Source of the DNA: Thecaphora thlaspeos
Lineage: Eukaryota > Basidiomycota > Ustilaginomycetes > Urocystidales > Glomosporiaceae
Reading direction: 5' to 3'
Length of the DNA stretch: 64,000 nt
Assembly: GCA_900291925.1 (NCBI GenBank)
Contig: UWYS01000003.1
Location: forward strand, 124,001 to 188,000
Numbering within the stretch: the stretch's first letter is position 1; each line of letters opens with the position of its first letter. Shown piece by piece: positions 1 to 64,000 of the stretch. The notes beneath the pieces are model-generated. The model was not told the origin of the DNA and made no database searches. It saw only the letters and a program-made list of their open reading frames with translations. The position numbers and the translations under genes are program-made.

Positions 1-1718
1 AAGGGACACGTGCGTGTGTGTGCGCGTGCCAGTCTTGCCGCGCCGTACATACGATGCCAGTCCCCACCGTCAGCCTGCGAGCCTGCCCGCATACTCTGTA
101 CCTGCCGGGTCGTGTTTGTTCAAGAGTGGACAATCCGAGAGCGAGTCCGAGGAAGAAAGAGATGGACAGGGCCATGTTGCAGAGAGAGTACTGTAGCACC
201 GGCAAGTCATGCTCGACCTACCGCAGCTACGTACGCCCCATTGGACCTGCGGATACGACCGCTTTGCGGCGGTTCCTGGAGTTGCGTTCTCCGGAGTGAC
301 TCGAGGACTACTCTACTTTTGGACTGGGACCTTCCAGACGGCTCCGCCGGGCCGTCTGGCATGCGCTTGAAACTGGGCTAGCGCTGCGTCGTGAGTACAG
401 GAGGGAGATAGTTACAGTAGTTAACTAGAGCTGATGTTAAAGATCTCCTGCGGACCTGGCGAAGCGTGAAGGGCGCTGCTAGAAACGCCGTATGCCTTGT
501 TCCGAAGCAGACAGGGAGGAGAGGGGGGGAAAAGCAAGCTAGGTTTTTGCTGTGCCGCCCTGCCCTGCTGCCTGGCCCCTTCCCTACCTCATGAGCATGT
601 GGTCGCGCCCTGCTGCCTGAATTAAAAAGCTGTAGGTTTGCGGATTTTCCGTGTTTCGTCTGACTACAACCAGAGAGGTCTCTCGACTAAAGGGTCAGAA
701 ATCTGAGAAAGTAACTAACCTAATGCCCAGCAAAGCCAGGGAGGCGACGGCGGCCGGCCGGCCAGCCGGCATTGAACCGAGTGGGCGGCGGGGGGCTGGG
801 GGGCTGAAGCCAAGAGCCAAAGCCAAGGCTGTCACAGCCCAACACGCAGTTCCGGCCGCTTGGCCGCTTGGCCACTTAGGCGTGCCAGCGAGGCCTAGGC
901 CGCGCGCCTGCCTCTTTCTCTGCCGCACCCACCCCGTCCCTCTCTCACCTGGCTGACCGCGTACTCTCCCCCTTTCTGGCTCTCTCTCCCTCTCTCTGCG
1001 CCCGCCTTTGTTGGTTGGCCAAGCCGATAGAGCTCCGACCGGAGCTCCGTTTCGCCCAGCCTCGCCTCTCGCCTCCTCATCCTCCTCATCCTCCTCATCG
1101 ATCGGCCAAACCGCTCGTCGTGGCCAGTCCTCCCCCTCCGCCTCCTCACTCCATCGTCCTCTCCCGCCCCTTCCTCCGTCACCCTGGTCCGTCTCATCTC
1201 GCCTCTGTCTTGGTCATCTCGACACCGTACCCCCTTCACCTCTCTCTTGTCCGTATCCTGCTCTCTCTTCCTTATTGCGGACAATTCTTTCCCCCACCTT
1301 CGCATTGACCTCTTCTCCCTCTTCTCGTCCTGGCGGCCACGCTTCGTCTCCAGCCGCTCTCACGGACAATCGCTCGAGTGCTCTCGCATCCAGCTCACGT
1401 TCAAAGATCCTCGCCCGCCTGGCTCGGTCTTCCTGAACGGCCTCCCTGATCATCCCTCGATTCCCGCAAGTGACCCATCTTCTGTCTTGCTCCCACAACA
1501 CTCGAGCACCGCCTCTCTGGCTGCTCCCGGGCCGTGTGGGTGATCTCTCCTCCTGCCCTCTGGTGAGGAGCGCTTGTTGCAGAACTGTCGGATCTCTTCT
1601 CCCCTTCGGTCACGCTCGAGCGGCATTGGCTTAGCGACTCTGGAAGCCGCCTCTCTGCGCGACAGCCCCGACTCGACCCCGACCCCGGTCCTTGGACCCA
1701 TCATAGCAGCAGCAAAAG
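1..1718. other. 5' flank and leader of the SUR1-like gene, no gene seen
   Basis: No convincing gene. The reading frames here are short and mutually overlapping. From about 890 to 1700 the plus strand is strongly C/T-rich, as is usual for promoters and leaders upstream of genes in this window. A 9-bp CCTCCTCAT unit is repeated three times at 1072-1098. The stretch is best read as promoter and 5' untranslated region of the gene starting at 1719; positions 1-600 show nothing recognisable. Confidence 0.5.
1072..1098 (+). repeat. 3 x 9-bp tandem repeat (CCTCCTCAT)
   Basis: Three perfect adjacent copies lie within the pyrimidine-rich leader of the SUR1-like gene. Likely a simple slippage product. 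Confidence 0.8.
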
Positions 1719-4514
1719 ATGCCGGTGTTCTGCTCGCGGAGGACGTCGACCATCCTCCTCACCCTGCTAGGCCTCGTCCTGGTGGGCACGGTCATTGTCC
1801 TCACCACCGCGACCGCCTACTTCAGCATCGACAAGAGCGCCTACATCCTCCCGGAAGAGCTCGGGACCTGGGACGAGATCCGTTTTGGCAGCTCGCCCGA
1901 CGGTCCCGACAGCTGGGCCGCCAGGATACCCTGGCTTGCCAAGCTCTACGCTCACGAAGCCGAAGCCCTGATCAATAATGGGTCCAAGATCGCCACCGCC
2001 ACCACCGCCACCGCCGCCTCGTCGCCCGCAGCGTCGGCTGCCCCCACGTGGAGGGACAACACACCCAAGCCTTACGATCCGGCCAATCCCCCAGAGAAGA
2101 TCCCGCGCATCATCCACCAGACCTGGAAGGACGAGCACCTCCCGCCGCGATGGCAGTCGGTCCGCGACGCCTGTGCCGCGATGCACCCAGATTAGTGAGT
2201 TGCAGTTGACCCCGCTCGGCCCCGCCTGCTCGCCACCTGTATCGTCCCCACTTCCTCCTCCCTTACCCTCCGGCTCCGGAATGGCACACCCAACCCGAGC
2301 ACGGTAGCTTCAGTGTCTGGACGCGCAGCCTCCTGACACCCTGTCCTTCCATCACTCCCGCCTTCGACCGGGCCACGCAGCACGTATATGCTCTGGACGG
2401 ACGCCGAATCGCGCAAGTTCATCGCGGAGCACTACAGCTGGTTTATCCCCGTCTTTGACGCCTACCCGTACCCGATCCAGCGCGCCGACGCGATCCGCTA
2501 CTTTGTCCTCCACCACTACGGCGGCATCTACATGGACCTCGATGTCGGCTGCAACCGGCGGCTCGACCCGCTCCTCCGCTTCGAAATTATCCTGCCCGAG
2601 ACGCGGCCGATCGGCGTCAGCAACGATATCATGCTCGCCCAGCAGGGTCACCCGTTCATGGACCAGGTCATTCACAACCTCGTCACCTTCAACCACCAGT
2701 ACCTGACAAATTACCCGACGGTCATGTTCTCGACAGGTCCGATGTTCCTCTCGGCCTCGTATGGCCTCTACGTCGACTCGCACGGCGCCGCGACACCCTC
2801 GACCCCGTCAAGCCCGAGCGCCGGCTATGCGGGGATCCGCATCCTCCCCAAGTCGCTGTACGGCAAGAACGCCAAGCCGGCCGACGTTCCCGACGCCTTC
2901 TTTGCCCACTTCTACGGGAGCAGCTGGCACTCGAACGACGCCGGCTTCCTCATCTTTCTACGCGACCACGGCCGGATGCTGATGTTTATCGGCGCATGTG
3001 TCGTCGGCTACGGCTTCTTCCGGACCATGGTGGCCAGCGCACTGTTCGGCCTCGGCAGCAAGGGCTCTTCGGACAGCCGCAGGCGCCGCTCGCGCTCACG
3101 CGGACGATGGATCGGGCTGCCCATCGGCACGAGCGGCGGGAGCGGGAGCGGTAGCTGCGTTGGCGGCAACGGGGCCAGCACCATCGGCCGCTACCGTTCG
3201 AAGCGGAGGTCCATCGCCGACGACCGGACGATGCCGCTCAAAGACCTGGCCGCCGGAGCCAGCAGCAGCAGCGCCACCCCGGGCGCCCGGCTTTCGATGC
3301 CGTCGAACCGCTCGCAGAAGCTCAGCCTGCCGCTGTTCCAGCTGCAGGAGCAGGAAGGCTCGAGCCGCGACGCTCCGCAGTCGGTCCTCGCCTGGATCGG
3401 CCAGACGCTCTCGCGGCCGTCGTCTCGCAACGAAGCAGCGGCAGATCCCGACGCGACCACCTCGACCGGACGGCCCACCTCGCCGCGGATCGGCAAGAAG
3501 GGCGGCGTACTCTACCTGCCGGCCTACTTTGTCAGCCGCGACGACTCGAGCTCGCAGCTTAGCCCGAGCTCCTCGATCAGCAGCGTGGCAGCCGGATGGC
3601 AGGCGAGTGGAAGCAACGGCGCGAGCAACCTGACCAGCTGGGCAGCTTCGCTCCTACCGGACTCTTGGAGCGGACCGTCGCCCGTCCCCTCACACGCTAG
3701 CCGGCTGTCGCGGGGCGCCGGCGAAGACATCGACCTCGAGAGCGTCGGCTCGGTATCCGGCGACGAGGGAGGGTACGGCGAGAGTCATCACCAGCGGTCC
3801 CGCTCCGCGACTAACGAGGCGTCTGTGCCACTGTTGCACAACGGATCGACCGCCTCGGCGGATGGGAGCAGCAGCGGCGGACGTTTTGCCCGGTCTTGGA
3901 CCACGGCCAACGCGAACGAGAAGCACCCCAGAGGCACCAGCTTTGCGGCACAGCAGCAGCAGGCGATGGCGTCGCCAGACTGCTACGATCGGTCCAATCC
4001 GCTCGACGAGGGCGAAAGTATCGTCGGGCCTAACGGCACGCTGCTGGCAGAGAAGCGGTCACCACCGGTGACGATGTCGGCCTCGGGCGCGGTCAACTCT
4101 TCCACCACATCCCGACTGTTGCGCCGGCTGCCGAGCACGGGCGATTTCCACGCGGCCGAGGACACGCCGCTGGGCTCCTTTAACGTACCTCCGCCGCCGT
4201 ATCCGTACGGCGGCGCCGGTGCGGAACACGTCACCAGCGGCAGCGGCGGAGGCGGGGACAAGGCGGAGGCGGATCGGGCGACGGGGCCCGTCGGTGGCCT
4301 ACGTGCGCCCCAGCCGAAGCGTGCGATCGATGCGGAAGACATGGAGTCGGCCTGGGACGAGGAGGAGGAGGGCTGGAACGCGGAGATCGGCATGAGCAGC
4401 CAGGTCAGCAACGCTGCAGCAGCTGCATCGTCATCAGCGGCGGCGGCACGGCAGCCGACTGGGACGACACCGAATAGAGAAGCGGGGACCGACTCGTACC
4501 TCGAGAGGGTCTGA
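1719..4514 (+). CDS. SUR1: GT32 mannosyltransferase, MIPC synthase catalytic subunit (SUR1/CSG1-like)
   Basis: Exons 1719-2194 and 2381-4514 (GTGAGT...CAG intron of 186 bp) give 869 aa. The join restores the family motif ending in YMLWTD. Residues about 9-33 form an N-terminal membrane anchor. The GT32 core begins at IPRIIHQTW (about 128) and carries the DXD motif in GGIYMDLDVG (Asp211/Asp213), which binds the Mn-nucleotide sugar. A second hydrophobic segment lies at about 357-381. The yeast family transfers mannose from GDP-mannose to inositol phosphorylceramide in the Golgi, making MIPC. The start follows AGCAAAAG and is the first ATG ahead of the anchor. Unlike the roughly 380-residue yeast enzymes, this one has about 485 extra C-terminal residues, rich in Ser, Gly and Ala and probably cytosolic and disordered. 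The family is clear; exact substrate is inferred. Confidence 0.9.
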
Positions 4515-5257
4515 ACGGGGATCCCACTCGCTCGCTCACTGTCGCACGGCCCCTCAATCTAGAGGGAGAGGAAGAAGGGGCAACAGAGAGAGACTCTCTT
4601 CAAAGATAGGCCCGGTCCGTCCGTGCAGGTTACACGTACAGCATATACCCCGTTCGGCTCAAACCGACCCGTGTGGGTCGTCCCGACCCCCTTTCCCCGT
4701 CCCATTACTCTTCTCTCCTCTTTGCGTCGCACCTTTACCCCTCTTACTAACAGCCGGATCTTGTGGCGACCCGAGGGAACGGTTGTCAGAGCGATGAAAT
4801 GGAACCATCATTTATCTCTATTATTCTCGTCTTCCCGCGCGTGCGATGTTACGAGCCTTCGGATACGAAACTGCGCCGTCGGACTCGTCGCCGTATTGCT
4901 CTCTCTTGCGCCGGCGGAAATTGGTCGGAGGTCCAGGAGCAGGGAAGCGGCCTGTCTTGCATCGGCCTGCCCGATTGTTTTTCGTTGAAACGAGTCCGAT
5001 CTTGTTTTCGTGCAAGACGCATTTTGCAAAACGAAAATTTCGCTTACCCTTTGCTGACTCAAAGACGGAGGGACGAAAATCCATTGCCGCAGCACCCGCT
5101 CGCCCTGACCCACGCCAAGCGCAGAGGCCAGAGCGAGGGCAGACCAGGCAGGTGAGGCCGAGGGGCAGAGGGGGGAAGGCCTTTCGCCGCCCCTGCGACC
5201 CTTTCGACCTTTCACCACCACAAGTTCCACCACCTCATCCCGGTAGAATCCAGCAAG
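4515..5257. other. Spacer: SUR1-like 3' end and RPL29 promoter
   Basis: No coding signal. The first part is the expected 3' untranslated region of the upstream gene, with T/C-rich tracts around 4660-4745. The last 150 bp are pyrimidine-rich and lead into the RPL29 start at 5258, as expected for a ribosomal-protein promoter. No distinct operator or terminator could be named. Confidence 0.4.
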
Positions 5258-5684
5258 ATGTGAGTTATTGATGCGTCCCCCCGCCAGTCTCTCTAGCACG
5301 TCGGTCACGGACGATCAGATTGATAGTCTCGTCGACGACGGCTTCAACGACCCTTATCTCACCCCCATGGGAAGAACGGATCAAAGGAACCGATGTGGCT
5401 GGAAGAGATGGATGCTCAAGCGACTGGATATTTCGCTGACCTACGTCCTCTCTCCCCGTCGGGACGCTGTTGATGTGAACGACGTTTGTAGGGCCAAGTC
5501 TAAGAACTCGTCCCAGCACACGATGAGCCGCAAGGCCCACCGTAACGGCATCAAGAAGCCGAAGAGGTTGAGGCACCCCTCGATGCGCGGCGTCGACCCC
5601 AAGTTCGTCCGCAACCAGAGGTTCGCACAGCACGGCACCGAGAAGGTCAACAAGGAGGCCCGTCTCGCCAAGACCTCGGCCTAA
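5258..5684 (+). CDS. RPL29: 60S ribosomal protein L29 (eL29), start codon split by an intron
   Basis: Exon 1 contributes only AT (5258-5259). A 232-bp intron (5260-5491, GTGAGT...TTGTAG) follows, and exon 2 starts with the G that completes ATG, then GCC AAG TCT AAG. The product is 64 aa, beginning MAKSKN and carrying the L29 hallmark [12 protein letters not shown] and the [12 protein letters not shown] block. L29 is a small, very basic protein of the large cytosolic subunit. The length matches the fungal family (about 60-65 aa). Without splicing, the only in-frame ATG of exon 2 (MSRKAHRN) would lose the first 11 residues, including the conserved AKSKN start, so the split-start model is preferred. 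Translation strictly requires splicing in this model. Confidence 0.9.
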
Positions 5685-7431
5685 ATCCTCCCTGTCCTTC
5701 CTCGTCGACACGCAAACGAAGGCAGTCGGTCGTAGAGGAGATTGTGAGGTGATGGGAGTGGTAGATGGTCGGATTGGAGGGGCCAGTGGCAGTCGTTGGG
5801 AGGATACCGTGAAGAGTCGTGTGACGACGAGACGAAGGGCAGACGTGGATGCCGGAAGGATGACGGACGAATGAACATATGGCTGAAGTCAGTTCGCTAC
5901 GACGTCTGGACGGACCGCCATGCTGTCACCGCACAAACCGAACGGACCGCCAACCCGTCGTCTCGGCCGGGATTCGGCACATCCTACAGCCGCAGGACCA
6001 CCAGCTCTCCCGCTCCTCACTCGAGGAACCCGCCACACGAGATCTTCGCACCTCCCATGCCCTTCGACCTCAACTTCCCTTTTGTGTCCAAGCCATCATC
6101 ACCCGTCACATCACGCTCCTTTTGCACCGACACAAAATATGACGACGATCCCTCCCACTCGCATCTCCAGGAGGCAGTCTGACACTCGCATGCTCTACAC
6201 CACACCACACCTGTACCATCAACCCTATGGCCCAACCCTCTCCATCCCAATGCATGAAGTTCCCATCTCGAGAATCTCCCAGTGGGGATACAGAGAGCTT
6301 TGCAGGAGCGAGATACGCATACACAGACGCATGCTCCCATGCGCACGAAGAGGGTGTTGTGTAGATGGCCATGAGATGTACTGTGAAGAGTGTCACACTG
6401 TATCGGGCTCAAATGCGAGGCGACGAGGAGAGAAGCGAGCGCGCTAACCTGACACGCTATATCCAGGACGACTTGACGAAGTGCTGATATTCCGCTCCTG
6501 TTCTCCACATCACGACCTCTCGGTCGACTTTGTCGATGCGTATCTACATAGAACGGTGGCATACCTCACATCGTCCATTTCTGTGTCAAGAGCGCACCTT
6601 TCGTCGTCTCGTCTTTAACAACCCTTCGACACGCGTCCCTTGATACTGTGACCAGTGTTGCAGGGAAGATTGATATCCCATTCCTTCCTCCCAGCAAGTC
6701 ATCCAATGAGGCAAAAGTCACTCTTGCACTGACCGATCGTCGTATTCGGTACCGACCAATCGGTGCCACCCTTGTCGATCCTTTCCTCACCCACCTTTAC
6801 AATTTCACAATACCCCTTTTCCCCCCACCACCCACATCCGTCTCATCCGTCGATCTACATATATGGACAATGGTTAGCCTTGCTTTTCACACATCCATAA
6901 CGAATGGATGGAAAAGGTATGTTACAGTCGGAACAATGAAGGATTTTGCAGCGAACGTCCAGGACAAAATTACAAACATGGAAAATGCAAACAAAGACAT
7001 GCAGAGAGGGGTCAAGACGAAGCCAGGCGAGACTCGCAGAGATGGCAAAGATCCTCGCGGCGGCCTGCCCTTTGGTAGGTTTTGTGGGTTTTAGACAGGA
7101 CGACGCGCGGAATAGACGAGGTGGTCCGACTGGTGGGTCGTCGGACGCGAGAGAGAGAGAGAGAGAGTGGGGCAGATGGAGTCCGGGGCAAGGAAACAGG
7201 CGAGTGCAAGATAGAGTCCAGGGGAACGAAACGGGCGAGTGCAAGATGGGAAAGCGAAGTCGGAGAGTATGCGACGGTGACAATTGAGAAGGACCCTTGA
7301 TAGACGAGCAGGAGGAGAAGTGGCAGGTGGTAGGGAACGGTCGAAGGAATGAGGGAGCTGCCGATCCGCTTGAATCAGTGGTCCTAGTAATGGAGGCGGA
7401 AGCGGTGGCGATCGAGACGAGAGCGGATGGG
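5685..7431. other. Convergent spacer between RPL29 and the minus-strand hypothetical gene
   Basis: 1.75 kb with no supported gene. Reading frames are short and overlap on both strands. Sequence from about 6560 to 7000 is noticeably richer in A/T than the coding areas. A (GA)n run lies at 7149-7167. Both flanking genes end here, so it should contain two 3' untranslated regions. Confidence 0.4.
7149..7167 (+). repeat. GA dinucleotide microsatellite
   Basis: An uninterrupted GA run of about 19 bp sits in the 3' flank of the minus-strand hypothetical gene. Simple sequence; no function implied. Confidence 0.8.
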
Positions 7432-8229
7432 CTATATGAAGAGGCGGGAAGGCTGACGGTCCAGCGCGTCGGCTTGGTTGCTGTTGACGCCGCCGCCGCC
7501 GGTGGCCATCAGGATCGAGGGCAAGGCGGCGGCGCGGTCGATCTCGGCGTAGATGGGCGAGCCTTCCCACGCCGCCCGCTGCCAGTCCATTCCGTCGTTT
7601 TCAATGACATCGTCCAGCATCATGTCTTCCCGGGGCGCCGAGCGGGATGCCGTCAATCCGCCGACGGGCCCGATGTAGCCATGAACGGACGAATCGCGGC
7701 TTTGAATCACGGCGTGGTCGGGGCGGTTCCTGCGTATCGCAAAGGCGAGGGCCGAGCCCGTGCCTGTGCCGTCGGTTGGTGGCGGTACGCCAGCGTAGCC
7801 ATAGCTACTCGAGGCTCCCGACGAAAGCATCGAGGACGGTGTGCCGCCCCAGCTCGTGGCTCTCGAGCCGGCGACGCTGCGATTGACGCTCCTAGTGGCG
7901 CCGCCTGGTTGTGCCGTGCTGGGCCTGCGCAGCGCCTCGCGGATACCGGCGCTGCGGGCCTCTTGGTAGTTTGGCAGCTTCTCTCCCTCGAGCCGCCACT
8001 CGCGCTCGGCCGTTTTTATGCGCTCGAGCTCGCGGTTATGGGCGATGAGGGCCTTTGCCTGGTTGCGGCTGAGCTTCTCGCCACGCTCGTTGACAGGGCG
8101 GCCGTAGGCGTCTGTGGGGAGGTCAGCATAGCCGTGCTTGCGAGACTTGCGGCGATAGTAGACGCGCGTCGATGCCTTCCAGCTTTCGACGGAGATAATC
8201 ACGACGATGGCAAAAACGGCGAGAGGCAT
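7432..8229 (-). CDS. Hypothetical single-pass membrane protein
   Basis: Unrecognised 265-aa product. The first ATG in the frame (8229) is followed at once by a hydrophobic stretch (MPLAVFAIVVIISV) and then a very basic segment (YYRRKSRKHG), as expected for an N-terminal anchor with a cytosolic tail. Residues about 60-95 are charged and probably helical (NRELERIKTAEREW); the remainder is Ser/Gly/Pro-rich and disordered. The frame stays open upstream of 8229 but without an ATG, so an upstream exon cannot be excluded. It lies divergent from the SWIM-RING gene across 1.65 kb. The single long frame with a sensible anchor supports a real gene; the function is unknown. Confidence 0.6.
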   Translation of the reverse strand: MPLAVFAIVVIISVESWKASTRVYYRRKSRKHGYADLPTDAYGRPVNERGEKLSRNQAKALIAHNRELERIKTAEREWRLEGEKLPNYQEARSAGIREALRRPSTAQPGGATRSVNRSVAGSRATSWGGTPSSMLSSGASSSYGYAGVPPPTDGTGTGSALAFAIRRNRPDHAVIQSRDSSVHGYIGPVGGLTASRSAPREDMMLDDVIENDGMDWQRAAWEGSPIYAEIDRAAALPSILMATGGGGVNSNQADALDRQPSRLFI

Positions 8230-9882
8230 ATCCTTGCTTGTGCGGATCTGCTGCGTTGCTGGTGTCGTGTACCGGCGGTTCCAACGGGGAAGACGAGGCG
8301 TGTCGTAGCGAGGTTTCGACGGGTGCGGCGGATGCGGGCGCACAAGGATGTGCGTTACAGATGTTAATGGTGGCGGTGGGGTTGAAGGAAGGTCGTGAAG
8401 GGTAGCGCAAGACGAGCTGGACGAGGGATGGATATCACGCTGAGGGTCCAGGGTCGCAGGTGGAAGGGCAAGGCGGGTGGGCGGAGTCTGCCGGCCTGGT
8501 CAGGTCAAGGCAAGGGGTTTTGGACAGTGCGCCTTGGTGGGTTTTGGCTAGTCTGAAGCTTGGCACAGCTTTGTTTCATGCGTGGGGCGGCGCATGAGGG
8601 AGAGGTTGGCAGATACAGTACATGCCGTGCTGCAAGAGAGTGTGTAGAGCACGGTCCTCTGGAAGATGAGAGCAGCCGTACGTCCGACTGCCTGGAGGGA
8701 GTAGGCTTGGTTGGTGGGAGATGCGGGGCGGAGTGAGGATGGGTGCGCTCGAGATGGCGATGGCTACGAGGGCGAGATTGGCGGTAGGGGGTGGATGATG
8801 GTGGGAAAGCGACAAGGAGGGCGGGCGGCAAGCAAGAGACCATCAAGGAAAGAATGGCTGCTAAGCATCTTGCCGGCTGGCCGGCAATGCCGCCCAAGGC
8901 GGAAGACCCGACGGCCTCAACAGAGAGCTCACGACGTCGTCACATCTCACGTATGTACATATCTTTCCTCGACGGCGGCCGATCCGCTGGCACTGGCTGG
9001 TCAGGAGGCCCCGTCTCCATAAGGTTTCACACGAGGATCGAGGGCGAGGTAGAGGCCGCGTCGGCTGCGCATCGCCTCGAGGGCCCGACCCTGAATAATC
9101 ACCCTGCAGCCGACGAAACCCTCGCTCGCTCCCCCTTTGCCCCCCACTTCCCTGCCTATCCTTGATTGCTTGGCTCTTTCTTGGTCTGCCTCCTCGCGCG
9201 TCTCGTCGGGGAGCATGCCGAAGGGGAAACCGTACGGCAACGACTCTCATCTGGCGTCGCGTCTCACGGTGATGGCACCTTCTTGCCTTCAAGGCGGTGT
9301 TGGCGGGGGAAAGCCGCAAGCAACGTCAACCTCGATCCGCGACAGAGCTGGTCGGCTGCTGCTGTCGCCGAGTCCGGCAGCGGCCCGGATCTCAAGATCC
9401 GTAGGTACGGCAACAGCGGCCACCCAATTATCTCCATAGCCGCTTCTTCAGCCCGCGGGAGCACAGAGAGATATGTAGGTCTTGAGTGGGTCGACGACGG
9501 TCGCTTGCCCTGCCTGTCGATCCGCGCAATCCAGCATCGCCCGACAAAGGGGACATACAGAAGGGCCAGTTCATTTGCGACCAGCGACAGACCAGCGAGC
9601 CGGGGAGAGTGTCTCTTTCGGCCGGGAAAACGGCCAGAGGACGAGGTGGGGCGCGGCTCGGCTCGGCTCAGCACTCGCTGGCACGCGTCGCGGCCAGGCG
9701 CGGCTGGCTGGCCCCGCCTTTTGCCACGAAGGCGCGCCCGCATCCGCCTTGTCGGCGAACCACGACCACCCCCACATTCCCGCCCCTGACCTCCTATCCT
9801 CGAGAAGCTTGGCAGAGAAACCTGTCCTTGATCCGCATTATTACCAGATCATACTCGAAGGCAGAGCGTTCACGCGGCAACC
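8230..9882. other. Divergent intergenic region, likely two promoters
   Basis: 1.65 kb between two divergent genes. Many overlapping frames on both strands were inspected; none shows a domain, a consistent codon pattern or a good start. It most likely holds the promoters and leaders of the hypothetical membrane protein (minus) and the SWIM-RING protein (plus). Confidence 0.4.
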
Positions 9883-12078
9883 ATGGAAGTCGGCATCACT
9901 GGCACCAGCAGCAGCAGCAGCAGCAGTGCGGCACCCCCTGCTCTCGAGCACGTCGGCTCTGCGCCACCCCAAACGCCCTTCTGTTGCGACGGTAGCGGCG
10001 GCTGCGGTGGTCGTGGTGCGGAGCTGGTGTCTTCGCTCAAAGGCTTTGGCGTCGTCGTCGTCGCCGCCGCTGCGGTCCTTGACCCTCTTGCGGTCGCAGA
10101 AACATCTACACGTCTAACGGCATCTCTCCAGCCTATCAATGAGCCTATTTCCCATGAACGCAGCGTCACCGCCGCTAGTCCGTCCCTGCAGCAGCGACAG
10201 CATGATGGAACGTCGTTTGTTGCTGTCAGCGCCTCGACGCCCGACCTCACCGCAACCGCCCCCGCGGTCGTCGGCGACAAGCTCGAGGTCGCCGATGTTG
10301 GTGCTCTCGCGCAGACGTTCGGCGGTCGTCCTCGTGCTGGACGCGCGGGAGATATTGTGTCAAAGGCCGAAAGCGGTGCCGAAGTCGTCGCAGGAGAAGC
10401 CAGCGGCGGTCCAGGCGGAGCTTCACAGCAGCAGCAGCAGCTTGCCCGACCTGCAGCCCGAGGCCGAAAGAGGCGCGCGGCCTCGATGGTCGCCGGGGAT
10501 GGTGGAGACGATGGTCAGAGCCCACCGCTGCGCAGGTCGAATAGAGTGAAGCACGAGGTTGACTACAACGAGCTATCGCTGCGCACTGCGGTGGCAGCAG
10601 GAGTCGCGCAGTCGTCGTCCGCCTCCGCCGCAAACGCCCCGATGTACTGGCCAGCCGCTCCGGACGGCCACGATCCTGTCAAGGCGGAGCCGGACCCGGA
10701 GCCTGTGCCTACAGCCACCGTCCGAAAGGTCGGCAAGGCTAAGGCCAAGTTAAAGAACGAGGTCGTTCCCGAGGACGAGGGCGAGCAAAGCGGCGCCACT
10801 GGCAAGGTAGTGGGGGCCAAGCCCAAACCCAAGGGCGGCAAGGGCAGCAGAGGAAAGAGCGAGACTGTTGACAAGGGCGTGGCGGCCACAAAGGAGACGA
10901 CGACGGGCATCGCGAAGAAGAAGAAAAGGGCACCGCGTAAGCCCAAAGTCGCCAATCCCTACAAGGATGAAGTCGAAAACGACCCCACGCTCAAGGATAT
11001 GCCCCAAAGCGTAAGGCTGCAGCGTCCCGTGGCCGCGTTCTGCCCTTACCTCCAAGACTGGTGGACAGACGGACGGATAGACATTTTGACCGCAGCCCTT
11101 TCCTTACCCTCTCCTGTCGTCTTCCGCACCTCAACAGGTCAAAGACCGCATCATCCGCGTTCTGTGCCAGCGCATGTTCCTCGTCAATCGCTTTCGCGCG
11201 CCCGGGCACCTCACGGAGGAGTTCGATGTCCTTGGTTCGATCGGCAACGTCTACAAGGTCACGATCGCCAGCAAATGCAAGAAGTGCACCTGCGTAGATT
11301 ATGCCATCAGGAAGCAGATGTGCAAGCATCTCATCTTTGTCTTCCTCAAGGTTCTGAGGCTCCCGCGTCATTCGCCGGTCTTGCTCGATCAACACATGTC
11401 GGACGACCAGCTCATCGAACTCTTCGAGGCCGCCATGCCTAACCCGGTCGAAGAAGGCGCGCAGGCGTCCAGGGAGCTCAGGAGGGCCTGGGAGGTGTCG
11501 GTCGGCCTCCACAAGGCCGGACAAGAGTCGGACGAGGACGAGAATGGCGACCGTAGCGCTGTCGGCGGCTCCCAGGCGATCCCCCAGGGCAAGAGGCTCC
11601 TGCCGTCCGAAGATGACTTGTGTCCCGTCTGCTACGAAGTGAGTCGTGCCTGCCCCCCTACAAAAGGATAACAGACTCTGGCACTGACCCTGTCAACTCT
11701 GTCTTGCCTCGCACTTCCCTACTTTCCCTCCTTTAGGTCCTCGACGCCGGAACCTCGGAGGATCTGACCTTCTGCCTATCGTCTTGTGGCAGGCCTCTCC
11801 ACAACGAATGCTTCCAGCAGTGGGCCCAGTCCCAGAGCGGCCTCAGTGGCGGCGGCGTCACCTGCGTCTGGTGCCGAGCGCCTTGGCCCAAGCCGCCGGC
11901 GGCGCCCGCGGCTGGTTCCTCGTCGTCTCGCCCTCAGGCAAACGGCTACGGCGTCGGCGTTCGGAAAGGCGCTGTCCGTGGATTTGGCCAGACGCGTGGC
12001 GTCCTCAATCTGGCCGACGTCGCCGGCGTCAGCGTCGTCAGGGACACCTCGACCTACAAACGCTCGCGCTCCTCATAA
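9883..12078 (+). CDS. SWIM and RING zinc-finger protein, probable E3 ubiquitin ligase (ZSWIM2-type)
   Basis: Exons 9883-11010, 11138-11638 and 11737-12078 give 656 aa. The introns are GTAAGG...CAG (127 bp) and GTGAGT...TAG (98 bp), both phase 0. Residues 1-370 are low-complexity and basic, with a Lys/Arg-rich region near 290-365 that could be a nuclear signal. A SWIM finger (CxC...CxH) uses Cys426, Cys428, Cys438 and His440. A RING-type finger starts at CPVCYE (Cys538, Cys541) and continues in exon 3 with Cys556, Cys560, His565, Cys568, Cys586 and Cys589. SWIM followed by RING is the ZSWIM2/MEX arrangement, whose RING supports ubiquitin transfer. The ATG has a good context (CAACCATGG). E3 activity is inferred from architecture; substrates are unknown. 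Confidence 0.85.
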
Positions 12079-13071
12079 GGCGCGCGAGGTCCGTCTCTAG
12101 TTCGCAGCGAGCGACTACGCACCAACTCGCAACAAAATGGGCTCCTCAAAGCCTATCGGCTACCCGCAGCCAACATGATGCACTCCTTGCTATACCCCAC
12201 ACTAGCGGCATCCAGCATCGCCTGCTCTGTCAACGCACCCCAAGCTTCCCTACGACGACCAGCGATTCTCCTCGGCAAGCAGCAAAGCATTCATCGATGT
12301 GTCATCCTCCTGCCGGCGTCCACTGCTTCGACCCTTCGGCGGCTTGATCTGCACCCTGTCCGCCAGCTTCTACCCGCACTCCGAATTGCCAATCGCGCAG
12401 TCAGACCACCATACCCAGTTCAGCTGCCCGCGAGCAGCCTTTGCCTTCTCGCCTTGACGCGTCTGCCTTTCTCCACTTGCATGTACCCCGTTCGCGCCTG
12501 CATCGTGCCATTGAACCGACATCCACTCAGCCAGTCAGCACTCTTTTGCGGCCAACTTCCTTGCTCCTATAATGTATCGCAAGCACGAGCCTCCATCCGT
12601 AACAGCAATGACGATGTAGCATTTGGTCTATTGTTTCTTGTTGCTAGGACGAGGCCTGCTGAGGCTTGTGTCGAAGAGCAGCGCCGAAGGGCGGCGGAGC
12701 TCCTATTGATTCTGGCGTGCGAATCAAGAACAATATTGGCCTGTGACGCCCCACGTCAGTGTCAGGGTCTTGGGACGAGACGCTGCGAGTTAAGTCGCCA
12801 GCATAGAGACAGGGGTCGGCGTCCTTTATGGCGGCATTTACCGGAGGATTTATTCGTCGTTAAAAGGTCTGACCGTCGTGCCCGCTCGCCCTCGCCCTCG
12901 ATGATATCACGGAGCCCTGCCAACTGGATGGCCCAAAGGTGATACCCCGTGGCGACAGCACATCCTGCTTCTCTTCAGCGGTCCGACGCCTGTCCACCTG
13001 CACCCCTCGCGCTCCTCCCACCACCTTTCTTCCATCATCTCTCTCACTCACAACGACCTGGCCATCCCAAC
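12079..13071. other. Spacer between SWIM-RING gene and aquaglyceroporin
   Basis: About 1 kb. A 255-codon open frame (12175-12942, plus) exists, but its composition is random-looking, with many Cys, Arg and Leu, no domain and no anchor or repeats, so no gene is called. The final 120 bp are pyrimidine-rich and end at the ATG at 13072, consistent with a promoter and leader. Confidence 0.4.
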
Positions 13072-14342
13072 ATGTCCGAATCAAATCACCTCTTGCACGC
13101 GCATCAACACCGACACTCTTCCTCTGCCTTTTCCTCTGCCTCTTCCTCGTCACACCCACGACCTCTGCGCCAATCCTTCAACCTCGGACTGCGTCGGCCC
13201 AGTCGTAGCGACAGCTTGAGCAACGCCGAGGTCCATCCGGATCCATCGCGCATTGAACCTCTCCTCCCCGCATCTGCACCTCATCCGGATCAGGAGACCA
13301 GACTGCACAGCTCGCAGTGATGGAAGAAGGATTACATCACCGGCGAACCTAACGAATGGGCAAAGTTCCGCCATGTCTGGAGAGAGGAATTTGCGTGAGT
13401 CTTCCATTGGCCCTTGGCCTTTGGATCACAGCGTCGCCGAGTTGCTGACCTCGGGACAATGAGTATGCTTCCCTGCCCGGCCAACGATACAGGGAGTTCT
13501 GGGGCACCTTCATTATCCTCCTCTTCGGCGCCGGCGTCGAATGTCAAGTCAACCTACACTACACCGCCACCGGCCGCTCTACAGCCGCTTTCGGCTCCTA
13601 CCTCTCTGGCCGTCTCGCCTGGGCCGCCGGTGTCGCCATCTCTTCCTTCGTCTCTGGTGGCATCAGCGGCGGCCACTGCAACCCTACGGTGACGTTTTGT
13701 CTCTTGTTCTTCCGTGGATTCCCACTTCGCAAGGTACCCACCTTCATCCTCTCCCAGATCGCCGGTGCGACGTTGGCGTCGTTGGTAGTCTACCACAACT
13801 ACAAGTACAGCATCAGTCTCTACGAGGGCGGACCGGACGTCCGGACCGTAAAGGGCGACCATGCCACCGCCCCCCTCTTCTTCACTTTCCCCGCGCAGTT
13901 CCTACCTTGGCAATCTGCTTTCTTCTCGGAAGCACTGGCGAGCGCTGCGCTACTGATGTCCGTCTTTGCACTGGCAGACAAGGCCAATCTCGCCCCTCCG
14001 CAGGGTACGCAGCCTTTTGCGATTTTCCTCGTCCTACTCGCTATCGGCTCCGCCCTCGGTTTCGACACGGGCTATGCCATCAATTTCGCCAGGGATCTGG
14101 GACCGAGGATCGCCCTGTGGCTTGTCGGCTACGGCACAGAGGTGTTTACGCACGACGGCTTCTACTTCCTCTGGGCGCCGGGCGTTGCCTCGATCTTGGG
14201 TGGTATGGCAGGAGCATGCGCTTACGATGCCTTCCTCTACAGCGGCAGAGATTCACCCCTCAACAGGCCGAAGCGCGAAAGCGTCACCCTAGGTGGCAAC
14301 AGGGACAGCGCCGTCTTTCACGACATTGACGAGGAAGAGTAG
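13072..14342 (+). CDS. Aquaglyceroporin (MIP family) with an in-frame TGA in exon 1
   Basis: Segments 13072-13394 and 13493-14342 are joined by a 98-bp GTGAGT...ACAG intron. The MIP core begins FRHVWREEFAEFWGTFIILL and spans six predicted membrane helices. The two pore boxes are degenerate: SGGHCNPTVT (NPT for NPA) and AINFARDLGPR (NFA for NPA). The Asp after NFAR is typical of glycerol-conducting members, and yeast Fps1 also has altered boxes. A hydrophilic N-terminal region precedes the core. However, TGA at 13318-13320 interrupts the frame directly before WKKDYITGE, and no good splice removes it: only AAG acceptors follow, and the only in-phase donor is GTCCAT. The gene may be inactive, read through, mis-sequenced or oddly spliced. 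Family certain; integrity uncertain. Confidence 0.75.
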
Positions 14343-14905
14343 CGCATCCGTGCAGACATGCAAATAGTTCGGGCCTCGTATTGCGAATAGAAACGTTCTT
14401 GAACCAGAGCTCGGTCCCGGGGGCCGGCCTGAAACGGTGGCACGACACAGGCTCGTATGACTCCCTCTTGGCGGCGTAGCGATCGAGCGACCCCGGTAGA
14501 ACCGCACTACCGCCGGCGGACACGCGGAACCATCTATCTCTCCAATCCTCGTAAGCAGGATCTCGCGTCCCACAGGTCAGCCTCTCTCTAGCGTTGAATG
14601 GGTTCATGGTGACATTGGCGGAGGGACCAGGGAGAAAACCACAAGGCCAAGACAAGAGGCGACCATCGTTAGATACATCTGTAGCAGTTGAGAGATGCAG
14701 GGAGAAAAGCGGAGACAGATGGATGGTGTCGGAGATAGCACGGCACCCGAAAAACTGGATGGCTTGAAAGGCACGACCAGCGGCAGGAGAGGGGATGCGC
14801 GCGGCAAGATAGGTGTAACAGGGTGGTAATGCGGAAGAAGTGCTGTCGAATGAAGCGAACTGGATGCGATGGAAAAGGGCACGCGTCGATGCGAGTCTAC
14901 TTCCG
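14343..14905. other. Convergent 3' spacer
   Basis: 563 bp between the stop codons of the aquaglyceroporin (plus) and the Rim15-like kinase (minus). No coding signal; expected to hold both 3' untranslated regions and polyadenylation sites. Confidence 0.4.
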
Positions 14906-17900
14906 TCACTCGAGCGTCAGGTCCGAGATGGCCTTGTTAAGCGCCGCGCTGGCGGCTACGAAGCTGCTGACGTTCGAGTCGCCCGTCGGCTTGGGTGGCG
15001 GCCTGGTGGCTGTCGCCGTAGATGCTGCCGTCGTCGACCCGTTTGCAGCCCGGTCACCGCCGCCGCCTATGTCGTCGGCCTTGCGTGGAAAGACGCTGCT
15101 GCCGAGCGGAGAGGACGAGAACGGCACGGCGTACGAGCTCGGGAGGTTGGCCGTCGCAAAGTGCTTCCCGTGCGGGCTGTGGCTATCACGACGTTCTGCA
15201 GCGACAGCCGAAACAGATCCGGCCGAAGTGAGCGCGCTATCGGCCCAGCCGCCGCTGCCACTACCGCTGGCCGGTCTCGATCCGGTGCTGGAGGGCGTGG
15301 CAGCCGTTGGCGAGGTTGATGCCTCGCCCGCCGCAGAAGAGGCAGCAGCAGCAGCAGCAGCAGCAGGTGCGCTGGCGACGGCATTGGTCGGGGCCTGCTG
15401 TAGAGGTGTGAAGCCGAGCCGGGATAGGGCGGCGCAGACGTCGACGCGTTCCAGCGGCTTGGCCAGGACGGCGTCAAAGACGCTCCCGGCGGCGTCAATG
15501 GGCTCGCCGCGGTCAAACGAGGCGAGGGCGACGATCGGCGTCTGGGAGTTGGCGTTCCGCGTTGACTTGACCATCCTTGCGACATCCTGCCCGTTGACGA
15601 TGGGCAGCGTTACGTCGACAAAGAGGACGTCGAAGCGGTCGTCTCCCATGGCCAGCCGGACCGCCTCGGCGCCGTTGCGGACGGCGGTGCAGCGGCACCC
15701 TAGCTTCGTCAATATCGTCTCGAGCATACGCAGCGAGATCGGGTTGTCCTCCGCCACCAGGCACTCGATCGCGTTCTTCTCGACCGCCGCCGCCGCTGCT
15801 GCTGCGTCCGTACCCACTCCCGCGACCACAGACGTGGGCGAGTGCGATGCTGAGTGCGCGTTGGGAGCTGCTACGCTAGAGCGCTGCTTGCTTGCCTCCG
15901 ACCAATGCGGGGGGAGAATGGGCCTCTCCGAGACACTGGCAGACATGGTCCTCAGCCGGGAGGGCAACGAGTTCCGGCGCGACGTGCTGTCAGCCTCGGC
16001 GAGCTGCGATCGCTTCCGGTCCACGAACCCGATCACCGCCGACGACGCTGTAGGCATTGCCGTCGCGAGCAGCGATGGCGACACCATCGGCGAGTGCGAG
16101 AAGAGGGCGGCGAGCTCCGAGGGCCGCCGCGCGTGCGACGAAGCCTGGAGCAGGCCGGAGGGTGACGTAGGCGCGGTCGATCGCGACGGCGTCGAGCCCT
16201 GCGAGGAGACGCTCTGCGATGGCGAGGGCGGTCCGCCGACGGTCTGGAGTTGGGCGCGCATCATGGCCTTGCCCTTGGCCGAGAAGCTGCGGTGGCGGGC
16301 ATGCATGCTCGGCTGCTCGAGCGTCTGGGACAGCGGCGGCAGCTGGTCCTCTCGCATCTTGCGGATTACCTCGTCGTTGGCCTGCTTGAGCACGGGGAGG
16401 TTCTTGTAGCTGAAGTTCCCAAAATCGTCGGTCTGCGAGCGGTCGCCGATCTGGGTTCGCTCGATACAGCTGCGCATCCTCGAGAAGGGCGGCCGTCCGG
16501 TCTCGATGACCTTCTTGCCCTCGAGCGCCCGGGCGAACTCCTGCGTGCTCTGGGCGTGCTCCTCGTCAAACTCTTGGTGGACGGCGCCGCGGAGGTCGAA
16601 GTAGTCGGTCGACTCCGGGTCCGTCACCTGGGGCACAAAAGGACCCTCGTCGGCGGTGACGTTGTCCCAGTCGATGCCCTCGAAGAACGGATGGCGCTTG
16701 ATCTCGTCGACGCCATTGGAGCCGAGCCGCGACTTTGGATCGGTGCACATCAGCGACTCCATCAGGCTCCGGGCTTCTGTCGAGACCTCGACCGAGTCCT
16801 CCTCCCAGTCGATCCGGCGCGACAAGATGTTGTCAAAGACCTTCTCCGGCATGTCGGCGTGGAATGGCGGGAAGCCGTAGAGGAACTCGTACAGGATCAC
16901 TCCGAGCGCCCAGAAGTCGACGGCAAAGTCGTCCATGCCGATGCCCAGGATGCTCTCCGGGGCGAGGTAGTCTGGCGTTCCGACGAAATGCTTCGGCTGC
17001 GACGGGCTGGCCTCGTTGGTGAGCAAGGGGTGCGAGCCAAAGGCTACTCCATGACTGTCGATCCTGGCCGAAGGAAGAGGTTTAGGTGCGCTCGAGTTGC
17101 CCTCGGTCTCGCTGCTGTCGCTGACGTCGGTCGACGAGCTGACGATTCGCCCGCGCTGCTGGGCGGAGAAGAAGGGCTGGTTGCGCATGAGGCCAATGAT
17201 GCCAGGGGTTGATGGCGAGAATGAAGCGGCCGTGTCGCCGGCCGAAGCTCCCGCGGGCGTTGAGAGCGACGGTTGATGAGCGCTGGAGCCCGGGGACGAG
17301 GAGCTGGGCAGCGATCCGGCAAATGAGTCCGTGCGTTGCCCCGTGCCCGCAATCCCTCCGAGCGGACTGCCGACGCTCCCGATCTGCCCGGTGAGCGCAG
17401 CGGGCCGGGTCTGACGGCCGAGGAGCCCAATCTTGGAGAGGCCAAAGTCTGTCAGCTTCAGGTGGCCCTTTTGGTCAATCAGCACATTGTCCGGCTTCAG
17501 GTCCCGATGGACGACGCCCTTAGAGTGGAGGTGCTCGAGGCCGACGACGATCTCGGCGAGGAACTGGCGCGACCATTCTTCCGGCAGGCCGCCGAGCACC
17601 TTGCACAGCGAGGCGCAGTCACCGCCGGGCAGGTACTCCATCACGAGGTAGAGATAGTCGGAGCTCTGGAATGTGAAAAAGAGTTTGACGACGAACGGCG
17701 ACTGATTCTGCGTCATCAGGATCATCCGCTCGGCCTTGACGTTGGTGATCTGGTTCTTGGCAATCATGTCCGACTTCTTGAGTACCTTGATCGCGTAGTA
17801 GTCGCCCGTGGTACGCTTCTTGGCCAGGAAAACCGAGCCGAACGCGCCCTTGCTGATGGGCTTGAGGATGTCGAAGTCCTTGATCGACGAGGCCGTCGGC

Positions 17901-20900
17901 TTCGAGGAAGGTGCGGTCGGCGGTAGGCGTGGCGAGAGTGGCATGGAGCCGGCCATCGGGCTCCGATGCGAGAGGCTGGGTTTCCGCAGGCTCCTCGATG
18001 ACACGCCAAGCGACTCGGACAGCGGGTACCGCGGCGAGAGCGGCGGCGTCTGCAGCAGGGCGTTGTCGATGGGGAGGGGCAGATGCGAGGCGCGTCGCGA
18101 GCGGCTGGCGGATCGATGTTGCCGCGGCGCGTGGTCCAGGCTCTCGACGGCGAGTAGCGAGTCTGAATGCCGCGAGCTAGCGGCGTGGGAGGCGGCGCCT
18201 GCATGAGCGCCGCCGGAGGGGATCGGAATCGGAGCAAGATTAGATGAACCGCCCATCTGCGCTTCGACCGCCGGGATGTCGTCCTCTGCCGTGCCCGGCG
18301 CCCCGGTAGTGGCGCCAAGCAAGCTGGAGTGCGGAAGCGGCGGTACTTCTCTGTCGTCGCGGTCGAGGAGTATGCCAGACGTCATGTCACCGTCATCTTC
18401 CTTTTCCTCGCGCTGCTGTCGACCTTGTTCGCTCTTCAACCCGGAGCCGAGGTCCGCCGCGAGCGGCGTGCGAGCCGGGCTGACCTTCGCCATGTTCCTG
18501 TGGCTCGCAGCATCGGCAATCGAGGCCGAGATTGGTCTGACGACGGAAGACGATGCCGGCGTCGGGGTGGGCGCGGCCTCGGCGGCGGTATCGGGTCCGG
18601 AGTCTGTCTGCGCCGCCGCCACCGCCACCGCCACCGCCTTCGCCTTCGCCGTCGCCTCTGTTTGCTCGCCTACGACGTAGCCACTGGACGAGGAACCGCA
18701 TGGCGCCTCTGCATCGTCGTCCCTCTCGTCGTCGTCATCGTCGTCATCCTCCGCTGACTCGCTCCCTTCGATGTCGACCTCGTCTCCGCTGCGCTCCGGC
18801 GAGCTGCTGTGACTGCCCGATGCCTCGTCCCCTTCCGAGACGGCAGCCAGGGCGGCCTCGACGCTGACTTCCCACTCCTGCCGCACCGTCTCGACATAGA
18901 CGATGGTGTTGAGCATTCGGTTGACGGCGCTCAGCTTGCCGCGCATCGCCGCCTCGACGTCGGTCAGGAGGGTGTCGATGGCGGCGTCCTCGGCCGGAGT
19001 GCGACGCCACTGCTTGACGTTGACCACCTTGTTCTCCGACGTCGGCGAGAGGAGGCGCTGCTTCTCGATCGGTTCGTCCGCCTGGTCCTCCTTGGTGGCC
19101 GGCGTCGAGATCTCGAGCGCCACCTGCAGTATCTCGAGTGCAGCGTCGAGCACCCGCATGTGCGCCTTGCGCAGCGTGGCCGCGTTCGGCTGCCGCGGTA
19201 GTACCGACCGGTTGATACCCTCTAGCGCAGAGGGAGGTTGGTTCGAGGCTGGCGGCGTCGTCAGCTGAATGCCGCGGTACTCAGCCGCAGGCCCGCCGGT
19301 CTGCTCGCGCGTTTCTTCCAGGCGCTTGATGATCGCCTTGACGGTACGGCGCAGCTCGTGCAGGCTCTCGTTGCACTCTCCGATCTCCATCTCGAGGCGG
19401 TGCACCTCGTTGCAAATCTCGGAGTGCTTTTCAAAAAACCAAGCGGGGATGTCGCGCTCGCAGATGCGGCAAAGCACCGGCTCGACCGAGATCGATGCGA
19501 CGTGGGCCACCGTTGCGGTCGGGTCGTCGAGGAAGGTGGACGCAGCGCGCCCGCTCTTGGGTGCGACGGCGTCGGGCAGGTCAGCCTCGGGCTCCGGCGG
19601 AGCGCTCGGCTTGAAGACCCACATCGTGTGCGAGGGGACGCCATTGTGGCGATCGTGCATCAGCATGCCCTTGCCTTCCATCTCTTGGAAGTAGCGCGTC
19701 TCATCGGCAACGCTGCCAGCCTCGGAGGCGTCGGAAGCCGTCGAGCTCGAGAGAGTGGCGCGCTCGATACGAAGGCGGAAGATGGCCTCGATAGTGTGCG
19801 ATTCATTGGCCTGCAGCTGGCTCGACGCCTCGGCAAAGACGCTGACGTCGCCCGCCGCCAGCAGCTCGGCGATCGGGACATCGTAGAGCTCGGAAGGGTC
19901 GGAGCCGATCACGAGCTTCCAGGCCGGGCTAAGATAGAGGAAGCACTGATCCTCCAGGCTGAGCTCCATCAGCACGTTGATGCCTGCGTCGTGCTTCTCC
20001 CGAGGGACCTCCTTGGCGGACTGATGGGCTGGCGCTTCCGTCGCCTCCGCCTCGGCAACAGCTTCAGCATCGACATCGGCGTCAGTCGCGGCTGACGCCG
20101 CCGCCTCGCGATCGACGATGATCGTATCGCCATCGCCGGCCGTATGCGCGGACGAGGCCGACAGCTCTCTGAACATGGGCGCGATCGCACCGGCGTTGGC
20201 ACCCACAGCGGCGCCAGCATGGGCCCCGAGGGCGGGAGAGTTGGAAGCGCTAGTGGCGCCCGGGGCGATCTGCTCCTCCATCTCGGCGGCCGTCGTGCTG
20301 CGCTTGCGCGTCGGGCCGTTGCTAAACGCGGTGCCCCAAAGATGCGGTGGAGCCCTGCGCTCGCCGCCCTCACCGTCGCCCTGCTGTCCACCCAGGATGA
20401 AGCGGATCGGCTCGGCATCGTGCTCGTCGTCGTCAAAGTTCCAGAAGCCCTTTTCAGCCTCCCACCATTCGACGACTCGGCTGAGACCGGCGACGGCAAG
20501 CAGCAGCCGGACGTACCAGCCTCGACCGGGCCAGTCCGGGTGCTCCTCCCAGTCGCGACCAACTGACTGAACGTTGGCGATGATCTGCGAACACGTCCCC
20601 TCGCGCGCGATGATTGAGTGGATCGACGTGTCGAGGACGTCCATGGCCAGGGCGACGAGCTCAGAGAGGGCAGGGATCCAAGGCTGGACCTTGCCCTCGT
20701 CTGCCGGCAGCGGGCGGCTTCGCCTGGCCGGCGAGAGGTGCGGCGAGCTGGAGGCTACCGACAGGCTCGACGTCATCGCGACGCCGGGCAGCGGCGAGTG
20801 AGAGCGTGAGGTGGGCCTTGAACTGGACGCAGAGCGACTCGTGCGCCCGATCGACTTGGCGCGGCCGAGCGGATTCAGCTTCGACGGTCGAGGCGGGTTC

Positions 20901-23900
20901 GAGATTCCCGCCGGACGTCCGACCACTTGATGCGTCATGCCCGGAGGCGGAGGAGCTGGCAGTCGGTACTCGCGCGCTGTGAGCGTCGGCGTCGTGTCCC
21001 GGTTGCCGCCCGGGGTCCGACCTCCGAGAAGTGACTGCTGTGGCACACCGGCTGTATCAAGGGCGGGGATGGGGCGTGGACGCGGCAGACAGAAGGAAGT
21101 GAAAGCCGTAAGGGGCAATTGTGAGCAATCATAACTCAACGCTTTGGCCGCACGCGGCGGCAAACAACACAGCGCCGCGACTTACCTTGAGGCGTCTCAT
21201 CTGGATCGAAGCTCTGATCGTCGATCTCGTCCAAAGGCAGACGGTCTGTGTTGGACGTGGACTCGCTCGATGCAAACGAGCTGGCGCTGAAGTCGCGATA
21301 CATCGTGGCGGAACCGCTGCGGCTGCCGGTGCCGGTGCCGGTGCCGGTTCCGTTACCGTTGCCATCGCTGTGGATGCTGTCGCTAAGGTCGAGCTGCTGC
21401 GAGAGCTCGGCATCGCCCTCAAAGACCTCTTCCAACTCGCCATCGTCATCGTTGTCGCCGCTGCCGCCAAGGGCGCGCTGATTGTTTTCCTCCTCCTGCC
21501 GCTCGAGGTCCATCTCGACAAACGAGTTGATGGCGGCGACAATCTTGCGAAGCTCCTTGTCGCAACTCTCCTTCGAGGTCGCCAGGCGCTGGCGAATGTG
21601 CTGGTGGATCGAGTAGATCGTCATCTCCTTGGACGTTAAGGCGGCGCCGGTGCGGCCCCTGCCGCGCCTAGCTCCCTCCGGCTCCGACTCGTCCTGGCTG
21701 GCGGTGCCGCTGGCGTTGCCATCAAACACTGAGTGTCTCTTTGACGACGTTCCGCCCTCCCCGTCGCTTGGCTTCCACGCCTGCGAAAGGCGCCGGCGTC
21801 GAGCGTCCGGAGATCGCGACACCTTAGACCGGACCTGGTTCGGTGATGAGGCGACGACGTCAGGGGTGCCCGCTGGACCCTCCGCGTCATCGTGGCCATC
21901 CTTAATCGGGGTAGGGGCCGAAGGCGGCCCACTGAGCGGCGACAGAGGTTGACGGGCATCGGCGGCCTGCCCCTGCGACAGCGTCGAGAAGCAGGAACCC
22001 TTGTTGTCGAGGCTCTCGAAGGCGCCCGCATCAAAGGTGCTGAAGCCTTTCTCCAGCTGCAGCGACAGCTTCGGCTGGTGCTGGCGCCGCTTGATCGAGT
22101 CCTTGCCTGTCGTCTCAGCGCTGCCTCGGGACGAAGCCGAGCTGCGTCGGTCGTCCAGGACGGTGGTCGCGCCAGCAGTCGGCTTGGTGGCAGCGGCCAC
22201 GGCGGCGCTGCCGGCGGAATTGACGGCTTCGACGGGAACGCCCTGTTGCTGGCTTGCGGCCTCGATCTTCTCGAGCAGATTTTGAGCCGAAGACGAAGCG
22301 CGCAGTGTGTGCACAGACTCGGGTACCTTGCCCCCGAGCGTGCCGGTCTGTGAACGGCTGTGGCGGGCGAAGGCGTCCAACGCGAGCGGCGATGGCTCGG
22401 CGGGGACGCTTTCAACCTCGATGCGGACCGCGCTCCAGCCGGAAACGGAGATGGGGTCGAGCTGGTCCTTGGTCCGTCGCGGCGACGAGAATGACTGCGC
22501 CGTGGGCCTCGTAGGCCTCTGGGCCTGAAGCAGGCGTGATGGTGCTGGTGGCGGCGCGTGCAGCTGTGGCTGAGATGCGCGTCCGCCCGTATCGCCAGGG
22601 TGGCCGCCGAAGCCAGACTTGACTGCGCTCCACCACGCTTCGATCTTGCCGCCGAGCTGACGCCGCTTGCTTCGCGAAGCCTGCTGCCGGGTCAAGCTGT
22701 TCGGCGACGCATATGAACCAGCGCCAGTCACCCGCGAGGTGATCGGCGACAGCGAGATCGTACGTGGCTTGTCTATGCCGAGACGATGGACAATCGAAGA
22801 AGTCGCGCCGCGACTGCCGCTGCCACGGGCCCCGTGGCCGCCGCCGCCGCTTTCAGGGTTCGCAACGGTGAAGCTGCGGTGCGTATCGGCGTACGGCCGA
22901 GGGGGGCCGCGTACGACGGGAGCGGCCGAAGGCTTGCGGATCGGCCCAAGCGGCTGCTGGCTCGCGGACCGTCCAATCGTCCGCTGCTGCGACGAGTTGG
23001 CCGTACTGAGTTTGGCCATCGCACCTTCGAGCTCCTGCAGGTCGTCGCCCTGAGGCTCCGACTGGGGCTGGGGCTGGGGCAAGCGCTGCGACGGGGCCCT
23101 CTGCCTGGCCAGCGGGTCCGAGACCGATCTCCGACCTTTGGCGGCTGCCTCGCCCAGGAGCGAAGACGCCCCTAGCTCGTCGTCTGCATGCAGAATCCCC
23201 GGCTCTCCGACCTCGGCGGCCGGCGCCGGCTCGGTCTCGGCGTCCGAGTCGTCCTCGGTGGCTTCATTATCGCTGGCTCGGCCCTCGGCCCGCGCCTCGG
23301 CCTCCCTCTCCGATTGCAGCTTGGCTTCCTTCATCTTCCGGTACTCGTCAAGCCAGTCGACCCACTCGATCTCCTTTGTGCCGCCGAGATTAGCAAAAGC
23401 GGAAGGGAGGTCGGCACCATCAGCATCGGAGCTCCCGGAAGGTCCGCCGTGCTGCGACTCGGTGCTTGTGATCGAGTCGGCCTGCGACGGCCTCCGGGAT
23501 GGTCCGGGCGTGTCGGGAGGAGCCGGGCTGCGGAAGATGCCGATCGTCGTGCCACGACGACCGAGGGCGATCGACGAAGATGCCGCATTGAGCTCGCCCC
23601 GCTGCATCGCGCCGTACGAGCCCCATTGAGGAAGAGCATCGTCGGCGTCGACAGCCCCGATCGCGGTCCTGGTCTCTGTCCCTGTCCCAGTCCGGGATCT
23701 GTCGATGCCGCCATCGCGCGAAGTCGTTGATGACGACGACGGTCTCAGGTTCTGCACCTTCCACTTTTGCATCTTGGCGTTGCGACTCTGGATGATGATC
23801 CGAGCGTACTCGTCGGTGCCCGTCATCTGCTGGTTGGAAGATGAGAGCCGGCCGGGCGTCAGCAGGTTGGCGTGCTCCGGCCTGAGAGAGCGACTCATCG

Positions 23901-26466
23901 AGGAGTGGGGAACGTCGAGCGCAGCTCCTGCGCCAATCGACCGGCTAAGCTTGATGGTCGCTGGGTCGTCGTGAACCGCCGCTGCGAGTATAGACGGAGC
24001 CGATGCGTCCTGCAAGAAGGCGATCCAGGGCGCAGGTCGGTCGACGTCGTCGGTCGCCTCGCCCGGAGACGGGTCGGGCAGGCTCGAGAGGCTATCGAAC
24101 AGCTCCTGGGCTCCCCACGAACGTCGTGCGGCCCTGCTGGCAGAAGGCGGGGGCGCCGCCGACCTTCTGCCGCCCGCAAATGTCGCAGTGGGGCTCAAAC
24201 GGCCTGAGCCGGATAGGGAGAGCAGCGGCGAGTAGGCGCTTGCGCCAGCCGAGGCGCCCTGCGTCAAAGTCGACGACTCGGACCCCGAGCGAGCACTGGT
24301 GCGCGTGTAGACGGGCGATCGCGGTCCAAACATCGCCGAGCTCGGCATGCTGCCCGACGGCTCCAGCGGACGACCCGAGGGGATCGAGACCGAAAGCGAG
24401 GCCTCCCTGGGCTCGGGTGGCTGCGCAAATGTCCTTGCCGTCAGCCTGCTGCGCTCGACCACCGGCGAGACGCGGCCCCAGCTGGACAGCGACGAGTGGC
24501 CGCTGCGTCCGTGGCTGGGATCGGAGGCCAGGGGCGAGGTGCTCCGGCTCGTCGCGACGGGCGTCTGCGGCGGTACGTGGAGCCGTCCGCCGCTGCCGGT
24601 CTCGCTGTTGAGGCCGATGCCCAGACCGTGTTGGCCGCCGGGACTGACAGCTAGCTGCTGGGGCGACGGCTGCATTGCGCCGTGTCCCAGCCGCGCGATG
24701 CTGGCGTCGTGCGGAACGGAAAGGCGTGTGTTGAGGGGCGAGGTGGGGACGAATAGGTCGCCAGCCATCCGTACAGCGGTAGGCACCCTCTGGAGCCGGA
24801 TGGCGTCTGCGAGGCCGGCACCGGACTTATATGAACCTGGACCAATCGAAGTGCTCAGGTTCAAAGAAGGCCCTGGACCACCGGCGGCGAGGCCGGCGCT
24901 GCCGCTCATCGTCTGGCTGCGTACGCGGGGCCTGACGTAACTAGACGACATCGACCCTGACGGGTCCATCGGAGGCGAAGTCTCGAACGTGTGGACCGGC
25001 GATCGGGTCAAGTCCCCTTCGTCGGAGGCCTCGGGATAGATTTGTGACCCTGGTGAACATCGGGCCGAGACCGCGGTCGCAGAGGGAGGGTGAAGGGGAG
25101 GTAAGAGAGACGCAAGGAAAGGGGTGAGAGAAGAACAGCGGAGGTCATCGCGTCTGAGGTCAGCACGTTGTCGTCAACGGCGCAAAGATTGCCCTTCAAC
25201 TTGGAACTTACCGCGCTTCTTGTGATGGAGCCGGAGAGAGGCGGTCGGCGTGGACGGCATCGACGAAGGGGCCGCGAAGCTGCCGGCGGACGTGGCGGTC
25301 GACGACGTCGCGGAGCTCTGCGTCCCCGTCGACGCTATGCTGGCAGACCGCTGGGCGTCGAGGGCATAGCCGCCCGGTAGAGGAGGCATAGCCGACCCGC
25401 TCGACTGCATCGCTGCCACCAGGTTGGGATCCACGCCGTCCGGTCCGCCGACGGGCGGCGCCACCGCATCGCCGAGCAGCACGCCGCCCAGCGAGCGCGC
25501 TCGACGGTGGGCGTTGGCGTTGTCGGCCGACGCCGACGGGGTGAGGCGGCGCCGTCGACGAGCCGAACTCTGGCCAGATGCCTGAACGCTGCCGCCGCCG
25601 CTGTTGCCATGGCCGGGGCCAAAGCCGGAGGTCGGTTTGGCACCAGCAGAGCCCCATATGAATGGTGGCGATGGGGCTTTGTAAGAGGTCGGGGCGAAGC
25701 TGCCGCTGCCGCCGCCGCTACCGCCGTGAGCCGAAGAGCCGGACGAGAGCGGGAGAGGGTTGGAGGGCATGCCGAGCCCGAGCGAGTTGTCTTCCCTGCG
25801 TTTGCCGACCGCGACAGTTGAGATCAGACGGCTTGCCGCGACACCCTCGGACGGCTCATTTGCGGCGGCTGCGGTGGAAGCAAAGTCCGAGGTCCGCTTC
25901 GGGACAACCGGAGGACCCATCGAACCGGCCGAGCTAGCGACCGAGCTCTTCCGCGTGAGTGACGAGGCGGGCAGTGAGAATAGGCCGTCGGAAGAGACGG
26001 ACGCAGTATCGTCGTCGTCGTTGAGCGAAGTTTGCCGGACGTGGTGGACGGCAGCAGTTCCCAGGCGTGCCGCACCCGTGGCCGCTCGATGAAGCGAGAG
26101 GGAGCCGGACCGATCCTTCTCCATGGGACGTGCGCTAGACGCCGGCCGCAAAGGTCTGGAGGTGGAGGCGGCGGCCGAGGCGGTGGCAATGGGCTCGACT
26201 CGACGCTTGTTGGCTGTGCTGCCGCTGGACGTCGAGTCCGACCGTGAGACCGCGTGATCCGGCTGGGACCTGATCGGACGCTTCGGGGCAAGCTCATCGA
26301 GCGTCATTCTGTCTGCATCTTTGGCCTCTGGCTGTTCCTTCATGTCGCTGAGCCCGGCGAAGGCGGGATCGGCGGGATCGGGATCGTCGTTTGCGTCGTC
26401 CTCATTGGAGAGGATCGAGGCAAAGGCGAGCGGGCTGGAAAAGGATGGGGTGCTGTCGAACGACAT
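14906..26466 (-). CDS. RIM15: Rim15/Greatwall-type AGC kinase with PAS, Cys/His finger and receiver domains
   Basis: Exons 26466-25212, 25049-21186 and 21051-14906 (introns 162 and 134 bp, GTAAGT donors, CAG acceptors, both phase 1) give about 3754 aa, roughly twice yeast Rim15 (1770). Exon 2 holds Rim15-family blocks such as EWVDWLDEYRKMKEAKL and a helical block starting IYSIHQHIRQRLA. Exon 3 contains a PAS-like domain (about 19930-19750), a finger CRICERDIPAWFFEKH-x4-C (about 19475-19420), and a kinase domain from FDILKPISKGAFGSVF (about 17885) with HRDLKPDN and DFGLSK. About 150 residues separate DFG from GTPDYLAPE, the Greatwall/Rim15 signature. Then comes a receiver domain (about 15760-15410) with the acidic pair ED, the phosphoacceptor Asp in LFVDVTLP and a Lys in AKPLE. 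Rim15 links nutrient signals to quiescence via Igo/ENSA-PP2A. The start 26466 is the first in-frame ATG (AAGAAGATGTCG); the frame is open farther upstream, so an earlier exon is possible. Confidence 0.9.
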
Positions 26467-26970
26467 CTTCTTGCTCTTTGCGCTCAGCAAGCTGTGTGGC
26501 ACTGCGACGACCGAGGCGGAGCCTGATGATGTTGCCGCCGGGGTGTGTGTGTTCAAGCTAGCATGGGACTGATGAGCGATGAAGCGACCGGAAGACTGAG
26601 GAGGATCGACGCTAGTGGCTGAGGAGGGTCTAGCGCTGCTGGAGCTGACGACGCTGGCGAAGCTCGGCGGCAAAGGGATCGATAAAGGTGGTCGAGACTG
26701 CGGAGCGGACAAGCGTAGACGACGTTGGTGCAGGTGACGAGTTGCCAGCGTCGGAGCAAAGGGCAGGTCACGTTTCGTCGTTTGTTGTTCGATGTGGTGC
26801 GTAGACGCCGGATTTGAGAGTCGCGAAGAAACAGGGTGGGGTGAGAATGGCAGGAGTGACGCCGACCGTTCAGGATGAAGCGACAGGGTGGAAGATGGGC
26901 GTGGGACGGGGTGATGGCGCGGTTTAGAGTTTCCGGTCGAATGCGTGAAGCCGAAGAGGTGGGCGATAGT

Positions 26971-26982
26971 GGGGGGGGGGGG
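26971..26982 (+). repeat. Poly-G homopolymer (12 nt)
   Basis: An uninterrupted run of 12 G on the plus strand lies within the RIM15 5' region. It is a probable site of length polymorphism or sequencing error. Confidence 0.8.
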
Positions 26983-29900
26983 CGTGAGAGTGAGTCGGTA
27001 GGTGTTGATATAAGCAGCGAGGCAGAGAAAGAGGCCGTTCGTCGTCGACCGGAACGCGATGGCGGAGGGGAGGGGTTAGGGAGAGGTGACGATGGCAGCG
27101 AGCATGAGAGCGACGGAGAGAGCGACGGATGTGAGTGAGCGAGGGTCCAGCGAGAGGGAAAAAGTCGAGCCAGCAGCGAGGCAGCGAGGCAGCGAGGGAG
27201 CGAGGGTTGAGAGCAAGGCAAGCAAGCAGCAGGCGGGCGGGCGGGCATGAGGCAATCCGGCGAGCGCGCAGACAAGAGGCAGGCGCCAGGAGGTGCGCCC
27301 AAGTTTCCAGCTAGGCAGCAGGCAGCAGGCAGCAGGCACCACGCAGATGGGGGGGCGCGGCCAGCCAGCCAAGCACGGCGAGACGGCGCGGCCCGCCAGT
27401 CGAAAAGGTGTGGTGCAGGGCCATGGTCGATTGCGTGCGTGCATCAAGGTGCATGCAGGCGAGCCCCGGCCGCATTTCATGGCGGGCAGGTCAAGGGCGG
27501 CAGGCGCGTGTGTTGCCGGGGGTCGGGGGTCGGGGGTCGGGCGAAAAAGGGCAGCGAGTCCAAAACTAAATATAAATAAAAAGTCGAGGAGGCGAGATGG
27601 GCGGGCAGCACGGTTGAAGTGTGGAGGTCGTTTCAATTGTCGGGAGGGCCAGACGCGGTCGAGTCGAGATGAATGCAGCAGCAGGTCGATGGTGGCGACC
27701 GACAGACAGCGACAAAGGCGATACGAAGGGACAGCGGGGTCAGCAGGTGCACAGGAGCAACGTGTTGTCGTCCCAGCGTCCAGGGAGCAGATGATCAGGC
27801 AGAAATGGGGCAAGGAGGAGAGGAAAAGGGAACGAGAGAGCAGCATGGATGGTCAGCGGGAGGCCCTTTTGGACCGGTGGTAATGACCACGATAAACTTG
27901 GAGGCCACGATTGCTGATATATCGATCGTCGAGCCCGCGCCGGAGCCAGCCTACACAGCACCATGCCTTCGCCAGCCAGCCAGCTAGCCGGCCAGTCGAC
28001 TATGCCGCGCTACTCTGACGGCGATGGCAAGCAGCGATACGAGACACGGGCGATATTGGTAGCTTCGGAGTGGGTGCAAGACGGTCGTGACCGCAAGCAA
28101 GCGCCTTTACCCGCCCACTTCTCTCTAGCTCTATACCAGTCGGCCTAGCGACCACGCGGTCCATGACATCTGCTCCTGCTGCCCTTCTTGTTGCTGCTGC
28201 TGCTGCTGCCGCCGCCGCCGCTGCCGCCTCGTCTCTCCCTCGGCCTCTTCCATCGAGTCCGCCGCGAAAGCAATATGACGTCTCTACTCACGGAAACGTT
28301 CCGATCCCTGACGGCGTGTTGGCAGGCCGGGTGTAGGCGTCGCCATCATATCCTCCTCCCCGACGTCTGACAGGCTGGGCCTGCCTTCGCTGTCTATCAG
28401 ACTAGAGCGTCGCCTGACGCTGGCGGCGTCGGCAGACGGCTTCTGCTGCTGGCCAGCCAGCGTGACCGTCGCGCGCTACAGCAACCTTTTCGATGTCAAA
28501 GATGCCAGCGGTGCTTGATGACCGGGCCGTCCTGGCCTCTGGCTCGCCACGCCCTTCGGAAGCCATGACATGGCCCCTCGGTCCGGACCCAGCAAGAAGT
28601 GCCGTCGAACGGTCTCGAAGCTTATGTAGGAAGGTTGCAACGTCGGTTACACGGTTGGCTGGCTGACTGGCTTGCTATGTCTGCATCAGTACGGTAGCCA
28701 GGAGCTCCGAGATACGCCGTGGATGCCGTGGGGAAGGGACGTCGGAAGATGAAAACTTGGCAGCTTGTCAGGACTCGAAGTAGGAGGTTGGAGGTGGTAC
28801 CCGTGCCTGGAGGATGATGGTAACGTTATGCCGTTGGTCTGATGCAAACCGAGGTGGACTAAGCAATGGTCAGGACGAGGATGTGGTCGAGGATGTTGTC
28901 GGCGAGGAGAAGCGATGGTGATGTTGGACAATGGACGTTCTAGAGTGCCGAGAGGATAAGAACGTCTTTGAGTGAGTGTTCGCCTGGTCGAGGCCAGCAA
29001 AGTAGTAAGTGAGCACTAAGCAACTACAGATCGACCGACGAGAGCTGTGCGCTGCCGCCGCTGCTACTTTTAGCATGCCTCCTTTGCGCCTTCACAAGCA
29101 CTTCAACGTAGTTGCTGACTACTGACTGACTGTGTGTAGCCATCGTCGTCCGCTTTGCACCAAAGCGCGGGCGCCTTCGCTTCAAAGGCGCATCAATAAG
29201 AGGCGAAGGAGCGGGCATACGGGGAAGTGAAGACACACACACACATATTTAGCCTTGCTCCTTTCATCACGATTCTTGTTGGCTGCCCCTCGATCGGAGC
29301 CGTCGTGCCGAGACGAGTTCACGACGTCAACGACGCTGCTCGCTGTGGGAGAGCACAGAGCGCCGCAGCACCATGTCTGGTGGTCTCGCCGCTCATCCGC
29401 AATGCAATGAAGATCTTTCGCCATCCGCGCTGATCGTCAGCGAGGTACAGTGCCGCGCGAATGCAAGCATCTCCCTTGGGGCATGTCCTTGGTCATGTGA
29501 GCGTCGAAGCGCCGCGGTCCTACACCTCAGATGTCGTTGCCTCGCAAGCAGTTTGAGGCAGGACGTCGACTGGCGACACTCGTTCTAAGCCCGGTCGTGC
29601 CACGCAACTTCCCTACTTCCACCGAAGCAAGGCTGGCTCAGCTCGTTGCTCGTGTGCATGTAGTCTGTTCTGTTGTACTGTTTAGTACATAGTAGACCGT
29701 CCGTTTGTCCTCAAATATCTTTGTGGGGACGCACCTTTGAATGAAGTGGCCTTAGGGGTTCACGAGGAAGGCATGGTCCAACCGATGGGAGCGCCTTGCG
29801 GAAGCGCTCTGTCGGCACTCGCTCGCTCCATGAGCGGGCTCTCTCCCATGACCAACACGACTCCCCACTTCTCTCCCGCTCACACATTCATGGCAGCTAG

Positions 29901-30512
29901 AGGGAGCATGCTTCCCAGCGCTTCTATCACGCTCTTTCACCGGCTAGGGAAGCACAATGCTTTCTACGACGCCGACGAGACGCCGATGTACTGTAGCCTG
30001 CGCCGCACCTTTCTCTGAGCAAAGCTTGCGCCCTCAATGCCACGCGGCGTCGTCACTGAAGGAGCTGGCTTCGAGACGGGCCCAGTGCGTCCGTCGGGGA
30101 CGATAGCAAAGCATCGCAGGACGCGGTCCGGGTCTGTACAGGCGTGCGTAGCAAGCCTGCGTGACCGCACGTCTCTGGTCGGACGACGAGGCTGTCGATG
30201 TTGCCGGCACGGCTCGGTGCCAAGGGCTCGCCATCGCTGTGGTGTATGTACAACAATAGGTACTGTAGTACAGTACAGTAGTACAGCACATGGAACGTCG
30301 GGAGAAAATTGAGGTGGTGCTGGGCCGGGTGAGGGGGCCGGTGCAGCGTGACCTGGCGCAGTAGTAACAATCTAAGATCAACGCCGCGCAAGACGCCAAA
30401 GAGAGCAGGTCGAGTTGATAAGAGATAGAGGGCCGTTGCGGTTCACCTGGTGCGGGGGGGGCAGCTGCCTCCTTATCTGGCCGCCATCTGAGCGTGTCTG
30501 GTCCGACCACCA

Positions 30513-30544
30513 GCGACAAGGCGACAAGGCGACAAGGCGACAAG
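30513..30544 (+). repeat. 4 x 8-bp tandem repeat (GCGACAAG)
   Basis: Four perfect adjacent copies lie just upstream of the amine oxidase pseudogene. A simple tandem duplication. Confidence 0.85.
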
Positions 30545-30678
30545 GCCTCACGACTCACGACTCACCGCCTCAGCTTCCTTGTCGTTCGACACCCAACCAT
30601 CTTCAACGTCTGTCATTCTTCCTCTCGACCGCTCAATAAGCCGCCACCCGACCCTGGTCACCATCATCTTCCTCTGCC

Positions 30679-32906
30679 GGCCCAATTGAACGAGTGCTCG
30701 AGGTCCACACCATCGATCTCGTGAATGGAGAAGCCTACGAAGCGCTTGTACGCCTCGACGGAGCGGAGCCCCGCGTCAAGGAGGTCTGCAAGCTCGACAA
30801 GGGCGTTCAGCCCAGCATCACGCCGGAAGAGCTCTGCCTCGCCGAGAAGCTGATCCGCCAGGACGAGAGGGTCGTCAAGTTCGCCGCCGACGTCGGTATC
30901 AAGTCCGAGCAGATCTTTGCCGAGTGAGTGGTCTGCATGTATGCGGATTCGGGCGTGATGGCTGCGCGCTACCCTCTCGTCTTTGCTGACCAACACACCA
31001 TCGCCATCGTCCTCACCTGCCACTGCATCGCAGCGGCTGGACGATTGGCTGGGACGAGCGCTTCGGGGACAGGCGAGTCCAGCAGTGCCTGCTCTACGCC
31101 CGCCTCGGCAAGCACGACAACCTCTATGCCCACCCCATGGACTTCCAGCCCATCCTCGACTGCAACGGCGACGGCAAGGTGCTCGCCATCGACTTCCCCA
31201 ACCACCGCAACACGCCGGACAAGAAGCTGTCAAGCGGCACCACGGCGCCCCCGGAGGCGATCTCGTTCGAGGATCCCAAGCTGCGCGACCGTATCCCGCC
31301 GCCGCTTGAGCCGTTCGAGTATCTGCCTGGCCTGCTGGGCGCGGAGATGCGCACCGACCTCAAGCCCATCCACGTCACGCAGCCGGACGGCGTCAGCTTC
31401 AAGCGCACCGGCAACTTTCTCGAATGGTCCAACTTCAAGCTACACGTCGGTTTTCACATGCGCGAGGGTATCATCCTCTCGACAATCCCGTACAAGGACG
31501 CCGATAGGCCGGGCGCCATCATCGCCCAGCCCGAGGAGCGGCCCATCCTCTACAAACTCAATCTCGCCGACATGGTGGTCCCCTATGCCGAGCCCGCCTG
31601 GCCACACTATCGCAAGTTTGCCTTGTGAGTGTCTCTCCCGCCTCCCATACGCCTGCCATTAGGTTCGCGCGCTGTTCAGTTCGGAAAGCTGACCCGAGGC
31701 TGTTCAACTGCTCCCCTTCAACCCTCCCATCCCTCCGCGGACCACGACCAGCGATATCTCCGAGTATTCGATCGGCTACCTGGCCAACTCGCTCTCGCTG
31801 GGCTGCGATTGCCTCGGCTCGATCGAGTATATGGACGAGATCCTGGCCAAGCACGACAGATCGGCCGAGGTCATCAAGAACGCCATTTGCATCCACGAGG
31901 AGGACACCGGCCTGCTGTGGAAGCACACCGACTACCGCGATGGCGGGCGGGCCCACGCGGTGCGCGGCCGGAAGCTCGTCATCTCGATGATCTGCACCGT
32001 CGCCAACTACGAGTACGGCATCTACTGGAACCTGCAACATCGAGTGCGAGATCAAGTTGACAAGCATCCTCAACCTCTCCGTGCTGGGTCAGGGAGCGGG
32101 CCCCGCCGGCTTCGGGACAGTGATGCCGCGCGTCAACGTCCAATACCACCAGCACCTGTTTGCGCTCCGGATCGACCAACAGCGTCGTCGAGAAGGCGGT
32201 CCACGCGCTGCCGGAGCCCACCGGATCGGCTGAGAACTACGCCGGCAACGGCTTCACCGTCAGCAAGCGCGTCCTCGAGACGTCCAAGGCGGCGGTGCGC
32301 GACGCCAAGCCCGACGAAGAGCGCAGCTGGACCTTTGTCAACCAGAGCCACAAGCACTACGAGAGCGGCAACCCGGTCGGCTACGAGGTCGTCTGACCCA
32401 ACCTTCCGCCGCTCTACGCTCGTCCGGACTCGTTTGTGGCTCGCCGGGCGCCCTTCGCCAAGCATCACTTCTGGACGGTCTCATACGAGGAGGGCCGCGG
32501 CTACCCGGCGGGCAAATACGTCCCGCAGACGCAAGACGCCCCGCCCGACTCGATCCAGCACTGGGCCAACGAGGACCGCAGCATCGTCGACACCGACATC
32601 GTCTCGTACGTCACCTTTGGCACCACCCACATCCCGCGCCCCGAGGACGCACCGATGATGCGCGCAGAGACTGTCCGGTGCGTGCTGAAGCCGGTCGACT
32701 TCTTCCGTCAGAATCCGGCTCTGACGATCCCCAGCACCAAGGATGCCCGATCGGTCGCAGCGCCGGCGGCGGGGGCGGCGGCTGGCCCCACCGGCGAGAA
32801 GCTTGATGCGGACGACGACTGCTGCCAGAAGGGGAAGCTGCAGAGGCCGGGATGGTTGTACGGATCGCGGAGTGCAATATTGAGAGTGATGGTCCTGAAC
32901 ATGTAG
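30679..32906 (+). pseudogene. Copper amine oxidase (topaquinone type), multiply disrupted
   Basis: Recognisable segments are 30679-30923, 31034-31624 and 31752-32906, with two intact introns (GTGAGT...CAG; 110 and 127 bp). They give family blocks GWTIGWDERFGD, YAHPMDFQPILDCN, DISEYSIGYLANS and ANYEYGIYW, where the first Tyr of NYEY is the topaquinone precursor. The copper ligands HQH and the later His in THIPRPED are present. Lesions: (1) the N-terminal domain before PIERVLEVHTIDLV is missing, with TAA just upstream; (2) a frameshift at 32034-32036, where the usual YQDG turn is absent; (3) a second frameshift at 32174-32176, where the loop before TNSVVEKAVHA is absent; (4) in-frame TGA at 32394-32396. 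The final GKL, which could be a peroxisomal PTS1, is followed by CAG instead of a stop. Function when intact: primary amine oxidation to aldehyde, ammonia and peroxide. Intact ligands suggest recent decay. Confidence 0.88.
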
Positions 32907-33388
32907 AGACGTCGACATCGTCGTTGCGTCTGCCAGCCTGCCTCTGCTACCTCGACGGTCGAAGCAAGAATCCCGCCTGTCGATCTCGGGCGAGAAGGGA
33001 ATACGCGACAGGGTGACTTGCTGCTCGTGTGAGGCGGGCCATCAAATAGAAGCTCTGTTCAAGTCGCGCAAAATGACCGACTTGAAAAAAGGCCCCAGCA
33101 GGCCGCAAATTAGAAAGCCACTGGGCGAGGGGAAAAAAGAAAAAAAGAATGGGCGAGTGCAGCGGGGCCGGAAGAAAGCGAGGCCTGACCCACGACTACA
33201 TCCACTGGCCTTCGCTCGGCACCACCTCCAACTCCATCTCCATCTCCATCTCCATCTCCATTTCCATTTCCATTTCCATCTACCATCCCTCCGCGCCCAT
33301 CCGATTCGACACGACATGACATCAGGGTCCGTCCTTCTCCTCATCCTGATCCCTCTCTCATTGATCCACACGGAATCGCCCTCTCAGA
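32907..33388. other. Spacer with promoter and leader of uS5m gene
   Basis: 482 bp. Apart from an A-rich patch near 33,080-33,165, the stretch ends in a pyrimidine-rich leader containing a hexanucleotide repeat at 33232-33279. No coding signal was seen. It should hold the promoter of the mitochondrial ribosomal protein gene. Confidence 0.4.
33232..33279 (+). repeat. 8 x 6-bp tandem repeat (CTCCAT then TTCCAT)
   Basis: Five CTCCAT units are followed by three TTCCAT units, ending 110 bp upstream of the uS5m start codon. The C-to-T difference is confined to the last three units, so the array probably grew from two founder units. It lies in the presumed 5' untranslated region or core promoter. 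Confidence 0.85.
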
Positions 33389-34684
33389 ATGCTGTCACGG
33401 ACCGCTACTAGCGCCGCTTCGGCGCTCCCTTCGACATGCTTGGCGGCGGCGGCGGCGGCCAAGCGCTCCTTTTCAGCGTGCGGTTCCCGCAGCAACAGCA
33501 ACTCGTCCTTCTCGTCCTCCGCCTCGTCGGCGTCCTCTCCGGTCGCACAGTCTCCTTCCTCCGCTTCGTCGAGCAACGCCGCCGCCTCTTCCTCTTCGTC
33601 GTCGTCCTCAACACCACAACAGCAGCAGCAGAACCAACAAGCGAAGAAAACGATCCCCTCTGACTCGCCGATCCTCGACAAGGTGTTACCGCTCTCCTTT
33701 CCTTCAAAGACGTTGCGCTCTTTTCCCTCTCTGCTGCGCTTCGCCGACCCGGTGCTCGATCCGCACCCTTCCAGCGTCCACTGCTCGCAGCCTATCAGCC
33801 GGACCCCCTACCCTTCCAGCGTGACGATGTACAACGAGCCCAAGCACTTTGAGCCCGCGCCGCCGCGCGCCGAGTCGCTCGTCCTCTCTGGCAGCTCAGA
33901 CTCGGACGAGGTCAATTCGGAGCGGTACCTCTCGACCGTCACGCCGCTCTCGGTGCAGGAGGTGCGCAACCTCCACCGACACGCCATCGTCGTCAAGCGA
34001 GTTGTTCACATGACGACAAAGGGCAAGGACTCGAGCATGTACGCCCTCGTCATCGCCGGCAACGGCAACGGGCTCGTCGGCTACGGAGAGGGCAAGGATA
34101 CCAACGCCTCCAAGGCCGGGAGGAAGGCCTTCCACCAGGCCGTCAAGAACTTCGACAGCGTCGCCATCCACGTCGGCAGCGACGGCTCGCGCACCGTAGA
34201 GACACAGCTCGAGGCAAAGTGGGGCGCTTCGACCGTCATCCTCCGACCCAGGCCTGCAGGTGAGTTCGGTATGCCGTCGCCGAGGGGCGCGAGAGGAAGA
34301 CGGCGACGAATGACCCATTGCAGAGGCCAATACTCCTCGGCCCCGCCGGCTATGTATGCTGACCCTCTACCCCTTCTCGTCACCTACTCGCCATCACCCT
34401 TCGCAGGCTTCGGTCTCCGCGTGCCGCCCGTCATCCACGCCCTCTGCCGCTCAGCCGGCATCACCGACCTGAGCGCCGCCATCCTTGGCTCTACTAACCC
34501 GGTCAACGTCGTCAAGGCCGCGCTGCAGATCCTCTGGGGCGGTGCCGCGCCGCTCGGCCTCGGCGGCGCCAAGGAGGGCAATCTTAGGAGGAAGGACAAG
34601 GGTCAGGGCATGCGCGGACGCGTCGACATTGAGCGGAGCAGAGGCAGGAGGATCCAGGAGGTCCGTCTCGACGGTGGCAGGTAG
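33389..34684 (+). CDS. MRPS5: Mitochondrial small-subunit ribosomal protein uS5m
   Basis: Exons 33389-34259 and 34407-34684 (phase 1, GTGAGT...CGCAG) give 382 aa. The N terminus (MLSRTATSAASALP..., rich in Ser, Ala and Arg, almost no acidic residues) looks like a mitochondrial targeting peptide, followed by a Ser/Gln-rich linker to about residue 85. The uS5 N-terminal RNA-binding fold begins at HRHAIVVKRVVHMTTKGKD and continues through VAGNGNGLVGYGEGK-like sequence; the C-terminal S5 domain begins at GFGLRVPPVIHALCRSAG and includes STNPVNVVKAALQIL. It is a core protein of the mitoribosome small subunit, involved in decoding accuracy. The 147-bp intron is a multiple of three with no in-frame stop, so unspliced RNA would encode an insertion rather than a truncation. 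Family assignment is firm. Confidence 0.9.
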   Translation: MLSRTATSAASALPSTCLAAAAAAKRSFSACGSRSNSNSSFSSSASSASSPVAQSPSSASSSNAAASSSSSSSSTPQQQQQNQQAKKTIPSDSPILDKVLPLSFPSKTLRSFPSLLRFADPVLDPHPSSVHCSQPISRTPYPSSVTMYNEPKHFEPAPPRAESLVLSGSSDSDEVNSERYLSTVTPLSVQEVRNLHRHAIVVKRVVHMTTKGKDSSMYALVIAGNGNGLVGYGEGKDTNASKAGRKAFHQAVKNFDSVAIHVGSDGSRTVETQLEAKWGASTVILRPRPAGEFGMPSPRGARGRRRRMTHCRGQYSSAPPAMYADPLPLLVTYSPSPFAGFGLRVPPVIHALCRSAGITDLSAAILGSTNPVNVVKAALQILWGGAAPLGLGGAKEGNLRRKDKGQGMRGRVDIERSRGRRIQEVRLDGGR

Positions 34685-35124
34685 AGCCGTCTTTCCCATC
34701 TGCCTGTACTGCACTACCTCATCTCCTCTCGCAGCCCGCCGCGTCTTGGTGGAATTGCAGAGAGGTCTTCTGAAGCCGCTTTTATCGGACCGAGAGTTGT
34801 CGGACGCCAGAAGATCAAAGCGCGCGCTTCGCGTTGCGACAGACAGGCAGAGTGGCGAACGCGTCGACGAAGATGGAGTAGTTCGATGAAAGGCGAAAGA
34901 GAGGTTGGAAAAGAGAAGAGGGCAGGGAGAGTACAAAAGCGACGGATTACGCCAAAGCAGACGGATCAAAGGAGCAGAGTCGGGCGACACTAACAGCAGA
35001 GGGAGCCACGGCTAAGCGGATTGTCTCGGCGCGGATGCCTGGGAGCGGGCAAAAAGCAGGACCAGCCTTGATATCGTCCCTCCTTTCTTTCAGTGCCGAC
35101 GTTGCCGCGAGGCTACGGCCATGC
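34685..35124. other. Convergent 3' spacer
   Basis: 440 bp between the uS5m stop and the stop of the minus-strand 61-aa gene. No coding signal; expected to contain both 3' untranslated regions. Confidence 0.4.
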
Positions 35125-35756
35125 TCATACGTTGACCTTGGTCAGCTTTTTCAGGGTCCTGTTGACGGTCGTATGGGTGTTGTCCTTCTTGGTGTAGCCG
35201 ACCCAGGCCACCTCTACAATAGCGGGCGCGAGCCCGGGGAAGGTAAAGGACGGGTGAAGATGAGCTCCATCCCACGGTCAGCGAATGGCCTCCATCTGCT
35301 CGAGCCAGGCGATGGGTTCGCAGAACGGCGGCGGCAAACTCACGGTCACCGGCGTCGTTCAAGTGGAAGGCCATGATGACGCCCTCTGCCTTGTTCGCGC
35401 CGATACTAAACAGGACTGTAGACGTCGGCGATGGAGGTGGCGGCGGCGGTGGAGTCGTGAGTGGCGATGAAGAAGCATCAGCGTAGTGAGGGTGCGGGGG
35501 ACGACTCGGTATCGAAGGTACGCCAGAGACGAGACGAGATGGAGCGTCTTGCTCGGCGACGACAGCGAGAGCTTCCCTTTGCGCCTACTTACCCCTGTCG
35601 CCAACTGTAATGGTGCGAGGGAAGAGATGGCGAGAAAAAACCAAGCGGTGGCCTTGTCAGCGATGTGAGAAAGCTTGAGCGGTAGCCCTGATCGCTCTCT
35701 GACCTCGAGAAGTTATGCCCGCCGTTTTCACTCTTGAACATTTCCGTAGAAACCAT
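35125..35756 (-). CDS. Uncharacterised 61-aa protein, paralogue A of a head-to-head pair
   Basis: Three exons on the minus strand: 35756-35732, 35415-35344 and 35213-35125, totalling 186 nt including stop. Exon 1 encodes MVSTEMFK and splits an Ile codon (A + TC) over a GTGAAA...CTACAG intron of 316 bp. Exon 2 encodes LFSIGANKAEGVIMAF and onward. Exon 3, after a GTGAGT...TGTAG intron of 130 bp, encodes QVAWVGYTKKDNTHTTVNR and ends KLTKVNV. No ORF over 60 codons reveals it. The model rests on colinear alignment with the plus-strand gene at 36907: matching residues, same lengths between blocks, and identical splice phases. No signal peptide or membrane segment is seen; the pattern suggests a small beta-alpha-beta-alpha-beta fold (inference). 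I do not recognise the family. The first donor is weak, so exon 1 is the least certain part. Confidence 0.72.
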
Positions 35757-36906
35757 CCTAGATGCTAGACGTGATGTCACCAGTGGGTTTTCGCGCTGGA
35801 GAGAAGATGAGTGTAAGAGGGGTAGCTTGGTCGGTGGGAGCGTCGATGAGGGCTAAGCGTGTGTGTATGCGTGTTGTGGGTGTCGTCGAGTCCGGAAACG
35901 AGATAGGACGTTAAGCGGAGGATGTGGAAGGAAGGAAAGAAGGGGAGGGAAGGACGGAAAGGGACCGTGGCGAGGAGAGGTATTCTGGGGGTGGCGTCCT
36001 GAGGCGGCCAGGCAACGCGAGGCGAAGGCGAAGGAGCCTTCCAACTCAAGCCCGCTCGAGCCAGGACGTAGCCGCGGTCGACGCTCAGTCCAGCCCAGCC
36101 CGGCCAGCCTCTGCTTGTCGCGGGTCCAGCCAGCGGACGCACGCACAAGCCATGGCCAGCGAAGAGGGCCTCGCGACCCTTGCAGAGAGACTCGACCTGG
36201 TGAGGCGGCTCTCTCCCGCTTGCCTCTGCCTCTGGGTCTGACTCAGGTGCTGCCCCCTCCCTGTCCTGCTGCCCCAACCGCTCTCCTCCGAAGTCGGTGG
36301 GGCGGCGGCATCATCGCCTGCCGACCGCCCTGTCTAGCCTCTCTCAGCCTGAAAGCGAGCGACCGAGCGTGAGCGCGATCGCGACGAGGCCCATTTCTCA
36401 CGAGGTCGCGCCCAGGCCGAGCGAGGCGACGCTGACCTCGAATCCAGCGGGGTGGCGGCGGCTGCCGTTGAGCTTGCGCGCGCCTCCAGGGATGGCAAGG
36501 CAGGCGGGCGGGCTGGCCGGCGACCCTGGCGCTCGATGGAGTCCCGAGGCGCGCCGCCGCCGGCGCTTCTGGCCAAGGCTTGCTTTTGACTGACTCGCGC
36601 ACTGGGAGGGGGAGGCCGTGTGCTGGGCTCCCAATCGCGGCGGTGGCTCGAGGCTGAGCAGCCGCCACTCGCCCCTCCCTTTTAAGGCCTGCCGTCTTCC
36701 CTCCCTCCTCGCCACCCGCTCCCTCCTCCCCTTCTCTCCTCCTCGCATCCACATCCGCCCCATCGAGTTGCAATCTGCCGAGTCCGTTCCCTTGCCACAT
36801 CCTCACATGCAACCATCTTCTCAACAACCTCCCAAAGCACGCACCTCCGCTCCTCTTGCAAAAATCCACCTGCAACCAAGCCAACACCCCGTCCACCCCT
36901 TTCGAC
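35757..36906. promoter_or_regulatory. 1.15-kb bidirectional promoter region of the paralogous small-gene pair
   Basis: The two small paralogous genes are transcribed away from each other from the ends of this region, so it must contain both promoters. The right half (about 36,660-36,900) is strongly C/T-rich on the plus strand, like other leaders here. A lone exon-like element lies inside: ATG at 36152 (context AAGCCATGG) followed by 16 codons ending at a GTGAGG donor; no continuation could be found. No defined binding site was recognised. Confidence 0.5.
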
Positions 36907-37638
36907 ATGAGCACCACTACCTACAGAAGTGAGAGATCGAGCAACGTCGGCTTCTGAGCCAGCTCAGAACGTCGGCGTCGCGGACTGACAGCAGCGCCAC
37001 ATGAGGACCACGGTACTGACCGAGCTTGCTCTCTCTTCAATGCTCTTGTCTCTGCCGCCGGGAATCCCTCGCCACCTCGCAGTCGGCGATAAGGGTAGGG
37101 AGCAGGCCATCGGGGTTGCCGCCGCCATCTTCGTCGGCGGCAGAGAGCCAGATTCACCTTGCTCTGCTGAGATGGCACTGATGTCGCTTTTGCCTCTCGC
37201 ATTCGCTCCTCCCTCCGCTTCTGCCCTCTTTGTCGCCATCGCGACGCCTCCGCCTTCGCCTCCACCAGTCCTTTTCAACATCGGCCAGCACGAAGAGGAA
37301 GGCGTCATCAAGGGCTTCGAGGGTGGGTACATCAGACGTCGGGGCGAGGCAGGAACGCTTCAGGCTATTTGCTGCCAATTTCGCTGCTGACTTTCGACTC
37401 TCGGCGGTGATCATCGATGTATGCGCGCTTCAGAAAATGCCAGCCATGAACAAGTCGCCCTGATCGGCTACGTCAAGAAGACCGACAGCCAGCCCACCGT
37501 GATCCACCGCCGCCTCGGTGAGTACGACGAACGGCCACCAATCTAGTCTGCCTGGAAGCGCCACGAAGCATGCTGAGCAACCGCCCCGACTTCTGTTCCC
37601 CTGTGACATCCCCAGAGTCTCTCACCAAGGTCACTTAG
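36907..37638 (+). CDS. Uncharacterised 60-aa protein, paralogue B of a head-to-head pair
   Basis: Four exons: 36907-36928, 37269-37322, 37434-37517 and 37616-37638, 183 nt including stop. The 60-aa product begins MSTTTYRILFNIGQHEEEGV, continues through a block beginning IKGFEENASHEQVALIGY, then VKKTDSQPTVIHRRL, and ends ESLTKVT. Introns are 340, 111 and 98 bp, with donors GTGAGA, GTGGGT and GTGAGT and CAG acceptors. The first two introns fall at exactly the same codon and phase as in paralogue A (Ile split A + TC; third-exon block aligned at QVA). The third intron is present only here. Introns occupy about three quarters of the gene. There is no targeting signal, membrane segment or recognised domain. 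Conservation of residues and intron positions in a second copy is strong evidence that it is real; function unknown. Confidence 0.78.
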
Positions 37639-38214
37639 CCTCGCCGGTCGAGCGGGCCGGAGGGCTCCGCCCGAAGGGCACGTAGCTGCCGTGGCAGCTA
37701 CCGCTGAGGCCATGACGATTCTCTGCTAGGACCTCCCTGCCTGGCCCCCGCTGCCGAGCATTCGCTGCACCCCACGCGCGCTCGAGCTCCACAAACATGC
37801 TGCTTTCCCCTGTCTTCTTTTCCCTCTCGCGTGTGAATTGTTTCCATCTGTTGTATTCATCTCGACGGTCCCGGCCGGGGTCGCCAACCGTCATCGCACG
37901 CGTCGACTGCGTTTCCCGGTCAATCGCATCCTCCTGGTTCTCATGACGCGTCGGTCCTTGTTGATCTTCCCTACCTGCAGTCTGATCATTACGGCCGTGC
38001 TGCGACCATGTGTCGAAAGAATGCCAGATGACTAGCACAGATCACTGGTGCGTGAAGGGCATGTTCTGAAGCTTAGTCCGTCTCGTATACGGTGCGAAGA
38101 AGTTGGCGTAGGGACAAGAAACACGCTGGGGAAGAGCAGAGTTCATGTAGGCGATGCAACGAGAGAGAAGGGCCGCCCAGAGCGACAAAGGCAACTCTGA
38201 CGTCAGAGAAGGGC
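37639..38214. other. Convergent 3' spacer
   Basis: 576 bp between the stop of the 60-aa plus-strand gene and the modelled stop of SEC8 on the minus strand. No supported coding sequence. It may also hold the true SEC8 end if the alternative last-exon model is right. Confidence 0.35.
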
Positions 38215-41200
38215 CTAGATGCCATCGTCGCTATTCTCGCCGGCGACCTCGTGGAGTTCAATGACTGCGGTCGCGGTAACGGGAAGCGGCAGGCGGCAGG
38301 AGAAGGAAGTTCGATCAGGCAGAGGTCAGCGTTTAGCCCTGTCATTCAATCAGAGCGAGCGAAAAGTGGGCGTGCTGGACGCGATACTCACGTAGCATGG
38401 GCGGCGGATTGTCGAGGCCGAGCATGAGGAGCAGCGCCGCCTTGTAGACGTCGAAGCCTTGCTTGTGCTGCTCGGGCGTGGCGCGGATGGCTTCGATAAA
38501 GGCCTGGGGCGTCTCGGAGCTCAGGAGCTCCCAGAACTTACGGCACCGCTCAAAGCTGACCTCGAGCGGCGTCTCCACGATGTTCTTGAGGTTCTGTTGG
38601 AGCGCAAGAACGTTGCGGATCATCTTTGTCACACCGGCGCGGTTGATGGCTCGCAGGTGCTGGACGGACTGGATCAGCAGCGACGTCATCAGCGAAGAAA
38701 GACCGGTGAAGACAAAGCGACGGTCCTCGGGCGTCAGCGTGTCGCTAAAGGCGTCGTCCAGGTTGGCCATCTCGGCGTTGAGGTCGACGATGTGCGGCGA
38801 AGGCTCGATGGCCGTGTCGTCGTTGAGCACGTAGTTGCCCTCCGAGATGGCTTGGCCGAGGTGATAGAGGACGCGGACGCGCAACTCAATCCGCAGCGTA
38901 AAGAGGATGACGTTGGAGAGGTGGCGGTAGACGTTAGGAAGCGCCTCGTACCGCGCCGCCATGTCCTTGCTGAGCGGCAGCTTGAGCTCCTCCTCGGCCG
39001 CTGCGGCGTCGGACCGCTGCTGCTGCTGCAGCGTGTCGATGACCGAAAGGCGCGCCTGCGGCCGCTTCGAGCGCGAAACGTCCTCTTCGGCCGCCTTGAG
39101 GCGCGAGACGTTCGAGAGGAACCACTGCAGACTGTGCTGGAGGTTGCCGAGCGCCAACAGCTTCTTGCGCGACGTCATCATGTCGGGGAAGCCGATCGGC
39201 GGACCGCTTCGCGCCAGCGCCATCTCGAAGCGATTCTCCTGCCCCTGCAGCTCGGCCAGCTTCTCGGCGCTGATGGGCAGCTTCGCCGACGCCGTCTGCT
39301 TCTCCGTCGCTGTCTTCGTTGACGATGGCTGGAGCATTTCAACGAGGCAGGAGTAAAGCTCCGGCCGTTGCGCCCAGGCGGCCGACAGCGTGTACTGCGG
39401 GCTATCGCGAGGCGAGGCGGTTCCGGCGGAGTTGAGACCTCCGGACGACGACGAAGACGCCGTGGTGCCCGACGACGAGTCGACCGTGACGAGATCGCGG
39501 AAGCGCTCGCCGCATCGCTGGTAGTATTGGACGATGGTGGTAATGATGAGGCGCGAGTACGACTCGCGGTGGAACGGCGTCGTCCGGAGCATGGAGTAGA
39601 GACTGTCAATGAGGACAATGACGTTGGTGACCGATTTGACGACCGGCCATGTCGCGGTGCGGCGCGATGCAGGATCTTCCTGGAAGGCGTCGGCGCCGCC
39701 CGTGGCGTTCTGGAAGAGCGACTGCACCTTCTCCTCGAGCTGAGGTAGGAAGATGTCCTGGACAAATTCCTCGAGGAAGGCACTGAAGCCGCGAGACGTC
39801 TCTCCGGCCGCCTCGCTTGGCATCACCATCTGCACCCGCTCGATAAACGCCAACGCGGGCTGAAAGAGGACCGAGACGTTGAACGCGTCCGGCTTGACCA
39901 GCAGGCGGTGACCGCCGCCGGCGTAGTTCTCATCCTGCCGGGCGGATGACACGATGACCTGTTTGGCGGCGCGCGTCGAGGCGAGGCCGGCACCAATCCC
40001 AGCGCCCGCCGCGTCTAGGGGGCTGACGAGGCCGGGCACCGAGGCCCGAAGCGCCGCGGTCAGCGCATCCTCGTGCCGCCGCAGGATGCCGCTCTCGCGC
40101 TTGCCCGCCCTGAGACCAGAGTCGGCCAGCTTGAAGAGCTGCTTACTCCGGTCGCGGCCGAAGCGTCCGCTGCGCAGGACGTCATTGACCGAGACGATCG
40201 CATTGCGGCTCGACGACGACTGCTCGTCATCCATGAGGTAGTCGTGAAGCAGAGTGCGGACCTCGGTTTGGATCGGCTTCCACACCTCGACCAGCGATGC
40301 CACGCCCGATACCTTCTTTGCCGCCAGCTCATCCTTGAAGCCAGTCCTCCCGGCGATCATCCCCGCGACCTCATAGACGACGCGGTGGCCCTGGAGCACC
40401 GCGTCAAGCTTGGAGAAGAGCGTCCAGAAGAGGTCGCGCATCGTCTCGCCCTCGCGCTGCAGGGCGGACGACTCGCCCGCCGAGATCCGCAGCATACTCG
40501 AAACAGGCCGGTTGCCCATGTTGAACGAGGACCGCGACGTCCGGAATGACTCGGAGAACGACTTGGCCAGCGCTGACGAAGAGGCCAGCAGGACCGACTC
40601 TGGCCGCAGCGCCGTCGAGAAGCGCCGCATCGGCTCGCTCCGCGCATCGACCTCGTCGATCGTCGCGTCGACAAGCTGGTGGACCTCGATTGCGAGGCGC
40701 TGGCTGATGGTCTCGAGTGCCGTGCCCAACTTGCCCAGCCTCGCCAGGCTCTCAAGCAGCATCTCGATGTAGAGGAAGCTGTCGGCTTCGGGGTTCTGGT
40801 CAAAGTCGGCGGCGCCCACGTCGACACCGAAGCTGTCGCCTACAGACCTCGACAATGACGTGCCGATGCCGTTGACGCTGGTCGCCACCTCTCCCGTCAG
40901 CGCCGAGAGGGATGCGCTCGCGGTCAAGCCGACGTCTGGGATGTCGGAGGCCAGATTGGGATCAAAGGCGGGTCTCACGCCGAGCGTCTGCAGGTAGCGC
41001 GTCAGCTTGAGCGGCTTCCTGCTCTGGCCGTCCTGGCCCGGGGCGGCCGGGTTCGGCGATGACTGTCCGCTTTGGTCGCTTGGCGCGAGACCGCGGACGT
41101 TGGAGTAGGTGAAGCCAAAGTCAACGGCAGGCAGTGCATCCTGTCCGGCAACATAGCCCTTCCATCGAGCGTCGCAGAAGTAGCTCTTGAGGTATAGATG

Positions 41201-42950
41201 ATTGTGGAGCTCCTCGATCAGGATCTCGAGCATGGCCTGCTCCTGCCCCTTGAGGTATGCGCGCAGGTCGGAGGTGGCACCGACCTCGACGATCTCGGGC
41301 TTGTCGATCGTCTTGAGCGAGCGGACCAGCAGGTTGACCGCCTGCAGGAAGCGTTTCTCCGACATGAGGTTCTCCAGCCGGTCCGGCACGCCCTTGAGGT
41401 GGTCCACGACATCGAGGAGGCGGAGCGACTCCTTGACCGCCTGTGAACGCTGCCACATCTGGACCAAATCGGCTCGCTTGGCCCCGAGCGCCTCGCGAGA
41501 ATCCCGCAGCCTTCGCCGCGCTCCAGAGACGCTGTTCTGCGCTGCCGTCAGCGATAGCAGCACGCTGTTGTGCAGCGTGATGGCGGTGGCGAAGGATTCG
41601 TAGTGGTCTGTGCGGGAGAAGACGTTGTGAGCCGCAGGAGAGAGGGACGAGTTCGGCCAGCTGAGCAGGCTGCGAGAAAGAACGTCGTTGTAAGGCTTCG
41701 CACTCACCATCGACGGTTCCCTGGAGCGCTGTCTCTATCAGCCCCTTGATGCTGTCAAAGTCATGCCGGTTGGCGCCGAGGGAGCTCTGATCGAGCATCG
41801 AGAGCGCGAGCGCGACCGAATTAAAGTCGTCGTCGGCCACAAAGGGCCACTCGGCCTTGACCTTGCGCAGGACTGCATTGATCTCGCGGAAGCCCCTCTC
41901 ATCGCCGCGGTCGACGTAGTCCTCGAGCGGACGCCTGGTTCCGGACTGAACGTCGGAGATCTTCTTTTCCGTCTTGCGCCGCCGCGTCTCTTCCTCTACC
42001 GTGGTACCCCTCATGATCCTCGCCGCCTGGTGTTTTCGGCCTGCAGCGCTGAGGGCCGAGAGCACGGTGCCGAGAGCGGCGGGCTGGTCGTCGTGCGTCA
42101 ATGAGCCGAGCGGTGCACCGGACCGCCTCTTCGACGAGCTGCTGTTGGTCCCGCCGTTGCCCGTGTGGTTTCCCAGACCGCCGGGTACGGACAATCGGTT
42201 GCCGCTGGTGTTGAAATAGAAGTTGCCGCCGTTTTCTGGTGGATCGATGGGGGAGATGCCGCCGTAAATGATGTCCTCGTCGCCAGAAGAAATGCCGCTG
42301 TCGCGTCTGTCAGAAGAGGTGCTGGCGACTTGGGCCATCAGCTGTGCCGAGCGGGCGCGTCGGTCGGGCTGCGAGGTGGGTTGTGACTGCTGCTGCTGCT
42401 GGCTGCGGGAGGCGCTAAGGAGATCGCGACCGGGGCCAGCGCCCGATCTGCTGGCCGAGGCCGAGGTTGGCGGGGACGTTTGCGCTGGTGCAAAAGCGGC
42501 AGCGGCGGACGTGCCGGGGACAATGCGCAGCGAAGGTCTGGCCATTATGCTGCTGCGCTCTAGCCCGTCCACTGTAGGCGCTTGCTGAGGTCGGCGGACG
42601 GACCGCGCCGGCCTCAGCGGCGAAGTGGGCCTTCCCATAGCGTTGGCGGCGGCGGCTGCGCTGGTCATCATGGCGAAGCTCGCAGTCGACTGATTAGTCG
42701 GGCTGCCGGAACGCTGGACCGTGCCGCCGTGACCGGATCGGCCGTCGAGCTGGGAGATCCAGTCTGAGGGCACGAGGCCACCGAAAGACAGCCCAGCATT
42801 AACGTTGCTGGGAACCTGTCTCGTGTGCCCGCCGACCGGGCTCGTCACGGCATAGGTCTCGGGAGAGCCGCGAGCGGTGCCGGACCCCAGGCTAGTGTTT
42901 TCATGCTTGATCCGCGAGCGCAAGTCCTTGATCGTATTGTGCCGCGACAT
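38215..42950 (-). CDS. SEC8: Exocyst complex component Sec8
   Basis: Exons 42950-41708, 41607-38392 and 38264-38215 give about 1502 aa. Intron 1 (GTGAGT...CGCACAG, 100 bp, phase 1) joins LQGTVD to DHYESFATAITLHNS, restoring the conserved Sec8 N-terminal region that also includes RKVKAEWPFVADDDFNSVAL and the helical stretch KGVPDRLENLMSEKRFLQAV. The first 330 residues are Ser/Pro-rich and disordered; the rest is helical, as in exocyst rods. Sec8 tethers secretory vesicles at growth sites, which matters for polar tip growth. The start context is near-ideal (CCACCATGTCG). The last exon adds 16 codons (LIELHEVAGENSDDGI) through a GTGAGT...CCGCAG intron of 127 bp; a nearer acceptor (GACAG, about 38344) gives a longer, less plausible tail. 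The gene is divergent from the methyltransferase gene. Confidence 0.88.
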
Positions 42951-43550
42951 GGTGGGGCGGAGAGCGGCGGCCGGGTCGATGATGCAAGTCTACCGCTGCC
43001 GCTGCTGCTACGCGTACAGTAGTAGAAAGAGTAGCGAAGACGTTGACAGACAGCTTTCGAAGTCTCGATGAAGCAGCACGGCTGTGTGAGAGGTTCCCGC
43101 CCCGGCCGAGCTGTCCCGCCCGTCTTCGAAGCTGGGAGGGTCAGGGCGAACGGGAAGGTCCGAGTGCCGTTGCGAGGCTGGCGTAAGGCGTGAGACTGGG
43201 GGCGGAGCGTGACCGAGACCGAGATCAAAGGCAAGCGTGCGGGTATGTGATGAAGAGAGAGAGGCAGGGGACGAGCGAGTGCGAGGACAACGGCAGCCTG
43301 GCTTGATGATGATGATGCAGTTGTGAGCCCCCGCGGAGGCCGCAGGATGGCCCGAACATCCCCTTCCCGCAAGCGGAGCCGAGTGTCTCCTAGCGCTGGT
43401 TGGTGCCGTTGTTGGACTCTGGAAGGAGGGCCTCATGGCCTCTTTTCCGTGACCAGCCAACTCCAACTCACCTGCCACACCACCATCAGCCCCCCGCCAG
43501 CCCACACGACGACCTACCTCAGACCCCCAGACCGCTGACAATCAGCAACC
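42951..43550. promoter_or_regulatory. 600-bp divergent promoter, SEC8 and methyltransferase
   Basis: The start codons of SEC8 (minus, 42950) and the methyltransferase (plus, 43551) face away from each other across exactly 600 bp. No gene is seen inside. The sides adjoining each ATG are pyrimidine-rich on the respective coding strand. No specific factor site was identified. Confidence 0.5.
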
Positions 43551-44895
43551 ATGCCCGACGCCTCGATATACGATCCCAACTTCCCACAAGGGCTCCAGAT
43601 TCAGCCGAGCAGCAGCAAGAGGAGCAAGCGCTCCAGGAACGCCACGGCAAGCTCGAAAGCAGCAACGGCGGTGGCGGTGGCAGCAGCAATCGAAAGCTCG
43701 AGAAGTTGGGACGAGGACAACCAGGAAGACATAGAGGAATATGGAATCGCGGGGAGGATATGGTGGGTTCTGACGGAGCGGACAGACGGCTCTCGTCCCT
43801 TTTATCGTCGCCGAGGCGGCGCAACGTCATCCGCTTCGGCCGTCGTAGATGTCCCACTTGCTGACCCTCGACGCTGTCCTGCGCAACTCGATAACGCCAC
43901 ATAGGGAGGCAGCCTACTTGATGGCAGCCTACTTGCGGCCGGCTTGCAGCTCCGATCTAGAATTCGACCCTCCGTGCTCGGCATTCGCTGCGCGACGAAC
44001 ATCCTCTTCGAGCAGCCGCATCATCGCGGTGGAGCTCGGTTCGGGGGCTGGCTTTGGCGGGCTCCACTTTGCTGAGCAGCTACGTCGCCACCGTCTAATG
44101 TTGCAAGCGCACCCTCTGAGCTCAGCAGCGAGCCAACCCTCGGATGTCGTCATCCTCACCGACCTGCACAACGTCGTCTCGCTGATGGAGCGGAACGTCG
44201 GAATTGCTGGTCTGCTTCGGGCGTCGCCATCGTCCGCTCAACGATCTGGTGGAGATGCTCCGCCAGTGGACGTCCTCGTCCGACCGCTGGCCTGGGGTTT
44301 CCGACAGCACGCCGAACAGGTCTTGGTCGAGATGAAGGCAGCGCGAAAGATTACAGACGCCGAGGAACGAGGGATACCGACATCGGGTCACCCCTTGACG
44401 CACGTGTTTTGCTCGGACCTGGTGTACTTCCCCGAGCTCTTGCCGCCGCTGCTCCGATCGCTCATCGACCTCACAGATCTGTCGGCCGATCAGACGGCGA
44501 CGACGTCTAGGCTTGCATCGGGTCAAGGCACATCGCCAGAGGTCGTCATATCGTACAAGATCCGCTCCTTGATCAAAGAGCAGCCTTTCTGGTCAGCTTT
44601 TGGATCGTGGTTCGACTACCAGGCTGTAGACTGCCGCAGGAAGGCCCGTGGTGCGAAACGAGGTGAAGGAGAGTCAAGGGAAGAGAACGAGGACAAAGAA
44701 GTGGAGGGAGGCGGCGATTGGCATCGCTTCGGATCGCGCGCAAGCGACTTGATGGAACCGGTCGATGGTGACGTCACCGCCGACTCTGTGACCGTTGCTT
44801 TCGACAAAGCGGCTGACGGCGACGCCGATCCGGACGACGAGCTGTTCGTCTTTGTCGCCAAGCGCAGGCCGGAGACTGGGTTGCCGAGCGCCTAA
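43551..44895 (+). CDS. METTL21-type seven-beta-strand protein methyltransferase
   Basis: Exons 43551-43762 and 43905-44895 give 400 aa. A phase-2 intron of 142 bp with a GTGGGT donor and ATAG acceptor restores the family block EEYGIAGRIWEAAYLMAAYL (Trp codon TG + G). The SAM-binding motif I is VELGSGAGFGGLHFAEQL; the acidic end of the second strand is in VILTDLHNVV; the post-II motif DLVY in CSDLVYFPELLPPLLRSL matches the DxxY of lysine methyltransferase family 16. Characterised relatives methylate lysines of eEF1A, chaperones and similar proteins, so a cytosolic protein-lysine methyltransferase is likely (yeast EFM6/EFM7-like, exact orthology not settled). An acidic Lys/Glu-rich insertion lies near residues 310-345. 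The N-terminal 50 residues are Ser/Ala/Lys-rich. It shares its promoter with SEC8. Confidence 0.87.
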
Positions 44896-45119
44896 GGATG
44901 ATGCTGCGCTGATGCTGGGAAGGCGACTGCGGCAGCTTGAGAGAGGTGGGAACGACGCGCTTGAGGGGGCGACGGACCCAGAAGCGTCGCGGACGGAGGG
45001 GCTATGGCAGGTAGAAGATGGCGACGGCGGTCAAGACGTCTTTGAGTGGATCCTGCTCAGCGGAATGGGCTCCACTCTCTGAGAGGAGTGCGGCGACATG
45101 GCGGTGTACTAGAGAATCA

Positions 45120-46253
45120 TCAACGTTCGGCCGGTGCGCCGAGTGCAGCTTTCCAAATCGCCTCTTTCGTTGCATGGATGGACCTCACCAGCGAACGGTG
45201 GTCTTCGGCGAAGCCGTCCGCCTCAAGCTCGATCGGAGCGTCGAACTGATGCCTCTCGAATGGCACAGCGAATGCCGGGCGCGGTTTTGACCGTGTAGCG
45301 TGTCGAGAATAGGTGGACTCACGATCTTTAGCTTTGAGCTCGCGTGGCGGGTCGCTCGGCGCCCGGTCGTTGGCGCTGCCTGCTTGGTCGCAGTTCGACA
45401 CTGTTGTCAAGGACGATCCCCCTTTCTCTCCGCTGGGGGCCGTGGGACAGATGAGACGGCCGTCCGAATGGCCCGAAACGTCTACACCTGAGTCGTCGTG
45501 TCCTGCTTTTGCGCGTCCCGATTCAGCGTCGGCGTCAACGCTGTTGCCTTCGTCCGAGGAGCTTTGGCTCAAACAGGGCTTGCTAGTTTCGTTTTCGGGC
45601 GGTAGGCTCCACATCTCAGTGTCGTCAGGTCCGTCGAGCAGCTCAGCGTCTGGCGTCGACGCCGTCACCCCTGGATGGTCTCTGCATCGGCTTCTAGTGC
45701 CCTGTCTAAGATGAGCTCGGCTGGGTCGCTTAGCTTGAAGCTGCTTTCCCGGCTGCAGCCAATTCATCCTCAGGAGGACTTTAGCCCTATTGCGATCGTG
45801 AGCAGACATGCTGGTATGCTCGCGGGATCGGCAGCCCGCGGCGGAGCTGATCGTGCCGATGTCGAACGACTCTCTGAAGCCCTGCATCTCCTCCTCACTT
45901 CTTGTCGATGCAGCGAGAGCAGAACGGACGGCATGTCGTCCGGCCGGTGGCAAGGCTATGAGAAGCGAGGACCTTTGCGACTGTTGCCGCTGCTGCTGCT
46001 GCTGCGAATGGATGTCGGCGAGGGCGCTGCGAGTTTGCGCGCCAAAGTACCTCTGCAAGAGGCGGCGGTCTTGCTTTTCGCTCGGCAGGGACGCTTGGAA
46101 GGGAGTCCATCCCGTCGGGCCAGACTGTGCGGCTGCGACGTCATTGTCGTCGCTGTTGTTGTCACCAGCGCCCGGACGGCACGCCGCGAAAGCGTTGACG
46201 TGGGATCGCTTCCGGAGCACCAGAACCTTGCTGCCCATCCAGTTGACCGACAT
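45120..46253 (-). CDS. Hypothetical protein, 377 codons
   Basis: A single uninterrupted frame from ATG at 46253 to TGA at 45120-45122. I do not recognise it. It starts MSVNWMGSKVLVLRKRSHVN, has a Gln-rich patch (SQQQQQRQQSQ) near residue 85, a polar acidic middle and a C-terminal charged segment (AEDHRSLVRSIHATKEAIWK). No signal peptide or membrane segment is seen. Third-position GC is less pronounced than in neighbouring genes, so coding status is less sure. A GTGAGT inside the frame (about 45315) could mark an intron that would replace part of the last 65 codons. It is divergent from SCY1 across 545 bp. Confidence 0.45.
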   Translation of the reverse strand: MSVNWMGSKVLVLRKRSHVNAFAACRPGAGDNNSDDNDVAAAQSGPTGWTPFQASLPSEKQDRRLLQRYFGAQTRSALADIHSQQQQQRQQSQRSSLLIALPPAGRHAVRSALAASTRSEEEMQGFRESFDIGTISSAAGCRSREHTSMSAHDRNRAKVLLRMNWLQPGKQLQAKRPSRAHLRQGTRSRCRDHPGVTASTPDAELLDGPDDTEMWSLPPENETSKPCLSQSSSDEGNSVDADAESGRAKAGHDDSGVDVSGHSDGRLICPTAPSGEKGGSSLTTVSNCDQAGSANDRAPSDPPRELKAKDRESTYSRHATRSKPRPAFAVPFERHQFDAPIELEADGFAEDHRSLVRSIHATKEAIWKAALGAPAER

Positions 46254-46798
46254 TGTCGCTACAAAGGTGCCTTGTATTTTTTCCTGTAGTCGCGCAATGG
46301 ATGTACTTGCCTTCTATGCTTTGAACGAAGGAAGATTGGATCCACTGTGTGAGAGGGGTGTCGAGGGAATGCGTGGCGACTACGTAGAGAAGGATGAATG
46401 AAGGAAGAAAGCCGAGCGTGCGCTCACGCTTTGACGGACGTCGAGAGAGCTCCCGCTACACCTGGATCTCGGCGGGCAAGCTCCATCGATGTCGCTTCTC
46501 GATCGAGAGGCCAGCTCACGGCCTGGCTAACCGTCGATATATTGGTCACAGGTACGAGGGTAGGGAGTGGCACGGTGGACAAAGGGGCGGCCGCATTACC
46601 CAGAGCCCGATGCAAGCGGAGATCGGGTCCCCCTGCTGCTGGCACGGGGCAACGGGGAACGGACCCACACCGAGACCAACACCTTCCTCTGCACCTCCGC
46701 CCTCTCCCTCCTACCCTCACACCACCCCACACGTTACGCCACTTCTATCGACTCAGCGCCGCCATCACCACTATCGCCACGACCACCGGCCGCCAGAG
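46254..46798. promoter_or_regulatory. Divergent spacer with SCY1 promoter
   Basis: 545 bp between a probable minus-strand gene and SCY1. The SCY1 frame is open upstream to 46394, but that part lacks family similarity and is probably leader. The last 130 bp before the ATG are C-rich (CCTCCCTCC-like), consistent with a leader. Confidence 0.4.
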
Positions 46799-49522
46799 AT
46801 GGCCTCATTCCTGAGCCAGGCGTCGTCCTACTTTGGCCGGACCAACATCTCCGTCAACTACACCATCGACGAGTCCCAGACACCGGCACAGTGCGGGCTA
46901 TGGAAGATTTACAAGGCCTCGCGGAACGCATCGTCCAGCACGCCCTCTGCATCGGCGCCTGCAGGCAGGAGCACCGTTTCAGTATGGGCGCACACGCTCA
47001 ACACCCGCGGTCAGGCTAGGACGGCGGTACTGGAGCAGCTCAAGAAGGAAGCCTCCAGCCTGACGAGGCTCCGGCATCCCTGCATCCTCGAGGTCGTCGA
47101 GCCGCTCGAGGAATCGCGGAACGAGGTCACGTTCGCCACAGAGCAGGTCTTTGCCACCTTGCAAGAGGCCCTCGTCGCCGACCACCACGCCGACGTCCAG
47201 CTCGACGAGGTCGAGATCCAAAAGGGCCTGCTGCAGGTCTCGAGGGGGCTCGAGTTCCTCCACGGTAGCGCAAAGATGGTTCACCAGAACCTCACGCCCG
47301 AGTCGATCCTCATCAACGCAAAGGGCGACTGGAAGATCGCCGGCTTCTCTTTCCTCACGCCGCTGGCCGCTCCCGACGGAACGCCGACGCCCTGGTCCTT
47401 TCCGGACTACGACCCCTCGCTCCCGCCCGCCCTCAGCCGCAATTTTGACTACCTGGCGCCAGAGATCCTCGACGAGAAGCTGGGCCCTGAGAACGACATG
47501 TACTCGCTCGGCTGCATCGTTCATGCCGTGCACAACCGCGGATCACCGCCTTTCCGCAACCGCAACAACATGACCACACTGCGCACCAACGCCGACCAGC
47601 TCGCGACGATCGTAGGAAGCTCCGGCTGGCAGCGAATGGGGCGAGAGGTCGTCGACCTGCTTAGCAGCCTCCTTACCCGCTTCCCGGCCTCGAGGCTCGA
47701 CGCGCAGAGCTTCCAGCAGGCGGCCTACTTCAACGGCATCCTCGTCTCAACGCTCAAGTTCATGGAGCGCGAAAACTTCGCCGGCCGAACAAAGGAGGAG
47801 CGGATCCAGTATCTCAAGGGCCTACTGACGATCCTGCCTCAGTTCTCGGACCGCCTGCTGCGTCGCAAGGTGCTCCCCGCAGCTCTCGAGCTCATGTCGG
47901 ACCGCTCGCTGCTTCCCTTTATCTTGCCGAACGTCTTCTACATCTCCAAGAATCTCTCGTCGATCGAGTTCACCGGCTCGGTGCTGCCGAAGATCAAGCC
48001 GCTATTCCAGATCAAGGACCAAGAGGCTCACCACCTCTTACTCCTCGACCAGATCGAGCTGTTCGTCGCCAAGACCAGCCCGCCCGTCTTCCGCGAGGAG
48101 GTAACGCCGCTGCTCTACGCGGCGCTCGAGGCCGAAAATGTCATGGTCCAGGAAAAGGCGCTCAACACGGTTCCGCGACTCGCCGAGATCCTCGAGTACG
48201 CCCACGTCAAGGAGGTCCTCTTTCCCAAGCTGACAATCCTGTTCGCCAAGACCAAGGTGCTCAGCGTCAAGGTCAACACGCTCATCTGCTTCCACTCGCT
48301 CGTGTCAATCCTTGACAAGCACACGCTTACCGAGCGACTCGTCCCGATCCTTGCACGCATCAAGACGAAGGAACCCTCGGTCATGATCGCGACGCTCGCG
48401 GTCCACGAGGTCATGTCGAAAAAGGTCGACCGGGAGACGCTCGCGACGGCCATCATCCCGCAGCTGTGGGTGATGAGCATGTCGCCGCTGCTGAACGCGG
48501 ACCAATTTGCGCGCTTCGTCAAGGCGATCGAGGCGATGTCGGCCAAGGTGGTGACCGAGCACACGCAACACCTTCGCGAAGTCAAGACCGCCCAGGAGCA
48601 CACGGCGAGCTTCGTCGGGCGGCAGCAGTTTGGCGGCGGCGGCGGTCTCGAGGGAGGCGTCATCGGCATAGGCGCAGGCGGAGAGATCGATTTTGCGACG
48701 CTCGTCGGCAACGCCAAGACGGCAGGCGGAGCCAGCAAGGAGGTGTCCAGGGACACGGGAGCGGTGGATCCGTTCGGATTTGACGAGCCGTTCGGCCAGA
48801 GCGCTGTATCGACGCCAATTGGGGCCAGCACACCGGCGCTGACGCCCTCGCACACCGGCGGATCAGGTTTCCGGCCGTCGAAGCCCGCGCACAGCGCCTC
48901 GTCCGCCTCAATCAACCGAGAGGCCAGCACTAGCAGCAGCGGCATGAGAGCACTGCTGCCGTCCTTGGCACCACCACCTCAATCCTCGAGCCAGCCTGCG
49001 CTGTCGTCGAACCGGAGCTCGTCAAGCTCCATCGCCAGCAAGGCGGCCAGCGCCGGATGGAACGACATCCTCGAGCCAGCCTCCAGCTCGACGACAACGA
49101 AGATTACCCGCAGCATACCGCCGGCGTCGGCCACCTCGACCGCAAACGGCAGCGGCGGGCCAAACTACAACATCAGCCTACCGCCTGCCACTACCTGGTC
49201 CAGCAGCAGCACCTCCTCGACGATCCTCACGCCTACGTTCAGCCAGACGACGAAAGCGATCGAGCCGTCCAACGCTGTCTCGTCCGGACTCCTCGGCACG
49301 ATGGGCTCGAGCTTCGCGCCGTCGCTTTCGGCAACGGGCGGCGGCGGTGGAGCGTCACTGTCGGCTGCACCAGCACTGACGTCGGCGATGACAGCGGCGC
49401 CGCCAGGGTGGGGAGGGGCTGTCCTGCAGCCGACAACTAACAAGGGCGCCCACGCCAAGACGCGGACGAATGGAGCGGGCGGAGGGCAAGACGCCTGGAA
49501 GGACTTTGATCCGTTTGGCTAG
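46799..49522 (+). CDS. SCY1: SCY1/SCYL2-type pseudokinase, clathrin and tRNA-trafficking protein
   Basis: Intronless, 907 aa from ATG at 46799 (GAGATGGCCTCA). The family start MASFLSQASSYFGR is followed by a kinase-like fold whose catalytic motifs are lost: HRD is replaced in MVHQNLTPESILI, DFG is replaced in WKIAGFSFL, and no ATP-binding Lys is evident in the VSVWAHTLN strand. DYLAPEILDEKLGPENDMYSLG marks the C-lobe. Residues about 320-620 are HEAT-like helices (LLRRKVLPAALELMSDRSLL and onward). The last 290 residues are Ser/Thr/Ala-rich and end WKDFDPFG, a WxxF/DPF-type clathrin-adaptor motif. SCYL2/Scy1 proteins act at the trans-Golgi and endosomes; yeast Scy1 resembles Cex1, a tRNA export factor. 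Length fits (yeast 804 aa). The in-frame extension back to 46394 is rejected because it lacks similarity. Confidence 0.92.
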   Translation: MASFLSQASSYFGRTNISVNYTIDESQTPAQCGLWKIYKASRNASSSTPSASAPAGRSTVSVWAHTLNTRGQARTAVLEQLKKEASSLTRLRHPCILEVVEPLEESRNEVTFATEQVFATLQEALVADHHADVQLDEVEIQKGLLQVSRGLEFLHGSAKMVHQNLTPESILINAKGDWKIAGFSFLTPLAAPDGTPTPWSFPDYDPSLPPALSRNFDYLAPEILDEKLGPENDMYSLGCIVHAVHNRGSPPFRNRNNMTTLRTNADQLATIVGSSGWQRMGREVVDLLSSLLTRFPASRLDAQSFQQAAYFNGILVSTLKFMERENFAGRTKEERIQYLKGLLTILPQFSDRLLRRKVLPAALELMSDRSLLPFILPNVFYISKNLSSIEFTGSVLPKIKPLFQIKDQEAHHLLLLDQIELFVAKTSPPVFREEVTPLLYAALEAENVMVQEKALNTVPRLAEILEYAHVKEVLFPKLTILFAKTKVLSVKVNTLICFHSLVSILDKHTLTERLVPILARIKTKEPSVMIATLAVHEVMSKKVDRETLATAIIPQLWVMSMSPLLNADQFARFVKAIEAMSAKVVTEHTQHLREVKTAQEHTASFVGRQQFGGGGGLEGGVIGIGAGGEIDFATLVGNAKTAGGASKEVSRDTGAVDPFGFDEPFGQSAVSTPIGASTPALTPSHTGGSGFRPSKPAHSASSASINREASTSSSGMRALLPSLAPPPQSSSQPALSSNRSSSSSIASKAASAGWNDILEPASSSTTTKITRSIPPASATSTANGSGGPNYNISLPPATTWSSSSTSSTILTPTFSQTTKAIEPSNAVSSGLLGTMGSSFAPSLSATGGGGGASLSAAPALTSAMTAAPPGWGGAVLQPTTNKGAHAKTRTNGAGGGQDAWKDFDPFG

Positions 49523-52500
49523 GGTGCGCGAGCAAGACACCGCCGATCACATCTGTTGTTAGTCGCTGTCATCGTGGGCTAGGCGATGCAATGGAAGATA
49601 CCTCGGGCCATCGAGGCCTCCTTGCTTGTAAAACGTGGCTGTGCCTATGAGAAGCGGTGAATTGCAAGAAAGGGGACGATGGAGCGAGACGAGCTTATAT
49701 TCCGTCATTGTGGCAAACAGCATGTGTCTACACCTGCTCATATACCGAACCTAGGTCCCCACTGTCGATCCGGGTCGCTTTTTGCGTAGCAGGTTGTCGC
49801 GAGGTTATGAGCCCGAAATTGCCGAAGGATCCGACGGATACGGCCCCTGCAACGCGCCAGCGTCAGCGCACGTTCGATTCCACCTTTCCCCTCCCCTGAG
49901 CGTCCCAGGACACCGCGACGGGCAGCAGGGCCGACACGCAGACACCATACTACAGTTTATGAGACCTCCCCTGTCGAAGATAAGGACAGCACAAGAGTAC
50001 TCGGAGCTAAGCTCTCAGTTAGAGAGCTTGGGTTGAAGGGAAGTGTTGGAGACCTGGCTACGAACTGTCGACTCGGGTCCCTTTTTGCAAGGGAGGAGTT
50101 TGAGTACACCTCGCAGTGACGTGTGGATCTGGACCTGTGAACACTCGCCGAAGGCGAGTCCTATATACACGCCTCGCTCATCAGACAGCACAAGGGTCAT
50201 TGCCCTAGGCCACCAGCTCACCAGCTCACCAGCTTGGGCACAACCAGGGAGAAGCGCAGACCAGGATCACGGCGCTGGAACCACAAACGCTACAATATGG
50301 CAGACACAGTGCTTACCGAACTGTGCTAGCTGAGAAGCCGCGGGTCGCAAAGGCCCTCAGTGTCGACGACGATAGCGCGCCGCCACGCAAGCGCTTGAGG
50401 AGGGGCTCGAGCGACGCTCTCACAGAACCGTGTCCGTACAGGCCTACGCTTGCCTCAAGGATTGCCCAAGGAGGTTGTGCAGTCTGTGCAACAGAAAGGG
50501 CCCCTATGGCAGGGACTGCCCTGCAAAGAACGGTAACTAAAAGCACAGCGCGGATACTCTATGAGATCAGCTGTGGGGAGTGCGGCGGTCCGTCTTACAT
50601 ATTTTATTATTGACCGTTCAGCCTAGCGGTCATCGCTGCCTTCATCGACGCAATTGAGGGATTGCGATTGCCATTCTTATGTAGCTGTAGTTAAGTTCGC
50701 GCGGCCTTCTTTCGACCCCTTGCGATGCAACGCTCGAGCCCCTGTCCGTTGCCAAGCAGGAACAACCTTTCTGCCGCCGTCGCAAGCCGGCACTACACAC
50801 CACACCTAGTGGTCAGTACCTGCGTGCGAGGAACGAGGCATCAGGCCCAGGATGGAGTGCGAGCTTCGCATTGCCGACCGACAAAAGTACTCTGCAGTGA
50901 CCCGCCTTCTTCTTTTTGGATCGACGGCGACGACGAGGGCCTATATCGTGGTTAGAGTCCATATGAGGACGTCTGCAACGTCAAAGCGTTGACGTTGCGA
51001 TCGCACATCAGCGGACAACGTGGGTCGACGCCACGCCGGAGCTACGAAAGCCTAGCGATGCACCGATGATCAGCATGCTCTGTACATTGTACATCATGGT
51101 CTCTTAGCCGCCCCCCAGGATCCATGCGATGTGGTCCACCTTTAGCGGACGAACCTTGCGTATGTTCGTATCGGTACCTGCGGCCCCCGGCCTCTCATCG
51201 ACAATACGCTACACAACTGCGATGCCGTACATAATTACATGTCGCCATCTCATGGTTTACAATACCTAGGGGCTCGGACCCGATGTAAGTTACATAACTT
51301 GCGTGTTGCTTTCTCGGGCCGGTCGTTTTGTACATATGTAAGAAGGTCGGGAAGGACGAATACAATAAGATTGTGTTGAGGGAGGCTTTGCTTGGCTGCT
51401 GGCGGCGGCTGTAGAGATGCGCAAGTGGAAGCAGCCAAGAGGGCGGGGCGCAATATGTATGTAAGTCGCCCATGCATGGATTCTGGCCAGCGGTGCGTCC
51501 TGGAGGTGGCTCGCCGGCAAGAGACCGACCGTATGGCTGGATGTACAGTATGCTGTCTAGACGACGTCGGCGTGAGCGTTCCCTCGTTCGTCTCGACGGT
51601 GGCACTCGGTACGCACTGTGCTTAATCCCATCTAAGCAAAGGTCCATAATTACATATGTATGTACATCCACACTAGCTGGCGAGCCGTTCGGAGCCGGCG
51701 GGCCAGAGAAGACGGGGGCTGCGTAGGAAAGACGGACCACGCTGCCGCTCTGACCAATCTGATGCCGGTGTCCAGTGCGAGATCGGCGGAAGTCAGTGGC
51801 AAGGAGCATGAAGCTGTGCTCGAGTTGCAGCAGGCAGCGGGCTTGCGTGACGACGCTAGCCTTTGCTGCGTCCACACAGCCGGTTGGTGGCGAAGGTTGG
51901 CCGTTGCCCCGCACGGAGCCCTTCTGACGCTCTGGCGTCGTCTCGGTCTGTCTGCCTGTCCGCACCTGTACGTACCATCTTCTGCCTGGCCGGGCTCTCC
52001 CTCCGTCTGTCCAGCCCAGCTGGTGTCGCCTTTGTCGATATCGCTGGGACGACGAGCAAAGCACAGAGCAAGGCCCGTCCGCATGGTCGAGCGGCCAGAG
52101 GTCTACGGGTGCCAACGGTATGTGCATACATACAATGTAGTTGGCCAGCGTGGTCGGTACCGGCCGTAGCGAGATTGCATATGTGGACGCATGCTGAGGG
52201 CAGGGCAGACGATACCCTCGAATTCGACGCCGCCTAACCGGGCCAAGCCGAGGCAAGTGCAGCTCAATACATACATAATTAGTTAAGTTAAATGAAGAAA
52301 ATCGGCCGACGTTTGAATACAAAGGGCGCCGCGTTGTTCTGTTTTGTATTGATGCATTTCATTGAGTTGTCCATGAGCGCGGCAAGGGCGCAAGCATGAC
52401 AGACATCCTTCCTCCGCTGCCCTGCCTGCTGCTTGCCTGCTTGCCTGCTGCCTGCTGCCTGCTGCTCGCCCCCCTGCTTTGCGTGAGACCGTGGGTGCGC

Positions 52501-52982
52501 GCCCTCGCGCCACCCCTTTGATCGCCTTCCCTCGCCTTCCCTCGCCTTCCCCCCTGACCTGGCCTTCGCTTTCTTGCCTGCTCATCACCACCATCATCCT
52601 GCCTGTCAACGCCTCCCCCCTCTGTGTCTCCTGCCTTCGGTTGATCCGATCCTTCCCTCCCTCGGCTCCTCGTATATTAGGCGCTTGACTTCTGCCGTGC
52701 AGAGTTCCATCCTTTCCTTCTCCCTCATCAGCCACCAACACCTCCCTCTCCCTCCCTCCTACCCTCCCTTCCTCGCACCTCTCCCTGGCCTCCCTCTCGA
52801 CCGCCTCCCCTCTTCGAATCTACTTTGATAGGACACTCGTTGAGCTCCCCGGCATCGCTCCTTCTCAGTCTTTTCCCTCCTTGCAAGGTAGCATACACAT
52901 CGCCCACCGCGGCATAGCATCTGTCCAACATCAATAGAACCCCTTCCCTCCATCACCACCACTACTACCACAATCCATCGCC
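49523..52982. other. 3.5-kb gene-poor spacer
   Basis: No supported gene. From 49,560 to 51,300 base composition is more A/T than coding DNA and frames are short. From about 51,060 to 52,290 there are many TACATA/TATGTA words. A 375-codon minus-strand frame (52322-51195) covers this part, but its amino-acid composition is random and it has no domain. From about 52,430 to 52,980 the plus strand is strongly C/T-rich, including a 3 x 10-bp unit at 52522-52551, and is the probable promoter and long leader of the secreted Ser-rich protein gene. Confidence 0.45.
52522..52551 (+). repeat. 3 x 10-bp tandem repeat (TCGCCTTCCC)
   Basis: Three adjacent copies lie in the pyrimidine-rich leader region of the secreted Ser-rich protein gene. 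Simple tandem duplication. Confidence 0.75.
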
Positions 52983-55724
52983 ATGGCTCCCATCGCCAGG
53001 ACCGTCTGCATCGCCCTCGCGGCGATCGCCGTCGCCGCTGTCGGCCCTCAGCAGGCTGCGGGCAACCAACTCAACGCGCAACACGCTTCCGCCGGCGGAA
53101 ACGCGATCGTCAACAACCTCCCTCTCCACCGCCGCATGCAGCGCAAGGTGCGCAGGCACGACGGCGGCGCCACCACCACCTCGACGAACCAGTCCTCCAA
53201 CAGCCAGTCGTCGAGCAGCCAAAGCAGCGAGAGCTCCTCGAGCGAGTCAGCCAGCAGCAGCAGCAACGAATCGAACGCCAGCAGCGAAAGCACCTCGACC
53301 GATGGTAACGGCGAGACGACCTCGTCTAAGGATTCCTCGAGCGAGTCGTCCGGCTCCCAGTCGTCCAGCAAGGACGCCCAGAACTCGTCGAAGAGCGACT
53401 CTGCCGACAGCTCCAGCACCAGCGCCTCGTCCACTACCACGAACGGCGATGGCTCCTCCAAGTCGAGCAGCAGCGACACCAGCCACGCCGACAAGTCGTC
53501 CGACTCCAAGGACAGCAAGTCCAGCTCGGCCCAGTCCAGCAGCAACGACAGCAAGCAGCAGTTGAGCTCGACCAACACCACGGGCAACGGCCAGAGCAGC
53601 AGCTCCAGCAGCTCCGGCAAGCAGAGCTCGTCGCAGCAGGATAGCAAGGACTCGGCCTCGGACAGCGCCTCGCACTCGGAGAGCAGCAAGGACAGCGCCT
53701 CGACCACGGTCTCGGCCAACTCGGGCAAGGGATCGTCGTTGCAGGCTTCTGAGAACTCGCAGTCGTCTGGCTCCAATGACTCCACGAGCTCGTTGTCCAA
53801 CTCGGCGGCGAGCAGCTCGTTGAGCAAGGACCAGTCGTCGTCCGCGTCGTCGTCGGTCGGTTCCAGCTCCCAGGGCACCACGGGCAGCTCGTCTTCGGGC
53901 AGTGCCCAGACCGGAGCCGCCGACTGCGACGAAAACGGTAACCCGATTGGCTCCAGCTCCGGCTCAGACTCCAAGGACTCGTCGTCGCAGGACAATTCGA
54001 GCTCCAACTCGGGCTCCAACTCGGCCTCTTCGTCGCAGAACACCAACGCTAGCAAGGACTCGTCGTCCGAGAACAGCTCTGGCTCTTACAAGGATTCGTC
54101 GTCGGAGAACAGCACCGGCTCCCACTCTGGCTCCTCGGTCACCGACTCCGGCTCGTCCAAGGGCTCATCTGAAGCTAGCCAGGGCTCATCGTCGCACAAC
54201 TCGGGCTCCAGCCAGGGATCTTCGGAGAACAGCTCCAGCGCTGGTAAAGGCTCGTCATCGGAAAACAGCTCCGGCTCGTCCAAGGGATCGTCGTCGCAGA
54301 GCCAGGACTCCTCGCAGACCTCCGCCTCCGACGAGGCTGACTGCGACGAGGATACCCAGACCGGCTCCGGCGCCAACTCTGGCTCCGACAAGGAATCGTC
54401 GAGCAACCAGGGAGCGTCGAACAACCAGGGAGCGTCGAGCAACCAGGGAGCGTCGAGCAACCAGGGAGCGTCGAGCAACCAGGGAGCGTCGAGCAACCAG
54501 GGAGCGTCGAGCAACCAGGGAGCGTCGAGCAACCAGGGAGCGTCGAGCAACCAGGGAGCGTCGAGCAACCAGGGAGCGTCGAGCAACCAGGGAGCGTCGA
54601 GCAACCAGGGAGCGTCGAGCAACCAGGGAGCGTCGAGCAACCAGGGAGCGTCGAGCAACCAGGGAGCGTCGTCCCACAACAGCTCGGGCTCCAACTCCGG
54701 ATCATCTCACTCCGGGTCTAGCTTTTCTAACGCCGGTCACTCGTCCGAGGGCGCGTCGTCGTCGTCGTCTTCGGCCAACAACAGCGCCTCTTCCTCTGGA
54801 AAGGAGGCCAGCGGATCGTCGTCGACCAAGAACACCGACTCGTCCTCCAACAACAGCGCTTCCTCGAACGACGATGACGATGAGGAAGACTGCGACGAGG
54901 GCAAGGACGACGATGAGGACGCCACCACTACTGCCACGACCGAGGACGACTGCGATGATGATGGCGACAGCACCTCGACCGCCGCCGCTTCTTCCTACAC
55001 CCCTCACGTGAAGCTTGCCTCGACCTCCGGCTCGAGCGACTCCGCCAACACTGACAAGAATCAGCAGGCCTCGGGCAAGACGTCTTCGGACTCGTCGAAG
55101 TCGTCCTCGGACTCGAAGTCGTCGTCCGATTCGAAGTCCTCGAAGGCGTCTGAGTCCTCCAACTCGTCCGAGTCCTCCAACTCTTCGAACTCGTCGGACT
55201 CGCAGAGCGGCAAGGGCCAGAAGCCCGCCACAAAGTCCTCGTCGAGCACTGCCATCAGCGTCGAGGCGACCCCAAAGACGCAGCAGGCCAGCACTGACAA
55301 GGACAGCGGCAGCCAGCAGCAGGGCAGCGAGAGCCAGTCTGCCTCATCGTCTCAGCAGTCGTCGTCGTCGTCCAAAGAAGAGTCGTCGTCGTCGTCAAGC
55401 AGCAGTAGCTCGAGCAGCATGGTCACCGGAGGCTACGCCACCTACTACATGCAGGGAGGCAACGCTGGCGCCTGCGGCTCATACAACCCCGATACGGCCA
55501 TGATCGCCGCCCTGCAGAGTTCGACCTACGCAAACGGCTCCAAGTGCGGCAAGAAGGTCCGCATCTTCCGCAAGGACCAGCCCAGCAAGTCGGTCACCGT
55601 CACGGTCGCCGACGAGTGCCCCACTTGCGTCAACACTAAGTCGATTGACCTCTCCAAGGCCGCCTTTGAGAGCATCGCCACCGTCTCCGAGGGCATGGTC
55701 CCGATCGAGTGGGAGTGGATCTAA
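52983..55724 (+). CDS. Secreted Ser-rich protein with C-terminal double-psi beta-barrel (RlpA/expansin-like) domain
   Basis: Intronless, 913 aa; the ATG has a perfect context (ATCGCCATGGCT). Residues 1-26 are a signal peptide (MAPIARTVCIALAAIAVAAV, cleavage near AAG-N), followed by a basic stretch (RRMQRKVRR) that could be a Kex2 site. Residues about 60-810 are dominated by Ser with Asn, Gly, Lys, Asp, probably heavily O-mannosylated, and include 15 SSNQGA-type hexapeptides. The last 100 residues form the folded part: GGYATYYMQGGNAGACGSYN, then VTVTVADECPTC and IDLSKAAFESIA, the DPBB pattern of RlpA, barwin and expansin-like proteins. Such fungal proteins lie in the wall or matrix; some bind polysaccharide or inhibit plant papain-like proteases. 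No GPI signal is seen: the chain ends MVPIEWEWI. Catalytic activity cannot be claimed; wall or apoplast location is inferred. Confidence 0.88.
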   Translation: MAPIARTVCIALAAIAVAAVGPQQAAGNQLNAQHASAGGNAIVNNLPLHRRMQRKVRRHDGGATTTSTNQSSNSQSSSSQSSESSSSESASSSSNESNASSESTSTDGNGETTSSKDSSSESSGSQSSSKDAQNSSKSDSADSSSTSASSTTTNGDGSSKSSSSDTSHADKSSDSKDSKSSSAQSSSNDSKQQLSSTNTTGNGQSSSSSSSGKQSSSQQDSKDSASDSASHSESSKDSASTTVSANSGKGSSLQASENSQSSGSNDSTSSLSNSAASSSLSKDQSSSASSSVGSSSQGTTGSSSSGSAQTGAADCDENGNPIGSSSGSDSKDSSSQDNSSSNSGSNSASSSQNTNASKDSSSENSSGSYKDSSSENSTGSHSGSSVTDSGSSKGSSEASQGSSSHNSGSSQGSSENSSSAGKGSSSENSSGSSKGSSSQSQDSSQTSASDEADCDEDTQTGSGANSGSDKESSSNQGASNNQGASSNQGASSNQGASSNQGASSNQGASSNQGASSNQGASSNQGASSNQGASSNQGASSNQGASSNQGASSNQGASSNQGASSHNSSGSNSGSSHSGSSFSNAGHSSEGASSSSSSANNSASSSGKEASGSSSTKNTDSSSNNSASSNDDDDEEDCDEGKDDDEDATTTATTEDDCDDDGDSTSTAAASSYTPHVKLASTSGSSDSANTDKNQQASGKTSSDSSKSSSDSKSSSDSKSSKASESSNSSESSNSSNSSDSQSGKGQKPATKSSSSTAISVEATPKTQQASTDKDSGSQQQGSESQSASSSQQSSSSSKEESSSSSSSSSSSSMVTGGYATYYMQGGNAGACGSYNPDTAMIAALQSSTYANGSKCGKKVRIFRKDQPSKSVTVTVADECPTCVNTKSIDLSKAAFESIATVSEGMVPIEWEWI
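54400..54673 (+). repeat. Minisatellite: 15 x 18-bp in-frame tandem repeat
   Basis: Fifteen copies of an 18-bp unit (GAGCAACCAGGGAGCGTC) encode the hexapeptide SSNQGA. All are identical except the second, where GAGC becomes GAAC (SNNQGA). The array is in frame within the Ser-rich region of the secreted DPBB protein. Near-perfect identity implies recent expansion or homogenisation, so copy number probably varies between strains. Confidence 0.95.
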
Positions 55725-56728
55725 GCTCGCTGCAAGCCACGCCTATCCCTCCGTCGCGCCCACTGCTTCGCCTTCTCTACTTCACTCAGCCCAGCTCACC
55801 GTCCTTAAAGCGTCACCGTCCCCTTTCCTCACATCCGTAAATGTTGTTCCCCGTCGCTTCTCCCCTCCCCTCTCGGATCTGTCTTGACCCTCACTCCTCA
55901 TTCGTCTGTCGCCGCGGCTTGATACCCGCCCTCCCCTCCCCTCCCTTCTAGCTCTCTCTTTGCCCCCTCATCCGCGTTCCTCTGCCATTCCCCCCCTCTC
56001 CCCCCCCCGGCGCTTTCCCCACTCTTCCCGCTTTGCTATCCCGGCACCTCTCTCGGCGCGAGAAATCCAGCGCGGCGGTTTCTTTTGTTGCGTCTTCAGG
56101 TCCCACCGTCCGAGGGCGCCGGTTCGTCCGGGACGGTCTGGGTGACCGAGGACCGCAGCAAAGGATGGCCCGACTCCGGATCCTCACGTCGAGTTGAGTC
56201 GATGCCTGTGGCCCAGCAGGTGCATCTGCGGAGGGGCTTCTTTTGGCAGACGGAGGCGGGGGATCACGGGCGTGTGCACGGATGATGGAACGGCCGTATC
56301 GTCAGCGGCACTTCTGTAAATCCCCCCGCTTTGTCTTCTTATATTTATTTGCCTGGCTGGAACCAGGAACACTCTTATCTCCCCTCCTCGTTCATTTGTG
56401 CGATTGAGCTGTCTTTGAAGGGACAAGACCGCAACGTCTTTGATGTCTGGCGAATGGTGACGGCGGCGCTGCGCAGGTGCACGGAAGGAGGTGGACGAAC
56501 CTTTGCACAGACCGTGGCTCGGTTGCGCGACCAAGTGGAGGGTTCGAGAAACTGCGCAAGGACCTCGCTCGCTCTCTCTTCTCGTGGATCAAGAGGCCGA
56601 CAACCAACACCCCACCACACTCAATGCTCCTCTTCCAGTCCACCGCTCATTTCCATCCATCTTTCGCCCTGGCATAACTTCACTGCTCGCCCCGCTCACA
56701 CATACACACGCACACGCACGCACGCACG
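55725..56728. other. Spacer: DPBB gene 3' end and YPI1 promoter
   Basis: 1 kb without a supported gene. The first 300 bp are C/T-rich and should be the 3' untranslated region. The last 100 bp before the YPI1 ATG contain a CACACACGCACACG-type tract (about 56697-56727). No specific regulatory element recognised. Confidence 0.4.
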
Positions 56729-57477
56729 ATGGCAGGGAACGTCACACGCTCGCATGACGTTGCAGCGGGTACGGCCTCGCGCACCCTCACGCAACAGCCG
56801 CAAGGAGAAGACCACCAACCTTCCTCTTCCTCCCACCGCCATCGCGATCGGACAGACGGCAATGATGGCGTTCTCAGATTACGCGGGGCCGGATCGAGCT
56901 CTGCCCGTCGAGTAGTGTGGACCGACGAGACGGTGGACAACGAAGGGTTGGGCAGGAAGAAGTCTAAGAGTAAGTTTGTCCATCCTCTCCCCGCCGTGTG
57001 GTTTGAAATCGCCCCCTCGTGAGCTGACTCGTCACACTTCTGGAAACAGTCTGCTGTATCTACCACAAACCGAAAGCACTTGACGAGTCCTCGTCGGACG
57101 ACTCTTCTGGCTCCTCCTCTTCTTCCTCGGACACGACCGATTCTGATTCTGATTCGGACAGCGATGGATCGGGTCCCAACGTCAGCGCTGCATTGAAAGC
57201 CAAGAGGCAGGAGGTAAAGAGAAGGAGGGCCGGGTCGCAATCCGAGGCTTGTGGGCATGATCACCACCCCGATCACGAACATGGACATGCCGGGAAAGAT
57301 AAGGGCAAGGTTAAGGGCAAGGCCAGGAGGACGACAAAGAGCAGGGCAGGTGGGACGACACAGACGCAGGTCGTAGAATCGCAGCAGCTTGGAGGCGGGG
57401 AGAACGAGGACGAGGAATCACCAGGAAGACGAGGGAGAGGGAAGCCAAACAAGTACGAGAGAGGAAGCGTCGTCTGA
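56729..57477 (+). CDS. YPI1: Type 1 protein phosphatase regulator YPI1 (PPP1R11 / inhibitor-3 family)
   Basis: Exons 56729-56969 and 57050-57477 (80-bp intron, GTAAGT...ACAG, phase 1) give 222 aa. The join produces the family core RRVVWTDETVDNEGLGRKKS followed by KICCIYHKPKALDESSSDD. It contains an RVxW-type PP1 docking motif, the invariant VDNE and the Cys-Cys pair; a His-rich patch (CGHDHHPDHEHGH) follows and may bind metal. YPI1 binds Glc7/PP1, affecting its nuclear function and ion homeostasis in yeast. An acidic Asp/Ser tract lies in the middle and a basic Lys/Arg-rich region toward the C terminus (GKVKGKARRTTKSR), possibly nuclear targeting. The ATG is in a good context (ACGATGGCA). It lies about 2.2 kb upstream of the MAPKK, same strand. 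Confidence 0.92.
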
Positions 57478-59709
57478 CGGTCGGCCAGGCTCGGGACCAC
57501 GTCGGCAGGAGCCCCTTTCAGTTGCTGAAGAGAGCCGCACTTCTTAATGACATATCAGAACGGCCGACGCAGTTGCTGTTGTTGGCCGACTCGCGAGAAA
57601 GGAACGTTGTAGCGTGATGAAGGCCCACGGCAGATGCTGCCCGATTCTGCCTCACGGAGCACTTTTGCAGGGTACACTACACTTAACCTCATGTTCCACG
57701 GTGTGTCTGCTACACTTTCTCAGGACAGCAAAAGGCTTGGCGGGGGAAGAGAGGAGGACAAGGCAGGTCACCGACGCCGGAAGGCGTTGACGGCTCGTCA
57801 GAATACCCGCGGCAGGTAAATAGACACGACAGAGGTTTGTAGCGACCGTGCAGGGGTTACAGCGAGAATCTTGCTGGAGGACGGCACAGCACGAGGATGC
57901 GCACAGCTTTCGGACGAGAGAAAGGTCGCTCGCCGGCTGCGGCAAGGCTGCGGAGATTATTTTTTTTCGGTTTGGGTTTCTCTGTTTTTCGTCTTCCTCG
58001 CCCGAGGGTCGCTCGGACAACGTATATATACCTTGGCCGGCCGTCTATCTACCATCTCTCCCTTCAAGATCGCGAGTGTCACCCTCCCCCCCCCCTACCC
58101 TTGCCGTTCCGCTTCTCTTTGCGCCCTTATGCTGACCTCTTTATATCCGCTTTCTCCGACTTTCCGCCATCCTCGCCGCTGTGTAAACCACCTTGTCGCC
58201 ATTAGAGTGAGTTGCAGTGATCCATCGCAGGCCCTTGACCTTCCGCCCCTTCACCGTCGGACTGTCTTTGGAGGCTGTTCCTCGCCACTCTGCCGCCATT
58301 CTGCAGCCCGGTGCCGTCCCGCTGACCGCCCTACTTCTCCCTCCGCCCTTGCCAACCCAACCCAACCCCCCCCCCCCTACTACAGTACTTTACAGAATCA
58401 CTTAATAGAGTCGATTACCGGATCTTACATGCTCAATTGCATGCCACAATTTTCAGTCCAGTGGATGAAGACCGAGCGTTGCGCCGCCCTTTACGACAGC
58501 GAGGCTATACATGGGCCTTGCCAGCTTCATCCTTCGGGGTGCGAGCTGGTTCTAGTCGCCCGCCGAGGACCTTTGCCCGACGATGCAACATTGGCCTGCG
58601 ACCTTAAGTGGGAGCTTGTTCCTGAGCTCGAAGGGAGGGTTGGCCGCTCAGATCTGATGGACCGTCGAACGATTGTTGGTTTTCGCAAGAGGGGCATGTC
58701 GGCCTACCCGGCCGCGGTAGACACCATTGTAGTGGCTCAGTACCCTCGTAATGAAGGATCTTTTTGTCTTGAAGCCTCCTGTGTGACGCTCTTCGTGTGC
58801 GCTCCCCGCAACGCTTGATGTCGCTACATCGACGCTGCTGTGCATTTTGCTATTTTAGTGGTAGATGTCTCCCTCGTCGACCCCGTTCTGCTCCCACCTT
58901 GGCCCGAGGCGCCACCGTACGCTATCTCGGCCGCCGACATGTTGAAAAATGCATGGCCAGCAAGGATGAATGTGGACGGTTCGCTCGAGGTGAGAAAGGC
59001 TGTAACCATGATGTAGCAACGGGCGGCGCGATGGAGCACAGCGTAGTGTACATTTAACATGGAGAGACGCCGCTGGAGAGTGCCACACTCGTGGTCCAGC
59101 CCGAGCCAGGGGTGGTGTGGCAGAGGCGGTGACGAAGAACGGAGCGGAACCGGGATGGTGGCGCTGGCAGCGAGCGAGCGAGCCACACCGCGGGGGGGCA
59201 AGCTGGCTCATCGAGACCCTTTTCTTTGCCATTTTTGGTGTTGATTTTTTGGCAGCGCACGCGCCGCTTCTTTCGCGCGGCCAGCAAGTGGGGCGACGCA
59301 GAGGGCCGAGCGGGCGAGCAGGTGAGCGAAGGCGGACCCCAGCAAGGCAGGAGAGGCCCCTTCGTCGTCGCGGAGCCTGCTGCCTCGTGCTGCCTGCCTG
59401 CATCACGCCCCCCTATCGATGCTTCTATACCCCTTCGCCGTTCTCCCGTTCATCACTTCAACGACACATCCATCATCGTCGCACCGCCGCCTATCCACTC
59501 TACGTCGCATCACGCTACCGTCAACGCACGACCGCGAGCTCCTGCGTCACCGTCGCGCACTTCTTCGATCGTAGCCAGGCCAGTGCGCCGGAACAAAGCC
59601 TCGTAGAACACACCAAACCTCACCACTGCACACTCGCCACGCTACCCCGCACCACGTCTCCGCAGAGAAGAGCAAGTGGGCCTTCCTCGACCTCGCCCCG
59701 TCCTTCACC
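57478..59709. other. Spacer: YPI1 3' end and long fuz7 5' region
   Basis: 2.2 kb. Open frames of up to 315 codons exist (57871-58818, plus), but they read through obvious low-complexity DNA such as C-runs near 58,086 and 58,367 and show no domain. A G/A-rich patch at 59,100-59,350 is followed by a C/T-rich leader to 59,709. The region is best read as the large upstream regulatory region of the MAPKK gene. Confidence 0.4.
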
Positions 59710-61552
59710 ATGCTCCCCTCGTCGAGCTCGATCCGCAAGAAGCGCAACTTCAAAGGCCTCCAGCTCACTGAGTCTCCGCTGTCCTCGCCACAAACCTCGA
59801 CGAAACCTAGCATCGGCAGCTCCGGCCTGGCAGCGGGCTCCTCTTCATCCGAACAGGCTGGATCCACGTCAGGCACCGGTGCAGCGTCAAGATCCACGCT
59901 CGGCTCCGGCCGCGGCTCTGCCGCGGTGGTGCCGGAGCCGGTCAACTACCACAGCAAGCTGAGCGAACAGCTGGCCAACCTCGAGTTGGGCATCGAGTAC
60001 AAGCTCGACCTCAAGAACGAAGACCTCACGACTCTGAGCGAACTGGGCGCGGGGAATGGCGGAACAGTGACAAAGGTGAGAGCTGCGGGCGCGCTAGGGA
60101 CGAACTACGATGGCTTCGATCGATGGAGCCGGAGGCAACGTGCACGAGCGAATGAAACAGTCACCAGTCCCGGCAGGCTTCTCATTTGCGAGGCAGCTTT
60201 GCAGCTAGCATCCGTCGTCTTGGGCCCGGACACCGCACAGGGACGCTGGATCGCCGCTCGCGTATCGATGTCCCGCTTGCCTCGAGAGCCTGCCCAACTG
60301 ATCACTCTTCTACTCTTGTCTCTCCTTCGCCTCCGCCTTCGACGATCTGACTTCCCCGCCTGCCAGGTGCTTCACGAGAAGAGTGGGACAGTGATGGCAA
60401 AGAAGGTGAGTCTCTCCCCCTTCCATGCGTGCATTCGACGGCACTGCCTTTGCAAGAGTACGGAGAGTCTGACCGCGCCCAAACGTCCTTCCCCTCGTTC
60501 TCCACCCCGCTGCTAGGTCGTATTTATCGATGCGAAACCGACAGTGCGAAAGCAGATCTTGCGAGAGCTCCAGATCCTCCACGAGTGCAACTCGAAATAC
60601 ATTGTCAGCTTCTACGGCGCCTACCTCAACGAGCCGCACATCTGCATGTGCATGGAGTTCATGGACAAGCGGTGAGTCCGAGGCAACGGTGTGCTGCTGA
60701 GAGAGGAGCCCAGCGGCGACGACTGCGACGACATTACTGGCAGTACCCAGACTAGCCGGCTGACCCCTGTCTCTCTTCTCTTCGACCCTACCTGTCCCCC
60801 TGACCTCCCCGCGCAGGTCCCTCGATGCAATCTACAAGGACTACGGGCCGATTCCGCCGGAGGTGTGCGGCAAGATCGCTGTCGTGGTGGTGCATGGGCT
60901 GACGTATCTCTACGATGAGCATCGCATCATCCACCGCGACGTCAAGCCAAGCAACATCCTCGTCAATGGTATGGGCCAGATCAAGATCTGCGACTTTGGT
61001 GTGTCGGGCGAGCTCATCAACAGTATCGCCGACACATTTGTGGGGACGAGCACCTACATGTCGCCGGAGCGCATCCAGGGCGAACAGTACAGCGTCAAGT
61101 CGGATGTTTGGTCGCTTGGCGTCTCGGTGATTGAGGTGGCGCTGGGACGCTTCCCGTTTGCCGACAGCGACGGCGGCTCCGACGACGATGACCACGACGA
61201 CGATCTACCCGACGACCTCGCCGGGACCCTGTCGCCCACCAAGCCGGCGCCGCACTTTGCCGCCAGGGACAAGGACAAGGTGAAGCGACGAAAGAGCCGT
61301 GCCAGCGTCAGCCTCGAAGGGTCAAGCGCCCAGATGAGCATCCTCGACCTGCTGCAGCACATTGTCAACGAGCCGCCGCCGAAGCTTCCCGAGGGCAAGT
61401 TCCCGCGCGAGATGGAGGAGTTTGTCGACCTCTGCCTCGTCAAGGACCCCGCCAAGAGGATGACGCCCAAGGAGCTGACGCGCCACAAGTACGTCATGGA
61501 CTCGGAGGCCGCCAAGGTCGACCTGCTCGGCTGGGTCAAAGCGATGAAGTAG
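59710..61552 (+). CDS. fuz7: MAP kinase kinase, Ste7/Fuz7 type
   Basis: Exons 59710-60075, 60367-60405, 60517-60671 and 60817-61552 give 431 aa, close to Ustilago Fuz7 (435). Exon 2 encodes only VLHEKSGTVMAKK, which carries the ATP-binding Lys. Introns are 291, 111 and 145 bp with GTGAGA/GTGAGT donors. The start MLPSSSSIRKKRNFKGLQL matches the family. Kinase motifs: glycine loop ELGAGNGGTV, HRDVKPSN (His226), DFG at 246-248, and activation loop SIADTFVGT with the phosphosites Ser256 and Thr260. An acidic then basic insert (about residues 300-350, DDDDHDDDLPDDL ... KRRKSRASVS) sits where MEKs carry their proline-rich insert. In smuts Fuz7/Ubc5 acts between the MAPKKK Kpp4/Ubc4 and MAPKs Kpp2/Kpp6 in mating and filamentous growth. 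The role is known for the family and inferred here. Confidence 0.95.
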
Positions 61553-64000
61553 GGGCGACGCAAAGATGGAAAAAGGAGATGGCTGCAGGCGGACGGGCGG
61601 AAGGTTTGGCGGACGACGAGCAAAAAGCCCGGTCCCGGCCGGAAGGACGAGTGGACCTGCGGAATCGGGACATCGGGGGACTCCGGGACCTGGACGTGCA
61701 GTAGACAAGGTCCACACGGACGGGGAGCAAAACGGATTTTGAAGGTCCCGTTCCCTGCTCTCGCGGTCGAGCTCTAAACAGAGGGCCCCCACATCACATA
61801 CGCCTACAGGGCTTCGACAGCGAGCGCGAAGATCGATCGCGCCGTCGTTTCGCCCATATCTTTCTGTCGCCCCGGCCCGCCCGACGGACGCGAAGGCTCT
61901 AGCTTTTTGTACAACTTCCCTCCTCCCGCCTCTGTCGTATCGTGAGCTCCGTCCGTCGTCGGCTTTTGGGGCTTGCCGCGCTTCTATGTAGACCCAAGTA
62001 GACGGCAGGGCGAAAGTCCCGTTGCCGCCCAGCTAGAGTTGCGACAAACCCTCTGAAAATCTTTGCGCTGTGCGCTCGTCGCCTCACGCCGCCTGCCTCG
62101 CGTTTCCTCGTTGCTGTTGCGCTGCCATGCCTCGGGGAAACAGAATGTCCCGTCCTCCGTTACAGTACGTCTCAGCAGGCTACCGTGGTGCTGTTCCTCT
62201 TGAAACCTTTCTTCAACTGCTGTATCACTACTTACCTACACTAAGACTGTTACACCTGTGGGTACTCTGACGAGCCGTGCGGGTTTTCCATCTCGCTCTC
62301 ATTCCGATGCGCGCCATCTGAATTTTGTACAGTGGCGCCTTGCCGAACCTTGACCCTAGTCGATGGGAGGAGCAGGAGCATGCCAGACGGAGTAGCGAGC
62401 CTTGGACGCAGCACAGCTTCGCAAAAGGAGACGACACCCGCATCGAGGTACGATGTGGTTCTTGAGGCTCTTTTTTAACTTGTGTCTCGTCGCGCCACAC
62501 CAAGTGAGGGTCAACAAGCGAGGCGGAAGGTGGATCGACATAAGCGGGGGCAAGACCTAAGAAACAGTTACCTGTAGGAAGGTGCATTGGGGAGTGGACG
62601 AGCTCGAGATGCGGCGGCAAGGTACGTAGCGAGATCAACCCCTCACTTCCATCCTCGCCACTTTTAGACTTGCCGTGTTCCTGAAAAGAAAAGGGGGTGC
62701 CCTTCGCCTTTCTATCGCCCACGCCAATACTGTAATGCCCTTTACGAGAAGGCAGGCAGGTCGCCTGCACAAGCGACAGTCGCGCATCGTTCCTCGATGA
62801 GTACACGATGTGCGTTTGGCCCCCTATCCTCGAGATGTTGGAAAAATGCACAAGCGTTAAGCTCGAGATACGGGGCAGGACAACGAGCAGTCTCCCCCCT
62901 GCCGCAAGATGCTCGCGCTCGTTACGGTGTTTGCGCGGCTGGACCACAATGGACGACGACGATGGCGACGGCAGGGTGGCGCCGACAGAGTTTGCAAGGC
63001 GATGCACCATGCCTCTGAGCGGTCGCAGATGGTGGGCCCATGGCCTCACCCTCTTCCTGCCATCCTTGTGGCTGCAAGCAATTTAACCGCAACTCAGACA
63101 AAAAGAGGACCGCCGCCTATATATGTAGAGGTTACGACAAGACGTGCTCTTCCACTTCCAGCCTCTTGTTCCGACAGCCAGCGGCATGCGACCGTCTCGG
63201 AGGAGGGACTGCCATCTCGGAGGCAGGGTCTGGGTTTCGCTGTAAAGTCGTGGATCCTGCAAAGAGAGCTCAGCAGCGGAGGGTCATCCTATCCTCACTC
63301 ATGCTAGAGCTCTGACAGAGTGGTGGTGAAGGCAATCAAAGCGAGGTGTGAGAGGCAGCCCTGTCACGAGCATCGCGTGCTCGCTCACCTTGTCGCGTCC
63401 AGAAGACTGCTTTCCTCCAGGGTGGCGGCGATGCGCTTCGTTTTCTGTTCGTGCTTGCACCGGTGCACCGTCTGCTAGGGAAGAAGAGGCCTAACTACAG
63501 TAGGAGTACGTACAGTAGCGGCGTGACCAGTCTTGTGCTCAAAGCAGCAGCGTGTATTTTATTATTGTTTGCTGTATGGCTCTGTATGTGCCCCTGTGCC
63601 TTCGGATAGATGCCGATGATGATGAATCCCGTCCCTGCTCGCCTGTCTCAGCGCCAAGGGAGTGGGAACCTAAGAGAGTGTATCAGCAGCGAGAGCCAGG
63701 GCAGGGCAACCAACTGCTGGGCTGCTCACCTACATACTGTACATACAGTACAGGGTTACAGGCGTGCGCACGGCCACGGCCTGGTGGTGAGCGAGGACCC
63801 CTTGCTTGCGTCTTGTTGGTGCAATGCCGTTGTGCTCGCGAGCCAGCTAACTGCTGCTCAAGCGCCACAAACCCACACCCCTTTGCCTCGTCCATTCCAA
63901 GATTCACCTCGCGCACCGCACTCGCCCTTTGCTGCTGTTCGCGCCCCTCCATCCCCTTACCCTCCCAGGCCACCGCCTATCGCCTATCGCCTATCGCCTA
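61553..64000. other. Right-end spacer, no gene seen
   Basis: 2.4 kb downstream of fuz7. The first 200 bp should be its 3' untranslated region. A 273-codon minus-strand frame (63049-62228) has no domain or favourable codon pattern and is not called. Short palindromes built on TACTGTA/TACAGTA occur (about 62160, 63497, 63735). The window ends inside a 7-bp repeat at 63974-64000. Confidence 0.4.
63974..64000 (+). repeat. 7-bp tandem repeat (CGCCTAT), cut by the window end
   Basis: Nearly four copies of CGCCTAT run to the last base of the window, so the full array length is unknown. The unit does not match the common fungal telomere repeat TTAGGG. Confidence 0.85.

What the first reader, a model, noticed from the sequence alone, without database searches (positions are those of the whole stretch)
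35125..37638. Head-to-head pair of 60/61-residue paralogous genes hidden by introns
Two tiny genes on opposite strands encode colinear proteins: ILFSIGANKAEGVI versus ILFNIGQHEEEGVI, QVAWVGYTKKD versus QVALIGYVKKT, and LTKV ends. They share the positions and phases of two introns, including an Ile codon split A + TC. Introns make up about three quarters of each gene, so ORF scans miss them. Neither matches a family I know. A third intron exists only in the plus-strand copy, suggesting intron gain or loss after duplication. Divergent copies sharing about 1.15 kb of upstream DNA could be co-regulated. A small two-helix alpha/beta fold is inferred.
Basis: partly seen in the sequence, partly recalled or inferred. 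Interest (0 to 1): 0.8.

Follow-up and report, generated by a model that had tools for sequence, protein, structure and literature searches.

The report
Tiny paralogous gene pair with microexon

Summary
The divergent, intron-rich gene pair is real at sequence level. The two long coding exons of each copy match the corresponding exons of the other copy better than anything else in the window. Codon usage is gene-like in one frame only, and paralogue dN/dS is about 0.32.

The gene model is incomplete. 'Intron 1' is homologous between the copies over most of its length and encloses a candidate 12-nt microexon, phase 1 on both sides: plus 37083-37094, minus 35604-35593, adding IGDKV/IGDRV. The proteins become 64 and 65 aa and open with ...[YF][RK]IGD[KR]VLF. 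This suggests a small all-beta SH3/Tudor-like barrel of Hva1 type, not a two-helix alpha/beta fold. The fold is inferred only. No Pfam family reaches its cut-off, and membership in Hva1_TUDOR was tested and not met.

'Two shared introns' needs correcting: the two introns around the microexon are shared; intron 2 shares its phase but lies six codons apart. The host is an ustilaginomycete relative (Sec8 85% identical to Pseudozyma flocculosa). No homologue was found, using the model without the microexon. No transcript data were available. Microexons are already in print for another basidiomycete.

The parts
36907..36928 (+). plus copy, exon 1 (MSTTTYR + first base of Ile codon)
   Evidence: colinear with minus exon 1
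36929..37082 (+). plus copy, intron 1a (154 nt, GTGAGA...TCGCAG, CTGAY 63 and 94 nt before the 3' end)
37083..37094 (+). plus copy, candidate 12-nt microexon TCGGCGATAAGG (adds IGDKV with split codons)
37095..37268 (+). plus copy, intron 1b (174 nt, GTAGGG...CACCAG, CTGAY 87 nt before the 3' end)
37323..37433 (+). plus copy, intron 2 (phase 1, 111 nt)
37434..37517 (+). plus copy, exon 4 (NASHEQVALIGYVKKTDSQPTVIHRRL)
37518..37615 (+). plus copy, intron 3 (phase 1, 98 nt), absent from the minus copy
37616..37638 (+). plus copy, last exon (SLTKVT stop)
35732..35756 (-). minus copy, exon 1 (MVSTEMFK + first base of Ile codon)
35605..35731 (-). minus copy, intron 1a (127 nt, GTGAAA...TTACAG, CTGAY 52 nt before the 3' end)
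35593..35604 (-). minus copy, candidate 12-nt microexon TTGGCGACAGGG (adds IGDRV with split codons)
35416..35592 (-). minus copy, intron 1b (177 nt, GTAAGT...CTACAG, CTGAY 62 nt before the 3' end)
35214..35343 (-). minus copy, intron 2 (phase 1, 130 nt)
35125..35213 (-). minus copy, last exon (VAWVGYTKKDNTHTTVNRTLKKLTKVNV stop)
35757..36906 (.). shared 1,150-bp divergent upstream region

Best explanation
Two protein-coding paralogues arose by an inverted duplication between the (probably mitochondrial) ribosomal protein S5 gene and SEC8 in a smut-related fungus. Each encodes one small domain of 64/65 aa, assembled across a 12-nt microexon that is phase 1 on both sides. The microexon supplies the I-G-D-[KR]-V opening of the first strand of what is most likely an all-beta SH3/Tudor-like barrel, similar in kind to Hva1/DUF2945 proteins. 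It would act as a small binding adaptor for a protein or nucleotide ligand. Shown from sequence: paralogy, coding signal, purifying selection, canonical splice sites, and the microexon candidate conserved between copies. Inferred: splicing in vivo, the fold, and the binding role.
For: Paralogy: reciprocal best matches of the two long exons and null windows. In the 20.6-Mb genome 2 of 13 pattern matches had 0 mismatches, these two copies; the other 11 had 2 mismatches and the reversed control pattern gave 10 matches.

Coding: codon log-odds +30.9 and +30.7 bits in frame. The other forward frames gave -14.5 to -55.2 and the reverse frames +1.8 to -82.1. 0 of 327 overlapping non-coding pieces from this locus reached either value (maximum 9.3); 69 held-out pieces of neighbouring genes average 22.0. 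GC by codon position is 0.54/0.34/0.80 and 0.45/0.35/0.82. dN/dS is about 0.32, bootstrap 0.12-0.66, 24 of 300 replicates undefined.

Microexon: the two 'intron 1' sequences align with score 44 (plus positions 75-339 of 340, minus 35-300 of 316, microexon included), against a maximum of 27 over 356 comparisons with unrelated real pieces. Of 15 same-length candidate exon pairs the microexon pair scores best, 22 against 13 for the next. 2 of 300 column shuffles that keep the homology reach 22. Of 3000 random window pairs 53 reach 22 anywhere and 14 at a position within 40 nt, a limit I chose after seeing the pair. The 3 of 12 differing bases are two silent changes and one K/R change. CTGAY lies 52-94 nt before all four half-intron acceptors and in 6 of the 7 introns, against 12.4% of AG sites in the window.

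Fold: profile comparison with five Hva1/DUF2945 sequences gives P 0.004 (probability 8%) with the microexon and P 0.13 without. With 85 sequences it gives P 7e-4 and probability 27% over the N-terminal 23 columns. Hva1 of Cryptococcus is a 75-aa protein predicted to have 3 exons, with a solved five-stranded structure compared by its authors to Tudor domains (PMC5008624, abstract and passages).
Against: No transcript or peptide data. No homologue in about 5.8 billion proteins, although the database holds Sec8 of related smuts; those searches used the model without the microexon and see close relatives only. No Pfam family passes its cut-off: the best is Rad9_Rad53_bind, E 0.13, for the plus copy; none is listed for the minus copy. 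Five PDB sequence searches gave no barrel match. Bit scores against a home-built Hva1 profile are low: 5.2 and 9.2, reached by 3 and 2 of 500 shuffles each (489 and 491 scored). The minus protein's best stretch there is residues 34-63, not the microexon region, and global alignment is poor (probability 1.6%). The most conserved 20-column window of intron 1 is 37025-37072 (85%), not the microexon window (80%). The one independently supported intron, in SEC8, has no CTRAY motif, nor has plus intron 3, so that motif is not diagnostic here. The donors GTAGGG (plus microexon) and GTGAAA (minus exon 1) differ from the usual GTRAGT (recalled). Intron 2 and the 3' flanks show no detectable homology between copies.
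Confidence: 0.7

Rival explanations
1. One reading: exon 1 is spliced directly to the next long exon, there is no microexon, and the 60/61-aa proteins have a small alpha/beta fold.
For: All stated junctions are GT-AG and in frame. Skipping the microexon keeps the frame, so this could exist as an isoform. The SEC8 intron shows that the CTGAY motif is not diagnostic.
Against: The 12-nt exon has acceptor, donor, phase and peptide conserved in both copies, and each half-intron has its own branch-point-like motif. The product would lack the G-D-x-V opening.
Confidence: 0.15
2. The microexon is the 3' end of an alternative first exon (a second promoter inside intron 1), not an internal exon.
For: In the plus copy an in-frame ATG lies upstream and contiguous, at 37040.
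Against: The minus copy has no in-frame ATG there. Exon 1 is colinear in both copies. The CAG before the microexon is present in both.
Confidence: 0.07
3. Degenerate or non-coding remnants: the loci are pseudogenes or spliced non-coding RNAs, for example snoRNA hosts.
For: No homologue found. Introns are large relative to exons.
Against: Stop-free frames with gene-like codon usage and dN/dS below 1. No Rfam family reaches its gathering score in the window; at E<=5 the locus gives two matches, snoU36a (E 0.55) and CRISPR-DR36 (E 2.8). Intron 1 RNA is not unusually folded, z -1.04 and +0.22.
Confidence: 0.08

Closest known systems
Hva1_TUDOR / DUF2945 (PF11160): Cryptococcus Hva1 and small bacterial DUF2945 proteins
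   Same: Size (64/65 aa against 67-70 aa for the four bacterial proteins read, and 75 aa for Hva1, PMC5008624 passages), stand-alone domain, [KR]xGDxV opening, a Gly then Val/Ile after the first strand, C-terminal Leu and Lys. HVA1 is also a small gene predicted to have introns.
   Different: No listing at or near the family cut-off. It lacks the family's central G-x-x-V-x-A-S-x-x-x-P block. The host has two separate matches over the family cut-off, on contigs C13 and C12.
Tudor/SH3-like barrels in general (e.g. Rad9_Rad53_bind, PF08605)
   Same: G-D-x-V-x-[FW] first strand (pattern recalled); sub-threshold Pfam match of the plus protein, residues 7-38.
   Different: E 0.13, below cut-off, and not seen for the minus protein. 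Fold not modelled or solved.
Microexons of P450 genes in the basidiomycete Phanerochaete chrysosporium (PMC1184071, passages)
   Same: Very short internal exons (encoding 2-10 aa; shortest exon 6 bp) in a basidiomycete.
   Different: There in large known enzymes. Here one microexon carries the start of a whole 64-aa protein's domain and is inferred from paralogue comparison.
Switch-like microexon of Trichoderma virens Xlr2 (PMC11121469, abstract and passages)
   Same: A very short internal exon that completes the N-terminal part of a domain.
   Different: 20 nt, alternatively spliced and experimentally shown there. Here 12 nt, frame-preserving, with no transcript evidence.

Membership tests
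Hva1_TUDOR (PF11160) | Profile score above the curated cut-off (24.1 bits) | tested here: not met
   Not listed for either 64/65-aa protein in the Pfam scan at E<=10; 5.2 and 9.2 bits against a home-built profile of 85 sequences. Positive control L022 scores 73.8 bits.
Hva1_TUDOR (PF11160) | N-terminal K-x-G-D-x-V-x-W motif | tested here: met
   RIGDKVLF / KIGDRVLF, with F for W; hhalign local match over 23 columns, probability 27%
Hva1_TUDOR (PF11160) | Central G-x-x-V-x-A-S-x-x-x-P block conserved in the 5 sequences of A4 | tested here: not met
   Absent; alignment A5 puts a 10-column gap before that region in both proteins
Hva1_TUDOR (PF11160) | Five-stranded barrel fold | not testable with these tools
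   A spliced protein is not admissible to structure prediction under its stated rule; not submitted
Microexon | Internal exon of at most 30-36 nt with canonical splice sites | tested here: met
   12 nt, AG before and GT after, in both copies
Microexon | Evidence of selection to keep it | tested here: met
   Same length, phase and near-identical peptide in both paralogues: reached in 14 of 3000 and 2 of 300 null trials. A single pair of copies only.
Microexon | Splicing shown by transcripts | not testable with these tools
   No transcript data held

The most novel reading that the evidence does not exclude
The frame-preserving 12-nt microexon is a conserved on/off switch. Inclusion builds the first strand of a mini-barrel; skipping makes an in-frame protein of nearly the same length with no barrel. 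The two divergent paralogues would be co-regulated from one 1.15-kb promoter. This would be a microexon-controlled miniprotein family so far unannotated in smuts.
Probability: 0.15. Interest if true: 0.7.

Novelty: new variant of a known kind. Interest (0 to 1): 0.4.

Why it matters
Small proteins built across microexons can escape gene finders and homology searches alike. Here comparison of two paralogous introns, with no transcript data, exposes a candidate 12-nt exon and changes the likely fold class. Microexons as such are not new in fungi: PMC1184071 (passages) reports them in P450 genes of a basidiomycete, and PMC11121469 (passages) reports a functional one in Trichoderma and says earlier experimental tests were only in fission yeast. 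What seems new is a whole miniprotein whose domain opening sits in one. The search 'microexon' + 'Tudor' + 'fung' returned 0 papers. 'microexon' + 'Ustilago' returned 6 listed papers, of which I read passages in two, PMC1184071 and PMC3990503. If confirmed, the same comparison could recover other hidden miniproteins.

Tried and rejected
Protein database searches with the microexon-less model gave no homologue: with the two-sequence alignment (no candidate), with both paralogues joined end to end (6 candidates, none at E<=10). PDB sequence searches gave nothing or only weak, inconsistent matches; the Hva1 profile itself found no PDB chain at E<=0.01. Rfam gave nothing at gathering score, and a snoRNA-host idea was rejected. 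RNA folding of intron 1 was unremarkable. Viral-contig scans found no relative. A genome pattern for an unsplit G-D-[KQ]-V-L-F found 3 places, not followed up. Four frames of the neighbouring and intergenic DNA gave no Pfam family. Codon adaptation used a wrong 'high expression' set: one search took the antisense strand of the EF-Tu-like locus L015, one search took the L015 frame and the antisense of GAPDH. One search corrects this with EF-1alpha and GAPDH: plus 0.521, minus 0.486, 75 neighbour pieces 0.412 (sd 0.101), 12 EF-1alpha/GAPDH pieces 0.778, so no evidence of very high expression. The coding score shared that contamination and is replaced. The Sec8 intron row had wrong boundaries; one search gives the right one. 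The start used for the minus gene was wrong and was corrected. L021, a second Hva1 gene split by introns, was inspected for a similar microexon without result. On re-checking, the SEC8 intron control and the earlier basidiomycete microexons made me lower confidence from 0.72 to 0.70 and interest from 0.45 to 0.4.

Full report
What was checked. The window lies in a 20.6-Mb genome of 32 contigs. Neighbouring genes are a ribosomal protein S5 (33365-34684, plus; probably mitochondrial, inferred) and SEC8 (about 42950-38345, minus). The Sec8 frame is 85% identical to Pseudozyma flocculosa and 82% to Thecaphora frezii (best 120 of 445 hits listed), so the host is a smut-related basidiomycete.

The stated introns have GT-AG ends and the frames are open. 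For the two long exons, each copy's best non-self match in the window is the other copy, above simulated windows. Codon usage supports only the proposed frame in both genes. Paralogue identity is 32 of 63 aligned residues, with dN/dS about 0.32 (bootstrap 0.12-0.66, 24 of 300 replicates undefined). A degenerate codon pattern from the conserved QVA..GY.KK region finds these two at 0 mismatches in the genome. The other 11 of 13 matches have 2 mismatches, and the reversed control pattern gives 10. No further close paralogue is visible by that test.

The key correction. Local alignment of the two 'first introns' scores 44 (plus positions 75-339 of 340, minus 35-300 of 316), while 356 comparisons of the minus intron with other real 340-nt pieces reach at most 27. 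Intron 2 and the 3' flanks show no such similarity. Inside the aligned region lies a 12-nt segment bounded by CAG and by GTAGGG (plus) or GTAAGT (minus), at 37083-37094 and 35604-35593. It is stop-free in the phase set by exon 1, 12 nt long in both, and translates (with the split codons) to IGDKV and IGDRV. Of the 15 equal-length AG...GT exon pairs in the two introns it scores best (22; next 13, which uses the same minus segment). Shuffling alignment columns, which keeps the homology, reaches 22 in 2 of 300 trials. Random window pairs reach 22 in 53 of 3000, and in 14 of 3000 at a similar position. The microexon window is the second most conserved 20-column stretch of the intron (80%); the first is at 37025-37072 (85%). 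Both half-introns of both copies have CTGAY 52-94 nt before the acceptor, and 6 of the 7 introns have it, against 12.4% of AG sites in the window. The SEC8 intron, the one independently supported intron here, lacks CTRAY, so this last line is support, not proof. Together these lines make two introns in place of 'intron 1' the best reading.

What the proteins are. With the microexon they are MSTTTYRIGDKVLFNIG... (64 aa) and MVSTEMFKIGDRVLFSIG... (65 aa). The x-G-D-x-V-x-F opening followed by G-V-I and further hydrophobic stretches is typical of SH3/Tudor-like barrels (pattern recalled). Computed support is weak but moves in that direction. Pfam's only match for the plus protein is Rad9_Rad53_bind at E 0.13, and the minus protein has none. 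Profile comparison with five Hva1/DUF2945 sequences gives P 0.004 with the microexon and P 0.13 without. With 85 sequences it gives P 7e-4, probability 27%, over the N-terminal 23 columns; the global alignment has probability 1.6%. Bit scores against that profile are 5.2 and 9.2, reached by 3 and 2 of 500 shuffles (489 and 491 scored); the microexon-less versions score 2.9 and 6.3. The minus protein's best stretch in that search is its residues 34-63, not its start. The central block that defines Hva1_TUDOR is missing. So the pair may work like a small Hva1-type barrel but is not filed as a member.

Mechanism proposed. A single-domain adaptor with no catalytic motif recognised, two diverged copies under purifying selection, transcribed divergently. 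Hva1 of Cryptococcus, a 75-aa protein predicted to have 3 exons, affects metabolism, and its authors suggest interaction with NADPH (PMC5008624, abstract and passages). The analogy is a lead only. Because the microexon and the other internal exons (12, 54, 84 nt plus; 12, 72 nt minus) are multiples of three between phase-1 introns, skipping would preserve the frame and remove the first strand. Whether this happens is unknown.

Intron evolution. Introns 1a and 1b are shared. Intron 2 is phase 1 in both, but six codons apart in the protein alignment, in a loop of equal length, which could be boundary sliding or independent insertion. Intron 3 exists only in plus. No outgroup was available, so gain and loss cannot be told apart.

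Limits. No RNA data, no orthologue, no structure model. The protein searches used the uncorrected model and can only see close relatives.

Noticed in passing
L020 (genome contig C13:667452-667631): A Hva1_TUDOR domain (61.4 bits, over cut-off) in a 227-codon open frame, after a stretch rich in charged residues and Gln/Ser.
   Followed up: partly
L021 (genome contig C12:785357-785464, minus): A second Hva1_TUDOR match (25.8 bits, cut-off 24.1) covering only profile positions 22-56; the 5' part is probably in other exons and was not found.
   Followed up: partly
36807-36932: An upstream ATG opens a frame that overlaps the start of the plus gene and ends at a TGA inside intron 1; it could be a regulatory uORF or chance.
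   Followed up: no
37040: In-frame ATG contiguous with the plus microexon, absent from the minus copy; possible alternative first exon.
   Followed up: partly
14906-21181 (minus): Long frame with a protein kinase domain and a response-regulator receiver domain, resembling Rim15-type kinases (name recalled).
   Followed up: no
52938-55724 (plus): 928-codon frame ending in a DPBB_1 domain.
   Followed up: no
37402-37460 (plus): Sub-threshold snoU36a match (21.7 bits against a gathering score of 45, E 0.55) across the intron 2 / exon 4 boundary; probably chance.
   Followed up: partly
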